Shown here: one piece after another, positions 1-64,000 of the stretch
How positions within the stretch are numbered: the first letter of the stretch is position 1
Layout of the letters: the number at the start of each line of letters is the position of its first letter
Assembly (NCBI GenBank): GCA_944384205.1
Contig: CALWSL010000006.1
Span: 62,001-126,000 of the forward strand
DNA: 64,000 nt
Source of the DNA: an uncultured Acetatifactor sp.
GTDB lineage: Bacteria; Bacillota; Clostridia; Lachnospirales; Lachnospiraceae
Reading direction: 5' to 3'
Made by a program: the position numbers and the translations under genes
The notes under the pieces: model-generated
The model's input: only the letters and a program-made list of their open reading frames with translations
Told to the model about the DNA's origin: nothing
The model's database searches: none

Positions 1-390
1 GACGTGTTCGTGGACGGCGCACATAACGAGGACGGCGTCAGGGCTTTTCTGGAGACCGTGGAAGCGGATGGATGTGCGGGGCGGAGACTGCTTTTGTTTG
101 GAGTGGTTCAGGACAAAAATTATTCCGGGATGGTAGGGAAATTATTGGATGCAAAGCTTTTTTCCCGGATTGCCGTCGCACATTTGCATACGGCAAGGTC
201 GGCATCCTTAGATAGCCTTAGAAAACTTTTAGAATACAAACAACAGGCTGTCACTGCATATACTTTTCATGACAGTGTGGATACAGCGTTTAGGGAGCTG
301 CAGGAAGAAAAAATGCCGGGGGACCGCATTTACATTGCAGGAAGTCTGTATTTGGTTGGTGAGATAAAGGAGTCGTTAGACCATGATTAA
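1..390 (+). CDS. folC: Folylpolyglutamate synthase/dihydrofolate synthase, C-terminal part
   Basis: Only the C-terminal ~129 residues are in the window; the reading frame is open at base 1. The peptide begins with the VDGAHN motif that marks the start of the C-terminal ligase domain of FolC/Mur-type enzymes, followed by a Rossmann-like stretch (LLLFGVVQDKNY) and the closing GSLYLVGEI segment typical of FolC. The family adds glutamates to tetrahydrofolate in the cytoplasm using ATP. The stop codon overlaps the start of the next small gene, which suggests translational coupling. The family call is firm; whether it also has dihydrofolate synthase activity cannot be judged from this fragment. Confidence 0.85.
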   Translation, partial: DVFVDGAHNEDGVRAFLETVEADGCAGRRLLLFGVVQDKNYSGMVGKLLDAKLFSRIAVAHLHTARSASLDSLRKLLEYKQQAVTAYTFHDSVDTAFRELQEEKMPGDRIYIAGSLYLVGEIKESLDHD

Positions 391-535
391 CTTTGAAGAA
401 GAACTGAAGAAATTTCATCCAAGCCTTGAGGTGGAGCAGGCTGAGGAAGCAATTTACAATCAGGATTTGACCGATGTGGCGGATTTGCTGGTGAAGATGG
501 TAAAGGAAGCAGAAGAGAAAGAGGACAAACAGTAG
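383..535 (+). CDS. Small conserved-looking acidic protein, 50 aa, coupled to folC
   Basis: A 50-residue frame starts with ATG inside the last codons of folC (8-nt overlap) and ends just before the next gene. The peptide (MINFEEELKKFHPSLEVEQA at its start) is rich in Glu and Lys and is predicted by eye to be mostly helical, with no signal peptide or membrane segment. I do not recognise the family. The tight overlap with folC, and a gap of only 9 bases containing a GGAGG Shine-Dalgarno before the next start, make a real translated gene more likely than chance. It may be a small partner or adaptor, but no function can be assigned. Confidence 0.55.
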   Translation: MINFEEELKKFHPSLEVEQAEEAIYNQDLTDVADLLVKMVKEAEEKEDKQ

Positions 536-544
536 GAGGGAAAA

Positions 545-1960
545 ATGTTTTGCTATCATTGTGGCTGCCATTTGTCAGAACATGATTTTTGTACCGCCTG
601 CGGAGCAGATGTGTCTCTTTATAAGAAAATTATGTATGTTTCCAACAGGTTTTACAATGAAGGTCTGGAAAAAGCAGGTGTAAGAGATTTAACCGGTGCA
701 ATTAACAGTTTGCGGCAGAGTTTAAAATTCAATAAAAATAATATAGAAGCACGCAATCTTCTTGGCTTGGTTTATTTTGAGACGGGCGAGGTGGTTGCTG
801 CTTTAAGCGAATGGGTCATCAGTAAGAATTTAAGACCAGAGAAAAATATTGCGGATGATTATATCAATATGGTGCAGTCAAACGCCTCCCGTCTCGATTC
901 CATTAATCAGACGATAAAGAAGTATAATCAGGCGCTGGTGTACTGTACGCAGGACAGTAAGGATTTGGCGGTGATACAGTTGAAGAAAGTACTTTCCCTG
1001 AATCCGAAATTCATCCGTGCCCATCAGCTGCTGGCATTGCTTTACATGGACAGTGAGAAGTGGGATCGCGCACAGAGAGAATTAAACAAATGTATGGAGA
1101 TTGACCGGAACAATACGCTGACGCTTCGTTATGTCAAGGAAGTGGAGAAGATGCTGCTGCCGGATGAGAATATGCGGCAGACAGGTAAACGTAAGCAGGA
1201 AGATGTGGTGCGTTATCAGAGTGATAATGAGATTATTATTCAGCCTCTGAATGTGCGGGAGACGAAGGGCGGCGGAGTATCCTCTCTGCTCAATATCGGC
1301 ATCGGTCTGGCTATCGGTTTGGCGGCAATGTATTTTCTGGTGGTGCCTGCTGCGGTTTCCAATGTCAATAATGAGGCGCAGCAGAAGATTACCGAGATTG
1401 GTAATCAGATGGATGCCAAAACGGCCACGATACAGGAGCTGGAGAGCCGGATTGCAGACTTGCAGGCAGATAACGACAGTCTGCATCAGGAACTGGACGG
1501 TTATATCGGTGCCGATGGAACGCTCCAGACCTTTGACACTCTTTTGTCTGCGGCATCCGATTATCTTGAAACTCAGGATGTGGAGCAGACAGCAGCCAGT
1601 CTGGAGGCGATTGCCCAGAGTGTTAATATTGATGAGACCTCTGAGGCGTTCCAGAGGCTTTATAATACGCTGCGGGCAACGATAGGTCCTGAGTTGTCAG
1701 CGGCTTATTATGCGGAAGGCTATACGGCATACCAACAGGAGGATTATGCTGCAGCGATTGAAAATCTGTCAAGGGCATTTTATTACGATGAGACCAACGT
1801 GGATGCTTTGTATTATCTGGCTGGCGCTTATCGCAGGAGCGGCGACAATGCAAATGCAATCGCAACGTATGATAAGGTAGTTGAATTGTTCCCTGATACG
1901 GAACGGGCAAGAAGGTCGCAGCAGTACAGGGATGATCTTGCGGCGGAGAATACAAATTAA
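545..1960 (+). CDS. Zinc-ribbon, TPR-repeat, single-pass membrane protein
   Basis: A 471-residue protein. Cys3/Cys6 and Cys16/Cys19 form a short zinc-ribbon. TPR-like helical repeats follow at about residues 35-200 (for example the AL..WVISKNLRPE and QRELNKCMEIDRNN units), then one hydrophobic segment at about 247-271, a coiled coil at about 275-320 and another TPR block near 380-450. No N-terminal signal peptide is present, so the ribbon and first TPR set should be cytoplasmic and the C-terminal TPR set outside. A GGAGG Shine-Dalgarno sits 5-8 bases before the ATG. The architecture suggests a scaffold for an envelope complex; the exact function is unknown. A clear terminator follows, so the gene ends the folC unit. 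Confidence 0.7.
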   Translation: MFCYHCGCHLSEHDFCTACGADVSLYKKIMYVSNRFYNEGLEKAGVRDLTGAINSLRQSLKFNKNNIEARNLLGLVYFETGEVVAALSEWVISKNLRPEKNIADDYINMVQSNASRLDSINQTIKKYNQALVYCTQDSKDLAVIQLKKVLSLNPKFIRAHQLLALLYMDSEKWDRAQRELNKCMEIDRNNTLTLRYVKEVEKMLLPDENMRQTGKRKQEDVVRYQSDNEIIIQPLNVRETKGGGVSSLLNIGIGLAIGLAAMYFLVVPAAVSNVNNEAQQKITEIGNQMDAKTATIQELESRIADLQADNDSLHQELDGYIGADGTLQTFDTLLSAASDYLETQDVEQTAASLEAIAQSVNIDETSEAFQRLYNTLRATIGPELSAAYYAEGYTAYQQEDYAAAIENLSRAFYYDETNVDALYYLAGAYRRSGDNANAIATYDKVVELFPDTERARRSQQYRDDLAAENTN

Positions 1961-1979
1961 ATTGTTTAAAATACCAAAG

Positions 1980-2018
1980 AAAAGGATTTACAGAATAGAA
2001 GTTCCGTAAATCCTTTTT
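1980..2018 (+). terminator. Rho-independent terminator after the TPR gene
   Basis: A perfect 11-12 bp stem (AAAGGATTTAC paired with GTAAATCCTTT) with a 14-base loop is followed by a T run. It separates the folC unit from the sigma-F operon. Confidence 0.85.
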
Positions 2019-2060
2019 CAATGCTAAAAATTATAATATTGGACAGAAAAGGGGAAAGAT

Positions 2061-2366
2061 ATGGAGGAATTTCAGATTATTGATAATTGCCTGATGGTAA
2101 AGCTGCCCGAAGAGGTAGATCATTATCGTGCAGCTTATATCTGTGAAAATGCGGACAAGTATATCCTTCAGGAGGGTGTACAGCATGTGGTATTTGATTT
2201 TGAGGATACGCGGTTTATGGATTCTTCAGGGATAGGAATTATTATGGGGAGATACCGTAAAATTTCCTGCTTTGGCGGTAAGGTATATGTGATTCATGTG
2301 GATCGGCAGATTCAGCGTATGTTTGCAATATCAGGATTAAATAAAGTGGTAGAGGTGCTGGCATGA
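2061..2366 (+). CDS. spoIIAA: Anti-sigma-F factor antagonist SpoIIAA
   Basis: A 101-residue STAS-domain protein. The signature [14 protein letters not shown] near residues 52-65 contains the serine (Ser55/Ser56) that the SpoIIAB kinase phosphorylates. Length matches the family (about 115 aa). In the forespore, dephosphorylated SpoIIAA displaces sigma-F from SpoIIAB. First gene of the classic spoIIAA-spoIIAB-sigF operon, with a GGGGAAAG Shine-Dalgarno directly upstream. Confidence 0.95.
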
Positions 2367-2431
2367 GGACTTTAGAGAGAGAGCAGGCGTTGTGTGAACA
2401 GAATCTGTGGATAAGGAAAGGAATGGATAGT

Positions 2432-2926
2432 ATGAAAAACGAGACGGAGATTATATTTGATGCGATTTCAAACAATGAAAACTTTGCAAGAATGGCGGTT
2501 GCAGCGTTTGTATCGCATTTGAATCTCACGCTGGATGAGCTGGCGGATATTAAAACTGCAGTGTCGGAGGCGGTTACCAATGCAATCATACATGGTTACG
2601 AGAATCTGGAGGGCTATGGAATGCACGGGGACAAAAAGCCGTTTTCTTATGCGCGAAATCCTGGCAAAGTACGGATGTGCTGTGTTTTGGACGATGAGAT
2701 GTTACATATTGAGGTATCGGATACGGGAAAAGGCATTGAAAATATTGAGCAGGCAATGGAACCCCTTTACACCTCCAGACCGGAGCTGGAACGTTCAGGC
2801 ATGGGATTTTCCTTTATGGAGGCATTTATGGACGAGCTGGAGGTGGAAAGTGAGCCGGGAAAAGGAACAACGGTGCGCATGAAAAAGAAGGTGAATGCCG
2901 GATCATGGATAGACAGTGAGGAGTAA
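2432..2926 (+). CDS. spoIIAB: Anti-sigma-F factor / serine kinase SpoIIAB
   Basis: GHKL-fold ATPase and kinase: N-box [12 protein letters not shown]1 box DTGKGI and G2 box GMGFSFM are all intact. It binds and inhibits sigma-F and phosphorylates SpoIIAA. I place the start at ATG 2432 because the sequence from there ([20 protein letters not shown]) aligns with the start of known SpoIIAB proteins and an AAGGAAAGG Shine-Dalgarno lies 10 bases upstream. An in-frame ATG at 2363 overlapping the spoIIAA stop would add 23 residues that look non-homologous. Followed after 3 bases by sigF. Confidence 0.93.
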
Positions 2927-2929
2927 AGT

Positions 2930-3697
2930 ATGGAGGAGCTGTCAGTACTGATTGAAAAATCACAGGCAGGGGATAAGGAAGCAAGAGAAGTACTGATAGA
3001 GAATAATCTGGGACTGGTTCACCATATCGTAAAGCGTTTCGTGGGAAGAGGACATGATTTGGAGGATTTGTTTCAGATAGGAACAATAGGACTGATGAAA
3101 GCAATTGATAAATTTGATTTGAGCATCGGAGTAAAATTTTCTACTTATGCGGTTCCTATGATTACCGGAGAAATTAAGCGTTTCCTGCGGGATGACGGAC
3201 CGGTTAAAGTATCCCGGACGATTAAGGAGAATGGTCTTAAAGTGCGGCTGGCAAGACAGCGGCTGCAGGCAAGTCTGAAACGGGAGCCCACCATGCAGGA
3301 GCTTGTAAAGGAAGCCGCGCTGCCGGAGGAAGACATTGTACTCGCCATGGAAGCGGCTGTGGAGGTGGAATCGCTTTACAGTGCGGTGTATCAGGATGAT
3401 GGAAGCGAGATGTATCTTGTGGACAAGGTGGTGCAGGGAGAACATGGGTGCGTGGGAAGCAGTCTTGGCAACGGTACGGGGGACTGCATGGACTGGGAAA
3501 AGGATAAGCTGTTGGATCATATGCTGCTGTCGCAGCTTCTTGAAAGTCTGGAAGCAAATGAAAGGGAGCTTATCTGTATGCGTTATTTCCAGAATAAGAC
3601 ACAGGTGGAAATCGCTTCCATGCTGGGAATCAGTCAGGTGCAGGTGAGTCGTATGGAGAAAAAGATACTGCTCCGCCTGCGTGAGCGGGCAGGGTAA
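2930..3697 (+). CDS. sigF: RNA polymerase sporulation sigma factor SigF
   Basis: A 255-residue sigma-70 family protein. Region 2 is visible as DLFQIGTIGLMKAIDKFD, then the FSTYAVPMITGEIKRFLRDD block, region 3 around residues 100-140, and a region 4 helix-turn-helix TQVEIASMLGISQVQVSRME near the C terminus. This is the first forespore-specific sigma factor. Position immediately after spoIIAA and spoIIAB confirms SigF rather than SigG. A short acidic and glycine-rich insert (about residues 175-190, VGSSLGNGTGDCMD) between regions 3 and 4 looks longer than usual. Confidence 0.95.
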   Translation: MEELSVLIEKSQAGDKEAREVLIENNLGLVHHIVKRFVGRGHDLEDLFQIGTIGLMKAIDKFDLSIGVKFSTYAVPMITGEIKRFLRDDGPVKVSRTIKENGLKVRLARQRLQASLKREPTMQELVKEAALPEEDIVLAMEAAVEVESLYSAVYQDDGSEMYLVDKVVQGEHGCVGSSLGNGTGDCMDWEKDKLLDHMLLSQLLESLEANERELICMRYFQNKTQVEIASMLGISQVQVSRMEKKILLRLRERAG

Positions 3698-3813
3698 AAA
3701 ATATCCCTTAAGTTTTTCTAAAAAACGTCAGTATCTCTTTTTTTTCGACTTGTTTTCTAGTATTATGGGAATGTGTAACCCGATGTTTACGGATATGAAA
3801 ACAGGAGAGACAG

Positions 3814-4953
3814 ATGAAAAGCGATTTGGAATATATAGACGATGATGAACTGTATGGGCAGTCAAAGAAGATACGGAGGAGGAAGAAAAGGAGGTTTAGC
3901 AGAGCATATACGATAATGGCTCTGCTGGGATGTCTATTGCTGCTGGTGGCGGTAATGTATTTGGGAATGATGCTGTTTACCGGTGCAGGCGATTTGGAAG
4001 CGGAGGATGTAATAGCGGAAATCGAGGCAGTGACCTATACCCAGCAGGAGATGGATGAGAAGCTGCGGGAAGCGGAAGAGGCGGCTGCCAATCAGGCGGA
4101 AGAGGCGGCAGAGGCGCGGGCGGCTGAGATTTTAGGCGGCATCAAAAACAGTCTGGAAAGCGGCGTTTCAACAGTAGAAACGCTGAGGGAATATTACCCG
4201 GAGCATTTGGTGCTGGTCAGCGGAGGGCAGTTTCATTTTGTGCCTGTTAAAGACACGCTGCAAAAAAATAATTACACAGAGGATTGTCTGAATATAACGG
4301 AAAGCGGAGAATTTCAGTATGTGCAGGACGGACAGGTGGTATCCTACAAGGGGATAGACGTGTCCAGACATCAGGGTACGATTGACTGGCAGAAGGTAGC
4401 TGCTGACGGTGTGGAGTTTGCTTTTATCCGCGTGGCGTTGCGGGGTTATGGGACCGGAAAGCTGGTGGAGGATGAATACTTCGAGGCAAATGTCAAGGGC
4501 GCGATAAATGCCGGTATTAAGGTGGGCGTTTATATTTATTCCCAGGCAATTAATGAGGAAGAGGTTTTGGAGGAGGCAGCGTTTGTGTTAGAGAAAATTG
4601 CACCTTACAAAATCGAATGCCCTGTAGTGTATGATGTGGAAATGGTATCCGGTGCGGACGGGCGTATGAATAGGCTGACTGCGGAAGAGAGAACAAATCT
4701 TGCGGCGCTTTTTTGTCAGACTATCGAAAACGCAGGATACAAGCCCATGATTTATCATAATATGGAGATGGCGGCGTTAAAAATCAATTTGGAAGAGCTG
4801 GAAGCTTATGATAAATGGTTTGCGTATTATAATTCTAATTTCTATTATCCCTATCAGTATGATGTGTGGCAGTACAGTGAGAAAGGAAAGATAGACGGTA
4901 TCGACGGTGATGTGGATTTGAATATCAGCTTTGTCCCTCTGTGGGAGGAATAA
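3814..4953 (+). CDS. Membrane-anchored GH25 lysozyme-like muramidase
   Basis: A 379-residue protein: a basic cytoplasmic N terminus (KKIRRRKKRR), one transmembrane segment at about 31-56, an Ala/Glu-rich helical stalk at about 65-120, then a GH25 domain from about residue 178. GH25 hallmarks are the opening GIDVSRHQGTIDWQKV, the barrel strand VEFAFIRV, the catalytic-region VVYDVEM near 270 and the closing WQYSEKGKIDGIDGDVDLN. GH25 enzymes cleave the muramic acid to glucosamine bond in peptidoglycan; here the enzyme would be tethered outside the membrane. It lies between sigF and the spoVA genes, so forespore expression and a role in engulfment or spore wall remodelling are plausible inferences. 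Its start has a CAGGAGAG Shine-Dalgarno. Confidence 0.85.
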   Translation: MKSDLEYIDDDELYGQSKKIRRRKKRRFSRAYTIMALLGCLLLLVAVMYLGMMLFTGAGDLEAEDVIAEIEAVTYTQQEMDEKLREAEEAAANQAEEAAEARAAEILGGIKNSLESGVSTVETLREYYPEHLVLVSGGQFHFVPVKDTLQKNNYTEDCLNITESGEFQYVQDGQVVSYKGIDVSRHQGTIDWQKVAADGVEFAFIRVALRGYGTGKLVEDEYFEANVKGAINAGIKVGVYIYSQAINEEEVLEEAAFVLEKIAPYKIECPVVYDVEMVSGADGRMNRLTAEERTNLAALFCQTIENAGYKPMIYHNMEMAALKINLEELEAYDKWFAYYNSNFYYPYQYDVWQYSEKGKIDGIDGDVDLNISFVPLWEE

Positions 4954-5019
4954 TTTGAAGCCGGATGGTCATAATGAAGGGTATGGGATGTCCCGAAATT
5001 ATGGTCGGAGGGAAAAAAA

Positions 5020-5505
5020 GTGGTTCTGAAATGGATGTTTTTGGCATTGATAGGGACGAGCTATGGAATGTTGGCGGCGGCAGGCGTTTTCACCGTGTTA
5101 GTGGCGGTGGGTCTGGTGCCGCGTTTTGCTGGGAAAACACATACGGCAAAGAAAGTATTTCTGTACGAAGAAATGGTTATACTGGGTACGATTGCCGGTT
5201 CCTTTGCCAGTGTATTTCCGGAGTATAATCAGTATGGAGCATTCTGGCAGCAGCATTTTCCGAATCAGCTGCAGTTGTGGAACGGCATCGGAATCGGGCT
5301 GCAGGCGGTGTTTGGATTATTCAGCGGCATGTTTATCGGATGTCTGGCACTGGCAATTGCGGAGATGCTTGACAGTATTCCGATTCTTACCAGAAGAATT
5401 TCGTTCCGCCATGGAATCGGACTTGCGATTCTCAGTATGGCGATAGGCAAGCTGTGCGGCTCTCTGTTGTACTTTTGGACAGAGCTTCATCGTGTGGTGC
5501 AGTAA
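5020..5505 (+). CDS. spoVAB: Stage V sporulation protein AB
   Basis: A 161-residue polytopic membrane protein with about four to five hydrophobic segments. The N-terminal half (GMLAAAGVFTVLVAVGLVPR followed by AKKVFLYEEMVILGTIAGSF) and the LAEMLD..P+..RR region match SpoVAB as I know it. The GTG start is chosen because GGAGGG lies 7 bases upstream. SpoVA proteins form the inner-membrane channel that moves Ca-dipicolinate into the forespore and out during germination. Odd point: here spoVAB precedes spoVAA, the reverse of the Bacillus subtilis order. Confidence 0.85.
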   Translation: MVLKWMFLALIGTSYGMLAAAGVFTVLVAVGLVPRFAGKTHTAKKVFLYEEMVILGTIAGSFASVFPEYNQYGAFWQQHFPNQLQLWNGIGIGLQAVFGLFSGMFIGCLALAIAEMLDSIPILTRRISFRHGIGLAILSMAIGKLCGSLLYFWTELHRVVQ

Positions 5506-5532
5506 AAAACGGAAACAGGGAAAGGGGAAAAT

Positions 5533-6171
5533 ATGGCAGGCTCAAACAATGTAACGGTCTATGTAAAATGTGACAGAAGCGTGGAAGTGCAGTCTCAGGA
5601 TGTCTTTCTGAAGGATGCGGCAAGTGTGCGCTGTATGGACAATGTGGTGAATGCCAAAATGAAGGCATTAAAAATACATCATTTTCCAAAGGACGGCGTA
5701 AAAAGATGCGTTATCAGTTCTCTGAAAATAGTGGAGCTGATGGAGCAGGAATGCCCCAATATCACCGTGCAGTTCGTGGGCGAAGCGGATGTTCTGGTAG
5801 AATGGATTAGTGTGAACAGACACAAGGGCTGGCAGCAGTGGCTAAAGGCGGCACTGGTATGTCTGGTCAGTTTTTTCGGCACTGCCTTTACGATTATGGC
5901 GTATCATAATGATGTGGGAATCAACGAGGTGTTCACGGAAGTATACCGGATGGTTATGAACCGGGAGCCGGGAGGACTGAATGTTCTGGAGGTGTCCTAT
6001 TCCATCGGACTGGCATTGGGAATTATTGTGTTCTTTAACCACATAGGCGGAAGAAGAATCACGAAGGACCCTACCCCCATAGAGGTGGCGCTGCGTAATT
6101 ATGAGGAAGATGTGGACAAGACATTGATTGCAACAGCAGGCAGGGAAGGTACGGAAGAGGAGGCGGAGTAA
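5533..6171 (+). CDS. spoVAA: Stage V sporulation protein AA
   Basis: A 212-residue protein with a soluble N-terminal part (about 1-100) and two hydrophobic segments (about 104-124 and 154-173). The C-terminal signature FFNHIGG followed by DPTPIEVALRNYEEDVD is characteristic of SpoVAA. Part of the dipicolinic-acid channel system. It follows spoVAB by 27 bases with an AAAGGGG Shine-Dalgarno. A strong sigma-A-type promoter begins right after its stop codon, so the next gene is probably not solely dependent on the spoVA transcript. Confidence 0.88.
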   Translation: MAGSNNVTVYVKCDRSVEVQSQDVFLKDAASVRCMDNVVNAKMKALKIHHFPKDGVKRCVISSLKIVELMEQECPNITVQFVGEADVLVEWISVNRHKGWQQWLKAALVCLVSFFGTAFTIMAYHNDVGINEVFTEVYRMVMNREPGGLNVLEVSYSIGLALGIIVFFNHIGGRRITKDPTPIEVALRNYEEDVDKTLIATAGREGTEEEAE

Positions 6172-6179
6172 AATCAAAC

Positions 6180-6207
6180 TTGCAAAGAAAAAATAGTTTA
6201 GTATAAT
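6180..6207 (+). promoter_or_regulatory. Sigma-A-type promoter for the EAL gene
   Basis: TTGCAA at 6180-6185, 16-base spacer, TATAAT at 6202-6207. Transcription would begin near 6214, which excludes a possible TTG start at 6210 and supports ATG 6249 for the downstream gene. Confidence 0.6.
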
Positions 6208-6248
6208 TATTGATAGAGAAAGCTTTCGTTCTTGAGAAGGTATTGGGC

Positions 6249-8138
6249 ATGAAGAAACAAAGGAAGGAAAGAATTACAGTTGCGGTTATATTACTGTGCC
6301 TGCTGACAATGGTAGGGGCGGTTTATTTGTGTTCCTGTGAAGTCCGTAAAAACCTCAGGATAGAGATGCAGGACACTCTGCGGGAAATGGCGGAACAGAA
6401 TAAGTCTGCGGTACAGAGGTCGATAGAATTGGGAGAGCCTTTTGGCGTCTATCTGCCGGAATGGTTTGAAGAGTTTTTGAATGGAGAGGCATTTGACGGA
6501 AAAGGTTATAGCTGTATTGTCAGGGTGGATGGGGAAGTGATAGCCCATTCTGCCGGTTCTCCCATATACGGACAGAAGAATTTCTTTGAGTGCGCACTGC
6601 GAAATCCAGAGGAACTGCGGGATGCTTTTCAGGCGGGACTGAGCGGAACGGGTGTTTTTGTATTAAACGGGGAGCAGGATTTTTATTATACGCCATTGGA
6701 GTTTGAGGATGGACAACAGACGTGGTATATGATTACGGTGGTGCCGGAAGAGGTGCTGGCTGAAAGAATGCAGCCCATCATGAGCAATGTTGAACAGATG
6801 CTTATTATTATTGTAATTATTGTTGCATGCGGCGTGTCCATTTTTCTTCTGACCTATCAGATAAAAAGAAAGGAGTTGTTAAAACTCGCATATACGGACC
6901 TATTGACCGGAGCGGACAATTTTGCCTGTTTTCAGAAGAAAATCAAACGAAAAAAAGGGATTCACGGCTATATTATAGCCATGGACCTCAGCGATTTTAA
7001 GATTATTAATAATACCTGTGGTGTGGCAACAGGGGATAAGGTGCTTGCCAGATTATGGAAGGTATTGCACGATGGCATTCGGGAAGAGGAGCTGGCAGCG
7101 CGAATTTATGCGGACAGATTTATCCTGTTTTTTCAGGAAGATGATAAGGAACGGGTAAAGGAAAGGCTGGATGAGCTGGTTGTCAACATCGGAAAAATAT
7201 CAGAGGATTTGAATACGCCCCGGGGGTTCCCTGTCTTTGGCGTGTATGAGACGACGAACCAGGAGACGGCGGATACGGACTATGGAAATGCAGTTCAGGC
7301 AAAGCATATCGTGAAGGGGAGAAGAGACCGCAATTATGCTTTCTATGAGGAGCTGGATTATAAGCAGGTGTTGGAGAAGCGTGCTATAGAGGACGGTTTT
7401 GAACAGGCGATTGCTGAGAAGCAGTTTGAAATCTGGTACCAGCCTAAATTTAACGTGGAGAGCGGCGCGGTTGTGGGGGCGGAGGCTCTGGTCCGATGGA
7501 GAATGCCGGACGGAACGCTATTTCCCCCTTTTAAGTTTATTCCCATTTTTGAGAAAAACGGTATGATTCCCAAACTGGATGAATATGTATTCCGAAGTGT
7601 ATGTATCCAGCAGAAGCAGTGGGAGCGGGACGGAAAGAGCATCTTGCCCGTATCCGTCAATATTTCCCGTGTCAGCCTGTATTATTATAATATTGTGGAA
7701 AAATATAAAGCCATTTCAAATGAGAATGGACTGGATACAAAGTATCTGCATCTTGAAATTACCGAGAGCGCGACTATCGACAACGCAGAGATATCCAGTT
7801 TGATTGAACAGTTCCATCAGGCGGGTTATCAAATACTGCTGGACGATTTTGGCAGCGGATATTCCTCTCTGTCTACACTGAATATGATGCACTTTGACGC
7901 TATGAAGCTGGACAAGAGTCTGATTGATTATATCGGGGATGAGAATGGAGAAAAACTGCTTCACTATATCGCAAGACTCGGGCAGAATCTGGGACTGCGC
8001 ATTACCGCCGAGGGTGTTGAGACAAAGGAACAGGTGGAGTTTTTACGCAACCTGAAGTGTGATGATATCCAGGGTTATTATTTTTCTAAACCACTGCAGG
8101 CGCAGGAGTTTGAGAAGCTGTTGGCAAATGCAATCTGA
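6249..8138 (+). CDS. c-di-GMP phosphodiesterase with degenerate GGDEF and intact EAL domain
   Basis: A 629-residue protein: TM1 at about 8-28, an extracytoplasmic sensor-like region (Cache-like by layout) to about 180, TM2 at about 184-206, a GGDEF-fold domain (about 210-365) and an EAL domain (about 375-629). The GGDEF signature is replaced by YADRF, so diguanylate cyclase activity is unlikely. The EAL domain keeps AEALVRW, VNISR, LEITES, LLDDFGSGYSS, MKLDKSLID and ITAEGVET, which supports c-di-GMP hydrolysis. The start is set by the promoter just upstream and a GAGAAGG Shine-Dalgarno 8 bases before the ATG. It interrupts the spoVA genes between spoVAA and spoVAC. Confidence 0.9.
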   Translation: MKKQRKERITVAVILLCLLTMVGAVYLCSCEVRKNLRIEMQDTLREMAEQNKSAVQRSIELGEPFGVYLPEWFEEFLNGEAFDGKGYSCIVRVDGEVIAHSAGSPIYGQKNFFECALRNPEELRDAFQAGLSGTGVFVLNGEQDFYYTPLEFEDGQQTWYMITVVPEEVLAERMQPIMSNVEQMLIIIVIIVACGVSIFLLTYQIKRKELLKLAYTDLLTGADNFACFQKKIKRKKGIHGYIIAMDLSDFKIINNTCGVATGDKVLARLWKVLHDGIREEELAARIYADRFILFFQEDDKERVKERLDELVVNIGKISEDLNTPRGFPVFGVYETTNQETADTDYGNAVQAKHIVKGRRDRNYAFYEELDYKQVLEKRAIEDGFEQAIAEKQFEIWYQPKFNVESGAVVGAEALVRWRMPDGTLFPPFKFIPIFEKNGMIPKLDEYVFRSVCIQQKQWERDGKSILPVSVNISRVSLYYYNIVEKYKAISNENGLDTKYLHLEITESATIDNAEISSLIEQFHQAGYQILLDDFGSGYSSLSTLNMMHFDAMKLDKSLIDYIGDENGEKLLHYIARLGQNLGLRITAEGVETKEQVEFLRNLKCDDIQGYYFSKPLQAQEFEKLLANAI

Positions 8139-8252
8139 ATTTATAAAAAATAAATAGCAGTTACATATTTCTGTCAAAATTCCACATACTGAATTTATAG
8201 AAATTCAGGTAGGATTGCTGTCTATGGCAGAACAGCAAGGAAACGGAGAAAT
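8139..8252 (+). promoter_or_regulatory. Short leader before spoVAC with a perfect hairpin
   Basis: An 8-bp perfect stem (CTGAATTT, 8189-8196, with AAATTCAG, 8201-8208) lies upstream of spoVAC. ACATA (8163-8167) and CATACT (8184-8189) are 16 bases apart and weakly resemble a forespore sigma-G/F promoter. The sigma-factor assignment is a guess. Confidence 0.25.
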
Positions 8253-8711
8253 ATGGACGAGCAAAAAAAACAGGAATATGAACAGTATGTAAAAGAAGTG
8301 ACGCCTACCCATAATCTGTGGCTGCAGATGATAAAGGCGTTTATTGTGGGCGGCATCATTTGTACTTTGGGACAGTTTATTTTGAATTATGCCACCAATA
8401 CGATGGGTCTGGACAAGCAGACGGCGGGCAGTTGGTGTTCCCTGATTCTGGTGCTGCTGTCTGTCCTTCTGACAGGTTTCAACATCTATCCGCTTATTGT
8501 GAAATGGGGCGGCGCCGGTGCGCTGGTTCCGATTACGGGCTTTGCCAATTCGGTGGCGGCTCCGGCAATCGAGTTCCAGAAGGAGGGACAGGTTTTCGGT
8601 ATCGGCTGCAAGATTTTTACCATTGCAGGACCGGTGATTCTGTATGGTATTTTTTCAAGCTGGGTACTGGGACTGGGGTATTGGATTTTGAAAATGTTTG
8701 GAGTGGTGTAA
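8253..8711 (+). CDS. spoVAC: Stage V sporulation protein AC
   Basis: A 152-residue integral membrane protein with four to five hydrophobic segments. It starts with a short charged tail ending in VKEVTPTHNLWLQMIKAFIVGG, followed by GQFI and the GAGALVPITGFANSVAAPAIEF block near residues 88-110, which is the SpoVAC signature. SpoVAC is the mechanosensitive core of the dipicolinate channel in Bacillus. In most spore-formers spoVAD and spoVAE follow directly; here a terminator hairpin starts at the stop codon and the next gene is an unrelated truncated ATPase. An AAACGGAGA Shine-Dalgarno precedes the ATG. Confidence 0.92.
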   Translation: MDEQKKQEYEQYVKEVTPTHNLWLQMIKAFIVGGIICTLGQFILNYATNTMGLDKQTAGSWCSLILVLLSVLLTGFNIYPLIVKWGGAGALVPITGFANSVAAPAIEFQKEGQVFGIGCKIFTIAGPVILYGIFSSWVLGLGYWILKMFGVV

Positions 8712-8723
8712 GCCACTCCTTTT
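8700..8723 (+). terminator. Terminator overlapping the spoVAC stop codon
   Basis: A 7-bp perfect stem GGAGTGG/CCACTCC with a 6-base loop containing the stop codon, then four T. Confidence 0.7.
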
Positions 8724-8756
8724 ATGGCATGAACGGCGGAAAAATTAACAGGTTTG

Positions 8757-8794
8757 AAAAGGACGTTTCAGCAGATAGTTGGGACGTTCTTTTT
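8757..8794 (+). terminator. Repeat-type terminator hairpin, copy 1
   Basis: AAAAGGACGTTTC pairs with GGGACGTTCTTTT, with several G.T pairs, followed by T-rich sequence. A related hairpin with the same GGACGTT...GGGACGTT layout occurs at 10279-10314, so the two bracket the truncated DUF4143 gene. Confidence 0.55.
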
Positions 8795-8836
8795 AAATTA
8801 TTTGAAAAGATGGTTGTGGAATGAAGTGAATTTCCG

Positions 8837-8911
8837 GAAAACGTGTAAAATATAGATTAATTATATTGAGAAAACGTGTAATTACAAATGTTAATATCTT
8901 GAGAAAACGTG
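8837..8911 (+). repeat. Three GAAAACGTG direct repeats with exact 33-bp period
   Basis: The 9-mer GAAAACGTG occurs at 8837-8845, 8870-8878 and 8903-8911. Copies 2 and 3 share the longer match TTGAGAAAACGTG. The spacers are A/T-rich. The array sits directly upstream of a 5'-truncated gene. It could be an operator array on one face of the helix or a tandem-duplication scar; the sequence does not decide. Confidence 0.7.
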
Positions 8912-8927
8912 ATAAAATGATTATATC

Positions 8928-10157
8928 GTGATAGGTGCAGAGAAAGAATATCAGGCTTATATTTATATTGATTTTTCGGATGTCAGGAAAGAAATTTTGG
9001 ATGTGTTTGAAAATGAGTCCTACGATTTGGATTTGTTTTTCCTCAAAATGGAGAGCTTTTACGGCGTGCAGTTGAAAAAAAGAGATTCCTGTTTTGTATT
9101 TGATGAAGTGCAGATGTATCCCAAAGCGCGGCAGATGATTAAACATTTGGTGGCAGATGGACGCTATGATTATATTGAAACAGGTTCCTTAATCAGTATC
9201 AAACAAAATGTGGAGAGCATCGTTATTCCCTCCGAAGAAGATTCCATGCAGTTAAATCCGTTAGACTTTGAGGAATTTTTAATGGCATTCGGGGAAGAAC
9301 CATTGTTGGAATATATCAGAAAGTGCTTTGCAGAGACAAAGCCGTTGGGAGATTTGCTGTACAGAAAAGCATTGAACTATTTTCGGCAATATATGATTGT
9401 GGGAGGCATGCCGCAGGCTGTTTTAAAGTATTGTGAAAGTAAAAACTTGAGTGAAGTGAACGTGGTGAAACAAAGAATATTAAAGCTATATCGGCAGGAT
9501 ATTCTCAAGTTTGCCAAGGGTTATGAGAGTAAAGTATCATCGATTTTTGATGAAATACCATCTCAGTTGACCAAACATGAAAAGAAGTTTACATTGGCAT
9601 CATTGAATAAAAACGCAAGATTTCGGGAATATGAAGATGCTTTTATGTGGCTGAGTGAGTCGAAAATTGTGAATCATTGTTTTAACTCTACAGACCCTAA
9701 TATAGGTATAAATCTCAATACGGACCGTTTAACGCTGAAATGCTATATGGCGGATACCGGTTTGTTAATTACGCATGCCATTGAAGATGGAATGTTTTTG
9801 GAAGAAGAGGTTTTGAAAGCAGTTATGTTTGACAGGCTTGGTATCAATGAGGGAATGCTGCTTGAAAATGTAGTGGCACAGCTATTGGTTTCTAAAGGGC
9901 ACCGTTTATTCTTCTTTTCAAAGGTGGATAAAGAAGATTTTCACAATAATATTGAAATTGATTTCCTGGTGCGGGATAGGAAAAAAATCTGTCCGGTGGA
10001 GGTGAAATCCGGACCGTATAAAAAGCATACTTCGCTGGACAGATTCGGTACGAAATATTCAAATAAAGTTGGGAAAAAATATATTGTTTACACAAAGGAT
10101 TTGTCAAAAGACGGAGATGTTATTTGCGTGCCGGTATATATGGCGGCATATCTGTAA
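8928..10157 (+). pseudogene. AAA-family ATPase with DUF4143 domain, 5'-truncated
   Basis: The 409-residue frame starts directly with the strand YIYIDFSDV and has the Walker B motif FVFDEVQ, the sensor-like IETGSLISI and PSEEDSM, a DUF4143-type middle and a PD-(D/E)XK-like C terminus (NNIEIDFLVRDRKKICPVEVKSG). Proteins of this family normally begin with about 45-50 residues that carry the GxxxxGKS/T Walker A loop. That part is missing and no in-frame stretch upstream supplies it: a stop lies five codons before the GTG at 8928. Without Walker A, ATP binding should be lost, so I treat it as a remnant. Its natural role is poorly known. Repeats upstream and terminator-like repeats on both sides fit a rearranged accessory gene. 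Confidence 0.7.
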
Positions 10158-10168
10158 GGAAAAATACC

Positions 10169-10297
10169 ATGAACATAGCGATTATAGAAGACACAAGCCA
10201 CAAAGAGCTGTTGAAGAATACTGCCAGAAAGTATTTTGAAATGTGGAATGCACAGGCACAGTATTATAATGAATCAGAAAAAGGACGTTCCGGTTGA
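10169..10297 (+). CDS. 42-residue ORF, possible fragment
   Basis: An ATG frame 12 bases after the DUF4143 remnant encodes a 42-residue peptide starting MNIAIIEDTSHKELLK, which weakly resembles the first strand of a response-regulator receiver domain, and then loses similarity. Its last codons run into the terminator hairpin. No convincing Shine-Dalgarno is present. It is probably a gene scrap; a genuine small protein cannot be excluded. Confidence 0.25.
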   Translation: MNIAIIEDTSHKELLKNTARKYFEMWNAQAQYYNESEKGRSG

Positions 10298-10314
10298 TGA
10301 CTGGGACGTTTTTT
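10279..10314 (+). terminator. Repeat-type terminator hairpin, copy 2
   Basis: AAAGGACGTTCC (10280-10291) pairs with GGGACGTTTTTT (10303-10314) with a few G.T pairs and an 11-base loop. It has the same design as the hairpin at 8757-8794 and insulates the NAD operon promoter. Confidence 0.65.
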
Positions 10315-10354
10315 GAAGTGCGGATTTGAATTTTTAAAAAATTGAAAAAAGGGA

Positions 10355-10383
10355 TTGACATATTATCAAAATGATAATATTAT
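10355..10383 (+). promoter_or_regulatory. Sigma-A promoter of the NAD salvage operon
   Basis: TTGACA at 10355-10360, 17-base spacer, TATTAT at 10378-10383. The spacer and -10 are overlapped by the first palindromic operator, so a bound repressor would block polymerase. Confidence 0.8.
10361..10379 (+). promoter_or_regulatory. Palindromic operator O1, probable NrtR site
   Basis: A perfect inverted repeat TATTATC-5-GATAATA lies within the promoter spacer. NrtR is a Nudix-derived repressor of NAD genes that binds palindromes upstream of its targets and is itself encoded in this operon. Assignment to NrtR is inference from context. Confidence 0.65.
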
Positions 10384-10398
10384 AATTCTAACAACAGA

Positions 10399-10417
10399 TA
10401 TTATTAATTTGATAATA
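10399..10417 (+). promoter_or_regulatory. Palindromic operator O2, probable NrtR site
   Basis: TATTATT-5-GATAATA has the same 7-5-7 design as O1 with one mismatch. Its centre is 38 bp downstream of O1, just after the expected transcription start. Confidence 0.6.
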
Positions 10418-10443
10418 ACAAAAAAGACATGGAGGTTTGGCGT

Positions 10444-10950
10444 ATGAAAAAGACATTGATTGTAGTAGATATGCAGAAGGACTTTATTGACGGCGCATTA
10501 GGAACCAAAGAGGCGGTTGCCATCGTGGAGAATGTGAAGAAGAAAATTGCAGCATATCAGGAAAACGGGGATGAAATCATTTTTACAAGGGATACCCATC
10601 AGGCGGATTATCTGAATACCAATGAGGGAAAGCACCTTCCTGTGGAACATTGTATCGAAGGAACGGCAGGCTGGGAGCTTTATGAGGGACTTGAGGCGCC
10701 CGGTGCAATCTACATCAACAAGCCCACCTTCGGATATCTGAACTGGGCGGATTACAAGTTAGAAGAGGTGGAAATGGTTGGTCTGTGCACGGATATCTGT
10801 GTGGTATCTAACGCGCTGATTATCAAAGCCACCTATCCCGAAATTAAGGTGACGGTAGATGCAAGCTGCTGTGCAGGGGTAACACCGGAAAGTCATGCCG
10901 CAGCATTAACCACCATGAAGATGTGTCAGGTGGAAGTAGTGGGGGAATAA
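10444..10950 (+). CDS. pncA: Nicotinamidase (isochorismatase-fold cysteine hydrolase)
   Basis: A 168-residue isochorismatase-family protein. The catalytic triad is visible as Asp in VVDMQKDF, Lys in INKPTFGYL and Cys in GLCTDICV; the DTHQADY and GKHLPVEHC stretch supplies the metal-binding histidines. It would deamidate nicotinamide to nicotinate. The ATG at 10444 is chosen because GGAGG lies 8 bases before it; an earlier in-frame ATG at 10429 overlaps that Shine-Dalgarno. First gene of the NAD salvage operon. Context makes nicotinamidase the likeliest of the cysteine-hydrolase functions. Confidence 0.85.
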   Translation: MKKTLIVVDMQKDFIDGALGTKEAVAIVENVKKKIAAYQENGDEIIFTRDTHQADYLNTNEGKHLPVEHCIEGTAGWELYEGLEAPGAIYINKPTFGYLNWADYKLEEVEMVGLCTDICVVSNALIIKATYPEIKVTVDASCCAGVTPESHAAALTTMKMCQVEVVGE

Positions 10951-10983
10951 TTCGATTTTATTGATAGGAAAGAGGGGACTTCA

Positions 10984-11784
10984 ATGATTAAGATAAATGG
11001 GAAACAAGTGGATTTAAAGCATTTTCCGGACGGAACCCTGTTGCTGAAGGAGCTTGCGCCGGAAACAGAAAAAGTGACCTTGACCTGGCTTTTTGAAAAC
11101 AATGAAGAGCTGGTGGGATTATACTTTCTCACAAAACACCTGCGCTCAAAGGGGAGAAAGGAGATTGCCCTACAGCTTCCCTACCTTCCCAATGCGAGAC
11201 AGGACCGTGTGAAAGCGCCGGAGGATGTGTTTACGCTAAAATATTTTGCAGAGCTGATAAACTCTCTGGAATTTTGCGAAGTGGAGGTATTAGACCCCCA
11301 TTCTTATGTAAGTGAAGCGTTACTGAACAACATCAGGATTCGGACGCCAAAGAAATATGTGGAAAAGGTGTTAGAACAGCTTACGCGGCAGAATGAGCGC
11401 AGGGTGCTGCTTTTCTTTCCCGATGAAGGCGCCATGAAACGATATTCTGTCATGTTTGAACAGCCCTATGTGTTTGGCATTAAGAAGCGTGACTGGACTA
11501 CCGGCGAAATCGAAGGCTTAGAGGCAGCAGGACAGACTGATTTGATTCCGGGAAGTACGGTCTTAATCGTGGATGATATTTGCAGCAGGGGCGGAACCTT
11601 CTATTACAGCGCAAAGGCGTTGAAGGAATTGGGAGCAGAGCAGGTGTATTTATATGTTTCCCATTGTGAAAATACTATCCTTGAGGGGGATCTTTTAAAA
11701 ACGGATTTGGTGGAAAAGGTGTATACCACCAACAGTATTTTTACAAAGAGCGATGAAAAAGTGGAGGCATTTTCTTATGAATAA
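10984..11784 (+). CDS. Divergent ribose-phosphate pyrophosphokinase-like enzyme (Prs-like)
   Basis: A 266-residue protein, about 50 residues shorter than housekeeping Prs (about 315). It keeps the ATP-loop-like PYLPNARQDRVK, a DPHS metal site, KKRDWTTGE where Prs has a basic KRR loop, and the PRPP-binding loop VLIVDDICSRGGTF. It should transfer pyrophosphate from ATP to a ribose-5-phosphate-type acceptor. It directly precedes and overlaps the NAMPT-like gene, so it either feeds PRPP to that enzyme or acts on a different acceptor: in the phage NARP1 pathway a Prs-like enzyme pyrophosphorylates ADP-ribose. The sequence alone cannot settle the acceptor. An AGAGGGG Shine-Dalgarno precedes the ATG. 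Confidence 0.8.
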   Translation: MIKINGKQVDLKHFPDGTLLLKELAPETEKVTLTWLFENNEELVGLYFLTKHLRSKGRKEIALQLPYLPNARQDRVKAPEDVFTLKYFAELINSLEFCEVEVLDPHSYVSEALLNNIRIRTPKKYVEKVLEQLTRQNERRVLLFFPDEGAMKRYSVMFEQPYVFGIKKRDWTTGEIEGLEAAGQTDLIPGSTVLIVDDICSRGGTFYYSAKALKELGAEQVYLYVSHCENTILEGDLLKTDLVEKVYTTNSIFTKSDEKVEAFSYE

Positions 11785-13252
11785 AATAAATCCGATGTTG
11801 TTGATTGATTTTTATAAGGCAGTGCACGCGGAAATGCTGCCAAAGGACATTACAAAATCCGTATCTTACTTTACGCCCCGCATGAGCCGGGTGGAGCGTT
11901 GGGATAAGGTGGTCATGTTTGGATTGCAGGGCTTTATTAAGACTTATTTAATTGACTATTTTAACGAGGAATTTTTTGAGAAGCCCTTTACTGAGGTGAT
12001 TGGGGAATACAAGAGAATCATGGACGCTACGCTGGGTGCGGAGGCTTACAAAATCGAAAAGATAGAGAAGCTGCACAAGCTGGGATATCTGCCGATTGAA
12101 ATCATTGCATTGCCGGAGGGAAGTATGGTTCCCATGCACATTCCCATGTTCGGTATTACAAATACACATCCTGAATTTGCATGGCTGCCACAGTCCCTGG
12201 AGAGTCTCATTTCCGCAGAGAGCTGGCACCCCATGATTGCGGCGACAGTGGGATATACCTATCGCCAGATTGTCAATGAATACTATGACAAGACCTGTGA
12301 CGACAACATTGCCCGTGCAAGGGCGTTAGGCGCTTTTGATTTCCGCGGGGAGGAGTGTACGGATTCTGCGGTGAAAGCAGGTGCGGGATGGTGTTTGTCC
12401 TTCTTAAATACGGCGACGGTTCCCACGATTCCCTATCTGGAGCAGATGTATGCCTGCGATTGTACCAAGGAGCCGGTGGCGTTTGGCAGTCCCAGTACGG
12501 AGCATTCCGTCATGTGCAGCAATTATGCCATGGACGGCGACGAAGTGACGCTGTTAAAGCGTCTGCTGACAGAAATTTATCCCAATACCAGCTTCAGCGC
12601 GGTGCTGGATTCCTATGATTACTGGAATATCATTGATAATGTGCTTCCGCAGATTAAGAAAGAGATACTGGCGCACAACGGCTGTATGCTGATGCGAGGG
12701 GATTCCGGCGAATGTGTGGAGGTTGTGACCAAAACTGTCTTTAAGCTTTGGGAAGAGTTCGGTGGCACTGTCAACAGCAAGGGCTATAAGGTATTAGACC
12801 CGCATGTGAAAGCTATTTACGGAGATTCCATTACCATTCAGCGATGCGAGGAGATTTACCGCATTTTAGAAGAAAACGGATTTGCATGTTCCAATGTGGC
12901 GCTGGGTGTAGGTTCCTTCTCCATGCAGTGTATCGAGGAGGACGGTATCTTAAAGCCCTTTACCAGAGATACTTTTAGCTCCTGCATCAAAGCCACCTAT
13001 TGCGAGATTGCCGGCAAGCCCTATCCCATTTTTAAGAATCCTAAGGACGGCGGATTTAAAAAGTCCCAGAAGGGATGCTGCGTGGTAACAGGAAATGCGG
13101 AAGGTACACTCACCTATCAGGATGGATTTACATGGAAGGAAGCCTGTGAAAATCCTGACAATGCGTTAATCACAATCTTCAAAGACGGCATTCTGTTAAA
13201 AGAACAGTCGTTGCAGGAAATCAGAAACAGATTACACGGAGGGAAATTCTAA
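11777..13252 (+). CDS. nadV: Nicotinamide phosphoribosyltransferase-like enzyme (NadV/NAMPT family)
   Basis: A 491-residue NAMPT/NAPRTase-family protein. It opens with NPMLLIDFYKAVHAEMLP, equivalent to the N-terminal substrate loop of NAMPT, and has FDFRGEECTDSAVKAGAG, TEHSVM (the catalytic-His region), MRGDSGE, YGDSITIQ and GVGSFSMQ in the expected order. The start at 11777 overlaps the Prs-like stop by 8 bases and has GGAGG 9 bases upstream; an in-frame ATG at 11753 lacks this. The family makes NMN from nicotinamide and PRPP. By hand alignment, the residue equivalent to the aspartate that selects nicotinamide in human NAMPT appears replaced by Thr, so the true substrate (nicotinamide, nicotinate or an ADP-ribose derivative) is open. 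Confidence 0.85.
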   Translation: MNKINPMLLIDFYKAVHAEMLPKDITKSVSYFTPRMSRVERWDKVVMFGLQGFIKTYLIDYFNEEFFEKPFTEVIGEYKRIMDATLGAEAYKIEKIEKLHKLGYLPIEIIALPEGSMVPMHIPMFGITNTHPEFAWLPQSLESLISAESWHPMIAATVGYTYRQIVNEYYDKTCDDNIARARALGAFDFRGEECTDSAVKAGAGWCLSFLNTATVPTIPYLEQMYACDCTKEPVAFGSPSTEHSVMCSNYAMDGDEVTLLKRLLTEIYPNTSFSAVLDSYDYWNIIDNVLPQIKKEILAHNGCMLMRGDSGECVEVVTKTVFKLWEEFGGTVNSKGYKVLDPHVKAIYGDSITIQRCEEIYRILEENGFACSNVALGVGSFSMQCIEEDGILKPFTRDTFSSCIKATYCEIAGKPYPIFKNPKDGGFKKSQKGCCVVTGNAEGTLTYQDGFTWKEACENPDNALITIFKDGILLKEQSLQEIRNRLHGGKF

Positions 13253-14022
13253 TGAAGTATGAATTTAATGCGGCAGAGATAAAGGATAACTGTGTACAAT
13301 GGATTAGAGACTGGTTTGCGGAAAATGGAAAGGACTGCAATGCGGTTGTAGGAATTTCGGGCGGCAAGGACAGCTCTGTTGTGGCGGCGTTGTGCGTGGA
13401 GGCTCTGGGACGAGCGAGGGTAATCGGTGTTTTAATGCCCTGTGGCAAGCAGGCGGATATCGATATGGCGAAGAAACTGGTGAAGCATCTTGGCATTCAA
13501 AGCTACGAGCTGAATATCAAGAGTGCAGTGGACGGAATCTTAAATGAAATGACAGACATAAATGTGACAAAGCAGACCAAGACAAATCTTCCCGCCAGAA
13601 TCCGTATGTCCACCTTATATGCGGTCAGTCAGAGCATGAATGGTCGTGTGGCGAATACCTGTAATCTGTCGGAGGATTGGGTGGGCTATTCCACCAGATA
13701 CGGCGACAGCGCCGGGGATTTCAGCCCGCTGTCCCATTTGACCGTCACAGAGGTAAAAGCCATCGGCAGAGTATTAGGACTGCCCGACGATTTGGTGGAT
13801 AAGGTTCCGATTGACGGACTCAGCGGCATGACCGATGAGGAAAATCTGGGCTTTACCTATGCAGTGCTGGATCGTTACATTCGGGAGGGCATCTGCGAGG
13901 ATGAAGCGCTGCGTGAGAAAATTGACCAAATCCACAGAAGAAACCTGTTTAAATTAGAGCTGATGCCCAGCTTTCAGTTGCATGATGAAAGATGCGGGAT
14001 GACTTGCGAACCTGCCAGATAG
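13252..14022 (+). CDS. nadE: Ammonia-dependent NAD+ synthetase
   Basis: A 256-residue N-type ATP pyrophosphatase. The P-loop VGISGGKDSSVVAAL lies near residues 33-47; the substrate-recognition stretch ends STRYGDSAGDFSPLSHL, and TDEENLGFTYAVLDRYI closes the domain. No glutaminase domain is present, so it would use ammonia to convert nicotinate adenine dinucleotide to NAD. Its start codon overlaps the last base of the preceding stop codon. Its presence implies flux through nicotinate-type intermediates, which fits with the nicotinamidase at the start of the operon. Confidence 0.93.
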   Translation: MKYEFNAAEIKDNCVQWIRDWFAENGKDCNAVVGISGGKDSSVVAALCVEALGRARVIGVLMPCGKQADIDMAKKLVKHLGIQSYELNIKSAVDGILNEMTDINVTKQTKTNLPARIRMSTLYAVSQSMNGRVANTCNLSEDWVGYSTRYGDSAGDFSPLSHLTVTEVKAIGRVLGLPDDLVDKVPIDGLSGMTDEENLGFTYAVLDRYIREGICEDEALREKIDQIHRRNLFKLELMPSFQLHDERCGMTCEPAR

Positions 14023-14037
14023 TTTAGGAGAAAGGAA

Positions 14038-14943
14038 ATGAGTCGTTACAAAATAAGTGAAGAAGAAAAGGCATATTTGGAACAGTATGATATTGCGCAG
14101 TTTGAACGCCCGTCCCTGGCAACAGATATGGCGATTTTCTCGATTATGGAGGAGGGGGAAAGGGACAATTTCCGCAAGCTCCCCCAAAAGGCATTGAAGC
14201 TTCTGCTGATTAAGCGGGCGTCTTTTCCCTTTAAAGACTCATGGGCGCTGCCGGGCGGGTTCTGCAGACCTGATGAGGATGTTTATGAAACTGCCAAAAG
14301 AGAGCTGTACGAGGAAACCAATATAAAAAATGCGTACTTAAATTTAACGGGAACCTTCGGAGATATCGGCAGAGACCCAAGGGGCTGGATTATTTCCAAT
14401 ACTTTTTTAGCTTTAATAGATGGGGAAGCCTGTAACCTTCGGGCGGGCACCGATGCCTGGGAGGCAAAGTGGTTTTCTGTGACATTAAAGCGGATTGAGA
14501 TAAAAAAAGAGGTAACGGAAGAGATTGTGGACATGGAAACAGAGTATGAGCTTACTTTGCTTCATGAGGACGCGGGTATCTGTTTGTCTGCAAAGATAAA
14601 GGAGTATAAGCAGTTTCAAAATTATCATGAAACTGTGCGTTATGAGATGCTGGACTGCGAAAATATCGCCTTTGACCATGCGAAGCTGATTCTGCATAAC
14701 TTACTGTTTCTTCGCAAAAGTGTAGAAAATGATTTCAAAATGGCATTTGATTTGATGCCGGAGACTTTCACACTGACAGAACTGCAGACGGCTTTTGAAT
14801 TAATTCTTGGCCGGAAATTATTAGCTGCAAATTTCCGAAGAAAGATTAATGATTATGTGGCAGAGACAGAACACTTCTTGGAGGGGGCAGGGCACCGTCC
14901 TGCGAAGCTGTTTAAACGTAATATACAGGAATTTTACAGATAG
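14038..14943 (+). CDS. nrtR: NrtR-like Nudix-fold transcriptional regulator of NAD genes
   Basis: A 301-residue protein with an N-terminal Nudix fold and a C-terminal winged-helix part. The Nudix box reads GFCRPDEDVYETAKRELYEE with Asn where the final glycine is expected, so hydrolysis may be weakened. The GDIGRDPRGW strand and the C-terminal LGRKLLAANFRRKI and GHRPAKLFKRN segments are hallmarks of NrtR. NrtR represses NAD biosynthesis genes and is released by ADP-ribose. The protein is longer than typical NrtR (about 210-250 aa) because of an extra segment near 150-215. Two matching palindromes in the operon promoter make autoregulation likely. Confidence 0.85.
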   Translation: MSRYKISEEEKAYLEQYDIAQFERPSLATDMAIFSIMEEGERDNFRKLPQKALKLLLIKRASFPFKDSWALPGGFCRPDEDVYETAKRELYEETNIKNAYLNLTGTFGDIGRDPRGWIISNTFLALIDGEACNLRAGTDAWEAKWFSVTLKRIEIKKEVTEEIVDMETEYELTLLHEDAGICLSAKIKEYKQFQNYHETVRYEMLDCENIAFDHAKLILHNLLFLRKSVENDFKMAFDLMPETFTLTELQTAFELILGRKLLAANFRRKINDYVAETEHFLEGAGHRPAKLFKRNIQEFYR

Positions 14944-14953
14944 AGGAAATAGG

Positions 14954-15652
14954 ATGAAGCGTTTTTTAAAGGAAGAATTAAGTGGGTGGAAGAAAAGGGA
15001 GGTCTGCTGGCTCATCATTGCCTGCGGGGTCATAACAGGACTGTCAATTTACTGGGGAGATACCCCAATGGGGATTATCTCCGCTACCACAGGCGTCGCC
15101 TGTGTGGTCTGCACCGGAAAAGGAAAATTGTCGGCTTACCTCTTTGGACTGGTTAATTCCGTTCTCTATGCAATCATTTCTTATCGCGCCGCATTGTATG
15201 GGGAAACTATGTTAAATGCCATTTATTATGTACCCATGCAGTTTGTGGGATTTTATATCTGGTCTAAAAACATGAACAGCGAAACCCATGAGGTGCGAAA
15301 AAAGCATATGAAAAACAGTGGCAGAAGCTTAATGGTGCTTGCCATTATCGCCGCCACCTTTGTGTATGGCGTGATTCTGAAATACATGGGTGATGCAATG
15401 CCCTTTGTGGATGCCTTTACAACGGTTTCTTCAGTAGTCGCAATGTTAGTATCCGTCAGGATGTTCGCGGAACAGTGGTGGATTTGGATTGCCGTGGATG
15501 TATTTACCGTATATATGTGGGCATGTAACTTTATGACCGGACAGGAAAACATTGCCACACTGCTCATGTGGATTGTTTATCTGGGAAATGCAATTATGAT
15601 GTGTATCAAATGGGAGAAAGAGATTAGAGGGAAAGCAGATGTACAAGTATAA
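14954..15652 (+). CDS. pnuC: Nicotinamide riboside transporter PnuC
   Basis: A 232-residue polytopic membrane protein (about seven hydrophobic segments). The PnuC-type pattern is visible in GLVNSVLYAIISYRAALYGE, YVPMQFVGFYIW and the WIAVDVFTVYMWACNF helix. PnuC lets nicotinamide riboside diffuse in, driven by phosphorylation inside. The start at 14954 has GAGG upstream; an upstream in-frame ATG would overlap nrtR by about 95 bases with no Shine-Dalgarno. Its stop overlaps the start of the next gene, whose kinase domain traps the imported riboside. Confidence 0.9.
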   Translation: MKRFLKEELSGWKKREVCWLIIACGVITGLSIYWGDTPMGIISATTGVACVVCTGKGKLSAYLFGLVNSVLYAIISYRAALYGETMLNAIYYVPMQFVGFYIWSKNMNSETHEVRKKHMKNSGRSLMVLAIIAATFVYGVILKYMGDAMPFVDAFTTVSSVVAMLVSVRMFAEQWWIWIAVDVFTVYMWACNFMTGQENIATLLMWIVYLGNAIMMCIKWEKEIRGKADVQV

Positions 15653-16682
15653 AGTAGGAATGTATGGAGGTTCTTTTGACCCGTTGCATGTGGGACATAT
15701 TCATGATATTATCAGGGCAGCAGCCATGTGTGAGGAGCTGTACGTGATGATAAGCTGGTGCAGCGGCAGGGAATCTGCCTCCAAGGAGCTTAGATACCGC
15801 TGGATTTTAAATAGCACCAGACATCTTTCCAATGTGAGAATCATCATGGTGGAGGATAAGGCGGTATCCAAAGAGGAATATAACACGGATTATTACTGGG
15901 AAAAGGGTGCCGAGGATATTAAAAATACTATCGGCAAGCCCATAGATGCGGTGTTCTGCGGTTCCGATTATTATGGGACGAACCGCTTTGAAAGCCTGTA
16001 TTGCCCGGAAAGCGAAGTGGTTTATTTCGACAGGGCAGAGGTGCCTGTCAGTTCCACGGAAATCCGTACCTGGGCAACCAAACATTGGGATTATATTCCG
16101 GCGGTGTGCAGGGACTACTACACCAGAAAGGTATTAGTGGCAGGCGGAGAATCTACCGGAAAATCCACGTTGGTGCAGAATCTTGCGCTTGCATATAATA
16201 CGAATTTTGTGGCTGAGGTGGGCAGGGAAACCTGCGAATATGCAGGCGGCGAAGAACTGATGATACTGGACGATTTAATTGAAAACATGATTCGCCAAAA
16301 GGACGAGGTGAGAAAGGCGGCAAAGAGCAGCAACAGAATCCTTTTTGTAGATACGGACGTTCTTACCACAGGTTTTTACTGCAATTTACTGTTGGAGAAT
16401 CCCGAAGAAAAAACAAAGATGGTGCAACTGGCAGACAGTATTCACTGGACGAATGACTGGGATATGGTTTTGTTTCTGGAGCCTGAGGGAGCGGCGTTTG
16501 TGCAGGATGGCACCCGCAATGAGGAGATAAAGACGCAGCGCAAGAAATACAGCGAGATGCTCAAGGCAATGTTTGATAGGAATCAGGTGAAATATTTTGC
16601 CATCTCAGGGGATTACCTTGAAAGATTTAATAAAGCAAAAGAACTGATTGCACAGGAATTAAAGATTACAACGCAGTTTTAA
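15639..16682 (+). CDS. nadR: Bifunctional NMN adenylyltransferase / ribosylnicotinamide kinase (NadR-like)
   Basis: A 347-residue two-domain enzyme. Residues about 1-160 form an NMNAT domain with GSFDPLHVGHIHD and the closing SSTEIR signature; residues about 165-347 form a kinase domain with P-loop VAGGESTGKSTL. It lacks the N-terminal helix-turn-helix of enterobacterial NadR, so it is catalytic only. It would phosphorylate nicotinamide riboside to NMN and adenylate NMN (perhaps also NaMN) to the dinucleotide. It overlaps pnuC by 14 bases, a classic riboside uptake and trapping pair. Confidence 0.93.
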   Translation: MYKYKVGMYGGSFDPLHVGHIHDIIRAAAMCEELYVMISWCSGRESASKELRYRWILNSTRHLSNVRIIMVEDKAVSKEEYNTDYYWEKGAEDIKNTIGKPIDAVFCGSDYYGTNRFESLYCPESEVVYFDRAEVPVSSTEIRTWATKHWDYIPAVCRDYYTRKVLVAGGESTGKSTLVQNLALAYNTNFVAEVGRETCEYAGGEELMILDDLIENMIRQKDEVRKAAKSSNRILFVDTDVLTTGFYCNLLLENPEEKTKMVQLADSIHWTNDWDMVLFLEPEGAAFVQDGTRNEEIKTQRKKYSEMLKAMFDRNQVKYFAISGDYLERFNKAKELIAQELKITTQF

Positions 16683-16692
16683 GGAGGCAAAG

Positions 16693-17523
16693 ATGGGATA
16701 TTTTACAAGTGAAAAGCTGAATAAAGCTGTGACAAGGATTCTGTGTCCGGGAAAGGTGTATGCGTATCTGGTGGAGGGGCAGCAGTCGGCGGCGCTGATT
16801 GATACCGGATTCGGAGTTGGAAGTCTGAAGGAGTATGTGGAATCGCTCACAACGCTTCCCTATGTTGTGCTGCTCACCCATGGGCATTTAGACCATGCGG
16901 GCGGCGCAGGGGAATTTGAGCAGGTGTATATGAATGAGAAGGATTTGCAGTTAGCCGGGGAGCATACCACGCTGGAGAAGCGGGCGCCATATTTCTATCA
17001 TGGGGATACTGGCAATTCCGGTATTAATGTGAAGGATTTTGTCCCACCGCTGGCTTTAGGGAAATATCTGCCCTTGCGGGATGGACAGCGCTTTGACCTG
17101 GGCGGTGTCACGGTGACAATGCTTGCCCTGCCGGGGCATACGAAGGGGAGTATGTGCGCACTGGTGAATGAGTTAAGGACGGTCCTTTTGGGGGATGCCT
17201 GCAACAGCTTTGGATTTTTACAGCTTCCCGAAAGCAGCAGCCTTCAGGAATACCATGACAGTCTGGTTGCTTTCCGCAAGTATGTAGACCTCTTTGATGA
17301 GGTGTGGTATTCCCACCCTCACAATTTCGGGGACAAAAGTATTCTGGAACAGACCATAGACTTGTGCGAAGAGCTTCTTTCGGGAAAAAGAGAAGGGATT
17401 CCCATGGAACAGAAGGAAGGGCAGCGTACAGAAATACGGATGGCAAAGTCCACAGATGCGCATGACCGTCCTCTGGATGGAAGTTTTTCAAATTTTTTGT
17501 ACAAATCTGAATTTAGGTGTTGA
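16693..17523 (+). CDS. Metallo-beta-lactamase-fold hydrolase, last gene of the NAD operon
   Basis: A 276-residue MBL-fold protein. Metal ligands are visible as THGHLDHAGG (HxHxDH), the histidine in LPGHTKGS, the aspartate in LLGDACNSF and a late His in YSHPHNF. It follows the NadR-like gene by 10 bases with an AAGGAGG Shine-Dalgarno, so it is almost certainly cotranscribed. Substrates of this broad family range from glyoxalase II thioesters to cyclic nucleotides and phosphodiesters. Nothing in the sequence identifies the substrate; a role in NAD or ADP-ribose derivative repair is only an inference from position. The tRNA promoter overlaps its stop codon. Confidence 0.8.
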   Translation: MGYFTSEKLNKAVTRILCPGKVYAYLVEGQQSAALIDTGFGVGSLKEYVESLTTLPYVVLLTHGHLDHAGGAGEFEQVYMNEKDLQLAGEHTTLEKRAPYFYHGDTGNSGINVKDFVPPLALGKYLPLRDGQRFDLGGVTVTMLALPGHTKGSMCALVNELRTVLLGDACNSFGFLQLPESSSLQEYHDSLVAFRKYVDLFDEVWYSHPHNFGDKSILEQTIDLCEELLSGKREGIPMEQKEGQRTEIRMAKSTDAHDRPLDGSFSNFLYKSEFRC

Positions 17524-17548
17524 CAAACGTAAAATTATAAGATACAAT
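17520..17548 (+). promoter_or_regulatory. Sigma-A promoter of the tRNA cluster
   Basis: TTGACA at 17520-17525, 17-base spacer, TACAAT at 17543-17548. The -35 overlaps the stop codon of the MBL gene. Confidence 0.8.
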
Positions 17549-17587
17549 AGCATTCGTCGGTTTGAATGAAGAAGAACCGATAAGTAT

Positions 17588-17661
<74 letters not shown>

Positions 17662-17707
17662 TTTGTGAGAAAGAATCGGCGATTGACCGGTACCTGTCAC
17701 ATGTTAT

Positions 17708-17782
17708 GGTGGGTATAGCGCAGTTGGTTAGCGCGCCAGATTGTGGCTCTGGAGGCCAAGGGTTCGAATCCCTTTATCCACC
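17708..17782 (+). tRNA. tRNA-His (anticodon GTG)
   Basis: The acceptor stem GTGGGTA/TATCCAC has the extra 5' G (17708) opposite discriminator C, as expected for tRNA-His. The anticodon arm is CCAGA-TTGTGGC-TCTGG. Confidence 0.95.
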
Positions 17783-17828
17783 TTTACTTTGTTGATGTGT
17801 CGTTTTGGCACGCTTGGTGTCATACTAT

Positions 17829-17900
17829 AGGGCTATCGCCAAGCGGTAAGGCACAGCACTTTGACTGCTGCATTCGCTGGTTCGAATCCAGCTAGCCCTG
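17829..17900 (+). tRNA. tRNA-Gln (anticodon TTG)
   Basis: Acceptor AGGGCTA/TAGCCCT, anticodon arm CAGCA-CTTTGAC-TGCTG, T-arm GCTGG-TTCGAAT-CCAGC, discriminator G. Confidence 0.94.
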
Positions 17901-17918
17901 TTTTTATTTTATATTTAT

Positions 17919-17991
17919 GGGATATTAGCTCAGTCGGTAGAGCACTTGACTTTTAATCAAGTTGTCCGGGGTTCGAATCCCCGATGTCTCA
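17919..17991 (+). tRNA. tRNA-Lys (anticodon TTT)
   Basis: Acceptor GGGATAT/ATGTCTC, anticodon arm CTTGA-CTTTTAA-TCAAG, T-arm CGGGG-TTCGAAT-CCCCG. Confidence 0.95.
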
Positions 17992-18004
17992 CTTACGCGA
18001 AAAG

Positions 18005-18033
18005 GTCATATCACAGAGTGATATGATTTTTTT
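18005..18033 (+). terminator. Terminator of the tRNA cluster
   Basis: A perfect 9-bp stem TCATATCAC-AGA-GTGATATGA is followed by seven T. The 22 bases at 18005-18026 are repeated identically at 18809-18830. Confidence 0.85.
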
Positions 18034-18055
18034 AACTTTATGAAAGCGGGATGCT

Positions 18056-18742
18056 ATGGCATTAACGGAAGAATTAAAGGAATTATTATACTGTCAGGGC
18101 TCTGGTTTGGTTGGAATTGGAGATATGAGGGAAGTTGAAAACTGTAATTTTATAACAGGGATATCGGTTGCGATTCCCCTGCCTAAAAAGGTTATTTTTG
18201 ACTTACAGGAAGGTCCAACCATTGAATATCATAATTTATACCATGCGATGAATCAAAAATTAAACGAGATAGTTATGGTGGGAGAAGCCTTTTTAAAAAA
18301 GAATGGATATGAAGCTTATGCACAAACAACAGATCGTGTAAAATATAATCGGAATTATATTTCTAAACTTCCTCATAAAACTGTGGCTACAAGGGCTGGG
18401 CTAGGCTGGATTGGAAAAAATTGTCTATTAGTTACGCCCCAATATGGTTCTGCTGTACGTATTTCTTCTTTACTGACCAATGCCCCTTTGGCATATGATA
18501 AGCCAATCAATCAATCCGCTTGTGGAAATTGTAATCTTTGCATTCAAAATTGTCCGGCTCAGTCATTAAAAGGAACCTTATGGGAAGTTGGCATACAGCG
18601 GGAAGAAATGATAGATGTAGAAGAATGTTATAAAAAGCAAGTGGAGATTATGTCTGGAAGAACAGGGATTGAAACAGATTTATGTGGAAAATGCTTTGCG
18701 GTTTGTGCATATACGCAGAGATACTTAAAAAGCATAAGCTAG
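18056..18742 (+). CDS. Short QueG-like double [4Fe-4S] protein
   Basis: A 228-residue protein resembling the C-terminal two thirds of epoxyqueuosine reductase (QueG, about 310-380 aa). It has RAGLGWIGKNCLLVTPQYG, the ferredoxin-like CGNCNLCIQNCP (followed by AQSLKG) and a second set CGKCFAVCAYTQRYL. QueG completes queuosine in tRNA using cobalamin and Fe-S clusters. This shorter version lacks part of the N-terminal cobalamin-binding region and the C-terminal HEAT-like part, so it may be a paralogue with another reductive role. It has no good Shine-Dalgarno, looks more A/T-rich than its neighbours, and is bracketed by identical hairpins, all of which suggest acquisition. Confidence 0.75.
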   Translation: MALTEELKELLYCQGSGLVGIGDMREVENCNFITGISVAIPLPKKVIFDLQEGPTIEYHNLYHAMNQKLNEIVMVGEAFLKKNGYEAYAQTTDRVKYNRNYISKLPHKTVATRAGLGWIGKNCLLVTPQYGSAVRISSLLTNAPLAYDKPINQSACGNCNLCIQNCPAQSLKGTLWEVGIQREEMIDVEECYKKQVEIMSGRTGIETDLCGKCFAVCAYTQRYLKSIS

Positions 18743-18803
18743 AAAATGCGGATATCTTATTGTTGAAATATATGGCAGGTCTGGAAATAGAGTGAAATTG
18801 CGT

Positions 18804-18838
18804 AAAAAGTCATATCACAGAGTGATATGACCTTTTTG
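18804..18838. terminator. Bidirectional terminator between convergent genes
   Basis: The 22 bases 18809-18830 repeat 18005-18026 exactly (stem GTCATATCAC/GTGATATGAC). Flanking A5 and T5 runs make it usable by both the QueG-like gene and the nitroreductase gene on the opposite strand. Confidence 0.75.
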
Positions 18839-18854
18839 AGGTACATCCGGCGGT

Positions 18855-19523
18855 CTAACAAATCCACTCAAAAGAATCTTTTCCCGCTCCGATTTCAAAG
18901 TGATATTTCACAATTCCAAGATCGAGTTTCGTATAAAAACCGCTCCCGGCTTTGGCGGACACCTGATTCCCTTTTAAAGTAAACATAAATTTTTGCTGGT
19001 TCATGGCAGTCGGTGCAAGCAGGGCTGCTTCCACACCGTTTTTGAACCAGTCAGGCATTTGCCTATCTGTTTTTGACACTTCACTAATTGACTTGATTTT
19101 ATGTCCTGCCCCCTGTGTTTCGCCATATCCAAGCGCGATAACGGCACAGAGCTTCTCGCCCTTCTCAATTACGAAAGCAGTCTTAACCTTACTGTATGTC
19201 ATTGCCACCCAGCAGGTATTTAATCCCAACTGCTGTGCCAAAAGTACAAGGCGCTCTCCATAATAGCCGCAATTCTCGTAAAGTCCGGTTCTTTTTTTCC
19301 CGATTAGGGCGATATAATTTGTTACACCGCTGAAAGCTCCGTAATGTGCCATAAAACTATCAAAGGCTTTCGGCTCATTGGTGACAAGCTGAATATGCAG
19401 CCCGCTTTCCTGATTACAGGATTCGATTTCTGCCTGCAATGCGGAAACAACATCTGCTTCCAGCGGTTTGTTTTTGTACTGGCGAACGCTGTGTCTCGCC
19501 TTCATTGCTTCTGTTATATTCAT
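18855..19523 (-). CDS. Nitroreductase-family FMN oxidoreductase
   Basis: A 222-residue protein. The N terminus AMKARHSVRQYKNKPL is the FMN-binding arginine motif of the nitroreductase fold; GERLVLLAQQLGLNTCWVAMTYS and VIALGYGETQG form the mid-domain cofactor site; APTAMNQQKFMFTL is the second FMN-contact motif. It belongs with the putative nitroreductases that carry two half-domains in one chain. It would use NAD(P)H and FMN to reduce nitro- or quinone-type substrates; the natural substrate is unknown. Single gene, convergent with the QueG-like gene. Confidence 0.85.
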   Translation of the reverse strand: MNITEAMKARHSVRQYKNKPLEADVVSALQAEIESCNQESGLHIQLVTNEPKAFDSFMAHYGAFSGVTNYIALIGKKRTGLYENCGYYGERLVLLAQQLGLNTCWVAMTYSKVKTAFVIEKGEKLCAVIALGYGETQGAGHKIKSISEVSKTDRQMPDWFKNGVEAALLAPTAMNQQKFMFTLKGNQVSAKAGSGFYTKLDLGIVKYHFEIGAGKDSFEWIC

Positions 19524-19786
19524 TCTCCACTCCTATCCGGAAGCATCCTTATAATCTGTTTTGCGTGGTTCAGCATATTGCTCAGGTTATTTCTTGCTTC
19601 CTTATCTGTATCAAAATATTATTATACCACTATTTTGTCAAAAAGTTCATTGGTAAAGAAAAGTGAGACTTTTGTTTCAAAAATATTCCTGTTGACAACA
19701 GGGAACAAAAAGAGTATATATAGCATATAATTCCTATTGGAACAGTATGAAATGAGGACAGACTGACAAACCGGAGTGTGGAAATC
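19524..19786. promoter_or_regulatory. Intergenic region with ABC-operon promoter and palindrome
   Basis: Promoter TTGACA (19692-19697), 17-base spacer, TATATA (19715-19720). Just after the expected start lies TTCC-TATT-GGAA (19731-19742), a short palindrome that could be an operator. The rest of the stretch shows no gene. The regulator is not identifiable from sequence. Confidence 0.6.
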
Positions 19787-20467
19787 ATGGATTTGAGTTT
19801 TATATCTGCATATACGCCAATGTATATTGAGGCAGCAGGATTGACAATCAGAATAGCGCTATATGGCATTGCAGGAGCTTTTGGGGTGGGAATATTGTGC
19901 AGCCTGATAAAGGAACTGAATATTCCGGTACTAAAGCAGCTTGCACAGATATACATTGAACTATCCAGAAATACGCCATTGCTGATACAGCTCTTTTTCC
20001 TGTATTTCGGGTTGCCAAAATTAGGGATTGTATTAAGCTCAGAGACATGTGCGGTTACAGGATTAATTTTCTTAGGAGGCAGTTATATGGCAGAAGGCTT
20101 CCGGGCAGGAATAGACGGCGTGCCGCAGATTCAGAGGGAGTCGGCGTACAGTCTGGGAATGACGAAAAAGCAGACCTTCTGGCGAATTGTTGTGCCCCAG
20201 GCGGTTGCGACCAGCGTACCGGTGTTTTGTGCCAATATCATATTCCTTATTAAAGAAACCTCCGTATTCAGTGCGGTGGCATTGGCGGACTTAATGTATG
20301 TGACAAAGGATTTGATTGGACTGTATTACAAAACGGATGAGGCGCTTTTCATGCTGGTGGTTTCCTATCTTGTAATACTTCTTCCGATATCATTACTCAG
20401 CTCTTACATGGAAAGGAGGGTACGGTATGCAGGATTCGGGAATACAGGTATTGTTTCAGGGCATTAA
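19787..20467 (+). CDS. Polar amino-acid ABC transporter permease 1
   Basis: A 226-residue HisM/GlnP-type permease with about five transmembrane helices. The ELSRNTPLLIQLFFLYFGLP segment and the EAA-loop AYSLGMTKKQTFWRIVVPQA contact the ATPase and are family hallmarks. ATG 19787 is preferred over GTG 19778 because CGGAG lies 10 bases before it. First of a four-gene operon; overlaps the next permease by 41 bases, which implies translational coupling. Confidence 0.9.
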   Translation: MDLSFISAYTPMYIEAAGLTIRIALYGIAGAFGVGILCSLIKELNIPVLKQLAQIYIELSRNTPLLIQLFFLYFGLPKLGIVLSSETCAVTGLIFLGGSYMAEGFRAGIDGVPQIQRESAYSLGMTKKQTFWRIVVPQAVATSVPVFCANIIFLIKETSVFSAVALADLMYVTKDLIGLYYKTDEALFMLVVSYLVILLPISLLSSYMERRVRYAGFGNTGIVSGH

Positions 20468-21104
20468 TTTTGTGAGACTTCTGGAAGGACTTTGGGTTTC
20501 CTTGAAGCTGGCGCTTGTCTCTATGGCTTTCTCAATGGTTCTGGGTTTCCTGATGGGAATTCTGATGGCAGGCAGGAACAGGATAGTGGGATTTGTATGC
20601 AGAGTATATCTGGAAATTGTACGCATTATGCCGCAGCTTGTTTTACTGTTTCTTGTGTATTTTGGAGCTGCAAAGCATTTGGGAATCGATATTTCCGGAG
20701 AACTGGCAGCGGTTATTGTTTTCTCCTTCTGGGGAACGGCGGAGATGGGGGATTTGGTGCGAAGCGCCCTGATTTCCATTCCGAAGCACCAATACGAGAG
20801 TGGATACAGTCTGGGACTTTCCAGAATGCAGTTGTACAGACATATTATTTTGCCCCAGACCTTCCGCAGATTATTGCCTTCTGCGGTAAATCTGCTGACA
20901 CGAATGATAAAGACCACATCGCTGGCAGTGCTGATTGGCGTTGTAGAGGTGGTAAAAGTCGGGAAGCAGATTATAGATGCGTCCAGGTATGAAAATCCCA
21001 AAGCGGCATTATGGATTTACGGAACAATCTTTATTTTGTATTTTGCAGTTTGTTTTCCCATCTCGAAATTATCAACGGTTCTTGAGAAAAAGCTGCAAGT
21101 GTAG
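20427..21104 (+). CDS. Polar amino-acid ABC transporter permease 2
   Basis: A 225-residue permease of the same family, with LEIVRIMPQLVLLFLVYFGA and the EAA loop GYSLGLSRMQLYRHIILPQ. It presumably forms a heterodimer with the preceding permease. GAAAGGAGGG at 20410-20419 provides a good Shine-Dalgarno inside the upstream gene. Confidence 0.9.
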   Translation: MQDSGIQVLFQGINFVRLLEGLWVSLKLALVSMAFSMVLGFLMGILMAGRNRIVGFVCRVYLEIVRIMPQLVLLFLVYFGAAKHLGIDISGELAAVIVFSFWGTAEMGDLVRSALISIPKHQYESGYSLGLSRMQLYRHIILPQTFRRLLPSAVNLLTRMIKTTSLAVLIGVVEVVKVGKQIIDASRYENPKAALWIYGTIFILYFAVCFPISKLSTVLEKKLQV

Positions 21105-21113
21105 GAGGACAGA

Positions 21114-21869
21114 ATGGAAGGCGCAATATTACAGACAATTCAGTTGACAAAATCTTTTGACGGAATGCAGCCTGTATTAAAGGAAATTTCTTTTTCCATC
21201 AATAAGGGAGAGGTCGTTGTCATTGTAGGACCTTCGGGATGCGGAAAGAGTACATTCCTTCGATGCCTGAACCGTCTGGAGGAAATAGATGCGGGCGAAA
21301 TACTGCTGGATGGAGAAAATATTAGTGAGGCAGGAAAAAATATATATGAGTATCGGGAGAAAGTGGGTATGGTATTTCAAAGCTATGAATTGTTTCCCCA
21401 TAAAACGGTTTTGGAAAATGTGACCCTCGCGCCGGTACTTGTTCAAAAGAGAAACAAGAGGCAGGCAAGGGAAGAGGCTGAAAAATTATTGAAGCGGATA
21501 GGATTGCTGGAAAAGAAGGATATGTATCCGCGCCAGCTTTCCGGCGGTCAGAAGCAGCGTGTCGCTATTGTGAGAGCTCTTATCATGAATCCGGAGATTT
21601 TATTGCTGGATGAAATTACTGCAGCCCTTGACCCGGAAATGGTGCGGGAGGTTTTGCAGGTAGTGTCGGAGCTGGCGCGGGAGGGTATGACAATGATTAT
21701 CGTCACCCACGAAATGGATTTTGCAAAAGCGGTTGCTGACAGAGTAATTTTTCTGGACAAAGGCGAGATTGTGGAGGAAGGTGAACCAAAGGAATTTTTT
21801 TCTTATCCCAAAACAGAAAGGGCGAAAAAATTCTTAAATACCTTTCATTATGAGGCTTTGGAAATTTAA
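21114..21869 (+). CDS. Polar amino-acid ABC transporter ATP-binding protein
   Basis: A 251-residue ABC ATPase with all motifs intact: Walker [11 protein letters not shown]-loop [11 protein letters not shown], signature [11 protein letters not shown], Walker [15 protein letters not shown] (with Ile where SAL is common) and switch His in [10 protein letters not shown]. It powers the two adjacent permeases and belongs to the GlnQ/HisP group. Confidence 0.93.
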
Positions 21870-21894
21870 GAATAGGTAGAAAAGGGGAAAAGCT

Positions 21895-22755
21895 ATGAAG
21901 AAAAGATTACTAGGCATGGTTTTGGTATTTATGTTATTTGCGGCGGCGCTATCTGCCTGCGGCAGCAGCAAAACGGAACAGACAGGCGGAGGGGCAACGG
22001 CAAGAAGTCTGGAAGACATCAAAACGGCAGGCACAATCAGAATAGGCGTATTTAGTGACAAGAACCCGTTTGGATATGTAGATGCAAACGGAGAGGTTCA
22101 GGGTTATGATGTGTATTTTGCGAAAAGGATTGCAAAGGATCTGCTTGGCAGTGAGGACACCGTGGAGTTTGTATATGTGGAAGCGGCGAACCGTGTGGAA
22201 TACCTGCAGTCTGCAAAGGTTGATATTATTCTTGCAAACTTCACAGTAACCGGGGAACGTGCTGAGAAGGTGGATTTTGCGCTTCCTTATATGAAAGTAG
22301 CGCTTGGGGTAGTATCGCCTGACGACGCCTTGATTACAGAGGTGGAGCAGTTAAACGGAAAAACGCTGATTGTGGTAAAAGGAACCACTGCAGAAGCATA
22401 TTTCGGTGAAAATTATCCTGATATCAGTCTGCTGAAGTTCGATGAGTATCAGGAAGCATATGACGCCTTATTGGACGGCAGAGGAGACGCCTTCTCCACC
22501 GATAACACAGAGGTTTTGGCATGGGCGCTTCAGAATCAGGGATTTACGGTTGGTGTGGAATCGGTAGGCAGCCTTGACGTCATTGCGCCCGCAGTACAAA
22601 AGGGGAATACAGAGCTTTTGAACTGGATTAACGAGGAGATTAAAGCATTGGCAGAGGAGCAGTTCTTCCACAAAAATTTTGAAGAGACGCTGGAACCGGT
22701 TTACGGAAGCAGTGTTAATGCAGACAATCTGGTAGTGGAGGGCGGAGAATTATAA
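21895..22755 (+). CDS. Amino-acid ABC transporter substrate-binding lipoprotein
   Basis: A 286-residue protein with a lipoprotein signal peptide (positive KKR, hydrophobic core, lipobox LSAC near residue 20), then a type-3 solute-binding fold: TIRIGVFSDKNPFGYVDANG, GYDVYFAKRIAKDLLG, NRVEYLQSAKVDIILANFTVT and the second-lobe GKTLIVVKGTTAE. These segments match glutamate/aspartate/glutamine-type binding proteins, but cystine cannot be excluded. Last gene of the operon. Confidence 0.9.
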   Translation: MKKRLLGMVLVFMLFAAALSACGSSKTEQTGGGATARSLEDIKTAGTIRIGVFSDKNPFGYVDANGEVQGYDVYFAKRIAKDLLGSEDTVEFVYVEAANRVEYLQSAKVDIILANFTVTGERAEKVDFALPYMKVALGVVSPDDALITEVEQLNGKTLIVVKGTTAEAYFGENYPDISLLKFDEYQEAYDALLDGRGDAFSTDNTEVLAWALQNQGFTVGVESVGSLDVIAPAVQKGNTELLNWINEEIKALAEEQFFHKNFEETLEPVYGSSVNADNLVVEGGEL

Positions 22756-22772
22756 TAATTAAGAAAAAATAG

Positions 22773-22916
22773 TTTACAAACAAAAGCGATAATGATAATA
22801 TGATGTGTAGTTATAGGTTACCCTCTGCGGAACCGAATAACAAATGCGTACAATTTTGCATTTGCAAAATCGCAAGGAGAAGACCGTAAAGGCTTCTACC
22901 AAAGGAGGAGAAAGCA
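22773..22916 (+). promoter_or_regulatory. Promoter and structured leader before the ECF S-component gene
   Basis: Promoter TTTACA (22773-22778), 17-base spacer, TAATAT (22796-22801). The roughly 110-base leader contains a perfect hairpin ATTTTGC-ATTT-GCAAAAT (to 22870) and a second AGAAG/CTTCT stem just before the AAAGGAGG Shine-Dalgarno, which could sequester or expose it. I could not match it to TPP, cobalamin, preQ1 or folate riboswitches. Confidence 0.45.
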
Positions 22917-23765
22917 ATGCGCAATAACAAAACTTTTCAACTGGTGTTAACCGGTCTGTTTGCAGCCATCATTATTATCATGTCGTTCACGCCGTTAGGC
23001 TACATTCCCCTGGTTGTAATCAATGCAACCATCATTCACATTCCGGTAATTATAGGTTCGTTGTTCTGCGGTCCGAAAAAGGGCGCTGTTTTGGGGTTCA
23101 TTTTTGGATTCACAAGCTTTATTAAGAACACGATTATGCCAACATCTCTTTCGGCTTTTGTGTTTTCGCCTGTACTGGCAGCAGAGATGATGGGTCCGGC
23201 GGGGATTATTAAGAGTATGTTTATCTGTTTTGTGCCGAGAATTCTGGTGGGCGTAGTACCTTATTTCATTTATCTGCTTGTGAAGAAAGCGCTGGGTTCT
23301 GATAAAAAGGCAGTATGGTCAGCTGTGCTTAATGTTTTGATTGGAGTTCTCTTGTTTTTTGGACTGCGTATGTTTATGGATAAATGGTTCTTTAGAGGAG
23401 CCTGGTTTGTCAATGTGACTGCTCTGCTTGTGGCAGCGGCGGCAGCGACTCTTTTGGAGTGGATAACTGTCAGGAGAGACGGGAAAATGGTTGCCTTTTC
23501 CTATGCGGCAGTCATAGGAGCCCTCACCAATACGCTTTTGGTTATGGGCGGCATTTATGTACTTTATAAGGATGCCTATGCGCAGGCATTGAGTATCGAT
23601 CCTGCTGCAGTGCTGGGAACGATTTCGGGAGTTATCAGCTTTAATGGTGTGATTGAGGCGATAGTTGCAGCGATTCTGGTATCGGGAATCAGCATTGTAT
23701 TGAACAGAATACATCCTGTTGATAGCAAAAAAAGCAGTAGGAGAGGAGAGACAGCTCTATGTTAA
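22917..23765 (+). CDS. ECF transporter S component, probably pantothenate (PanT-like)
   Basis: A 282-residue membrane protein with six or more hydrophobic helices. The N terminus (FQLVLTGLFAAIIIIMSFTP, then INATIIHIPVIIGSLFCGPK and GFIFGFTSFI) is typical of energy-coupling-factor S components. These bind a vitamin and dock on a shared EcfA/A'/T module encoded elsewhere. It overlaps coaBC by 7 bases; CoaBC acts on phosphopantothenate, so pantothenate or a related precursor is the likely ligand. The ligand call is inference from the neighbour. Strong AAAGGAGGAG Shine-Dalgarno. Confidence 0.8.
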   Translation: MRNNKTFQLVLTGLFAAIIIIMSFTPLGYIPLVVINATIIHIPVIIGSLFCGPKKGAVLGFIFGFTSFIKNTIMPTSLSAFVFSPVLAAEMMGPAGIIKSMFICFVPRILVGVVPYFIYLLVKKALGSDKKAVWSAVLNVLIGVLLFFGLRMFMDKWFFRGAWFVNVTALLVAAAAATLLEWITVRRDGKMVAFSYAAVIGALTNTLLVMGGIYVLYKDAYAQALSIDPAAVLGTISGVISFNGVIEAIVAAILVSGISIVLNRIHPVDSKKSSRRGETALC

Positions 23766-24958
23766 AAGGCAAAAACGTGGTACTGGGAGTGACAGGCAGT
23801 ATTGCCGCATATAAGATTGCAGGTCTTGCAAGCGCGCTGGTGAAGCTGCATGCGGACGTGACGGTAATCATGACACGGAATGCCACTCATTTCATCAATC
23901 CGATTACCTTTGAGACCCTGACCGGGAACAAGTGTCTGGTGGATACCTTTGACCGTAATTTTCAATACAGTGTAGAGCATGTATCCCTTGCGAAGAAAGC
24001 AGATATTTTTTTGGTGGCTCCGGCATCTGCCAATATTATTGGCAAGATGGCGAACGGCATTGCGGACGACATGCTGACAACCACCGTTCTGGCATGTAAA
24101 TGCCCGAAGCTGGTATCTCCTGCCATGAACACCAATATGTACGAAAATCCAATTGTGCAGGATAACTTAAAGAAGCTTTCACAGTACGGTTTTGAAATTA
24201 TCGATCCTGCAGTGGGCTATCTGGCATGCGGCGATACCGGAGCGGGCAAAATGCCTGAACCGGAGGTATTGCTTGCCTATATTCTCCGAAGCGTTGTCCA
24301 TGAAAAGGATATGCAGGGCAAAAAGGTGCTGGTAACGGCAGGCCCCACCAGAGAAAAAATAGACCCGGTTCGTTTTATCTCCAATCATTCCACGGGCAAA
24401 ATGGGTTATGCCGTAGCGGAGAACTGTATGCGCCGCGGTGCGGAAGTGACGCTGGTAAGCGGTCCCGTATCCATTGCGCCGCCGCCTTTTGTAAAGGTGA
24501 TTTATGTGATCTCGGCGGCAGATATGGCAGCGGCTGTGAAGGAATGCAGCGACAGTCAGGATATTATTATCAAGACGGCGGCAGTTGCAGATTATCGTCC
24601 TCTCCATCCTGCTGACGAGAAAATTAAGAAAAAGGATTCCGGCTCCATGCTGGAGCTTACGCGCACCGAAGACATTTTGGCGTATCTGGGAGCCAATAAA
24701 AGAAAGAATCAGTTTATCTGCGGATTCTCCATGGAGACGGAGAATATATTGGAGAATTCCCGCGCGAAGCTGTCCGGAAAGAATGTGGATATGATTGTTG
24801 CCAATAATTTAAAAGTGCCGGGCGCCGGCTTCGGCACCGATACCAATGTAGTTACCTTTATTACAAAGGATGAATGTAAGGAACTGCAGCTGATGGACAA
24901 AGCAGAGGTTGCAGAAGCATTGGTGACGGAAATTTTGTCCCGGTTAGAAAAAGAATGA
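23759..24958 (+). CDS. coaBC: Phosphopantothenoylcysteine decarboxylase / phosphopantothenate-cysteine ligase
   Basis: A 399-residue bifunctional coenzyme-A enzyme. CoaC domain (about 1-180): FMN flavoprotein start VVLGVTGSIAAYKIAGL, catalytic-His region VEHVSLAKKAD, PAMNTNMYENP and the ACGDTGAGKMPEPE flap with its catalytic Cys. CoaB domain (about 185-399): VLVTAGPTREKIDPVRFISN, HSTGKMGYAVAE and KKKDSG. It converts 4'-phosphopantothenate to 4'-phosphopantetheine with CTP and cysteine. Coupled to the upstream S component. Confidence 0.95.
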   Translation: MLKGKNVVLGVTGSIAAYKIAGLASALVKLHADVTVIMTRNATHFINPITFETLTGNKCLVDTFDRNFQYSVEHVSLAKKADIFLVAPASANIIGKMANGIADDMLTTTVLACKCPKLVSPAMNTNMYENPIVQDNLKKLSQYGFEIIDPAVGYLACGDTGAGKMPEPEVLLAYILRSVVHEKDMQGKKVLVTAGPTREKIDPVRFISNHSTGKMGYAVAENCMRRGAEVTLVSGPVSIAPPPFVKVIYVISAADMAAAVKECSDSQDIIIKTAAVADYRPLHPADEKIKKKDSGSMLELTRTEDILAYLGANKRKNQFICGFSMETENILENSRAKLSGKNVDMIVANNLKVPGAGFGTDTNVVTFITKDECKELQLMDKAEVAEALVTEILSRLEKE

Positions 24959-24980
24959 TACTTAGACAGCCTGTCGGGTC

Positions 24981-25010
24981 TTGACAAAGCGGAAACGATA
25001 AGGTTATAAT
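24981..25010 (+). promoter_or_regulatory. Promoter of tRNA-Leu
   Basis: TTGACA (24981-24986), 18-base spacer, TATAAT (25005-25010). Confidence 0.75.
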
Positions 25011-25052
25011 GTGTAGCATGACTGTAAAACGGCAGGTTAGACAGCCATATCA

Positions 25053-25133
25053 GCGGATGTGGCGGAATTGGCAGACGCGCCAGATTTAGGTTCTGGTGTC
25101 CCCGACGTGCAGGTTCAAGTCCTGTCATCCGCA
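25053..25133 (+). tRNA. tRNA-Leu (anticodon TAG)
   Basis: Class II tRNA with acceptor GCGGATG/CATCCGC, anticodon arm CCAGA-TTTAGGT-TCTGG, a short variable arm, T-arm with TTCAAGT and discriminator A. Confidence 0.94.
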
Positions 25134-25165
25134 TGAAAAAGATAATTTATATGACACAGATAAAT

Positions 25166-25208
25166 AGAGCTGAAACACTTGTAAATATCAGGGTTTCAGC
25201 TCTTTTTG
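25166..25208 (+). terminator. Terminator after tRNA-Leu
   Basis: A perfect 11-bp stem AGAGCTGAAAC/GTTTCAGCTCT followed by five T. Confidence 0.88.
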
Positions 25209-25255
25209 CTTGTGTTGTTAAAAGCATCATTACGCCGGACAATCGGAAACATTTG

Positions 25256-25285
25256 TTGCATGATTGCGGTAAACAATGCTATAAT
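25256..25285 (+). promoter_or_regulatory. Promoter of the phosphofructokinase gene
   Basis: TTGCAT (25256-25261), 18-base spacer, TATAAT (25280-25285). Confidence 0.5.
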
Positions 25286-25349
25286 ATATTGAGTTTGAAA
25301 TAACGAAGTTTGTGATTTTTACAGGATGAGTCAGGAGAAGGAGAGCGCT

Positions 25350-26588
25350 ATGGCAAAAATTACGGGAAATATTGTAATAGGACAGTCAGGAGGTCCTACT
25401 GCAGTAATCAATGCCTCGGTTGCCGGTATTTATAAGGCTGCAAAGGATATGGGAGTTAATAAAGTATATGGCATGGTACATGGGATTCAGGGATTTTTGG
25501 AAAGAAATCTGATTTCTCTTGAGGAATATCTGGACAATGGCATTAATATAGAAATTTTAAAACGCACCCCTTCGGCTTTTCTGGGTACATGCCGCTATAA
25601 GCTTCCTGAGGCGGACGGAAACGAAGCGGTATATGAACAGATTTTTCGGGTGATGGAAGATTATGACATAGAAGCATTTTTCTACATTGGCGGCAACGAT
25701 TCCATGGATACGGTAAAGCTGCTTTCCGACTATGCGAAGGCGCATGACAGAAAGGAACGTTTTGTTGGGATTCCCAAAACAGTTGACAATGATTTGCCGG
25801 TTACGGATCACTGTCCGGGATACGGTTCCGCCGCAAAATATATTGCAACCTCATTAAAAGAGGTAATCAGAGATGTGGAATCCACAGGTTTAAGTAATCC
25901 TACCGTGCTTTTGGTTGAGATTATGGGACGTCATGCGGGATGGCTGGCGGCAGCATCCGTATTGGCAAAATGTGAGGATTGTGCCGGGGCAGATGCCATT
26001 TATCTGCCGGAAAGGGTATTTGATATCGATAATTTTGTAGAACACATCAGAGAGGTAGGAGCCAAAAAGAACACGATTGTCATTGCGGTGTCAGAGGGAA
26101 TAAAACTGGCAGACGGCAGATTTGTATGTGAGCTTGGCGGCGGTGCGGATACAGTGGATGTGTTTGGGCACAAGCAGTTAAGCGGCTGCGCGTTGACGCT
26201 GGCAGGAATCGTATCCGCCAGAACAGGATTTAAGACAAGAGCAATAGAACTTTCCACCCTGCAGCGAGCGGCAAATCATATGGCGTCCCTTACAGATATT
26301 GATGAGGCAATGCAGGCGGGCTATCATGGGGTGATAGCGGCAGCAGAAGGAAAAACCGGCGTGATGGTTGTTATGGAGCGTGTTTCCCAGCAGCCGTATT
26401 TCTGCAGGATGGATACATATGATATTCATAATATTGCAAACGGTGAAAAAAAGGTGCCGTTAGAATGGATTACAGAGGACGGAAGAGGTCTTAAGGAGGA
26501 GATGCTCCGTTATGTGAGACCTTTGATTATGGGAGAGGTGTTACCTGTTTATGTGGACGGTCTTCCGGCACATCTGGTGAGACGGTAG
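25350..26588 (+). CDS. pfp: 6-phosphofructokinase, diphosphate-dependent type
   Basis: A 412-residue PFK-family enzyme. It has GQSGGPTAVINAS at the N terminus, GGNDSMDT where ATP enzymes carry GGDGS, and GIPKTVDND, whose Lys marks PPi-using PFKs. Substrate-binding GRHAGWLAA follows. It should phosphorylate fructose-6-phosphate with PPi, reversibly. The start at 25350 is chosen for the AGGAGAAGGAGAG Shine-Dalgarno immediately before it; an in-frame ATG at 25326 would overlap that site. Phosphoryl-donor choice is inferred from motifs. Confidence 0.9.
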   Translation: MAKITGNIVIGQSGGPTAVINASVAGIYKAAKDMGVNKVYGMVHGIQGFLERNLISLEEYLDNGINIEILKRTPSAFLGTCRYKLPEADGNEAVYEQIFRVMEDYDIEAFFYIGGNDSMDTVKLLSDYAKAHDRKERFVGIPKTVDNDLPVTDHCPGYGSAAKYIATSLKEVIRDVESTGLSNPTVLLVEIMGRHAGWLAAASVLAKCEDCAGADAIYLPERVFDIDNFVEHIREVGAKKNTIVIAVSEGIKLADGRFVCELGGGADTVDVFGHKQLSGCALTLAGIVSARTGFKTRAIELSTLQRAANHMASLTDIDEAMQAGYHGVIAAAEGKTGVMVVMERVSQQPYFCRMDTYDIHNIANGEKKVPLEWITEDGRGLKEEMLRYVRPLIMGEVLPVYVDGLPAHLVRR

Positions 26589-26619
26589 AGCAGGTTAAAA
26601 CCGGAAAGGCAGACAGGGT

Positions 26620-28254
26620 ATGAGAGACAACATGCAGAACGTGGCGCATAGAGGATATCTTATATTTGGGGCAATATTCTTTTTATTGTTTCTTACTTTG
26701 TTTGCCTTTTTTGGACTGAATGTAACACATCAGGAGCGAAAGACGGGCTATGAAATCCTGACAGACTATCAGATGACCATAGATACGGATGATACGGCAC
26801 CGGCAGGGGTCAGACAGGTCTATACGTTCCAACTGGAAGGGGTTGAGGCTGCGTATTGCGGACTGATGTTTTATTCTGTTCATCAGAATGTAAGAATCTA
26901 TCTTGATGAAGAATGTATTTACAGTATGTCGGCGGATGAGATAGATTTATCAGGCAGCTCACCGGGCGGTGTGTGGAATGAGGTATCCTTCTCGGAAACG
27001 GATAACGGTAAGAGCGTTACGATTGTTCTGATGCCGGTGTATAAGTTCTTCGTTGGCGTGACTCCGGATTTCTATTTTGGTGACAGAGCGGATATCATGC
27101 GGGATATGGTTTCAAAAGAATTGCCGATTATGATTCTGTGTATCATTTCAATTGCATGCGGTATTATTTATATCATTTTTTTAAAGTGTAATTTTCAAAA
27201 ATCAGATGTAGAAAATAAACTTTTGATGTTGGGATATTTTGTCGTTTGGACGGGAATTTGGAAACTGACGGATATAGAGGTTGTCAATTTGCTGTTTCCC
27301 GGGCATCCGGTGTTTTCACAGCTTTCTTTTATGGCACTGATGATGATGAGCGTTTCCTTTATTCTGTTTAACAAAGAACTGTATAGCACTCGTGACCATT
27401 TTATCTGGTATCTTCTGTGCTTTGCGGGATTTGTTAATATGACAATGACGCTGTTTTTACAGTATCTTGGCATTGCGGATATGAGACAGATGCTGCCTGT
27501 GACCCATTTAATCATTATCATGACGATTCTTATTTCCATCATAATGGCGGTATACGAAGTGAAGACAGTCGGATGGAGCAGAAAATTAAAATATAATATC
27601 TGGTGTCTGGGCTTCTGTTTTGCCGGAACGGGAATTGATATCGTGGTTTATTATTCCACGCATGGTCAGAGTGTCAATATGCTTGGGGTGATTTTCACGC
27701 TGGTCTACATTTGTGTATTGGGATTTGATTCCATGCGGGATATGAAAACGTTAATGAATATTGGTATCAAGGCGCAGAAGTACGAAAAGATGGCGTACCA
27801 TGACCAGTTGACCGGTTTGTACAATCGCACTGCGTTTGCGGAGCATACCGATAATTTGGAATTTAATGCGGAAAAATGTATCATTGTTGTTATGGATTTG
27901 AATAATCTGAAAACCTGTAATGATAAGCTGGGGCATGATAAGGGAGATATTTATATCAAGGAATGTGCCCGCATGATACGGGAAAGCTTTGATGATATCG
28001 GGCGCTGTTACCGGATGGGCGGCGACGAGTTTCATGTGCTGATTATGAACGGCGACCTGTATCTCTGTAAACAGAGAATACAGGCGCTGAAGGATAAGGT
28101 TGCACGATGCAATAAAGTCGGAGAAGGCTTCCAAATGGGAATTGCCTGCGGTTATAAAATGTTTGACCGACTCTTAGATTATGATATCAACGAGACTGCA
28201 AGGCGTGCGGATAAAGTCATGTATCAGGAGAAATTTGCCATGAAGGAATTGTGA
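26620..28254 (+). CDS. Diguanylate cyclase with extracytoplasmic and seven-helix membrane sensor
   Basis: A 544-residue protein: TM1 at about 10-32, an extracytoplasmic beta-rich domain (about 35-165), a cluster of about seven helices (about 168-375), and a GGDEF domain (about 390-540). The layout resembles 7TMR-DISM sensors. The GGDEF domain is intact: DQLTGLYNR, VMDLNNLKTCND and RMGGDEFHVL. The residues before GGDEF (DDIGRCYRM) do not give an RxxD inhibitory site, so product feedback may be absent. It would make c-di-GMP from GTP. Its 3' end overlaps the convergent CYTH gene by 31 bases. Confidence 0.9.
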   Translation: MRDNMQNVAHRGYLIFGAIFFLLFLTLFAFFGLNVTHQERKTGYEILTDYQMTIDTDDTAPAGVRQVYTFQLEGVEAAYCGLMFYSVHQNVRIYLDEECIYSMSADEIDLSGSSPGGVWNEVSFSETDNGKSVTIVLMPVYKFFVGVTPDFYFGDRADIMRDMVSKELPIMILCIISIACGIIYIIFLKCNFQKSDVENKLLMLGYFVVWTGIWKLTDIEVVNLLFPGHPVFSQLSFMALMMMSVSFILFNKELYSTRDHFIWYLLCFAGFVNMTMTLFLQYLGIADMRQMLPVTHLIIIMTILISIIMAVYEVKTVGWSRKLKYNIWCLGFCFAGTGIDIVVYYSTHGQSVNMLGVIFTLVYICVLGFDSMRDMKTLMNIGIKAQKYEKMAYHDQLTGLYNRTAFAEHTDNLEFNAEKCIIVVMDLNNLKTCNDKLGHDKGDIYIKECARMIRESFDDIGRCYRMGGDEFHVLIMNGDLYLCKQRIQALKDKVARCNKVGEGFQMGIACGYKMFDRLLDYDINETARRADKVMYQEKFAMKEL

Positions 28255-28712
28255 TATTCCTTGCGGTATGTCACATCCTCGTCAAACCATTCGGGAGGCA
28301 CGAATGCTTCTGCGGCATCCTTGCTGCCAAATTCCACCTCGGCAACAATCAGAGGGGCGAATGGCGGATCAAAGACATCCAGCTCGATGGTGAGTGTATA
28401 ATCATCGGGCGGGGTGGGAAATCCTTTTTTGAACCCCGGTTTGTTTAAGGGAATCAGATAACGTCTTTTGGATATAATATTGCCGTCCGCTTTATCGCGA
28501 AGATGATAATAAGCGTTTTCATTCAAAGGCAGATTACTTTCTTCTCTTGCCATCATGCCCCTTCCCTTGTATGTCATATAGTACTCGTCATCCTGTTTGC
28601 GTACACGTACAACAGGGTCGATATTAAGATACGCCTGTTCAATGTGATGGGACGGATAGGATTCCAAATTGTCGGGTAACCTTTTTATTGTAAATTTACG
28701 TTCAATTTCCAT
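28224..28712 (-). CDS. CYTH-domain protein (triphosphate tunnel metalloenzyme)
   Basis: A 162-residue protein beginning MEIERKF, the ExExK signature of CYTH enzymes. The tunnel's basic residues are seen as VVRVRKQ, YYMTYKGRG and ISKRRYLIP, and the acidic metal site as LTIELDVF and VAEVEFGS. Bacterial stand-alone CYTH proteins of this size usually hydrolyse tripolyphosphate or related compounds. It is transcribed opposite to its neighbours, with a TTGGGA-N17-TATAAT promoter of its own. Confidence 0.87.
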   Translation of the reverse strand: MEIERKFTIKRLPDNLESYPSHHIEQAYLNIDPVVRVRKQDDEYYMTYKGRGMMAREESNLPLNENAYYHLRDKADGNIISKRRYLIPLNKPGFKKGFPTPPDDYTLTIELDVFDPPFAPLIVAEVEFGSKDAAEAFVPPEWFDEDVTYRKEYHNSFMANFS

Positions 28713-28771
28713 AGTTAATATACCTTTCCTGTCTTTGGGATTTAAAATATTTTATCCATGAGTTCAATAAA

Positions 28772-28800
28772 ATTATAGCACATCCCGGGAGAAATCCCAA
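28772..28800 (-). promoter_or_regulatory. Promoter of the CYTH gene
   Basis: On the minus strand TTGGGA (28800-28795), 17-base spacer, TATAAT (28777-28772). Confidence 0.45.
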
Positions 28801-28819
28801 CAATTATATAAGCAAATAA

Positions 28820-28848
28820 TTGAAATATTTATACAGGATGTGTATACT
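28820..28848 (+). promoter_or_regulatory. Promoter of the DJ-1 / GDP-fucose genes
   Basis: TTGAAA (28820-28825), 17-base spacer, TATACT (28843-28848). Confidence 0.6.
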
Positions 28849-28906
28849 GAAAAGAGATTATTCTAATGATATTATTATATTTCAGAAAAGAAAGGCTGGG
28901 ATTTGA

Positions 28907-29458
28907 ATGAAACGGATAGCGATATTTTTTGCAGAGGGATATGAAGAGATTGAGGCTCTGGCTGTTGTAGATATCTGTCGCAGATGCGGACTTACCATTG
29001 ATATGGTATCTGTGACGGAGGAGAAGTCTGTAAAAGGTTCCCATGGAATCGTCGTTCAGATGGATAAGACTTTTTCTGAGGCGGATTTTTCCACGTACGA
29101 TTGTATTGTGCTGCCGGGTGGCGGAGAGGGAACCAGACGTCTGGAGGCATGTGAGCCGCTGATGGAGCAGGTGGATGCTTTCTATGCGGAAAAGAAATAC
29201 ATTGCGGCAATCTGTGCAGCTCCCAGTATCTTCGGACACAGGGGTATTTTAAAAGGGAGAAAGGCATGCTGTTACCCCAGCTTCGAGAGCCATTTGGAGG
29301 GCGCGCAGGTAACTTCGGGACCTGTGGAGATATCCGATAACGTGATTACCTCCAGAGGCATGGGTACTGCAGTTCAGTTTGGACTTGCAATTGCAGGCGT
29401 CTTCTGCGGAAACGAAGCAGCAGAGGAAATGGCAAAAACGATATGTTTTAAAAATTGA
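28907..29458 (+). CDS. DJ-1/PfpI-family protein
   Basis: A 183-residue protein with the DJ-1 fold: [10 protein letters not shown] holds the conserved Glu, [13 protein letters not shown] is the central loop, and [11 protein letters not shown] holds the nucleophilic Cys. The family includes deglycase-like, chaperone and 4-methyl-5-thiazole monophosphate-associated proteins; in Clostridia it is often named YajL or ThiJ. The exact activity is not predictable. It precedes gmd closely and may be cotranscribed. Confidence 0.87.
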
Positions 29459-29514
29459 TGATAAAAGGAATCGGAAGAAAGCAGAAGCTTTCGGAAAGGT
29501 ATGGTTTCATAGGT

Positions 29515-30561
29515 ATGAAAAAAGCGTTAATTACAGGTATTACAGGACAGGATGGCTCCTATCTGGCAGAGTTTTTGCTGGAAAAGGGTTACGAAGTACA
29601 CGGTATGATACGCCGTGCTTCCATCAGCAATACCAGACGGATTGACCACTTGCTTCGCGGGAATAAAATCACCCTGCACGGAGGAGATATGTCAGATTCC
29701 TCCAGCATTGTGCGCGTAATTGGGGAAGTACGTCCCGACGAGATATATAATCTTGCAGCGCAGAGTCATGTGCAGGTGAGCTTTGAGGCGCCGGAATATG
29801 CGGGTGATGTGGACGCCCTCGGTGTGCTTCGGATTTTGGAAGCTGTGCGTATGCTGGGACTTACGGAGACCTGTAGAATTTATCAGGCGTCTACCTCCGA
29901 GCTGTATGGAAGAGTGAAGGAGGTTCCCCAGAGCGAAACCACACCGTTTCATCCCTACAGTCCTTATGCGGTAGCAAAGCAGTACGGTTATTGGATTGTA
30001 CAGGAGTACCGCGAGGCTTACAATATGTTTGCGGTAAACGGTATCCTCTTTAACCATGAGTCGGAACGAAGAGGCGAAAATTTTGTTACCAGAAAAATTA
30101 CGATTGCTGCAGGGCGTATTGCCTGCGGTTTACAGGAAAAGTTATTTCTGGGCAATCTGGATTCCAAGCGTGACTGGGGATACGCCAAAGATTATGTAGA
30201 GTGTATGTGGCTGATGCTGCAGGCAGACAAGCCGGAGGACTTTGTGATTGCAACCGGTGTGCAGCATACGGTCAGGGAATTTGCGACACTGGCATTTCAT
30301 TACGTCGGCATTGAACTGGAGTGGCAGGGAAAAGGCATTGACGAAAAAGGGATTGACAAGGCAACGGGTAAGGTGCTTGTCGAGGTCAGCGAGGAGTTTT
30401 ACAGACCCACGGATGTAGTCAATCTGTGGGGAAATCCGACGAAAGCGAAGGAAGTGCTTGGCTGGAATCCCCAGAAAACCAGTTATGAGGAGCTGTGCCG
30501 CCTGATGGCAGAGCATGATTTGAAGCTGGCAAAAAGAGAAGCTGCAGCGAAGAAGGCATAA
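29515..30561 (+). CDS. gmd: GDP-mannose 4,6-dehydratase
   Basis: A 348-residue extended short-chain dehydrogenase. It opens [20 protein letters not shown] (NADP loop GxxGxDG) and has NLAAQSHV, the catalytic STSELYG and [13 protein letters not shown], and [15 protein letters not shown], which is diagnostic for Gmd. It converts GDP-D-mannose to GDP-4-keto-6-deoxymannose. The start at 29515 matches the usual family start; an in-frame ATG at 29455 would add 20 residues without homology. The next gene encodes the following step, so the pair makes GDP-L-fucose for surface glycans. Confidence 0.95.
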
Positions 30562-30578
30562 GAGAGGCAAAGACTATT

Positions 30579-31523
30579 ATGATGCAAAAAGATGCAAAAA
30601 TATACGTGGCAGGGCACGGTGGTATGGTGGGAAGCGCTATCTGCCGCGCGCTGGAAAAGAACGGATATACGAATATTATTACCAGAAGCCACAAGGAGCT
30701 TGATTTGTGCAGACAGGAGGCAGTGGAGAAGTTTTTTGCCGGGGAAAAGCCGGATTACGTATTTCTAGCTGCGGCAAAGGTGGGCGGCATCATGGCAAAT
30801 TCCGAAGCGCTTGCCGATTTCATGTATGAGAATATGATTCTGGAGATGAATGTGATTCATTCCGCATGGCAGAACGGATGTAAGAAGCTTCTGTTTTTGG
30901 GAAGCAGCTGCATCTATCCGCGCATGGCGCCCCAGCCTATGAAGGAGAGCTGCCTGCTTACTTCGGAACTGGAAAAGACGAACGAGGCTTATGCGCTGGC
31001 TAAGATATCGGGACTGAAATATTGTGAGTTTTTAAACCGTCAGTATGGAACGGATTACATAAGCGTAATGCCCACCAATCTGTACGGACCAAACGATAAT
31101 TATCACCCCACCCACAGTCATGTTCTTCCCGCATTGATTCGCCGTTTTCATGAGGCGAAGGAAGCGGGGGCAAAGGAGGTCGTATGCTGGGGAACCGGTA
31201 CGCCGCTTCGTGAATTTATGTATGTGGATGATTTGGCGGACGCCTGCGTTTATCTGATGAATACCTACAGCGGCAATGAGACGGTAAATCTGGGAACCGG
31301 AAAGGAACTGACCATTAAAGAGCTGACGGAATTGGTTGCCAAGGTTGTGGGCTATACCGGCGAGATTAAATGGGACCCAAGCAAGCCGGACGGGACGCCC
31401 AGAAAGCTGTTGGATGTAAGCAAACTGGAAAGTCTGGGTTATCATTATACAACGGAGCTTGAGGAGGGAATTAAGCTGGCATATGAGGATTTTCTGAACA
31501 ATCCCGTGCGAGCGGAGAGATAG
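30579..31523 (+). CDS. fcl: GDP-L-fucose synthase
   Basis: A 314-residue epimerase/reductase of the extended SDR family: nucleotide loop [37 protein letters not shown], catalytic [13 protein letters not shown] and [14 protein letters not shown]. It performs 3,5-epimerisation and reduction of GDP-4-keto-6-deoxymannose. It follows gmd by 17 bases. Two adjacent ATG codons (30579, 30582) are possible starts. Confidence 0.95.
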
Positions 31524-31535
31524 AAGGGCAGGACT

Positions 31536-32873
31536 ATGAAAGAATATCGTAAATGCGCGAAGGAAATGCTGGAATTTATTGAGAAAAGTCCGAGCTGTTA
31601 TCACGCAGTTGAAAGTATCAAAGCGCTTTTGGATGCGCAGGATTTTGTAGAGCTTGATGAAAAGGAAAACTGGGTAATTCTCCCGGATCAGGGTTATTAT
31701 GTGGTGCGGAATGATTCCTCCATCATTGCCTTTCGGCTTCCAAGATTTCTGCCCTCACAGGACAAGAAGGAAAGAGGTTTTTCGGCGACGATAAACGGTT
31801 TTCATATTGTGGCTTCCCACAGTGATTCCCCTTCCTTCAAAATCAAGGAGAATCCTGAAATCATTGTGGAAGATAAGTATGTGAAGCTGAATACGGAAAA
31901 ATACGGCGGAATGATTCTTTCCACCTGGCTGGACAGACCTTTGTCCGTGGCGGGACGCATTGTAGTCCGCGAAAAGAACGGTGAAGAAAATGAACTGGTG
32001 ACTAAATTGGTCAATGTTGACAAAGACCTGTTTGTGATACCCAATGTGGCAATTCATATGAACAGGGATATGAACAAGGGCGTGGAATACAATCCTCAGG
32101 TGGATATGCCTCCCTTGTTTGCGGACAGCATAGAAAGTCAGGGAAAGGGCGCTTTGTTAAAAAAGGTAGCAAAGGAAGCCGGAGTAAAGGCGGAGGATAT
32201 TTTGGGACATGATTTATTTCTTTATGTCCGGGAAAAGGGAAGAGTTTTGGGAGAAAACGGTGAATTTGTTTTGTCCCCGAGACTGGATGACCTTCAGTGT
32301 GTTTATGCTTCGGTAAAGGCGTTTTTGGAGAGCCGGGCTTCCAATTATATCAATGTCTGCGCCGTATTTGACAATGAGGAAGTGGGCAGCGGCACCAGAC
32401 AGGGAGCCGATTCCACGTTTTTGGAGGATGTGCTTCTGCGTATCAGTGAAAAACTGACAATGGACGCAAACGGATTCAGACATCTTGTGGCAGGAAGCTT
32501 TCTGATTTCGGCGGATAACGCTCATGCGGTGCATCCCAATCACCCGGAGAAGGCGGACCCAACCAATCGCCCTTATCTGAATAACGGTATCGTGATTAAA
32601 TACCACGGCAGTCAGAAATATACCACGGACGCGGTTTCTGCCGCAAAAATGAAAAAAATCTGCGAGGAGGCAGGGGTGCCCTGTCAGACCTATGCAAACC
32701 GTTCCGATATCCTGGGAGGAAGTACGCTGGGAAATATTTCAACGGCTCATGTGTCCGTAGCTTCCGTAGATATCGGATTGCCCCAGCTCGCAATGCACTC
32801 TGCGATGGAGACTGCAGGGGTGCGTGATACGGAGTATGCAGTCAAAGCGTTTAGTGTATTCTTTGGAGAGTGA
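31536..32873 (+). CDS. M18-family aminopeptidase
   Basis: A 445-residue metallopeptidase. Zinc and catalytic motifs are seen as VASHSDSPSFKIK, SPRLDDLQCVYA, DNEEVGSGTRQGADS, SADNAHAVHPNHPEK and a late AMHSAMETAG. These are hallmarks of M18 (aspartyl aminopeptidase-like) enzymes, which form dodecameric cytosolic cages. It follows fcl by 12 bases, possibly in the same transcript although unrelated in function. A terminator lies downstream. Confidence 0.93.
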   Translation: MKEYRKCAKEMLEFIEKSPSCYHAVESIKALLDAQDFVELDEKENWVILPDQGYYVVRNDSSIIAFRLPRFLPSQDKKERGFSATINGFHIVASHSDSPSFKIKENPEIIVEDKYVKLNTEKYGGMILSTWLDRPLSVAGRIVVREKNGEENELVTKLVNVDKDLFVIPNVAIHMNRDMNKGVEYNPQVDMPPLFADSIESQGKGALLKKVAKEAGVKAEDILGHDLFLYVREKGRVLGENGEFVLSPRLDDLQCVYASVKAFLESRASNYINVCAVFDNEEVGSGTRQGADSTFLEDVLLRISEKLTMDANGFRHLVAGSFLISADNAHAVHPNHPEKADPTNRPYLNNGIVIKYHGSQKYTTDAVSAAKMKKICEEAGVPCQTYANRSDILGGSTLGNISTAHVSVASVDIGLPQLAMHSAMETAGVRDTEYAVKAFSVFFGE

Positions 32874-32930
32874 CAACAGTTTGTCATTGAAGGTACACTT
32901 ATATCAAAATGAAGATAGAAAAATAAGCGT

Positions 32931-32967
32931 AAAAATGCTTTCTCACATTTAGGGGGAAGCGTTTTTT
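32931..32967 (+). terminator. Terminator after the M18 gene
   Basis: AAAATGCTTTCTC pairs with GGGGAAGCGTTTT (three G.T pairs) and is followed by a T run. The region from here to 33066 shows only a weak promoter-like TTGCCA...TATAGT pair with 19-base spacing. Confidence 0.75.
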
Positions 32968-33066
32968 ATTTTTGCGAGGGTAGTTTGCCAGAAACAGTGC
33001 AAATTGGCGTATAGTGGAGAAGAAAAGCAGATATACATATAAAAAGAAAATTATGTGAGCATATGA

Positions 33067-34836
33067 ATGAATCAGAAATTTGAGGATATTTTAAATTTGG
33101 CATTGGAGACCTCCGAGGAGGTCAGACAGCAGACGGACACTTTGAATGTGGGATTTGATGAAAGAACCCATAGCTGGGAGCTGATAGTAAAATATCATGG
33201 AAATCTTGAGGAATTAAAATCTCTGGGGGTTAAGGTAGAATACCTGATAGCGGGGTATGCAATTCTGACGGTTCCTGAGACACTGATAGAGCAGATGGTA
33301 GAGCTGGAACAGATTGAGTATGTGGAGAAACCAAAAAGATATTATTACTCTGCCATCAGTCCTGCGGAGGGAAGCTGTTTGCCGTTAGTTACAATGCGGG
33401 ACCCGTTTTTAAGCGGAAAAGGAATTCTGCTGGCTGTTCTGGACAGCGGCATTGCGTATCAGAGAAGAGATTTCCGCAAAAGGAATGGGGATACCCGCAT
33501 TCGGTTTCTATGGGACCAAACCATTGCACCGGATGAAAATATACCGGGGCGCACACCGCCGGAGGGCTTCACCATGGGTGCGGAATTTACGGAGGAGCAG
33601 ATAAATCAGGCGTTGCAGGCAGCTACAGAGCAGGAACGTTTTATGCTGGTTCCCAGTATTGACGTATCGGGGCACGGTACGGCTGTGGCAGGGATTGCGG
33701 CAGGTTATGTACAGGATGGGAGCTATACCGGTGTGGCGACAGAGGCAGATTTGCTTGTTGTGAAGCTGGGACTTCCGGGGGAAGCGGGATTTCCCAGAAC
33801 TACCGAAATTATGCGGGGAATTACCTATGCTCTGCAAAAAGCGAATGAGCTTCAGATGCCATTGGCGATTAATTTAAGCTTTGGCAACAGCTACGGTTCT
33901 CATGACGGAAGCTCTCTGCTGGAACGCTTTCTGGACAATGCGGCGGAAATCGGCAGGACTGTTATCTGTGTGGGCAGCGGCAATGACGGAAGCTCGGGCG
34001 GACATTTTGCGGGAAATGTCGCCCAGACGAGAGCGGTGGAACTGGCGGTGGCAGAATATGAGACGAACTTAAATCTGCAAATATGGAAAAATTATAATGA
34101 TATTTACAATATCAGGCTCCGTTCGCCGGGAGGGCAGGAAGCAGAGTTGACTACTTCGGCAAACGGCGGAAAATATATCCTGAGACTGGAGCAGACTGAG
34201 CTTCTGGTATATTTGGGCGAGCCGTCCCCTTATTCTGTGGCCCAGGAGATTTATCTGGATATGATACCCGTGAACGGACGCTATATCAACAGCGGTGTGT
34301 GGACGATTCTGGTAGAGCCTGTCAGGGTGGTGACGGGGCAGTATTATCTGTACCTGCCAACAGCCGCAGGGAGAAACAGCAGAACAAACTTTTACCGTCC
34401 GACACCTCAGGTGACCCTTACGGTTCCGTCCACGGCAGCAAAGGTAATTACGGTGGGAGCTTACGATTCTGTTTATGATAATTATGCGGATTTTTCGGGA
34501 AGGGGCTATGCGGATGCAGAGCGAACCATTGGTGTGGTGACGGCAGGGCTTGTAAAACCGGATTTGGTTGCGCCGGGTGTGGATATTCTTGCTCCCGATG
34601 TTTATGGCGGATATACTCCGGTCACGGGAACCTCCTTTGCAACTCCCATTGTTACGGGCAGCGCGGCGCTGCTGATGGAATGGGGCATTGTGCGGGGGAA
34701 TGATATTTTTCTATACGGTGAGAAGGTAAAAGCATATCTGCGGGCAGGGGCGCAGCCTTTGAGGGGGGAGACGGAGTATCCCAATGACAGGGTAGGCTTT
34801 GGAAAACTTTGTGTGTCGGAGAGCCTGCCGGAGTAA
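33067..34836 (+). CDS. Subtilase-family serine protease, CspB-like
   Basis: A 589-residue S8 peptidase without an obvious signal peptide. The N-terminal propeptide-like part (about 1-95) contains VKYHGNLEELKSLGVKVEYL. The catalytic triad is intact: Asp in VLDSGIAY (about 126), His in SGHGTAVAG (about 202) and Ser in GTSFATPIVTG (about 523). A long insert between His and Ser (about 310-450) forms the jelly-roll region typical of Csp germination proteases of Clostridia. Csp proteins activate the cortex lytic enzyme SleC or sense germinants. Many Lachnospiraceae have several such paralogues, so the specific role is uncertain. Confidence 0.85.
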   Translation: MNQKFEDILNLALETSEEVRQQTDTLNVGFDERTHSWELIVKYHGNLEELKSLGVKVEYLIAGYAILTVPETLIEQMVELEQIEYVEKPKRYYYSAISPAEGSCLPLVTMRDPFLSGKGILLAVLDSGIAYQRRDFRKRNGDTRIRFLWDQTIAPDENIPGRTPPEGFTMGAEFTEEQINQALQAATEQERFMLVPSIDVSGHGTAVAGIAAGYVQDGSYTGVATEADLLVVKLGLPGEAGFPRTTEIMRGITYALQKANELQMPLAINLSFGNSYGSHDGSSLLERFLDNAAEIGRTVICVGSGNDGSSGGHFAGNVAQTRAVELAVAEYETNLNLQIWKNYNDIYNIRLRSPGGQEAELTTSANGGKYILRLEQTELLVYLGEPSPYSVAQEIYLDMIPVNGRYINSGVWTILVEPVRVVTGQYYLYLPTAAGRNSRTNFYRPTPQVTLTVPSTAAKVITVGAYDSVYDNYADFSGRGYADAERTIGVVTAGLVKPDLVAPGVDILAPDVYGGYTPVTGTSFATPIVTGSAALLMEWGIVRGNDIFLYGEKVKAYLRAGAQPLRGETEYPNDRVGFGKLCVSESLPE

Positions 34837-34883
34837 ATTAGATTTTGGAAAAGCTTTCCGGAAGAAGACTCTGGCTTTTGTGT

Positions 34884-34912
34884 TTGACTTTGCATACTTA
34901 TGTGTTTATACT
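34884..34912 (+). promoter_or_regulatory. Sigma-A promoter of the BTAD regulator gene
   Basis: TTGACT (34884-34889), 17-base spacer, TATACT (34907-34912). Confidence 0.75.
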
Positions 34913-34956
34913 AAAAAACAGAGGGGATATCTGATAATATGAGCAGGAGGCTCACG

Positions 34957-36147
34957 ATGATAACAGTTTATTCATTGGGGAAATTTCAACTGCTGAATAA
35001 CGACAAAACGCTTGATGAGAATGAAATGCGTTCCGACATGCTAACCAAGCTTCTTATCTATATGCTGATACACAGGGAGCATCCCATCACTATTCAGGAA
35101 TTATCTGAGGCATTGTGGAATGAGGATGAGACAGAGAATCCTGCAGGCGCATTAAAGAATCTGATGTATCGTCTTCGTGGTATTCTTAAGACAAAGCTGG
35201 GAGAAGAGGACTTTATTCTGACCAGTCGGGGAGTTTATTATTGGAATCCTGAGATAGAGATTTGTTTTGATGCGGAGCAGTTTGAACGGTATTGTCAGGA
35301 AGCCAGAAGAGGAACGACAGTTTCAGACCAGATTGCAAATTATGAAAAAGCCATAGCTTTATATCAGGGCGATTTTATGTCAAGGATTACGGACAAACAC
35401 TGGATTGTTACATTGTCGTCATACTACCGTTCTTTGTTTTTGTCGGCAGTTAAGACATTGGCGGAGCGGTATATGGCGGACAATCGGTATGAGGATGTAG
35501 AGCGTATTTGTGCAGAAGGTTTAATATATGATGAGGTGGACGAATGGCTGCATTGTCATAAAATTACTGCGCTGATACGGCAACATAAACAGCAGCTTGC
35601 CCGGGAGTGTTATGAACAGGCGGTAAAGATTCTCTATGCCGCCTTAGGTATTCGCAATTCCAGGCAGCTTGAGAAAGTGCAGCAGGAACTGCTGAAAATG
35701 AAAAAAGGGACAGAGGCAGAAGGGTTAGAAAGTATACATATGGATATGCAGGAGGCGGAGCAGGAGGGCGCCTATATCTGTGGTTATCCGGTGTTTCGCG
35801 AGATTTACCGTCTGGAAGCAAGAAAAATCAGGCGTCTGAAGAACCCACAGTATATGCTGCTGCTGACCCTGCAGATAAAGGAGAAGATTCTGCCGGAAAA
35901 TGAACAGATGAAAAAGTATGTTCTGAACCGGGCGATGAATCAGATGGAAGAGGTACTGAAGAAATCCCTTAGAATCGGGGATGTGGCGGCACGTTACAGT
36001 GATTCGCAGTTTGTGATTCTGTTGTCCACCTGTACCTATGAAAATTGTTTCAGAGTGTCGGAGCGCATTGTAAGGCAATTTGAGGATAGGGATAAAGGAA
36101 AAAGAGTTGTCGTCAAAACGGATTTCGAGGAAGTAAACAGGCTGTGA
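34957..36147 (+). CDS. SARP/BTAD-type transcriptional regulator with degenerate GGDEF-like tail
   Basis: A 396-residue protein. Residues about 1-95 form an OmpR-like winged helix (MITVYSLGKFQLL start, ELSEALWNEDE, LKNLMYRLRGIL). Residues about 100-240 match the helical bacterial transcriptional activator domain (YQGDFMSRI, CAEGLIYDEVDEWLHCHKI). The C-terminal part (about 270-390) looks like a GGDEF fold with RIGDVAARYSDSQFVILL in place of the GGDEF loop, so it cannot be a cyclase but might bind a nucleotide. The start at 34957 has AGGAGG 6 bases upstream; an in-frame ATG at 34939 lies before that site. Target genes are unknown. Confidence 0.75.
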   Translation: MITVYSLGKFQLLNNDKTLDENEMRSDMLTKLLIYMLIHREHPITIQELSEALWNEDETENPAGALKNLMYRLRGILKTKLGEEDFILTSRGVYYWNPEIEICFDAEQFERYCQEARRGTTVSDQIANYEKAIALYQGDFMSRITDKHWIVTLSSYYRSLFLSAVKTLAERYMADNRYEDVERICAEGLIYDEVDEWLHCHKITALIRQHKQQLARECYEQAVKILYAALGIRNSRQLEKVQQELLKMKKGTEAEGLESIHMDMQEAEQEGAYICGYPVFREIYRLEARKIRRLKNPQYMLLLTLQIKEKILPENEQMKKYVLNRAMNQMEEVLKKSLRIGDVAARYSDSQFVILLSTCTYENCFRVSERIVRQFEDRDKGKRVVVKTDFEEVNRL

Positions 36148-36223
36148 CCGGCGTGTGACTTTCTGCTGTTATAGTATTGCTGATGAATCCGATGTGTGCC
36201 TGTAGGAAAGGAAAAGAATTTTC

Positions 36224-36496
36224 ATGAAAGTAGTCAGCAAGCTATGCCGTATCTTCTCAGCGGCGCTTATTATTTTTCTGGCAATGGCAGCCGTTTCTGT
36301 AATTGTTCCTGCATTTTCAGAGATAGGAGATAAGGAAATGTTTTGTATCCCCTTTTTGGAGTATCTCGGCAATTTTGTCAGGACGCCGTTAGGAGTTGTC
36401 ATTATATGCGCGGTACTGATTGCTTTGGTTTTGTTAAAGTACATGCCATCTGCATTGGAGAAAGACAGGGAAGAGATGAATTGGGATTACAATTAA
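36224..36496 (+). CDS. Small two-helix membrane protein
   Basis: A 90-residue protein with hydrophobic helices at about 9-32 and 53-72 (IICAVLIALVLLKYM) and an acidic C-terminal tail (EKDREEMNWDYN). No signal peptidase site is obvious. Shine-Dalgarno GGAAAGGAAAAG upstream. I do not recognise the family. It lies 76 bases after the BTAD regulator gene and could share its transcript; it is followed at once by a terminator. Confidence 0.6.
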   Translation: MKVVSKLCRIFSAALIIFLAMAAVSVIVPAFSEIGDKEMFCIPFLEYLGNFVRTPLGVVIICAVLIALVLLKYMPSALEKDREEMNWDYN

Positions 36497-36523
36497 AAAG
36501 TTCACATACGTGGGCTTTTTTTG
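36495..36523 (+). terminator. Terminator after the small membrane protein gene
   Basis: AAAAAGTTCAC pairs with GTGGGCTTTTT (two G.T pairs), then TT. Confidence 0.75.
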
Positions 36524-36552
36524 TTGCCTGAAAATGCGAAGCATAGTAAAAT
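36524..36552 (+). promoter_or_regulatory. Promoter of the rhodanese-TtcA gene
   Basis: TTGCCT (36524-36529), 17-base spacer, TAAAAT (36547-36552). Confidence 0.5.
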
Positions 36553-36598
36553 ACTCATAAATGTGTCAGGCATTTCAGAATAAAAATGAGAGAAAATA

Positions 36599-37783
36599 AT
36601 GGATATGAATAAAATAGAGATTACCTACAAAGAGCTGGCAGAAAAGGATTCCCGGGACTATCTGTTGGTGGATATCAGGAATGAGGAAGCAATAGCTTAT
36701 GGAAAAATACCGGGAACGATGCACATTCCCGGGGAAATGCTGGAGAGCAGGCAGGGGGAGCTTCCAAAGGACAAGCCACTTATCCTTTATTGTACCAGAG
36801 GAATTTTCAGCAGGGAGTGTGCGGAAAAGCTAAGAGGGAAGGGCTATGATGCCTATAGCTTAGAGGGAGGCTATACCGGATGGCTTTTGGAGAGTATGAA
36901 GGAAGAACAGGCGCAGGATGGAGAGGACCACACAAAAGCGGAGGAGATTGAGAAGAGTATCCGCAAGAAGTTCCACAAGCAGCTTTTTTCCAAATTTGCA
37001 AAGGCAATCAATGAATATAAGCTCGTGCAGGAAAATGACAGAATTGCAGTGTGTATTTCCGGCGGTAAGGACTCCATGCTGATGGCGAAACTGTTTCAGG
37101 AATTAAAGCGGCACAATAAATTTCCCTTTGAACTGGAATTTCTGGTAATGGATCCGGGATACAGTCAGGCAAACAGGACGGTTATTGAGAATAACGCAAA
37201 GCTGATGAATATCCCGATAACCGTGTTTGAATCCGATATTTTTGATGCGGTGTATGAGATTGAAAAATCGCCCTGTTATCTCTGCGCCAGAATGCGCAGG
37301 GGTTATCTGTACAGCAGGGCAAAGGAGCTGGGCTGCAATAAGATTGCGCTGGGACACCATTATGACGATGTGATTGAGACCATCCTGATGGGAATGCTTT
37401 ACGGCGGGCAGATTCAGACGATGATGCCCAAGCTGCACAGTACCAACTTTGAGGGGATGGAGCTGATTCGCCCTATGTATCTGATTCGGGAGGAGGATAT
37501 CAAGCATTGGCGTGATTACAATAACCTTCATTTTATTCAGTGTGCGTGCCGTTTTACGGACACCTGTACGACGTGCAGAACAGATGGCAGCAGCGCCTCC
37601 AAACGCATGGAGGTAAAGCAGATGATTGCAAAGATGAAGAAAACCAACCCCTTTGTGGAGGGAAACATCTTTAAGAGTGTGGAAAATGTAAACTTAAGCA
37701 CGATTATTGCGTACAAGAAAAATGGTGTGAAGCACCATTTTGTGGATGATTATGATGAAATGACAGGAGAGACGGAAAATTGA
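36599..37783 (+). CDS. Rhodanese domain fused to TtcA-like PP-loop ATPase
   Basis: A 394-residue fusion. Residues about 1-105 are a rhodanese domain (YLLVDIRNEEA, active-site loop LYCTRGIFSREC with persulfide-forming Cys, SLEGGYTGWL). Residues about 120-394 are a TtcA-like thiolation ATPase with P-loop CISGGKDSMLMA, the CYLCARMRRG pair of cysteines, GHHYDDVIETILM and further Cys pairs near CRFTDTCTTC. TtcA makes 2-thiocytidine in tRNA. The fusion suggests the rhodanese hands sulfur straight to the thiolase. The true RNA or small-molecule target is unproven. The start of the next gene overlaps its stop. Confidence 0.82.
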   Translation: MDMNKIEITYKELAEKDSRDYLLVDIRNEEAIAYGKIPGTMHIPGEMLESRQGELPKDKPLILYCTRGIFSRECAEKLRGKGYDAYSLEGGYTGWLLESMKEEQAQDGEDHTKAEEIEKSIRKKFHKQLFSKFAKAINEYKLVQENDRIAVCISGGKDSMLMAKLFQELKRHNKFPFELEFLVMDPGYSQANRTVIENNAKLMNIPITVFESDIFDAVYEIEKSPCYLCARMRRGYLYSRAKELGCNKIALGHHYDDVIETILMGMLYGGQIQTMMPKLHSTNFEGMELIRPMYLIREEDIKHWRDYNNLHFIQCACRFTDTCTTCRTDGSSASKRMEVKQMIAKMKKTNPFVEGNIFKSVENVNLSTIIAYKKNGVKHHFVDDYDEMTGETEN

Positions 37784-39459
37784 TGGCAGAGAGAAAAAAT
37801 TTTCAGATAGAGGCGTTTGGAGAACATGTTTATTTCTTTTCCCCGGAGGATGATGCAGAGGAGGTTCAGGCAATTCTGGATGAGATTTACGGTATCCAGG
37901 AGGCAAACCAGTTCGGCGGGGAGCGGTATGCGGTTTATTTTCTGCCGGGAAAATACGACAAGTCCCTGGAGGTGAATGTAGGCTTTTACACACAGGCGGC
38001 AGGACTTGGACTTTCGCCGGAGGAGGTAGAGCTTTCTTCCCTGCAGTCCAGGGCAGACTGGAATATGAGAGGCAGCAATCACAATGCAACCTGTAATTTC
38101 TGGCGCGGCGTGGAGAATCTGACGTTAAACAGTGATACCACATGGGCGGTGTCTCAGGCGACTTATATGCGCAGAATGAATATAAAAGCCGATTTGCATC
38201 TGCATGACCAGATGGGCTGGGCAAGCGGCGGCTTTCTGGCTGATTCCGTTGTGGCTCAGACAGTGGATTCCGGTACGCAGCAGCAGTGGTTATCCCGTAA
38301 CTGTGACTGGAATGAATGGACAGGTCAGAACTGGAATATTGTGTTTGCCGGAATCGAGGAGGGCAAGGCGCCCAGGGAGACCTGGCCGGAAAAGACCTAT
38401 ACCGATGCGGGGCTTGTGGAAAAAATACAGGAAAAGCCCTTCCTTGTCTATGAAAAAGAAAGGGGCTTCGGCGTGTATGTGCCTGCGGTTCGGGAAAATT
38501 GTGCGGGCGTGTCGTGGAGGGATGCCGATGCGCTGAAGCAAGGGAAGTTTATTCCGATAGACGAATTTCATATCGCGAAGGCGGACGTGGATACGGCGGA
38601 TACCCTGAATCAGGCGCTGGCAGAGGGAAAGCATCTGTTCTTTACGCCGGGCATCTATTATTTGGAAGAAGAACTTTCCGTGGAGAAAGATAACAGAATT
38701 TTGTTGGGAACCGGACTGGCAACGTTAGTGCCGGTAACAGGAAACCGTTGTATTTATGTGACGGGTGCGGCAGTCACCATTGCAGGACTGTTGTTTGATG
38801 CGGGAGCACAGCTTTCCGATACGCTGCTTGAGATTGAGCAAACGGAATGTACAGAATATACTTATCTAAGCGATTTATTTTTCCGTGTGGGCGGTGTGGC
38901 TGATTATGAGGCAAAAGTGCATTCCTGTATTATCATTCACAGAGACTATGTTGTGGGAGATAATTTCTGGGTATGGCGCGCCGACCACGGCGACCATGTG
39001 GCATGGGATAAGAACACGGCGGAGAACGGCATTATTATCAATGGAGACTATGTTGCCATGTATGCCCTGATGGTGGAGCATTTCGAGGAATATCAGGTTG
39101 TGTGGAACGGCGAATACGGAAAAACGATTATGTATCAGAGTGAGCTTCCCTATGATGTGCCCTGCCAGGAGGCATGGAGGAGCCATGACGGACAGATGAA
39201 CGGCTGCGCCTCCTATTTTGTGGCGCCGGATGTAAAACATCATGAGGCATGGGGACTTGGCGTGTACAGTGTGTTCCGGGCAGCGGAGGTGGACGAGCAT
39301 TGCGTCATGGAGCTTCCGGAGACGCCGGATGTGAAGGTTCATAATATCTGTGCCGTTCTGATTACCTGTAATCCCGGTATTTCCCATGTGATTAACAGCG
39401 CGGGCGGAAGCTGCATGAGACCGGGTGAGAGACAGATAATTACCGAGTGGCCCCTGTAG
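37783..39459 (+). CDS. Beta-helix-like protein related to F5/8-type glycan-associated proteins
   Basis: A 558-residue protein with no signal peptide or membrane segment. Repeated short hydrophobic turns (for example GTGLATLVPVTGNRCIYVTG, then AAVTIAGLLFDAG) suggest a right-handed parallel beta-helix, and ASGGFLADSVVAQTVDSGTQ plus EKPFLVYEKERGFGVYVP match a family I know mainly from secreted Actinobacterial proteins labelled coagulation factor 5/8 type-like. It is translationally coupled to the rhodanese-TtcA gene (ATG inside the TGATG junction), which is an odd pairing. No catalytic residues can be named with confidence. Confidence 0.6.
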   Translation: MAERKNFQIEAFGEHVYFFSPEDDAEEVQAILDEIYGIQEANQFGGERYAVYFLPGKYDKSLEVNVGFYTQAAGLGLSPEEVELSSLQSRADWNMRGSNHNATCNFWRGVENLTLNSDTTWAVSQATYMRRMNIKADLHLHDQMGWASGGFLADSVVAQTVDSGTQQQWLSRNCDWNEWTGQNWNIVFAGIEEGKAPRETWPEKTYTDAGLVEKIQEKPFLVYEKERGFGVYVPAVRENCAGVSWRDADALKQGKFIPIDEFHIAKADVDTADTLNQALAEGKHLFFTPGIYYLEEELSVEKDNRILLGTGLATLVPVTGNRCIYVTGAAVTIAGLLFDAGAQLSDTLLEIEQTECTEYTYLSDLFFRVGGVADYEAKVHSCIIIHRDYVVGDNFWVWRADHGDHVAWDKNTAENGIIINGDYVAMYALMVEHFEEYQVVWNGEYGKTIMYQSELPYDVPCQEAWRSHDGQMNGCASYFVAPDVKHHEAWGLGVYSVFRAAEVDEHCVMELPETPDVKVHNICAVLITCNPGISHVINSAGGSCMRPGERQIITEWPL

Positions 39460-39468
39460 AACGGCTGC

Positions 39469-39510
39469 AAAAAACAGTACAGGCTGGTTCGCTAATTGCG
39501 ATCAGCCTGT
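39469..39510 (-). terminator. Terminator of the DUF4317 gene
   Basis: Read on the minus strand, ACAGGCTG (39510-39503) pairs with CAGCCTGT (39486-39479), with inner pairs extending the stem, and a T6 run follows at 39475-39470. Confidence 0.75.
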
Positions 39511-39524
39511 GGAAAAAGTTATAT

Positions 39525-40679
39525 TTATTCTTCCGCAAACTCTCCGGCATTATTGTGGGAGGAGCGGATGGTAATGCCGTTGACCTCCACGCTGCCGCCC
39601 AGCTCGATAACAAGGCATTCCCTGCCGTTAATGGTCTGGGTTTCGATTAAGTCTGTGCGCTCAGGCTTTACCTTGATAACGATATCGGGAGTCTTTACCT
39701 CAAAGGTGCGTGTGTTGATGACATTATTTACCAGAAGAGAAGTATCCTCTCCTGCGGTTTCGTCATAGTGGCGGTCAAATTCCTCCATTTTTTCGTTGGA
39801 TACACCGCTGCTGGCAAAGAGGGTTTTGACTTCGTTTTTATCCAGCATAAGCGGAGCAGGCTCATCCTTGTGTTCTTCCGCCATTTCCGCTAATTTATCG
39901 TGAATATTTTTTACGACCTCAATGTCGCAGGTTTCTCCCAGAGTTTCTTCTATCAGCGCCTGAAAAGTTTCCTTCTGACCGCCTGCTGAGAGGGGAAGGG
40001 GACAGCCGAGAAGCTGACTCACAAAGCCTTCCTTCAAATCCTCGGCATCCTTGGAATAGTATAGAGTGCTGTGCAAATCCACGCATCTGTCATTAAAGGC
40101 AGGGAAAAGAAATCCGGTATCGGGAAGTCCTACTACCCAGTCACGGATGCGGTTCTGGAAGGTATTTTCCACCGCATTATAGCTCAGTCCCGGTTTGGAA
40201 AGATTGACCGGACAGATACAGGTCAGTATGTATTCATACACCTCATCGGAGGCATCCTCCATAGCAATGCCGTCCAAAGTTTTTCCGGGAACGTCATAGA
40301 CATCGTGTATCACCAGAATCAGATAATTTCCCACAAACTCATACGCTTCGATAATCTTGTCATAAAATTCGTCTAACAGGGCGTCATCCTTTAATTTGCT
40401 GTCGCGCAGGCGCAGGAGAAATTCCTGGGTTCCGCCTTCCTCTTCGGTTTTCAGCGGGAATTCCAGTGTCAGAAGATTTTTTCCCAGAGTACCCGACAAA
40501 GTTTTTCTGAGAATTTCAAAGTATTTGAACATTTCCTCTTCGGGAAGGGATAGAAAAGCCTGCTTAAATTCGGTCTTTTTATTTTTTTCACCATCCACAT
40601 AACAGCCGCAGATGCGGGTGATGGAGCAATTATTCTGTGTAAAAAGCTTTTTGATTTCACTGATTTCCTGTTTAATCAT
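39525..40679 (-). CDS. DUF4317-type protein
   Basis: A 384-residue soluble protein that I place in the DUF4317 family by its start (IKQEISEIKKLFTQNNCSIT, then RICGCYVDGEKN) and by VIHDVYDVPGKT. No signal peptide, membrane helix or catalytic motif is visible; the middle has several acidic stretches and the C terminus forms a short beta-rich unit (IVIKVKPERTDLIETQTING). The family is common in Lachnospiraceae and related Clostridia, with unknown function. It is monocistronic, with its own promoter and terminator, and diverges from the Spo0A-like gene. Confidence 0.8.
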   Translation of the reverse strand: MIKQEISEIKKLFTQNNCSITRICGCYVDGEKNKKTEFKQAFLSLPEEEMFKYFEILRKTLSGTLGKNLLTLEFPLKTEEEGGTQEFLLRLRDSKLKDDALLDEFYDKIIEAYEFVGNYLILVIHDVYDVPGKTLDGIAMEDASDEVYEYILTCICPVNLSKPGLSYNAVENTFQNRIRDWVVGLPDTGFLFPAFNDRCVDLHSTLYYSKDAEDLKEGFVSQLLGCPLPLSAGGQKETFQALIEETLGETCDIEVVKNIHDKLAEMAEEHKDEPAPLMLDKNEVKTLFASSGVSNEKMEEFDRHYDETAGEDTSLLVNNVINTRTFEVKTPDIVIKVKPERTDLIETQTINGRECLVIELGGSVEVNGITIRSSHNNAGEFAEE

Positions 40680-40717
40680 GTTGAAATTCCTTTCTTTGGT
40701 GGATTCTGACAGAGGAT

Positions 40718-40746
40718 ATTATATAACATTTCGGAAAGAAGGACAA
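40718..40746 (-). promoter_or_regulatory. Promoter of the DUF4317 gene
   Basis: On the minus strand TTGTCC (40746-40741), 17-base spacer, TATAAT (40723-40718). Confidence 0.65.
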
Positions 40747-40867
40747 TTGTTAAAAACGAAAGAAATAAATGATGGGAGTTTTTGTTGACTTTTCGCGAAT
40801 GGGGAGGGTTGGGGAAGATTAATGGCTCTTTTTGTTGGGCAGGGAAGGAATTTGCGATGACTTGGAG

Positions 40868-40897
40868 TTGATGTATCAAACAATATCATTTTATAAT
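40868..40897 (+). promoter_or_regulatory. Promoter of the Spo0A-like gene
   Basis: TTGATG (40868-40873), 18-base spacer, TATAAT (40892-40897). A start near 40904 rules out translation from an upstream in-frame ATG at 40832. Confidence 0.6.
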
Positions 40898-40942
40898 GGG
40901 AAGGTACGAAATTTTAGATATTTTAGACTTGGAGGTAGTTTG

Positions 40943-41464
40943 ATGGAACAGCTAAACATTACAACTACGAAGGATAATGACAAGGTATACAAGATTTTGG
41001 GAGATTTAATGAATGCGGACAAAGAGTTTCAGATTATGATTACCGTACCTTCTACCAAAACAGGAAATACTCAGATACAGGCGGAAAAAGCGGAGAGTCT
41101 TAAGGAGGAAATACATGATTTGGAGCAGGACGTGACAAATATGATACATGAAATCGGCGTGCCGGCACATATAAAAGGGTATCAGTATTTGAGGGAAGCG
41201 ATTATGATGTCGGTTGAAAATCCCACTATGATTAGTTCTATCACCAAAATACTTTATCCAACGATTGCAAAGCGGTTTCAGACGACGCCCAGCCGCGTGG
41301 AGCGTGCGATACGTCATGCCATTGAGGTAGCATGGAGCAGGGGCAGAATGGAAACGTTGGATGCCCTGTTTGGATATACCATTGATACAGGGAAAGGAAA
41401 ACCTACAAATTCTGAGTTTATAGCATTAATTGCAGACAGAATCAGATTATCTTATCGTGCTTAA
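40943..41464 (+). CDS. Receiver-less Spo0A-type DNA-binding protein
   Basis: A 173-residue protein whose last ~110 residues match the Spo0A effector domain: [59 protein letters not shown] and [17 protein letters not shown]. The recognition helix [18 protein letters not shown] is essentially that of true Spo0A. The N-terminal ~60 residues are not a receiver domain (no DDxK acidic pocket) but a short alpha/beta segment plus coil. Without a phosphorylation site it may bind 0A boxes constitutively or compete with Spo0A. GGAGG at 40931-40935 fixes the start at 40943. Monocistronic. Confidence 0.88.
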
Positions 41465-41495
41465 ATATAAAGTCTTATAAAAAGTACAAAAATTC

Positions 41496-41524
41496 TTCCA
41501 TGTAAAGCAGATTTGTTGTATAAT
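41496..41524 (+). promoter_or_regulatory. Promoter of glgA
   Basis: A good -10 TATAAT (41519-41524) with a weak -35 TTCCAT (41496-41501) and 17-base spacer. Transcription would start at the foot of the large hairpin below. Confidence 0.45.
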
Positions 41525-41525
41525 G

Positions 41526-41635
41526 TAACATATCGGAGGAAAATCAAGCGACGCCGAAGGCGGCATTTGATTTTACCCGATATGTTAGCGACAAAATCAG
41601 AGAGCGCGAAGCGCGGCAGATTGCGAAGCAAGCTG
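41526..41635 (+). repeat. Nested hairpins with GAA loops in the glgA leader
   Basis: A 62-base near-palindrome (41526-41587) has outer arms TAACATATCGG/CCGATATGTTA, middle arms AAAATCAA/TTGATTTT and an inner GCC-GAA-GGC. Two more GAA-loop hairpins follow: GCGC-GAA-GCGC (41604-41614) and CAG.TTGC-GAA-GCAA.CTG (41617-41635). Three different stems sharing one loop suggest an intergenic repeat family or an RNA element rather than chance. Confidence 0.65.
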
Positions 41636-41673
41636 GATTTTGGAGCAGAGAATAAATATGCGGAGGGTTTTAA

Positions 41674-43122
41674 ATGAAGAAGATTCTTTTTGTTGCATCG
41701 GAAGGAGTACCTTTTATAAAAACAGGCGGACTTGCAGACGTTGTTGGCTCTCTGCCGAAGTGTATTGACAAAGAATACTTTGACGTCAGAGTGATTATAC
41801 CAAAGTACACCTGCATGAAGCAGGAGATGAAGGATAAGCTTCAGTATGTCACCCATTTTTATATGGATTTTAATTGGAAAAACGAGTATGTAGGTGTGCT
41901 GGAAGCGATTGAAGACGGAGTACATTATTACTTTATAGATAATGAAGGCTATTTTGGCGGACCAAAGCCGTATGGTGACGATGCCAGATTTGAGATAGAA
42001 AAATACGCTTATTTTTCCAAAGCAGCGCTTTCTGTTCTGCCCGTAATCGAATTTCAGCCGGATGTTGTGCACTGTCATGACTGGCAGACAGGTTTGATTC
42101 CCGTTTATCTGAAGGAGAGATTCCGCGGAGGAGAATTTTACCGTAATATGAAGTCCGTTATTACGATACACAATCTGAAATTTCAGGGAAAATGGGACAC
42201 TAAGACTGTTCAGAGTATCACAGGGCTTCCGGAATATTATTTTACTCCCGATAAGCTGGAGGCATATAAGGATGCAAATCTGTTAAAGGGAGGTATTGTT
42301 TTTGCCGATGCGGTGACAACGGTAAGCGATACTTATGCGGAGGAGATTAAGACGCCTTTTTATGGAGAAGGTCTGGATGGTCTGCTTCGTGCACGCAGCG
42401 GTGGTTTGCGAGGTATTGTAAATGGTATTGACTATGATGAATTTAATCCTGAGACGGATAAGTATATCGTAAAGCAATACAATGCGGTGAATTTCCGCAA
42501 GGAAAAAGTGAAAAATAAACGTGCGCTGCAGGAAGAGCTGGGACTGAAAGCAGATGACAGGAAAATGATGATTGGTCTGATTTCCCGTCTGACGGACCAG
42601 AAAGGTCTTGATTTGATTGCCTATGTGATGGATGAGCTTTGCCAGGATGATATTCAGTTTGTGGTTCTGGGTACCGGTGAAGAGCGCTATGAAAATATGT
42701 TCCGTCATTTTGACTGGAAGTACAGTGATAAGGTTTCCGCGAATATTTACTATTCCGATTCGTTGTCGCACAAGATTTATGCGGCATGCGACGCTTTCCT
42801 GATGCCTTCCCTGTTTGAACCCTGCGGACTGAGCCAGTTGATGTCCCTGCGGTACGGCACAGTGCCTATCGTCAGAGAGACAGGCGGTTTAAAGGATACG
42901 GTGCAGCCTTACAATGAATACGAAAGCACGGGTACAGGCTTTAGCTTCTCTAATTACAATGCCCATGAAATGTTGAATACAATTCGCTATGCTGAGCATA
43001 TTTATTATGATAAGAAGCGTGAGTGGAATAAGATTATAGACCGCGCGATGGCAGCAGATTTTTCATGGAATGTATCTGCCCGCAAGTATCAGGAGATGTA
43101 CGACTGGCTGATTGGTTATTAA
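41674..43122 (+). CDS. glgA: Glycogen synthase (ADP-glucose type)
   Basis: A 482-residue GT5 enzyme. ADP-glucose-binding KTGGLADVVGSLPK lies near residue 15; VVHCHDWQTGLIPVY, VSDTYAEEIKTP, GIVNGIDYDEFNPETD, GLISRLTDQKGLDLI and the donor-site MPSLFEPCGLSQLMSLRYGT are all present. It extends alpha-1,4-glucan chains. Other glg genes are not in the window. A long structured leader precedes it; GGAGG is followed 9 bases later by the ATG. Confidence 0.95.
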   Translation: MKKILFVASEGVPFIKTGGLADVVGSLPKCIDKEYFDVRVIIPKYTCMKQEMKDKLQYVTHFYMDFNWKNEYVGVLEAIEDGVHYYFIDNEGYFGGPKPYGDDARFEIEKYAYFSKAALSVLPVIEFQPDVVHCHDWQTGLIPVYLKERFRGGEFYRNMKSVITIHNLKFQGKWDTKTVQSITGLPEYYFTPDKLEAYKDANLLKGGIVFADAVTTVSDTYAEEIKTPFYGEGLDGLLRARSGGLRGIVNGIDYDEFNPETDKYIVKQYNAVNFRKEKVKNKRALQEELGLKADDRKMMIGLISRLTDQKGLDLIAYVMDELCQDDIQFVVLGTGEERYENMFRHFDWKYSDKVSANIYYSDSLSHKIYAACDAFLMPSLFEPCGLSQLMSLRYGTVPIVRETGGLKDTVQPYNEYESTGTGFSFSNYNAHEMLNTIRYAEHIYYDKKREWNKIIDRAMAADFSWNVSARKYQEMYDWLIGY

Positions 43123-43155
43123 TGGCAGGCAGTGAGAGGACTGTGGAGTTAAGGC

Positions 43156-44817
43156 ATGTCTAAGAAAGGAAATCAGAATAACTTCATAATGCAGGCGGGT
43201 ATTCTCGCGGCAGCGGGTATTATCAGCAGAATAATAGGGCTCCTATACAGGGGCCCTTTACACAGTGTCATCGGAAATCTGGGACTGGGATATTATCAGT
43301 CCGCATACAATTATTATACGATTATACTGCTGATATCTTCCTATAGTATACCTTCTGCCATATCAAAGGTCATTGCCCAGAAGCTTGCGCTGAGGGAGTA
43401 TCGGAATGCGCATAGAGTCTTTTTATGTGCCATGGGATATGTACTGGTGATAGGCGGTGCGGCAAGCCTTTTTCTGTTTTTTGGAGCCGGATTGTTTGTG
43501 GCAGAGGAAGCGGTTCCGGTACTCAGGACACTTGCACCAACGGTTTTTGTTTATGGTATTCTTGGCGTTTTGCGGGGTTATTTTCAGGCGCACAGAAGCA
43601 TGGTGCAGACTTCGGTATCGCAGATATTGGAGCAGATTGCCAATGCAGTCGTAACGATTGGCGCCGCTTATCTGCTGATTAGAAGCTTCATGGGAACCAT
43701 GGAGGTACCTGCGGACGAGGCGGGAAGAGTGGCGCGTGCTACCTACGGCGCGGTGGGAAGTGCGATGGGTACAGGAGCAGGAGTGCTGGTTGCCCTTCTG
43801 TTTATGGCAGGGGTTTATGCGTTAAACCGGAACATGATACACAGGCGTATTGCCCGTGACAAGCATACACAGGTGAATTCCTATGGTGAAATTTTCAGGA
43901 TGATTACCTCAGTAGTGACGCCTTTTATTATCGGCACCGCAGTCTATAATCTGAGCAGTACGGTGAATAATACGCTTTATACCTCAATTTTTCCGTCAAT
44001 CAGGGGACTTGATACGGTAAAGATATATGACGACTGGGGGATTTTTTCCGGTCAGGCGATGACAATGTCCAATATCCCCATTGCGTTTGCGTCTGCTATG
44101 ACTTCGGCGATGATTCCCTCTATTGCGCAGTTAATTGCAGCAAACGATGAACGGGGGGCCAGAGAGAAAATCGGGATGGCAGTAAAGAGTACCATGATTA
44201 TTTCCATTCCCTGTGCGGTGGGACTTTTTGTATTGGCGAAGCCGGTAATCAGTCTGTTGTTTGGCAGCAATTCACCGGAATCATTGGATTATTCTGCAAA
44301 ATTGTTGATGGCATTATCGCTTTCGGTGGTATTTTATGCCCTGTCCACTGTGAGTAATTCCATTTTACAGGGACTGGGTAAAGTGAATATACCGATTATC
44401 AATGCGGGGATTGCATTGATAATACAGACAATTGTGGCAGTTGTGTTATTATTTTTTACGGATTTGGATTTGTATAGCATTGCAATTGTGAACAGCATAT
44501 ATTCCGGTGTGATATGCCTGTTGAATCAGTATTCTGTGAGAAAAGCGATAGGCTACAGACAGGAAGTGATAAAGACCTTTGTATTGCCTGCGTTGGCGTC
44601 TGTCTTTATGGGAGCGGCGGCATGGGCGGTATATGAGGGAATGTATCTTATGACGGCTTCTATGAGAATCTCGGTGATTCCCGCTATTATCGTGGCAGTG
44701 ATTGTGTACTTTGTCATGCTGATTCTGCTGCGGGGCGTAACGGAACGGGAGCTGCGGGGGTTCCCCAAAGGCTATCTGCTGGTAAAGGCAGCAAAGAAGT
44801 GCAGGCTGATGAAATAG
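43156..44817 (+). CDS. MATE/MOP-superfamily lipid flippase, SpoVB/MurJ-like
   Basis: A 553-residue polytopic protein with about 14 hydrophobic helices. The start (MQAGILAAAGIISRIIGLLY, then RGPLHSVIG) and the QSAYNYYTIILLISSYSIPS segment are characteristic of SpoVB-type polysaccharide flippases of Clostridia; ILGVLRGYFQAHRSM is also typical. These move lipid-linked peptidoglycan or polysaccharide precursors outward. Whether it serves the spore cortex, the cell wall or a capsule is unclear. It follows glgA by 33 bases. Confidence 0.87.
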   Translation: MSKKGNQNNFIMQAGILAAAGIISRIIGLLYRGPLHSVIGNLGLGYYQSAYNYYTIILLISSYSIPSAISKVIAQKLALREYRNAHRVFLCAMGYVLVIGGAASLFLFFGAGLFVAEEAVPVLRTLAPTVFVYGILGVLRGYFQAHRSMVQTSVSQILEQIANAVVTIGAAYLLIRSFMGTMEVPADEAGRVARATYGAVGSAMGTGAGVLVALLFMAGVYALNRNMIHRRIARDKHTQVNSYGEIFRMITSVVTPFIIGTAVYNLSSTVNNTLYTSIFPSIRGLDTVKIYDDWGIFSGQAMTMSNIPIAFASAMTSAMIPSIAQLIAANDERGAREKIGMAVKSTMIISIPCAVGLFVLAKPVISLLFGSNSPESLDYSAKLLMALSLSVVFYALSTVSNSILQGLGKVNIPIINAGIALIIQTIVAVVLLFFTDLDLYSIAIVNSIYSGVICLLNQYSVRKAIGYRQEVIKTFVLPALASVFMGAAAWAVYEGMYLMTASMRISVIPAIIVAVIVYFVMLILLRGVTERELRGFPKGYLLVKAAKKCRLMK

Positions 44818-44825
44818 TGCTTCGG

Positions 44826-46574
44826 TTATTCGCTCACCAGCTCAAGACCCGAAATATCACTGTCAATCATCAGAGAGTAGTTGGTGTAATATACGACAAA
44901 GCCGGGTTTGGCTCCGGCGGGCTTTTTCACATGTTTTTTCTGAACATAGTCGATTTCTACTTTTTCCTGTCCCCGCCCCTTGGAATAGTAGGCGGCAAGC
45001 CTTCCGGCCTCCTCAAAGGTGCGGTCCGGTAAATCCTCTGCGCCGTCGGTTCTGACAATGACGTGGGAGCCGGGCATCCCCTTTGCGTGAAACCACCAGT
45101 CGTTACCGTTAGCAAATTTGAAGGTCAGTTCATCATTCTGATAATTGTTTTTTCCCACATAAATATGAAAACCGTCGCTGCTGATATAGTGAAAGGGCTT
45201 GCTGGTAATCTTTACTTTTTTGCCGCCGCCTTTTCTGCGGATATAGCCGCTCTCGGTCAGTTCTTCCTTGATTTCCACCAAATCCTCTTCCTGCAAAGCA
45301 ATGTCCAACGCGGTACTGATGGATTCCAGATGATTGATTTCCTCTTTGACTTCCTTGGTCAATTCGGATAAGGCTTCATAGGTACGCTTCAGTTTTGCGT
45401 ATTTGTCGAAATATTTTTTTGCGTTTTCTGTAGGACTTATGGTCGGGTCTAACGGAATGGTAACAGGCTCGTTGGTGTAATAATTGACTGCCTCCAGGGA
45501 TTTTGCGCCGGGAGCGGCGCTGTAGCCATATGTGTTTAAAAGTTCGCCATAGATGCGGTACTTTTCCCGTTTTTCCGTATCCTGCATCTGCCGGAGCTGC
45601 AAGTCGTATTTCTTTATATTACGTTCCAGAGCAGTCTGGACAATTCTTCGCAGGTCCGCGGATTTCTGGCGGATGTGGGTGTAGGTGTTTTTCTCTGCAT
45701 AGTAGTGCTCCAACAGCTCTGACATGGAAGCGTAGGGGACGGTCTTGTCCGTGCCTGCGGTGTACATGGTCAGGGGAAGCGCCGCAAATTCTACAGGCTG
45801 GGAGCCTGTGTAGGCAATATTGGGCGCAAAGCTTCCGCTTTGAATGGCGGAAACCATGCGGGAGAAAGCCTCATATAAGGCGTGGTAATGGTTTTCTGTC
45901 AATGCCGCAGTGGGAGTGTCCCCGTCAACATGCGCCTCATAGCAAAGCTCCTGTGCCAGGATAGGAGAGATACCGGTGAAGCTTCCGTAAATTGCCTTGA
46001 AAATGGGCTGGGGTTTGCCTGCCAGCGCCTCGTGAAACGTATCGAAGCCGGTATTTAAAGCATCCAGTTTATCCTGGGTCTGTACGACAAAATAAGGTTT
46101 GCCGGGAAGCACCTCGCGGACGCTGCTGACTGCTGCAGATACATGCTTGATGCTGTCAATAATCTGATTCTCCTCGTTGCAGAAAATAATATTGCTGTGT
46201 TTGCCCATGATTTCCACCACAAGAGTCTTGTGGCATAAATCACCCATTTCATCCAGATGTTCAATCTTAATGTGGATAATACGTTCCAGTCCCGGCTGGG
46301 AGATATCGGTGATGCGTCCGTTTTGCAGATGCTTCCTAAGAAGCATACAGAAATTGGGCGCAGTCATGGGGCTTTGTTTGTTTTTCTGTGTGAGGTAAAT
46401 GAGCGGCAGGGAGGCGTCCGCTGAGATGCAGAGCCTTTTTTGCCCGTCGTTTGTCTTTATGGTCAGCAGAAGCTCGTCGCTTTCGGGCTGTGCAATTTTG
46501 TACAGTCTGCCGCCAATCAATTCCTTTTTCATTTCATATACTACATTTGCTATGGTAACGCCGTCAAAAGCCAT
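44826..46574 (-). CDS. rqcH: RqcH (NFACT-family ribosome quality control factor)
   Basis: A 582-residue protein with NFACT-N domain (MAFDGVTIANVVYEMKKEL, then PNFCMLLRKHLQNGRI and VVEIMGKHSNIIF), a helical and coiled-coil middle (about 280-430) and the NFACT-R domain near the C terminus (YHFISSDGFHIYVGKNNYQN-like segment, NDWWFHAKGMPGSHVIVRT). RqcH binds stalled 50S-peptidyl-tRNA complexes and adds C-terminal alanine tails. The DR pair important in Bacillus RqcH appears here as ER (GLERIIHI), a conservative change. Often mis-labelled fibronectin-binding protein. Confidence 0.9.
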   Translation of the reverse strand: MAFDGVTIANVVYEMKKELIGGRLYKIAQPESDELLLTIKTNDGQKRLCISADASLPLIYLTQKNKQSPMTAPNFCMLLRKHLQNGRITDISQPGLERIIHIKIEHLDEMGDLCHKTLVVEIMGKHSNIIFCNEENQIIDSIKHVSAAVSSVREVLPGKPYFVVQTQDKLDALNTGFDTFHEALAGKPQPIFKAIYGSFTGISPILAQELCYEAHVDGDTPTAALTENHYHALYEAFSRMVSAIQSGSFAPNIAYTGSQPVEFAALPLTMYTAGTDKTVPYASMSELLEHYYAEKNTYTHIRQKSADLRRIVQTALERNIKKYDLQLRQMQDTEKREKYRIYGELLNTYGYSAAPGAKSLEAVNYYTNEPVTIPLDPTISPTENAKKYFDKYAKLKRTYEALSELTKEVKEEINHLESISTALDIALQEEDLVEIKEELTESGYIRRKGGGKKVKITSKPFHYISSDGFHIYVGKNNYQNDELTFKFANGNDWWFHAKGMPGSHVIVRTDGAEDLPDRTFEEAGRLAAYYSKGRGQEKVEIDYVQKKHVKKPAGAKPGFVVYYTNYSLMIDSDISGLELVSE

Positions 46575-46600
46575 AATGATTGCCCTCCTGCTATTAGCCT

Positions 46601-46628
46601 ATTGTAACAGATTCTGAACGCTTGTCAA
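46601..46628 (-). promoter_or_regulatory. Promoter of rqcH
   Basis: On the minus strand TTGACA (46628-46623), 16-base spacer, TACAAT (46606-46601). Confidence 0.65.
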
Positions 46629-46694
46629 ACGAATGTATACGGTTGGGCGGAAAAATGCAGAGAAACGTTGAGAACCTTAAAAAATAAAAGTTCT

Positions 46695-46723
46695 TTGGGA
46701 AAAGTAATAATCTGTGTTATAAT
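46695..46723 (+). promoter_or_regulatory. Promoter of the MNT-HEPN remnant
   Basis: TTGGGA (46695-46700), 17-base spacer, TATAAT (46718-46723). Confidence 0.55.
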
Positions 46724-46758
46724 TTGAAAGAGCAGTCTGCAGGGAGGAAAATATTCTG

Positions 46759-47060
46759 ATGGAATTATATCATGATACGGGAATAAAAAAACAGTGCTTA
46801 ACGAGATATGCGATTTGGCAAAAAAATATGATGTCGACAAGGTAATTCTTTTTGGTTCAAGGGCAAGAGGTGATTTTAAAACTAAAAGCGATATTGATTT
46901 AGCCTGTACCGGCGGAGACAGCATCGGATTTATTCTGGCAGTGGAAGAAGAGACATCAACACTTTTACGGTTTGACATTGTTAATCTGGATTTTTCCGTA
47001 CAACCGAAGCTGAGAGAGTCCATTCAAAAAGAAGGGGTGGTTTTATATGAAAAAATTTGA
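46759..47060 (+). pseudogene. MNT-type minimal nucleotidyltransferase (antitoxin), frameshifted
   Basis: Starting at ATG 46759 after a GGGAGGAAAA Shine-Dalgarno the first frame reads MELYHDTGIKK and then runs out of frame. The rest, in another frame, reads VLNEICDLAKKYDVDKVILF, then GSRARGDFKTKSDIDLA, the GSxAxG...DxD signature of MNT enzymes. Joining the two needs one extra A in the seven-A run at about 46785-46791. MNT proteins AMPylate HEPN toxins. The downstream frame alone could start at GTG 46794 but has no Shine-Dalgarno. Loss by frameshift, slippage-based expression or a base-calling error are all possible. Confidence 0.75.
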
Positions 47061-47270
47061 AAATTTTGCAGCTGCGTTAAAAAATCTGGAAGATTTTTCG
47101 ATTACAGCGAACCCTATGGAAATGTGGAGATGACAGGACTTGTAGGTTTGTTTGAGGTATGTTTCGAACAGTCATGGAAGGCTATGAAAGAATTCGGGAA
47201 AACCGCCTGTGCTGCCCTTGACGCTTCCGAAAACTTATTCTATAATAAAAAGAAGTATGCGGCAGGGTAA
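47047..47270 (+). pseudogene. HEPN-type toxin partner, frameshifted and truncated
   Basis: ATG 47047 overlaps the MNT stop by 14 bases, the usual arrangement. The first frame reads MKKFENFAAALKNLEDF; the continuation EPYGNVEMTGLVGLFEVCFE, then QSWKAMKE, is in another frame, recovered by adding one T to a five-T run near 47093-47097. Similarity ends near 47195, and the last residues are just the translated yicC promoter region. The C-terminal half, including the expected RxxxxH catalytic motif of HEPN RNases, is absent. The toxin should be dead. Confidence 0.75.
47218..47246 (+). promoter_or_regulatory. Sigma-A promoter of the yicC-remA-gmk-rpoZ operon
   Basis: TTGACG (47218-47223), 17-base spacer, TATAAT (47241-47246). 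It lies inside the tail of the HEPN remnant and marks the point beyond which the HEPN homology is gone. Confidence 0.8.
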
Positions 47271-47295
47271 TGCCGCTGCCCGGATTGGAGCACTC

Positions 47296-48174
47296 ATGAT
47301 AAAGAGTATGACAGGCTTCGGCAGATGTGAGATTGCCGAGAATAACAGGAAATTCACGGTAGAAATGAAGGCGGTGAATCACCGTTACCTCGACGTGAAT
47401 ATCAAAATGCCAAAGAAACTCAACTTCTTTGAATCTGCCATTCGTGCCGAATTGAAAAACTACATTTCACGCGGCAAGGTGGATATGTTTATTACTTATG
47501 AGGATTTTTCGGAGAATGTTTCCAGTGTACGTTACAATAAGGAGATCGCAGAGGTATATCTCGGATATCTGAGACAGATGGCACAGGATTTTAATCTGGA
47601 TGACGATATCCGTGTGTCTACTTTATCAAAGTATCCGGAAATTTTAACCATGGAAGAACAGTCCATAGATGAAGAAGAACTCTGGAAGGAGCTTCAGAAG
47701 GCTATCTGCGGCGCGGCTGAAATGTTCATACAAACCCGCATTGCGGAAGGCGAACATTTAAGGGACGATTTGATTGAGAAACTGGACGGAATGCTGAAGC
47801 TGGTTGACTTTGTGGCGGAGCGTTCCCCTGCGATTATTACGGAGTACAGGCAGAAGCTGGAAGAAAGGGTGAAGGAGCTGCTGGCGGATGCTGCAGTGGA
47901 TGAGAGCAGACTTCTGACGGAGGTTACGATTTTTGCCGATAAGGTGTGTGTGGACGAGGAAATTGTACGTCTGCGAAGCCATATTGAGACTACCAGACAA
48001 ACGTTGATGGAAGGCGGCAGTATCGGGCGGAAGCTGGATTTTATTGCGCAGGAGATGAACCGGGAAGCTAATACCATTCTTTCCAAGGCAAATGATTTGG
48101 AAGTTTCCAACTGTGCGATTGAGCTGAAAACGGAAATAGAAAAGGTTCGTGAACAGATTCAGAATATTGAGTAG
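47296..48174 (+). CDS. yicC: YicC-family endoribonuclease
   Basis: A 292-residue YicC/YloC protein. It starts IKSMTGFGRCE, the family signature, has VEMKAVNHRYLDVNIKMPK, and ends with the conserved GRKLDFIAQEMNREANTILS block and IELKTEIEKVREQIQNIE. YicC proteins are oligomeric RNases acting on small RNAs and mRNA. The start at 47296 has GGAG 7-8 bases upstream and lies after the promoter; a longer in-frame reading would begin before the promoter. In Bacillus and Clostridia the same order yicC-remA-gmk-rpoZ is found. Confidence 0.93.
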   Translation: MIKSMTGFGRCEIAENNRKFTVEMKAVNHRYLDVNIKMPKKLNFFESAIRAELKNYISRGKVDMFITYEDFSENVSSVRYNKEIAEVYLGYLRQMAQDFNLDDDIRVSTLSKYPEILTMEEQSIDEEELWKELQKAICGAAEMFIQTRIAEGEHLRDDLIEKLDGMLKLVDFVAERSPAIITEYRQKLEERVKELLADAAVDESRLLTEVTIFADKVCVDEEIVRLRSHIETTRQTLMEGGSIGRKLDFIAQEMNREANTILSKANDLEVSNCAIELKTEIEKVREQIQNIE

Positions 48175-48181
48175 AGGTTGT

Positions 48182-48469
48182 ATGAATCATTTAATTCATA
48201 TCGGATTTGGTAATATCGTGAATACTGAGAAAATTATTGCCATTGTAAGTCCCGATTCCGCACCCGTTAAACGGCTGGTACAGAGCGCCAAGGAGACGGG
48301 AATGGCGATAGATGCCACCCAGGGAAGGAAGACGAAATCTGTTCTTGTGATGGAAAACAGTCAGGTGGTGCTTTCCGCACTGCTTCCGGAGACCATTGCC
48401 GGGCGTGCACTGGCGGCGCAGGATGAGATAACGGATGTGGGAGCGGATGCAGAGCGGGACGGCATATAG
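48182..48469 (+). CDS. remA: RemA-family extracellular matrix regulator
   Basis: A 95-residue protein of the RemA (DUF370) family: LIHIGFGNIVNTEKIIAIVS, PDSAPVKRLVQSAKE and IDATQGRKTKSVLVM are all characteristic. In Bacillus subtilis RemA forms DNA-binding rings that activate biofilm matrix and osmoprotection operons. Here it lies 7 bases after yicC and 14 before gmk. The C-terminal tail (DEITDVGADAERDGI) is a little longer than in Bacillus. Start 48182 is chosen over an in-frame ATG inside yicC. Confidence 0.92.
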   Translation: MNHLIHIGFGNIVNTEKIIAIVSPDSAPVKRLVQSAKETGMAIDATQGRKTKSVLVMENSQVVLSALLPETIAGRALAAQDEITDVGADAERDGI

Positions 48470-48483
48470 AAAGTGAGTAAGGA

Positions 48484-49119
48484 ATGCAAAAAGGAATTTT
48501 AATTGTATTATCCGGTTTTTCGGGAGCGGGGAAAGGTACTCTGGTAAAAAAACTGCTCCAGACCTATGATAACTATGCTTTGTCGATTTCCATGACAACA
48601 AGGCAGCCCAGAACGGGAGAGAGAGACGGCAGGGAATATTTTTTTACGGATAAGGAACACTTTGAGGAGAAAATTCGCGAGAACGGTTTTATAGAGTACG
48701 CCAACTATTGCGGCAATTACTATGGAACGCCCAGAGCTTATGTGGAAGAACAACTGGCGGCGGCCAGGGACGTGATACTTGAGATTGAGATACAGGGAGC
48801 TTTGAAAATAAAGGAGAAGTTTCCGGAAAGCCTGCTTTTGTTTGTAACGCCGCCCAGTGCAGCGGAGCTGGAACGCAGGCTGGTGGGGAGAGGCACGGAG
48901 GCGCCGGAGATTATCCGCAAACGTCTTGCCCGTGCAAGTGAAGAATCAGAAGGCATGGAAGCCTATGATTATATAGTGGTAAATGATAATCTGGACGTGT
49001 GCGTGGAGGAACTCCACAGTCTGGTGGAAGCAGCCCGCAGGGCGCCTGTTCGCAGAGAAGCATTTATAAAAGAAATCAGAGAGGAACTGAAAGGTTTCGC
49101 GAAAGGAGCAGAACAATAA
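48484..49119 (+). CDS. gmk: Guanylate kinase
   Basis: A 211-residue P-loop kinase: Walker A SGFSGAGKGTLVKKLL, GMP-binding SMTTRQPRTGERDGREYFF, NYYGTPRAYVEEQLA and LEIEIQGALKIKEKFPES. It phosphorylates GMP to GDP. Start is 14 bases after remA. Its stop overlaps the rpoZ start by one base. Confidence 0.95.
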   Translation: MQKGILIVLSGFSGAGKGTLVKKLLQTYDNYALSISMTTRQPRTGERDGREYFFTDKEHFEEKIRENGFIEYANYCGNYYGTPRAYVEEQLAAARDVILEIEIQGALKIKEKFPESLLLFVTPPSAAELERRLVGRGTEAPEIIRKRLARASEESEGMEAYDYIVVNDNLDVCVEELHSLVEAARRAPVRREAFIKEIREELKGFAKGAEQ

Positions 49120-49355
49120 TGTTACATCCATCTTATTCAGATTTAATGAAGGTAGTAAACAGCGAGGTAGAGCCCGGTGAGGCGCCTGTGGTAAACAGCC
49201 GTTATTCCATTGTAATGGCAACCTCCAAGAGAGCAAGGCAGATTATCGGCGGTGAGGAGCCACTGGTAGAAGGTAAAGATAAGAAACCCCTGTCTGTTGC
49301 CGTAGAAGAGCTAAACCAGGGAAAGATTAAGATTTTAAGTGACGACGAGGAATAA
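49119..49355 (+). CDS. rpoZ: RNA polymerase omega subunit
   Basis: A 78-residue protein with the omega signature SRYSIVMATSKRARQI near residues 26-41 and KPLSVAVEELNQGKIKI near the end. It starts at ATG overlapping the gmk stop (TAATG) with GAAAGGAG upstream. Confidence 0.92.
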   Translation: MLHPSYSDLMKVVNSEVEPGEAPVVNSRYSIVMATSKRARQIIGGEEPLVEGKDKKPLSVAVEELNQGKIKILSDDEE

Positions 49356-49361
49356 AAACGG

Positions 49362-49430
49362 TAGCTGGGGCTGATGGCACCAGCTATTCTTAACAACGGA
49401 TGGCTCGCTTGATGAGGCGTCCGTTGTTTC
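49362..49430 (+). promoter_or_regulatory. Two hairpins between rpoZ and rimO
   Basis: GTAGCTGG/CCAGCTAT (about 49363-49389) and AACAACGGA/TCCGTTGTT (49392-49400 with 49420-49428). The second has a short T run and could be a weak terminator or processing site. No promoter stands out before rimO. Confidence 0.45.
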
Positions 49431-49448
49431 TGCTGGAAAGGTTTCATT

Positions 49449-50777
49449 ATGAAAATATTATTTGTATCGTTAGGCTGCGATAAAAATCTGGTGGATTCCG
49501 AAATGATGCTGGGAATGCTGGGTGAAAAGGGATTCACCTTTACGGATGACGAAGCGGAAGCGGATATTGCAGTAGTCAATACCTGCTGCTTTATCGGGGA
49601 TGCCAAGGAAGAAAGTATTAATACGCTGCTTCAAATGGGAGAACTTAGGGAAAGCGGACAACTGAAGGCGCTGATTGCGGCGGGGTGCCTTGCGCAGCGC
49701 TACCGCGAGGAGATTCAGAAGGAGATTCCCCAGGTGGACGCCATTGTGGGCACAACTGCCATTGAGGATATTGTGGCAGCAGTGGAAGAGGCGCTTGCAG
49801 GAAGCGGACAGAACCATTATAAGGATATCAATGAGAAGCCTGTAACCGATAGGAAACGTGTGGTGACGACGGGCGGACATTTTGCATATCTGAAAATTGC
49901 AGAGGGCTGCGACAAGCGCTGTACTTATTGTATTATCCCTAAAGTACGCGGCAGCTTTAGAAGCGTGCCGATGGAAAATCTGGTGGCGGAGGCGCAGGAG
50001 CTGGCAGAAGCAGGGGTAAAGGAGCTGATTCTTGTGGCGCAGGAAACCACTCTTTACGGCGTGGATTTGTATGGGAAAAAGAGCCTGCCGAAGCTGCTGC
50101 ACGAGCTTGCAAAAATCAGTGGTATCTACTGGATTCGGATTCTTTACTGTTATCCGGAGGAAATTACGGACGAACTGATTGAAGCGATTGCCGCGGAGCC
50201 GAAGGTGTGTCATTATCTGGATATTCCCATTCAGCATGCCTCCGACGCCGTTTTGAAGCGTATGGGACGCAGAACCAATCAGGAGGAGCTGCGGGGCATG
50301 ATAGCAAAGCTTCGTGACAGAATTCCGGATATCTGCCTGCGAACGACCTTAATCAGCGGTTTTCCCGGAGAGACCCAGGAGGATTTTGAAGAGCTGTACC
50401 GCTTTGTGAACGAGATGGAATTTGACAGACTGGGCGTGTTTGCGTATTCCCGGGAGGAGGATACCCCGGCAGCAGTCATGGAACAGCAGGTGGAGGAAGC
50501 CGTAAAGGAAGCCCGCAGGGATGAACTGATGGAGCTTCAGCAGGAGATTGCTTTTGAGAAAGCGGGGGATATGGTAGGTCGTATCCTTACGGTTATGATA
50601 GAGGGCAAGGTGGCGGATGAGGATGCCTATGTCGCCAGAACCTACAAGGATGCGCCCAATGTGGACGGCTATCTGTTTGTGAATACCTCCGCGAACCTGA
50701 TGACGGGTGATTTTGTAAAGGTTCGGGTAACCGGCTCAAATGAATATGATTTGATTGGAGAAATATATCATGAGTAA
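49449..50777 (+). CDS. rimO: Ribosomal protein uS12 methylthiotransferase RimO
   Basis: A 442-residue radical-SAM methylthiotransferase. N-terminal domain: FVSLGCDKNLVDSEMMLG and VNTCCFIGDAKEES with the auxiliary-cluster cysteines. Radical-SAM core: EGCDKRCTYCIIPKVRG (CxxxCxxC). The TRAM domain closes the protein (EGKVADEDAYVARTYKDAPN, VDGYLFV). LGCDKN is typical of RimO rather than MiaB. It modifies an aspartate of ribosomal protein S12. Its end overlaps pgsA by 8 bases. Confidence 0.94.
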   Translation: MKILFVSLGCDKNLVDSEMMLGMLGEKGFTFTDDEAEADIAVVNTCCFIGDAKEESINTLLQMGELRESGQLKALIAAGCLAQRYREEIQKEIPQVDAIVGTTAIEDIVAAVEEALAGSGQNHYKDINEKPVTDRKRVVTTGGHFAYLKIAEGCDKRCTYCIIPKVRGSFRSVPMENLVAEAQELAEAGVKELILVAQETTLYGVDLYGKKSLPKLLHELAKISGIYWIRILYCYPEEITDELIEAIAAEPKVCHYLDIPIQHASDAVLKRMGRRTNQEELRGMIAKLRDRIPDICLRTTLISGFPGETQEDFEELYRFVNEMEFDRLGVFAYSREEDTPAAVMEQQVEEAVKEARRDELMELQQEIAFEKAGDMVGRILTVMIEGKVADEDAYVARTYKDAPNVDGYLFVNTSANLMTGDFVKVRVTGSNEYDLIGEIYHE

Positions 50778-51333
50778 AATGAATTTACCGAATAAGCTTA
50801 CACTTTTCAGAGTGATTCTGATTGTTCCCTTTGTGGTTTTGCTGCTTGGCGGTCAGGCAGGATGGTTTGGCGAAAATACGATGACAGTGGATATCATTGC
50901 CCTTGCTATTTTCATTGTTGCCAGCCTTACCGATTTGATTGACGGTAAAATTGCAAGAAAATATAACCTTGTGACCAATTTCGGAAAGTTTATGGACCCT
51001 CTGGCGGACAAACTGCTTGTCTGCGCGGCATTGATTGCACTGGTGGAGATGGGCAGAATTCCCTCTTGGGCAGTCATTATCATTATCAGCCGGGAGTTTA
51101 TTATCAGCGGTTTCCGACTGATTGCTTCCGACAACAATGTGGTGATTGCCGCAAGCTATTGGGGCAAATTTAAAACAACCTTCCAGATGGTTATGGTGTG
51201 CCTGATGATTGCAAATATTCCGCAGCTTCAGCTTTTGACGGACATTGTGATGTGGATTGCACTGGTATTGACTGTTGTTTCCCTGATTGATTATCTGGTG
51301 AAAAACAGGGATGTCATGAAGGATACAAAGTAA
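50770..51333 (+). CDS. pgsA: CDP-diacylglycerol-glycerol-3-phosphate 3-phosphatidyltransferase
   Basis: A 187-residue membrane enzyme with about five helices. The CDP-alcohol phosphotransferase motif D-x2-DG-x2-AR-x8-G-x3-D-x3-D is visible as DLIDGKIARKY, then FGKFMDPLADK. NLPNKLTLFRVILIVPF at the start is typical of PgsA. It makes phosphatidylglycerophosphate. ATG 50770 overlaps the rimO stop and has GGAG upstream. A terminator follows. Confidence 0.94.
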   Translation: MSKMNLPNKLTLFRVILIVPFVVLLLGGQAGWFGENTMTVDIIALAIFIVASLTDLIDGKIARKYNLVTNFGKFMDPLADKLLVCAALIALVEMGRIPSWAVIIIISREFIISGFRLIASDNNVVIAASYWGKFKTTFQMVMVCLMIANIPQLQLLTDIVMWIALVLTVVSLIDYLVKNRDVMKDTK

Positions 51334-51377
51334 AGAGACTGTTCCGGTAGTTTTTGTTTTTTTCATAAAGTATAAAG

Positions 51378-51418
51378 AACCTGCTTTGACAGACTGAGTC
51401 TGCTAAAGCAGGTTTTTT
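51378..51418 (+). terminator. Terminator after pgsA
   Basis: A 10-bp stem AACCTGCTTT/AAAGCAGGTT with an inner AGACT/AGTCT stem, then six T. Confidence 0.88.
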
Positions 51419-51535
51419 GTCGGATTTTGTAGAATAAATAAAAATATTGAAAAAAGTTTGTATGAAACGACCATTGCTTTTTTGAAAAAAGATAGAAAAA
51501 TGACAAAAATATACAAATAAAAGCAAAATGAATGG

Positions 51536-51564
51536 TTGTGGTTAGTGCAAGAAGCCTGTATTAT
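51536..51564 (+). promoter_or_regulatory. Promoter of the chitinase gene
   Basis: TTGTGG (51536-51541), 17-base spacer, TATTAT (51559-51564), in a very A/T-rich 215-base gap (51419-51633) that shows no gene. Confidence 0.5.
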
Positions 51565-51633
51565 AAATAATATCATTATGGACATCCGTAGTGAGAGGGA
51601 CAATAAATAATTCATTTAAGAAAGGGGTTTCTT

Positions 51634-54600
51634 ATGAAGAGGAAAGCAGCAGGTATTTTACTATCACTGACACTTACGATTACAAGTGCTCTAAGCGGAG
51701 TTTTTCCGTCTCTGGCAACAGAGGTGAAAGCGGCTGAAACAACTCCGCAGTACCGGAATGTTGTGTATTACGGTGAATGGTCTATTTATGCAGGACAAAA
51801 GTATTTTTATCCGAGCAAGATTGACGGCAGTCAGATTACACATTTGAATTTTGCATTTGTGGATATGGATGCGAACGGGAATTTGGTCTTATGTGATGAG
51901 CATGCGGATTTTCAGACAATCTTGCCAGAGCAGCAGGGATTGACTTATGGAGAGCCTTATGCGGGAGTTCTTGGAGCAATGACGATTTTACGTTCCAAGT
52001 ATCCAAATATGAAAATCGGTATTTCTGTTGGCGGCTGGACAAGATCCGGCGATTTTACGGCAGTTGCCGCAGACCCGGCGAAACGTTCAAACTTTGCAAA
52101 GAATATTACGAAGTTTGTGGATTATTTAGGATATGATTTTGTAGATATTGATTGGGAATATCCTACGGCAGTAAGAGCAAGTGACCCTGAAGGCAATGGA
52201 GTTACGATTGATGAAGGGTGTCCCGGAACGGAAGCGGATACACAGAATTTTACGCTGCTGATGCAGGAAATCAGGGACGAGCTGGATGCGCTCGGCGAAA
52301 AAAATGGTAAATACTATGAGTTGTCTGCTGCGATGTCTGCATCTCCGGCAATGATGGCGAAGATTGAGTATGATAAAATTTTGGACATTGTAGACTTTGC
52401 TAATATGATGACTTATGATTTGAATGGTGCGTGGAACGGTTATACCGGTCATCAGACAGCATTATATACCAATCCTGCATATGACAGTGAGACACAGCCG
52501 GATGGACAGTTTTCGGTAGATACCTGTGTTCAATATTTGAAAGATACATACGGTGATACCATTGATTATTCTAAGATTGTAATTGGTGTGGCGCCTTATA
52601 CGAGAGGCTGGGCAGGTGTACAGAACGATGGCAGAGATGCCCAAAACCCAGGCTTGTATGCGACGGCGGAGCCGAATAGTGTTAAAGCGGCTGACGGTAC
52701 GACAAGCGGCACTTTTGCATATGGCGATATTGAAACATTAAAGTCCCAGTATCAGTTGACAGAATACTATGATGAGACAGCGCAGGCAGCATACTATTAC
52801 AGCGCAGAAACAGGATATTTCTTTACCTGTGACAATGAGCGTTCTGTAGCTGCGAAGGGCGAGTATGTAAAGGAAAATGGTCTGGGCGGACTGATTTCCT
52901 GGATGGCATCCCTGGATAGTGCGAACTCTGTTACAAGAACAATGAAGGAATCCCTGTACGGTGATGCGGAACTTCCGGCACATGAAATTTCAGTAAGCAA
53001 TCCGGATGTCTCAGTGTCCGTTACAGCAGAGGGTTCTACTTATACGATTACGCTAAAGAATAATGAGACCGCAGTTGAGACGAATACGGCATTAAAGGAT
53101 GCGGAGTTGTTTAAAAAGACAGTAATGTATCCGAAGCTTTATATAAAATCCACGAGCGGGGCAACCTTCAGCGCAGGCTCACAGAGCGGTTCCGTTACAA
53201 ATGAAAATGGTTATGGAATCGTTGACTTATCTTCCGTATATGCGGCAAAAGCAATGAAACCGGGCACTTCTCATACATTTACCGTAAATGTGTCAGGAAG
53301 TGCGGATTTATCTGATATCGAAGGAATTACCATGACCCAGCGTATTTTGACTTCTTTGGAAGAGTTTGGCGCGCAGACGGTGTGGGGAGCAGATGTGGAA
53401 GGCGAACTTCCGGACAGCGGTTCCGATGTTGAAACTGACCCTGAAACTCCGGATGTAACAGATCCCGAAGATCCTGACGTGACAGATCCTGAAACAGGCG
53501 ACGGTTCTGATACCGGTGATTCTGAGACAGAAACCGGAACCTATCCGGCATGGGCTTCAGGCGTGACGTATCAGTTAGGAGATTTGATTTCTTATCAGAA
53601 TAAGGTATATGAGTGTACCTATGCGCATACTTCGCATATCGGATGGCTGCCTGACGGTACACCGACCCTTTGGAAAGAGCGTACGGATTTAGTACATGTT
53701 GAGGGGGAAACACCTTCGGGTGAAGACGGAAATACAGGTAGTGAACCAGAGGAAGACGAAAAAGAAAATAATTACTATGTAAACGGTACATTGCCGGAGC
53801 ATATGGTAACAGGTTACTGGCACAATTTCTGTAATGGTTCTGCAAATTTAAAATTAAGCGATGTTCCTGCTTATTATGATATGATCTGTGTGGCGTTTAC
53901 CGGCAATACAACAACACCCGGTGAAGTGACATTTGAATTGGACGGCGATTTGTGTAATGCGCTGGGAGGTTATACGAAGGCAGAATTTATTCAGGATATT
54001 AAGGATTTAAAAGCTAAAGGACAGCATGTAATTATTTCTGTAGGTGGTGCTGAAGGAAGAATTGAAATTAACAGCAATGAGGCAGCGGCATTATTTGCGG
54101 AAGGCTTGATTGACATTATTGAAGAATACGGTTTTGAAGGTGTGGATATCGACTTGGAAGGTTCTGCGGTAACAGGCGTGAATTACATCGCAGGGGCATT
54201 AAGAACGGTGCATGACCATTTCGGAGATGATTTTATCATCACAATGGCTCCCGAAACCTACTATATTCAGGCAGACAGACTTGCGTCCAACGATATTACA
54301 ACCGCATATTTGAGACTGGCATTGGAAATTAAAGATATTCTGACAATCTGCTATCCTCAGTTCTATAATTCCGGCGGAATGAACGGATATGGCGGTACGG
54401 TTGTAAATCCCGGAAATGCGGATTTCCTGACATCCTTATCTACATTGATTATTGAAGCAGGATTAAGACCGGATCAGGTTGCGCTGGGTGTTCCTTCCAC
54501 TTCACAGGCTGCAGGCAGCGGATATGTTGCTCCGTCGGTTGTCAGAGAAGCAGTTCTGGCGCTGGCAAACGGAACTTCTTCAGGAAACTTTACGGCACCG

Positions 54601-54951
54601 CAGGCATATCCCACCATTCGTGGTGTCATGACATGGTCAATCAACTGGGATGCTACTAATGATTACGCATGGGCAAAAGCAATGGATGCGTTAATGGATG
54701 AACTTGCGGGAGTAGAAACGCCTGACGTAACGGACCCTGAAACGCCCGATGTAACGGATCCTGAAACGCCCGATGTGACAGATCCCGAAACACCGGATGA
54801 AACAGACATACCCGCATGGGATGCGTCCGCAGTTTATGTGGGCGGTGATCAGGTAAGCTACAACGGCAAAACCTATCAGGCATCATGGTGGAATCAGGGA
54901 ACCAACCCTGAAACACAGGGAGAGTGGGGACCCTGGAAATTAATTAACTGA
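51634..54951 (+). CDS. Secreted chitinase with two GH18 domains and two chitin-binding modules
   Basis: A 1105-residue secreted protein. The signal peptide covers about 1-32. GH18 domain A (about 42-450) has the catalytic DFVDIDWEYP near 167-176. A beta-rich module follows (about 450-595), then a Thr/Pro/Asp linker (PDVTDPE units), a CBM5/12 chitin-binding module (about 636-690, YPAWASGVTYQLGD), GH18 domain B (about 712-1025) with GVDIDLEG near 835-842, a second PDVTDPET linker (four units) and a C-terminal CBM5/12 (about 1058-1105, IPAWDASAVYVGGD). Both domains keep the DxDxE acid. Domain B resembles endo-beta-N-acetylglucosaminidase and ChiD-like chitinases. Monocistronic, with promoter and terminator. 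Confidence 0.92.
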   Translation: MKRKAAGILLSLTLTITSALSGVFPSLATEVKAAETTPQYRNVVYYGEWSIYAGQKYFYPSKIDGSQITHLNFAFVDMDANGNLVLCDEHADFQTILPEQQGLTYGEPYAGVLGAMTILRSKYPNMKIGISVGGWTRSGDFTAVAADPAKRSNFAKNITKFVDYLGYDFVDIDWEYPTAVRASDPEGNGVTIDEGCPGTEADTQNFTLLMQEIRDELDALGEKNGKYYELSAAMSASPAMMAKIEYDKILDIVDFANMMTYDLNGAWNGYTGHQTALYTNPAYDSETQPDGQFSVDTCVQYLKDTYGDTIDYSKIVIGVAPYTRGWAGVQNDGRDAQNPGLYATAEPNSVKAADGTTSGTFAYGDIETLKSQYQLTEYYDETAQAAYYYSAETGYFFTCDNERSVAAKGEYVKENGLGGLISWMASLDSANSVTRTMKESLYGDAELPAHEISVSNPDVSVSVTAEGSTYTITLKNNETAVETNTALKDAELFKKTVMYPKLYIKSTSGATFSAGSQSGSVTNENGYGIVDLSSVYAAKAMKPGTSHTFTVNVSGSADLSDIEGITMTQRILTSLEEFGAQTVWGADVEGELPDSGSDVETDPETPDVTDPEDPDVTDPETGDGSDTGDSETETGTYPAWASGVTYQLGDLISYQNKVYECTYAHTSHIGWLPDGTPTLWKERTDLVHVEGETPSGEDGNTGSEPEEDEKENNYYVNGTLPEHMVTGYWHNFCNGSANLKLSDVPAYYDMICVAFTGNTTTPGEVTFELDGDLCNALGGYTKAEFIQDIKDLKAKGQHVIISVGGAEGRIEINSNEAAALFAEGLIDIIEEYGFEGVDIDLEGSAVTGVNYIAGALRTVHDHFGDDFIITMAPETYYIQADRLASNDITTAYLRLALEIKDILTICYPQFYNSGGMNGYGGTVVNPGNADFLTSLSTLIIEAGLRPDQVALGVPSTSQAAGSGYVAPSVVREAVLALANGTSSGNFTAPQAYPTIRGVMTWSINWDATNDYAWAKAMDALMDELAGVETPDVTDPETPDVTDPETPDVTDPETPDETDIPAWDASAVYVGGDQVSYNGKTYQASWWNQGTNPETQGEWGPWKLIN

Positions 54952-54964
54952 TAATGTAGCGATT

Positions 54965-55005
54965 ACTGTCGTGCGAATCTAAAAGATTCGCGCGGCAGTT
55001 TTTTA
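54965..55005 (+). terminator. Terminator after the chitinase gene
   Basis: A 16-bp stem (54965-54980 with 54984-54999, loop AAA, one or two G.T pairs) followed by six T. One of the strongest terminators in the window. Confidence 0.9.
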
Positions 55006-55120
55006 TGCAAAAGAAAAAATAAATGAAATTTGGATAAGATATAGAAAAGTATGTGAAAATAATGTAGTATTGTTTCTGGAACGTTTTGACAAAAGGACAT
55101 TATGGGAAAGAAGGACAAAT

Positions 55121-56383
55121 ATGACAGTCGAATTGATTTGCGTTGGAACAGAAATTTTATTGGGAAATATCGTAAATACCAATGCGGCATATCTTGCGGA
55201 AAAATGTGCCGGTTTGGGATTATCCTGTTATTTTCAGACGGTTGTGGGAGATAATGAGGAACGCCTGACACAGGTTCTTTCAGACGCCGTATCCCGCTCT
55301 GATATCGTAATCCTTTCCGGAGGTCTTGGTCCCACAGAGGACGATCTGACCAAAAACACTGCGGCAAAGGTGTGTGGCAGAAAGCTATATGTGGATGACC
55401 GCAGTATGGAGAGAATTGCGGAGTATTTTGCTCACAGGGATATGATTCCCACAGAGAATAACTGGAAACAGGCGATGGTTCCCGAAGGTGCGATAGTGCT
55501 GGATAACAATAACGGAACGGCGCCGGGCATTATTATGGAAACAGAAAATTGCAGGGTGATTTTATTGCCGGGACCGCCGGGAGAACTTATCCCGATGTTT
55601 GAGGAGAGCGTGGTTGAGTACCTGAATAAATTGACTCCCGAAGTCATTTGTTCACAGACTGTAAAAATATGTGGGATTTCTGAAAGCAGTGTGGAGACAA
55701 CGATAAAGGATTTAATCGATAATCAGACCAATCCCACTATAGCCACCTATGCCAAAACGGGGGAAGTGCATATTCGCGTGACAGCTTCCGCAAAGGATAA
55801 GAAACAGGCAAACAAGCTGATAAAACCTGTTGTAAAAGAATTAAAATCCCGTTTCGGCTATGATATTTATACTACAGAAGAAAAGACCACATTGGAGAAG
55901 GCGGTTGTGGATTTGCTTTTGGCAAATAAGCTTTCTGTGACCTGTGCGGAATCCTGTACCGGAGGTATGTTGTCCGCAAGACTGATTAATGTTCCCGGTG
56001 TATCGGAGGTTTACAAATCGGGCTTTGTAACTTATTCCAACAAGGCAAAGAGAAAGCTGCTCGGTGTGAAAAAAGGCACTTTGGAGAAATATGGGGCAGT
56101 CAGCTCTCAGACCGCAGAGGAGATGGCAAACGGCGCTGCGGCTGCATCCAAGTCCGATGTAACCGTGGCGTTGACCGGCATCGCCGGACCGGACGGGGGA
56201 ACGAAGGATAAGCCTGTAGGACTTGTCTATATTGCCTGTAATGTAAAAGGGAATGTCACTGTAAAAGAGTTTCATTTTCAGGGAAACCGTGCCAAAATCA
56301 GAGAGGCAGCCGTCTCTGCGGCGCTCAGACTGATGCGCAGCTCCATTCTGGAGTATTTCAGCAGGGTCACGTTCGGAAAGTAG
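55121..56383 (+). CDS. cinA: CinA-family protein with nicotinamide-nucleotide amidohydrolase domain
   Basis: A 420-residue protein. N-terminal MoCF/COG1058 domain (about 1-170): VELICVGTEILLGNIVNTNA and LSGGLGPTEDDLT. C-terminal PncC-like domain (about 255-410): VTCAESCTGGMLSARLINVP, GFVTYSNKAKRKLLGV and VALTGIAGPDGGTKDKPVGL. In bacteria the C-terminal domain deamidates NMN to NaMN and the N-terminal domain can hydrolyse ADP-ribose. Start 55121 has AAGGA upstream and gives the canonical N terminus. Functionally linked to the NAD operon at 10-17 kb. Confidence 0.93.
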   Translation: MTVELICVGTEILLGNIVNTNAAYLAEKCAGLGLSCYFQTVVGDNEERLTQVLSDAVSRSDIVILSGGLGPTEDDLTKNTAAKVCGRKLYVDDRSMERIAEYFAHRDMIPTENNWKQAMVPEGAIVLDNNNGTAPGIIMETENCRVILLPGPPGELIPMFEESVVEYLNKLTPEVICSQTVKICGISESSVETTIKDLIDNQTNPTIATYAKTGEVHIRVTASAKDKKQANKLIKPVVKELKSRFGYDIYTTEEKTTLEKAVVDLLLANKLSVTCAESCTGGMLSARLINVPGVSEVYKSGFVTYSNKAKRKLLGVKKGTLEKYGAVSSQTAEEMANGAAAASKSDVTVALTGIAGPDGGTKDKPVGLVYIACNVKGNVTVKEFHFQGNRAKIREAAVSAALRLMRSSILEYFSRVTFGK

Positions 56384-56414
56384 ATTTCACGGAAAATTTA
56401 TAATTAACAGCCAT

Positions 56415-56465
56415 AAAATGTATCATAGCCTCTTGCTTCAATGACGAAGTTATGATACATTTTTT
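56415..56465 (+). terminator. Terminator after cinA
   Basis: A perfect 13-bp stem AAAATGTATCATA/TATGATACATTTT with a 23-base loop, then T. The rest of the gap up to 56643 shows no gene. Confidence 0.85.
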
Positions 56466-56643
56466 ATGTCTGATACTTCTATAAAACAGGACTGTTTTGC
56501 AGTTTCTTATGTTCCGGCACTTCGCCATAAAGTTTCAGAAAAAGAAAAAATTGGGAGGGATGCCTTTGAGGGAGGTTAATTGGACATAATTTCATTTATA
56601 ATGATAACAGTTCTAAATAAATCAATAAAAAGTTAAAAAACAG

Positions 56644-56694
56644 TTGACAAATACGAACAGATGTTTTATTCTAAGAAAAAAGAACGTTTGTTCC
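56644..56694 (+). promoter_or_regulatory. recA promoter with two LexA-type SOS boxes
   Basis: Promoter TTGACA (56644-56649), 17-base spacer, TATTCT (56667-56672). CGAACAGATGTTTT (56654-56667) in the spacer matches the Gram-positive SOS box CGAACRNRYGTTYC except at the last base. A second GAAC-N4-GTTC palindrome (56681-56694) lies at the expected transcript start. LexA control of recA is well established in Firmicutes. Confidence 0.8.
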
Positions 56695-56714
56695 TTGCAA
56701 AAAGGAGATTATTT

Positions 56715-57776
56715 ATGGAAAAAGATGAAAAGCAGAAAGCATTAGAGGCGGCATTAAGCCAGATTGAGAAGCAGTATGGAAAAGGAACCGTTATGAAGCT
56801 GGGAGATCCTTCCGCACAGATGAATGTGGAGACAATTCCAACAGGTTCATTGAGCCTTGATATTGCGTTGGGACTTGGCGGTATCCCCAAGGGGAGAATT
56901 ATTGAAATATATGGTCCTGAGTCCAGTGGTAAGACTACCGTTACTTTACATATGATTGCGGAAGTGCAGAAGCAGGGCGGTATTGCGGGATTTATTGATG
57001 CAGAGCATGCACTGGATCCCGTGTATGCAAAGAATATTGGGGTTGATATCGACAATCTGTATATCTCGCAGCCTGACAATGGTGAGCAGGCATTGGAGAT
57101 TACTGAGACTATGGTTCGTTCCGGTGCCATTGATATTATTGTAGTGGACTCTGTTGCAGCACTGGTTCCCAAAGCGGAAATTGATGGCGATATGGGGGAT
57201 TCCCATGTGGGTCTGCAGGCGCGCCTGATGTCTCAGGCGCTTCGTAAGCTGACTGCTGTAATCAGTAAGTCTAACTGTACCGTTGTGTTTATTAATCAGC
57301 TGCGTGAGAAGGTTGGCATCATGTTCGGCAATCCGGAGACTACCACGGGAGGACGTGCACTTAAGTTCTATTCCTCCGTTCGTCTGGACGTCAGAAGAAT
57401 TGAGTCCCTTAAGCAGGGAGGAGAAGTAATCGGCAACCGTACCCGTGTTAAGGTTGTAAAGAATAAGATTGCTCCTCCGTTCAAGGAGGCTGAATTTGAT
57501 ATCATGTTTGGCGAGGGAATTTCCATGGTAGGAGATATCCTTGACTTGGCGGCAAGCATAGACGTTATCAGTAAATCCGGCGCGTGGTATGCCTATGAAG
57601 GTAATAAAATCGGACAGGGGCGTGAGAATGCAAAGCAGTATCTGAAAGATAATCCTGAAATATGTGCTGAAGTGGCGAAAAAGGTGCGTGTACATTTTGG
57701 TTTGGATGGCGCGGACAATGCCGTGGCTGATGCAAAAAACGGGAAAAAAGACGGCAGGAAGAGCGCTGCCGAATAA
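56715..57776 (+). CDS. recA: Recombinase RecA
   Basis: A 353-residue RecA: Walker [23 protein letters not shown], Walker [17 protein letters not shown], loop 1 [38 protein letters not shown] and [17 protein letters not shown]. Start 56715 has AAAGGAG 6-7 bases upstream and lies after the LexA boxes; an earlier in-frame ATG would overlap the promoter. The C-terminal tail is Lys/Asp-rich as usual. recX follows. Confidence 0.97.
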
Positions 57777-57792
57777 GAGGGTATGGATTACT

Positions 57793-58413
57793 ATGAAAGT
57801 CACGCAGATTGTAGAACTCTCGAAATCCCGCAGTAAAGTGTATATAGAACAGGAATTCGCCTTTGTATTATACAAAGGCGAATTACGTCTTTACTGTGTA
57901 CGGGAAGGAGAAGAGATAACGGAAGAGGCTTATCGGATAATCATGGAAGAGGTATTGCCCAAGAGGGCAAAGCTGCGAGCTATGAATCTGTTAAAGAGCA
58001 GGGAATATACTACATCACAGCTTCGCAGGAAGCTTGCACAGGGGTGCTATCCCGAAAAAGTAATACAGCAGGCGCTTGATTATGTAGCATCCTTTCATTA
58101 TACGGATGATTTACGTTATGCAGTCAGTTTTATTACCAGTCATGAGAGTGACAGGAGCCGCAGAAGAATAGAGCAGGATTTAAGCGGCAAGGGAATTCCA
58201 AAGGAAGTCATTGCAAAAGCTTGGTTTCAATGGGAAGAACAGGGCGGTGTTTTGGAGGAGCAGGCTATAATTGACAGTCTGTTAAAAAAGAAACACTATA
58301 ATCCGGAACAGACGGATTATAAAGAACAGCAGAGGTTGTTTGCTTTTTTGTTGCGGAAAGGGTTTTCGGCAGAACAGATAAGAAAAGCTCTGCACGCAGA
58401 TTGTGACATTTGA
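57793..58413 (+). CDS. recX: Regulatory protein RecX
   Basis: A 206-residue RecX: helical three-repeat protein with LKSREYTTSQLRRKLAQGCY, ALDYVASFHYTDDLRYAVSF and IEQDLSGKGIPKEVIAKA. It inhibits RecA filament growth. Starts 17 bases after recA and is probably cotranscribed. It is preceded by GAGGG at 57778-57782. Sequence divergence is normal for this family. Confidence 0.9.
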   Translation: MKVTQIVELSKSRSKVYIEQEFAFVLYKGELRLYCVREGEEITEEAYRIIMEEVLPKRAKLRAMNLLKSREYTTSQLRRKLAQGCYPEKVIQQALDYVASFHYTDDLRYAVSFITSHESDRSRRRIEQDLSGKGIPKEVIAKAWFQWEEQGGVLEEQAIIDSLLKKKHYNPEQTDYKEQQRLFAFLLRKGFSAEQIRKALHADCDI

Positions 58414-58486
58414 AGCTGATTCGATACAAAATGCACAAATAATGTATTGTTCAGCTACAGATTTTGGAAGATATCATGACTTCTAC

Positions 58487-58557
58487 TTGACATAAGTATC
58501 AATTCAGTTTAAAATTTAACTGTTGTGAATTGCTTGTTAGAATGTACATACATTCTA
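58487..58557 (+). promoter_or_regulatory. Promoter and palindrome before rny
   Basis: Promoter TTGACA (58487-58492), 17-base spacer, TAAAAT (58510-58515). About 25 bases downstream is the perfect palindrome TAGAATGT-ACAT-ACATTCTA (58538-58557), which could be an operator or the first hairpin of the leader. The long leader (to 58632) has no other clear element. Confidence 0.6.
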
Positions 58558-58632
58558 TTATAAATTGTAAAGTGAGAAATCATTTTATAAGCAAAATGTA
58601 CAATGAAAAATAAATAAGGAGGTGCTCCTGTA

Positions 58633-60195
58633 GTGGACGCTAAGACTATCATCGTATTAGTGATTTGTGTCCTTGTTGCAGCAGCAATTACTGCGGTAAT
58701 TACAGCAATCGTAACTACTTCCTATCAGAAGAAAAGCGCTGCGAACACCATTGGTAATGCTGAAGATAAGGCAAGGGAAATCATTGATGAAGCTCTGAAG
58801 ACTGCGGAAAGCAAGAAGCGCGAATCGTTGCTTGAGATAAAAGAAGAGTCTATTCGTACCAAGAATGAGCTTGACAAGGAAATCAAGGAACGCAGAGCGG
58901 AAGCCCAGCGGTATGAGCGCAGGGTTCAGCAGAAGGAAGAGAACATCGATAAGAAAGCTGATGCAATTGAGAAGCGAGAAGCAAGTTTGGCAGCCAGAGA
59001 AGAATCCCTCAATAGAATGAAGGATGAGGTTTCCAAATTGAATGAGCAAAGAGTACAGGAACTGGAACGAATTTCCGGATTAACCTCTGAACAAGCAAAA
59101 GACTACTTATTGAAAATTGTTGAAGATGAAGTAAAACATGAAACGGCTGTGATGATCAAAGAAATGGAGAGTCGCGCCAAAGAAGAAGCAGACAAAAAAG
59201 CAAAGGAATATGTAGTATCCGCAATACAGAGATGTGCTGCAGACCACGTTTCTGAGACTACTATTTCTGTTGTACAGCTTCCTAACGATGAGATGAAGGG
59301 AAGAATCATTGGACGAGAGGGACGTAATATTCGTACTCTTGAGACGATGACAGGTGTAGATTTAATTATTGATGATACACCGGAGGCAGTTATCCTGTCA
59401 GGATTTGACCCTATCCGTCGTGAGGTGGCAAGAATTGCCCTTGAGAAATTAATCGTTGATGGTCGTATCCATCCCGCCAGAATTGAAGAGATGGTAGAAA
59501 AGGCGCAAAAAGAAGTAGAAGTAATGATTAAAGAAGAAGGTGAAGCCGCTACACTTGAAGTCGGTGTTCACGGAATTCACCCCGAACTTGTAAAATTACT
59601 TGGAAAGATGAAGTTCAGAACCAGTTATGGGCAGAACGCATTAAAACATTCTATCGAAGTTGCTCAGTTGTCAGGACTGCTTGCTGCAGAGATGGGACTT
59701 GATGTGAGACTTGCCAAGAGAGCCGGATTGCTTCATGATATTGGAAAATCTGTTGATCATGAGATGGAAGGTTCCCATATCCAGCTTGGTGCTGAGCTTT
59801 GTAGAAAATACAAAGAGAATGCTACCGTTATCAATGCGGTAGAATCTCATCATGGCGATGTAGAGCCAACTTCCCTGATTGCATGTATTGTACAAGCTGC
59901 TGATACAATCTCTGCTGCAAGACCGGGAGCTAGAAGGGAAACGTTAGAAACCTATACTAGCAGATTAAAACAATTAGAAGAAATAACAAACAATTTCAAA
60001 GGTGTAGATAAATCTTTTGCTATTCAGGCAGGTCGCGAAGTTCGTGTTATGGTAGTTCCGGAACAGATTTCCGATTCTGACATGGTATTGTTAGCGCGTG
60101 ATATTTCCAAACAGATTGAAGCTGAATTGGAATATCCGGGTCAGATTAAGGTAAATGTAATCCGAGAGAGTCGTGTAATTGATTATGCAAAATAA
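58633..60195 (+). CDS. rny: Ribonuclease Y
   Basis: A 520-residue membrane-anchored endoribonuclease: TM helix at about 5-27, long charged coiled coil (about 35-205), KH domain ([20 protein letters not shown] near 217-236) and HD domain ([20 protein letters not shown] near 365-384, with the catalytic HD). RNase Y initiates mRNA decay at the membrane. GTG start 58633 is preceded by AAGGAGGTG 8 bases upstream. Followed by a terminator. Confidence 0.96.
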
Positions 60196-60235
60196 TTACC
60201 ATTGCAGTGAATGACTGAAAATTTCATAGGACAAG

Positions 60236-60270
60236 AAACCGTTGTACAGGTTGTACAGCGGTTTTTTTTT
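60236..60270 (+). terminator. Terminator after rny
   Basis: AAACCGTTGTACA pairs with TGTACAGCGGTTT (one T.G pair), then a T8-9 run. Confidence 0.88.
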
Positions 60271-60290
60271 CTATTTTTTTCAAAATCCTC

Positions 60291-60319
60291 TTGTGCATTG
60301 TCAAATCTTATAGTATGAT
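60291..60319 (+). promoter_or_regulatory. Promoter of the aminotransferase gene
   Basis: TTGTGC (60291-60296), 17-base spacer, TATGAT (60314-60319). Confidence 0.45.
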
Positions 60320-60393
60320 ATCTCAAGTGTATGATTGTATACGATTATCCAATCGTGTAAGAAAGTGGCGCGGACGCGCGGATAGGAGCAATT

Positions 60394-61683
60394 ATGAAAG
60401 CATATCATGAACTGAGTAAAGAGGAACTTTTGACACTGAAGGCGCAGTTGGAGGCTGCTTATGAGGATGCAAAGGGAAAAGGATTAAAATTAGATATGTC
60501 CAGAGGTAAGCCGGGCTTTTCTCAGCTAGCACTTTCCATGCCTATGTTGGATGTTATTAACAGTTCTTCCGATATGAGGACTGTTCTTGGAAATGACACA
60601 CGTAACTATGGTGATTTGGATGGTATCGGTGAATGCAGACAGCTTATGGCAGATATGATGTCTGTGAATAAGGATAATGTGGTTGTTTGTGGCAATTCCA
60701 GTCTGAATATTATGTATGATGCCGTATCACGTTCCATGACCAAAGGCGTTAACGGTTCGACACCTTGGAGTAAGTTGGACAAAGTTAAGTTTTTGTGCCC
60801 TGTTCCGGGATATGACAGACATTTTAAAATAACGGAGTATTTTGGAATAGAGATGATTAATATACCGCTTTATGAAGATGGTCCTGATATGGATATGGTA
60901 GAGAAATATGTAAACAATGACCCGTCGGTTAAGGGTATCTGGTGCGTGCCGAAGTATTCTAACCCAACAGGAATTTCTTACTCTGACGAGGTTGTCAGGC
61001 GTTTTGCAAACTTAAAGCCTGCGGCCTGTGATTTCCGTATTTATTGGGATAATGCGTACTGTATTCATCATTTGTATGATGACAATCAGGATGAAATTTT
61101 AAATATTCTTGAAGAGTGCGAGAAAGCAGGAAACCCCGATATGGTTTATATTTTTGCATCTACCTCTAAGGTTAGTTTTCCGGGTTCAGGCGTGTCCGCA
61201 ATCGCCTCTTCTCTTGAGAATATTAAATTTATTGAGCAGCAGATGACCGTTCAGACAATCGGACATGACAAGATTAATCAGCTTCGTCATGCACGTTATT
61301 TTAAAGATATCAACGGTTTGAAGGCTCATATGAAGAAACATGCTGATTTGATGCGTCCGAAATTTGAAGCGGTATTGGAGGTGCTGGATAGAGAACTGGC
61401 AGGTCTGGAAATCGGTTCCTGGACGAAACCGCACGGCGGTTATTTCATTTCTTTCGATGCCATGGAGGGCTGTGCAAAAGAAATTGTTGCAAAATGTAAG
61501 GAAGCGGGCGTGGTATTGACCGGCGCCGGCGCAACTTTCCCATACGGAAAGGATCCTAAGGACAGCAATATCCGTATTGCACCTTCTTTCCCTACACCGG
61601 AAGAAATGGCGATGACGACAGATTTGTTTGTGCTTTGCGTAAAATTAGTCAGTGTGGAGAAGCTGTTGGAAGCCAGAGGATAA
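60394..61683 (+). CDS. PLP-dependent class I/II aminotransferase
   Basis: A 429-residue fold-type I aminotransferase. It has LDMSRGKPGFSQLALSMPML at the N terminus, NYGDLDGIGECRQLMADMM, CVPKYSNPTGISYSDEVVRR (with the conserved NPTG), DFRIYWDNAYCIHH and the PLP-lysine region IFASTSKVSFPGSGVSAIA. It belongs to the group annotated as aspartate aminotransferase-like in Clostridia and related to MocR aminotransferase domains, but has no DNA-binding part. The amino donor is not certain. It lies 2 bases before a Nudix gene. Confidence 0.88.
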   Translation: MKAYHELSKEELLTLKAQLEAAYEDAKGKGLKLDMSRGKPGFSQLALSMPMLDVINSSSDMRTVLGNDTRNYGDLDGIGECRQLMADMMSVNKDNVVVCGNSSLNIMYDAVSRSMTKGVNGSTPWSKLDKVKFLCPVPGYDRHFKITEYFGIEMINIPLYEDGPDMDMVEKYVNNDPSVKGIWCVPKYSNPTGISYSDEVVRRFANLKPAACDFRIYWDNAYCIHHLYDDNQDEILNILEECEKAGNPDMVYIFASTSKVSFPGSGVSAIASSLENIKFIEQQMTVQTIGHDKINQLRHARYFKDINGLKAHMKKHADLMRPKFEAVLEVLDRELAGLEIGSWTKPHGGYFISFDAMEGCAKEIVAKCKEAGVVLTGAGATFPYGKDPKDSNIRIAPSFPTPEEMAMTTDLFVLCVKLVSVEKLLEARG

Positions 61684-61685
61684 AT

Positions 61686-62222
61686 ATGGAACAGTTTAAG
61701 AGAATCAAACGGGAACTTGTTGCGAAAGGGTCCATTATAGATTATTATCAGGACACGATGCAGATTCCGAACGGAAATATTGCAAAATGGGATTTGATTG
61801 ACCACAAGGGTGCGGCGGCAGTGATTGCAGTGCGGGAGGATGGTAAGCTTCTTATGGTGCGCCAGTATCGAAATGCACTGGAGCGTGAAACGTTGGAAAT
61901 TCCTGCGGGAGGCTTAAATGGCAGAGAAGAACCCACAAGAGCGGCGGCGATGAGAGAGCTTGAGGAGGAGACCGGTTATACCTGTGAACGGGTGGAACTA
62001 TTGATGTCTGTTTTTACCACCGTGGCATTCTGTAATGAGAAGATTGATATTTATGTGGCTGAAAATTTAAAGCCGGGACATCAGCATCTGGACGAAGATG
62101 AGTTTATCAATGTGGAGGCTTATACGGTTGAGGAGCTGAAGCAAATGATATTATCCGGAAAGATTCAGGATGCAAAGACTATCTGTGGCATTTTGGCGTA
62201 TGCAGCAAAATATTTGGACTGA
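61686..62222 (+). CDS. Nudix hydrolase, ADP-ribose pyrophosphatase type
   Basis: A 178-residue NudF-like protein. The Nudix box is complete (GLNGREEPTRAAAMRELEEE, then TGY), preceded by VRQYRNALERETLEIPAGG, which is typical of ADP-ribose pyrophosphatases. It would split ADP-ribose to AMP and ribose-5-phosphate. Start 61686 is 2 bases after the aminotransferase stop, so the two are coupled. It adds to the ADP-ribose/NAD theme of the window. Confidence 0.87.
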   Translation: MEQFKRIKRELVAKGSIIDYYQDTMQIPNGNIAKWDLIDHKGAAAVIAVREDGKLLMVRQYRNALERETLEIPAGGLNGREEPTRAAAMRELEEETGYTCERVELLMSVFTTVAFCNEKIDIYVAENLKPGHQHLDEDEFINVEAYTVEELKQMILSGKIQDAKTICGILAYAAKYLD

Positions 62223-62320
62223 TAGTAAGAAAATTGCTTTGGAGAGGAATGTACGATTATTTTCCTGCATATATGTATACAGGTGAAGCGCTGAATGGCG
62301 TTTTGCCGAAATATTGACGG

Positions 62321-62917
62321 ATGGTATGCGATATGCAGTTTCAAAAATTTCGGATGCGGGAGGGAAAGCTTCCTTTTGCGACGATTTTTGCCGTGGGAGT
62401 ATTCGCGGGCATGATTTTAATGAATTTGGGAAAGAGCATTTTGCTGGAAAATACGGGATTGTTGGATGAATACACTTTGTATCATATGAAATATATGACC
62501 GTAGATGGCAGTGCTCTTTTTTATTATATCCTAAAGCAGCGGTTTGGCGGACTGCTGATATTAGCGGTTTTGTCGACTACTTATCTGGGGCTTATAGTAT
62601 GTGGCGGAGTGACATTGTGGTATGGTACGTGTACAGGCGTGTTTTTGGCAACGGCAGTGATACGATATGGACTGAAAGGGATACTTTTGGTGGTGGTAGG
62701 AATATTTCCCCAGTATCTCATCTATGCGCCCGCAATGACTGTCATGCTGTTCTGGTGTCAGAATTTATACCGTGGTATTTATTTGGACAGGACATATAGT
62801 TTCCAACCCAAATGCCTGCTGCAGCTGGTTGTGATTTTTTTTGCCTTTTTTGTGGGCTGCGTGCTTGAAAGTTTTTTAAATCCCTATCTTTTGCAGGGAC
62901 TTCTGAAAATTTTTTAA
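62321..62917 (+). CDS. spoIIM: Stage II sporulation protein M
   Basis: A 198-residue polytopic membrane protein (about five helices) of the SpoIIM family: FAVGVFAGMILMNLGKSILL near the N terminus, LKGILLVVVGIFPQYLIYAP in the middle and FFVGCVLESFLNPYLLQG at the C terminus. SpoIIM joins SpoIID and SpoIIP in the peptidoglycan machine that drives engulfment. Start ATG 62321 has a weak Shine-Dalgarno; ATG 62333 is an alternative. Confidence 0.9.
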   Translation: MVCDMQFQKFRMREGKLPFATIFAVGVFAGMILMNLGKSILLENTGLLDEYTLYHMKYMTVDGSALFYYILKQRFGGLLILAVLSTTYLGLIVCGGVTLWYGTCTGVFLATAVIRYGLKGILLVVVGIFPQYLIYAPAMTVMLFWCQNLYRGIYLDRTYSFQPKCLLQLVVIFFAFFVGCVLESFLNPYLLQGLLKIF

Positions 62918-62954
62918 AAAAATCCTCCGTGACAGGTGTCTGTCTCGGAGGATT
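62914..62954 (-). terminator. Terminator of the DAHP synthase gene
   Basis: Minus strand AATCCTCCG (62954-62946) pairs with CGGAGGATT (62929-62921) and is followed by T7. The plus strand side lacks a good T run, so it serves mainly the minus-strand gene. Confidence 0.75.
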
Positions 62955-62992
62955 AAAATGGATTTATGGAATTAGTTTGTAAAAAGCGGTTT

Positions 62993-64000
62993 TTAGTCGT
63001 ACTCAGCGATATCGTAAATCAATTTCTCAGAGTCTGTCCATCCGAGGCAGGGATCCGTAATGGATTTTCCATAGACACCACCGCCGACCTTCTGGCAACC
63101 CTCTTCAATATAGCTTTCAATCATAACACCCTTCACCAGCTTATGGATATCTGCATTCAGCTTGCGGCTGTGCATAACCTCTTTCGTGATACGAATCTGC
63201 TGTTCAAACTGTTTATTGGAGTTAGAGTGGTTTGCATCAATTACACAGGCAGGATTTTTCAAATCCATTTTATTATACATGTCCAGCAGACGGTTTAAAT
63301 CTTCATAGTGATAGTTAGGAATATTTTGACCATGTTTATTATTAGCGCCGCGCAGTACGGTGTGTGCAAGCTCATTACCTGTGGTATTTACTTCCCATCC
63401 CCTGTATATAAAGGAATGGGGATGCTGTGCGGCATAGACGGAATTCAACATTACGGAGAAATCGCCGCTGGTGGGATTTTTCATGCCGGCAGGTACATCA
63501 AAGCCGCTCACCGTCAGGCGATGCTGCTGATCCTCCACGGAACGTGCGCCGATTGCAACATAGGAGAGAATATCGGATACATACCTCCAGTTTTCAGGAT
63601 AAAGCATTTCATCCGCAGCGGTAAGACCTGTTTCGGCGATGGCGCGGATGTGCATTTTGCGCATTGCGATAAGACCGGCAAGGAAATCCGGTTTTTTTTC
63701 GGGGTCGGGCTGATGTACGATGCCTTTGTAGCCTTCGCCTGTGGTACGGGGTTTGTTGGTATAGATTCTGGGAATCAGGATTAATTTGTCTTTTACCTTT
63801 TCACTTACTTTGGCAAGACGATTCACATAGTCACAGACGGAATCCTCATTATCTGCTGAACAGGGACCGATAATTACCAGAAATTTGTTGCTTTTTCCGG
63901 TAATGACATCGCGAATTTCCGCATCTCTTTCCTCTTTGATTTTCACAAGTTCCGGAGGGAGAGGATATTCTTCTTTTATTTCTGCCGGAGTCGGCAGTTT
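62993..64000 (-). CDS. aroF: 3-deoxy-7-phosphoheptulonate synthase, 5' end outside the window
   Basis: About 335 residues of a type I DAHP synthase. The frame stays open to the right edge, so the start codon lies beyond 64000; the internal GTG at 63946 is not the start because the residues before it (LPTPAEIKEEYPLPPEL) match the family N terminus. Motifs: FLVIIGPCSADNE, IPRIYTNKPRTTGEGYKG, DQQHRLTVSGFDVPAGMKNP, VIDANHSNSNKQ and SITDPCLGW. It condenses phosphoenolpyruvate and erythrose-4-phosphate, the first step of the shikimate pathway. Feedback amino acid cannot be told. Confidence 0.93.
   Translation of the reverse strand, partial: KLPTPAEIKEEYPLPPELVKIKEERDAEIRDVITGKSNKFLVIIGPCSADNEDSVCDYVNRLAKVSEKVKDKLILIPRIYTNKPRTTGEGYKGIVHQPDPEKKPDFLAGLIAMRKMHIRAIAETGLTAADEMLYPENWRYVSDILSYVAIGARSVEDQQHRLTVSGFDVPAGMKNPTSGDFSVMLNSVYAAQHPHSFIYRGWEVNTTGNELAHTVLRGANNKHGQNIPNYHYEDLNRLLDMYNKMDLKNPACVIDANHSNSNKQFEQQIRITKEVMHSRKLNADIHKLVKGVMIESYIEEGCQKVGGGVYGKSITDPCLGWTDSEKLIYDIAEYD

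Follow-up and report, generated by a model that had tools for sequence, protein, structure and literature searches.

Introduction

In classical NARP1, Adps and Namat join ADP-ribose pyrophosphate (ADPR-PP) to nicotinamide, giving NAD+. The bacterial NARP1 of Paenibacillus foliorum operates in this way, and chromosomal bacterial NARP1 is already published, so that this part is not new (Lan et al. 2026; PMC12774641). In SPbetaL1 Namat, Asp215 hydrogen-bonds nicotinamide, and the D215A substitution causes an 8.1-fold loss of activity (PMC12774641). For NAMPT, a review gives Asp219 as the residue that defines specificity (PMC7096376), and another article describes D219 as hydrogen-bonded by H191 (PMC4186856). 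Other NrtR repressors are released by ADP-ribose (ADPR; PMC12735969).

The operon described here lies in the window (the whole 64,000-nt stretch of DNA that was analysed) and looks to be a new NARP1 variant, which combines a pncA-adps-namat-nadE cassette with a changed nicotinamide pocket. Probably, this chromosomal operon belongs to the NARP1 kind and rebuilds NAD+ via the deamidated base, nicotinate.

Operon organization and candidate regulatory sites

Downstream of a promoter-like site at 10355, eight co-oriented genes occupy positions 10444-17523 (Table 1), with gaps from stop to next start of 33, -8, -1, 15, 10, -14 and 10 bases in gene order. Open reading frames, protein families and gap lengths bear out the closely packed eight genes described in an earlier, sequence-only reading of this DNA, including the 8-base overlap between the Prs-like and NAMPT-like genes. 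The first gene has a further in-frame ATG at 10429. Its name, pncA, is a predicted one and the nicotinamidase call is weak: the protein scores 38.7 against the NCBIfam nicotinamidase model (cut-off 174), and among solved structures it comes closest to an "isochorismatase" (53.7 bits), followed by an archaeal pyrazinamidase/nicotinamidase (49.8 bits). Elsewhere, the genome encodes NadA, PncB, NadD and another NadE.

Table 1. Features of the operon, with positions counted within the window
Feature	Position	Strand	Basis or remark
Promoter-like site TTGACA-17-TATTAT	10355..10383	+	11/12 consensus positions
Predicted NrtR operator 1, ATATTATCA-AAA-TGATAATAT	10360..10380	.	Perfect palindrome within the promoter; the genome's sole 0-mismatch site
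Predicted NrtR operator 2, TATTATTAA-T-TTGATAATA	10399..10417	.	1 mismatch
pncA-like, predicted nicotinamidase	10444..10950	+	Isochorismatase family PF00857, 1.1e-26
adps-like (Prs-like, 266 aa), predicted ADP-ribose pyrophosphate synthetase	10984..11784	+	42.9% identical to SPbetaL1 Adps over 96%
namat-like (NAMPT-like), predicted nicotinate ADP-ribose transferase	11777..13252	+	Similarity scores, tree, pocket residues
Pocket codon Gly185	12329..12331	+	SPbetaL1 His187; human H191
Pocket codon Ala213	12413..12415	+	SPbetaL1 Asp215; human D219
Pocket codon Gly237	12485..12487	+	SPbetaL1 Ser239; human S241 by alignment
Pocket codon Ser240	12494..12496	+	SPbetaL1 Ala242; human A244 by alignment
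Adenine-clamp segment GSFSMQC-IEEDGILKPF-TRD	12911..12970	+	Exceeds the SPbetaL1 Namat segment by nine residues; predicted strands 385-388, 391-394
nadE, ammonia-type NAD synthase	13252..14022	+	PF02540, 4.1e-53; TIGR00552 above its cut-off
nrtR, predicted ADP-ribose-responsive repressor	14038..14943	+	Nudix PF00293 and NrtR_WHD PF21906; NF050029 8.4e-46, below cut-off
pnuC, nicotinamide riboside uptake	14954..15652	+	TIGR01528 8.8e-39, above its cut-off
nadR-like, NMN adenylyltransferase / NR kinase	15639..16682	+	TIGR01526 2.8e-54, below its cut-off
MBL-fold hydrolase, a probable passenger	16693..17523	+	PF00753; relative in 0/166 loci

As in described NrtR regulons, a Nudix-wHTH repressor gene adjoins NAD genes, and palindromic candidate sites for its predicted binding are present at the promoter. 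With at most one mismatch, the operator pattern occurs at just two sites in the whole genome, both at this promoter. Promoter-like sites of the same kind number 18 in the window, versus 13.5 expected. Across loci, a palindrome with up to three mismatches was detected at only 19 of 59 with nrtR and also at 4 of 51 without it, which counts against the proposed control. Unlike in the described regulons, the controlled pathway would here itself consume the signal, ADPR.

By sequence, both enzymes side with Adps and Namat

The order of an Adps-like gene followed by a Namat-like gene is shared with NARP1 of SPbetaL1 and P. foliorum. The Prs-like protein is closer to SPbetaL1 Adps (177 bits) than to the best solved Prs (67 bits), and the two next-best matches in its own genome, compared by score alone, reach 55 and 39 bits. 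For the NAMPT-like protein, bit scores fall from 405 with SPbetaL1-type Namat (9w5w/9w5x) through 310 with Haemophilus ducreyi NadV to 162-166 with human and Xanthomonas NAMPT (the latter being structure 7yqo); by bit score, its closest kin is Namat and not the PRPP-using NAMPT/NadV. The sequence-only reading had likened this pair to NARP1 and called for a phylogenetic comparison with Adps/Namat, which was run for the NAMPT-like protein and agrees: a tree of 99 hand-picked rows, with 50 of the 123 Ala-type rows (named for the residue at SPbetaL1 position 215), phage NadV as outgroups and no bacterial or human NAMPT rows, places it on the Namat side. The fold and catalytic core are shared with NAMPT and NadV (Foldseek TM 0.86-0.87 for human NAMPT and 0.89-0.90 for NadV), whereas sequence similarity to them is lower and the NadV, Xanthomonas and human enzymes keep the nicotinamide Asp in alignments. 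The protein also passes NCBIfam NF006629, a model that carries the name nicotinate phosphoribosyltransferase (432 bits, cut-off 405); PncB is encoded separately in this genome and aligns weakly to the NAMPT-like protein (local probability 7.6).

Base pocket and adenine clamp

Namat-like and classical Namat sequences are separated at five positions, defined here as those where the commonest residue reaches at least 95% of 123 Ala-type rows and at least 90% of 45 Asp/Glu-type rows and the Asp/Glu-type residue is absent from the Ala-type rows (PVA8 excluded, SPbetaL1 present twice, as itself and as L004, and the window included). Four of the five lie in the nicotinamide-amide pocket (H187G, D215A, S239G and A242S), so that His/Asp/Ser/Ala of SPbetaL1 becomes Gly/Ala/Gly/Ser in the window; at the fifth, W279, the ordinary NadV PVA8 shares the Ala-type Tyr. 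Residues of NARP1 were compared on the SPbetaL1 sequences, leaving out those of P. foliorum.

The first and third pocket positions vary among other members. The 12 non-Asp rows of a second, Adps-based sample comprise seven with Gly/Ala/Gly/Ser, three with Ser/Ala/Asn/Ser and one each with Ala/Ser/Gly/Ser and Gly/Ala/Tyr/Ser.

The genome's PncB, of the nicotinate phosphoribosyltransferase family, has Ser at the D215 position, Thr at A242 and Met at H187 in the weak local alignment. The window enzyme would share with PncB of the Preiss-Handler route its predicted substrate, nicotinate, and it shares a hydroxyl residue (Ser in the window) where nicotinamide enzymes have Ala242; PncB differs in using PRPP, in requiring NadD and in its distant sequence, as judged by a weak local profile alignment. 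Since the pocket for nicotinamide is remodelled, with pncA and nadE accompanying it, nicotinate is the likely base, and nicotinic acid adenine dinucleotide (NaAD) would be the likely product. This step from pocket to base is not absolute, because a crystal structure of human NAMPT with nicotinic acid exists (6ta0); our search found no paper that treats D219S together with nicotinic acid.

The namat-like protein keeps the clamp Arg (R40) and Phe (F392), the TRD end and the catalytic His of SPbetaL1 Namat. The NARP1 clamp motif is GSX-phi-X-phi-X-phi-TRD with aromatics at positions 3 and 7, whereas the window protein has an aromatic at 3, none at 7 and nine extra residues, and owing to this mismatch we do not file it as classical NARP1. 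By comparison, L291 and Phass-1 have a short clamp together with a pocket of the Ala/Ser type, with pncA and nadE alongside, and the L291 clamp is letter-identical to that of SPbetaL1; with the clamp altered in the window, a preference for ADPR-PP is less certain for its namat-like enzyme than for L291.

Pocket type goes with pncA and nadE

pncA and/or nadE stand alongside 121 of 122 Ala-type loci (both in 104), versus 0 of 44 Asp- or Glu-type loci. These counts include near copies; after merging at 90% identity, the figures are 82 of 83 versus 0 of 40 clusters. pncA or nadE is lacking from 6 of 92 well-flanked Ala-type loci, and L061 has neither despite about 9 kb downstream. In the Adps-based sample (60 contigs left after 20 were removed beforehand, with name matches made by eye), both genes accompany all 12 non-Asp rows and none of 44 others; 8 of the 12 and 34 of the 44 have no relative at 90% identity in the first set (5 and 29 clusters). 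Residue 215 was unreadable in the other four contigs, none with pncA or nadE. Trees in which every Ala/Ser type falls in a single clade withstood the AU test (p-AU of 0.695 and 0.872) and reached the higher likelihood, the rows being hand-picked and the second tree having 106 thinned rows. The pocket change and its link to pncA and nadE may have a single origin, so that locus counts are not independent trials.

Conservation of the cassette

Around the best 80 genome-contig loci with the NAMPT-like gene, pncA is present at 76, adps at 78, nadE at 72 and nrtR at 61. This recurrence of the first four genes shows that their association is not due to chance, and the pncA-adps-namat-nadE cassette recurs in both phages and bacteria of the gut, with gene order varying in viral contigs; nrtR is found at none of 40 Ala-type viral loci. 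As the locus scans kept the best 80 each of 178, at least 407 and 403 candidates, the samples lean toward the query sequences. A long NadE replaces the short one at 15 loci, and the one examined is of the glutamine type. Of the eight-gene operon in the sequence-only reading, the four-gene core and nrtR stand as the unit, since the tail is poorly conserved: pnuC and nadR are occasional (3 of 166 loci), and the MBL gene, with no relative at any of the 166, was rejected as a component.

Namat was absent from the retrieved stretches of eight other phage records of fecal origin that carry pncA or nadE and from the 33 of 68 kb examined of an unverified staphylococcal record with both (OR845001). A viral scan with Phass-1 Namat gave no match, and SPbetaL1 Namat matched only the window's own genome among 398 genomes of the phylum at E <= 1e-20. 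In the same-genus genome G022, a synteny comparison found pieces of the flanks scattered over several contigs.

Alternative explanations

The sequence-only reading had offered ordinary salvage, alone or together with rebuilding from ADP-ribose. The Adps/Namat kinship of both enzymes speaks for rebuilding and led us to reject salvage as the leading reading; what changes is the base, as the pocket, pncA and nadE point to nicotinate and to NaAD as product. Salvage would have the Prs-like protein supply PRPP and the NAMPT-like protein form NMN or NaMN, which NadR, or else NadD and NadE, would take further. SPbetaL1 Namat indeed can still form NMN when given PRPP (PMC12774641), the clamp of the window enzyme is altered and the operon includes NadR; but nadR is so rare across loci, no PncB or NadD was found in the cassettes when the genome's own proteins were searched against the 166 loci, the Prs-like protein is nearer Adps than to its genome's two next-best matches, and the clamp Arg and Phe positions are retained, all of which makes salvage quite improbable. 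Classical NARP1 with pncA and nadE as merely co-regulated salvage genes would fit the same kinship and the P. foliorum precedent, yet it seems unlikely: the nicotinamide-binding Asp is replaced, an adjoining nicotinamidase would deplete the nicotinamide substrate, and pncA and nadE adjoin Ala/Ser-type copies, phage ones included, and none of the sampled Asp-type copies.

A loose cluster of NAD genes that NrtR holds together, but that do not serve a joint pathway of their own, would account for the rarity of pnuC and nadR and the absence of the MBL gene at other loci, and NrtR regulons do gather NAD genes (PMC12735969). We consider it highly improbable, because the four-gene core is retained in viral contigs, in several gene orders and without nrtR at the Ala-type viral loci. 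One point against the preferred nicotinate reading is that PncA and NadE may serve the PncB and NadD encoded elsewhere in the genome. As the source of ADPR, an NADase of the TIR_2 or SIR2_2 family in the same genome was rejected, since these two families gave no match.

Proposed pathway and implications

For the preferred reading, NAD+ rebuilding via nicotinate, the observations are the genes and their order, the relationship to Adps and Namat, the altered base pocket with its link to pncA and nadE, and the palindromes; the long NadE at 15 loci, the short-clamp enzymes of L291 and Phass-1 and the NadA, PncB, NadD and other NadE encoded elsewhere in the genome also count in its favour. We infer all enzyme specificities (PncA's included), NrtR binding with its ADPR response, and the physiological role as follows. 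Cleavage of NAD+ would raise ADPR, which would free NrtR from the two promoter palindromes and turn the operon on. PncA would convert the freed nicotinamide to nicotinate, Adps would add pyrophosphate to ADPR, and the Namat-like enzyme would join nicotinate to the resulting ADPR-PP, giving NaAD for amidation to NAD+ by the operon's own NadE; PnuC and NadR would provide additional nicotinamide riboside salvage.

NAD+ may well be reconstituted by a second chemical route, which consumes ADPR, passes through nicotinate and NaAD, is common to phages and gut bacteria and is ADPR-induced in the bacteria. The predicted formation of NaAD from nicotinate and ADPR-PP follows from compact pocket changes, and we did not find it in print. 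This reading offers a reason why phages carry pncA and nadE, and it makes the operon a bacterial relative of NARP1 with a predicted ADPR-sensor gene inside it. The role of chromosomal NARP1, a question raised in PMC12774641, would thereby become directly testable.

Operon context and kinship of the Prs-like and NAMPT-like proteins

ORF, Pfam and NCBIfam analyses place eight genes in a single orientation in a 3.15-Mb host genome (44 contigs), in the order pncA-like, short Prs-like, NAMPT-like, nadE, nrtR, pnuC, NadR-like and MBL-fold. The sequence-only reading had described them as co-oriented and overlapping or closely spaced, which was borne out by intergenic distances of 33, -8, -1, 15, 10, -14 and 10 bases (three overlaps and gaps of 10-33 bases). 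The pncA-like gene is a putative nicotinamidase gene, called from family membership alone. Ten neighbor proteins have Pfam matches (TPR, glycosyl hydrolase 25, SpoVAA, GGDEF-EAL, SpoVAC, nitroreductase, transporter, coaBC-type flavoprotein, GGDEF and CspB-like protease), no structural phage family was found by PHROGs among five non-operon window proteins, and four tRNA genes lie downstream. Judged by these ten and five proteins, the setting reads as chromosome rather than prophage. Since NadA, PncB, NadD and a second NadE are encoded elsewhere in the genome, the operon duplicates housekeeping functions. The window also encodes an AAA_14/DUF4143 protein whose match to PDC-S01, a candidate defence family in PADLOC, begins at profile position 41; its N-terminal part seems to be missing.

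Coordinates of the features discussed
Feature	Sequence	Position
AAA_14/DUF4143 protein	window	8928-10157
Promoter-like site	window	start 10355
Eight-gene operon	window	10444-17523
Asp188 of NAMPT-like protein	window	12338-12340
Macrodomain gene	L005	9567-10190
NrtR fusion ORF	L019	5658-7820

The Prs-like protein aligns with Adps of the phage NARP1 reference pair (SPbetaL1 Adps and Namat) at 42.9% identity and 96% coverage (177 bits), compared with 67 bits for the best solved Prs and 55 and 39 bits for the two next-best matches in its own genome, picked by score whatever their family. Among solved structures, the NAMPT-like protein scores highest with Namat (9w5w/9w5x, 405 bits), followed by H. 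ducreyi NadV (310 bits); the Xanthomonas (7yqo) and human NAMPT structures score 162-166 bits. Its predicted structure (mean pLDDT 90.1) gave TM values of 0.92-0.93 with Namat, 0.89-0.90 with NadV and 0.86-0.87 with human NAMPT, so the structural comparison proposed earlier also favors Namat. As bit scores place both proteins, and model TM the NAMPT-like one, nearest Adps/Namat, the pair is of the NARP1 kind, and the resemblance suggested by the sequence-only reading holds. The NAMPT-like protein also passes NCBIfam NF006629 (432 bits, cut-off 405), a model named nicotinate phosphoribosyltransferase, a name that tests no function. Bacterial NARP1 as such is already published: Lan et al. 2026 (PMC12774641) report that the version from Paenibacillus foliorum functions both in vitro and in E. 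coli cells.

Association of pncA and nadE with the Namat pocket

A first sample of 166 loci comprised the best 80 of 178 bacterial loci, 79 viral contigs (the best of at least 407) and seven phage records. The position equivalent to Asp215 of SPbetaL1 Namat is Ala in 122 of them and Asp or Glu in 44. Among Ala-type loci, pncA was present in 112, nadE in 113, both in 104 and at least one in 121, whereas neither gene occurs in any of the 44 Asp/Glu-type loci, 43 of which have adps. When at least 2.5 kb was available on both sides, both genes were found in 86/92 Ala-type loci (neither in 0/92) and in 0/35 Asp/Glu-type loci; the sole Ala-type locus lacking both (L061) has <1 kb upstream and ~9 kb downstream. 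After merging at 90% identity, pncA or nadE occurs in 82/83 Ala clusters (68 with a member having both) versus 0/40 Asp/Glu clusters. In a second, Adps-based sample (best 80 of 403; 60 contigs once 20 already-seen names were removed), 56 contigs were readable at position 215: all 12 non-Asp loci have pncA and nadE, and none of the 44 Asp loci has either. Eight and 34 of these rows, respectively, have no 90%-identity relative in the first sample. A long NadE replaces the short one in 15 of the 166 loci, with the glutaminase domain confirmed in one.

Five alignment positions separate the two types by the set criterion: SPbetaL1 H187, D215, S239, A242 and W279 become Gly, Ala, Gly, Ser and Tyr, all five of which are present in the Namat of phage Phass-1. 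Among the 12 non-Asp rows of the Adps-based sample, the first position can also be Ser or Ala and the third Asn or Tyr, while D215 is replaced by Ala or Ser and A242 by Ser in every row; the Ser variant at position 215 is seen in L274, a phage copy. Asp215 is reported to bind nicotinamide, and D215A to lower SPbetaL1 Namat activity 8.1-fold (PMC12774641). Its human NAMPT counterpart, Asp219, is described in a review as fundamental for substrate specificity (PMC7096376) and is reportedly hydrogen-bonded by H191 (PMC4186856). The host's PncB has Met, Ser and Thr aligned to H187, D215 and A242 (local profile alignment, probability only 7.6). Loss of the acidic amide partner and gain of a hydroxyl are what we would expect for a carboxylate base. 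Asp188 of the window protein aligns with Ser190 of SPbetaL1, a phosphate contact; this position is Asp in many relatives and Ser in other copies of the same type.

Compared with the adenine clamp of SPbetaL1 Namat, that of the window protein retains the Arg, the first Phe and the TRD end, but lacks the aromatic at position 7 and is nine residues longer, with two short predicted strands (385-388 and 391-394). In L291, which lies on a 367-kb viral contig, the clamp GSFTYQYNTRD matches the SPbetaL1 clamp in every letter; this copy has an Ala/Ser pocket, and its adps-namat-nadE-pncA genes are closely packed. Phass-1 also has a short clamp, and its pncA, adps, namat and nadE are consecutive, with one small gene ahead of nadE. 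Pocket and clamp insert are therefore separable, and pncA and nadE track the pocket.

Proposed pathway and proposed control

PncA would yield nicotinate, the Adps-like enzyme ADP-ribose pyrophosphate, and the Namat-like enzyme NaAD, which NadE would convert to NAD+; these activities and the pathway are predictions. PncB and NadD were not found in the 166 loci (tblastn with the host's own proteins, which remote forms could escape), so that no other gene detected in these loci would link nicotinate to NaAD. A macrodomain gene occurs in 20/40 Ala-type loci of the viral set versus 3/80 of the bacterial set and 2/44 Asp/Glu loci; its product might release or supply ADP-ribose for Adps. In locus L005, such a gene lies near namat and nadE. 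A literature search thin on subscription papers turned up no published account of a nicotinate form, and the words nicotinic, NaAD, PncA, NadE and NrtR are absent from the main text of PMC12774641.

Two palindromes at the operon promoter are candidate operators. With ≤1 mismatch, the pattern occurs genome-wide only at these two sites; with two mismatches, it occurs at 11 places versus 2 for the reversed pattern. Across 110 Ala-type loci having pncA and sufficient upstream sequence, it was found (≤3 mismatches) in 19/59 with nrtR versus 4/51 without, compared with 1/59 and 1/51 in shuffled sequences. Streptococcus sobrinus NrtR is reportedly released by ADP-ribose (PMC12735969); the operon's inducer would at once be the pathway's substrate. 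In L019, NrtR (Nudix and winged helix by Pfam) is fused behind a radical-SAM/HemN-like protein upstream of pncA, and four other loci (L023, L074, L075 and L076) have similar long nrtR-matching ORFs, judged by ORF length.

Distribution and origin

A namat-like gene is present in 5/299 sampled genomes of the family, the window's genome counted, and absent from the one other same-genus genome sampled. In the tree, copies from phages are intermixed with those from bacteria. The locus of isolate Clostridium sp. 12(A) (L067) and an IMG/VR viral contig (L100) are 100% identical over 17,464 bases, and therefore some chromosomal copies may be prophage-borne. Among 50,697 phage records, pncA occurs in 9 and nadE in 50; of those examined, MT835544 and Phass-1 have namat with both. 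Two same-family genomes (L192 and L193) each have one in-frame TAG in the Namat-like gene, as would be expected if contigs of TAG-recoded phages had been binned with bacteria.

The AU test did not reject trees that keep the Ala/Ser types together (p-AU 0.695 and 0.872); their likelihoods were higher by 13.6 and 40.7 log units. These types may have a single origin, and the clean pncA/nadE split may therefore stem from a single event that was then inherited. That the split has persisted in phages and across NadE swaps and altered gene orders is an argument for function.
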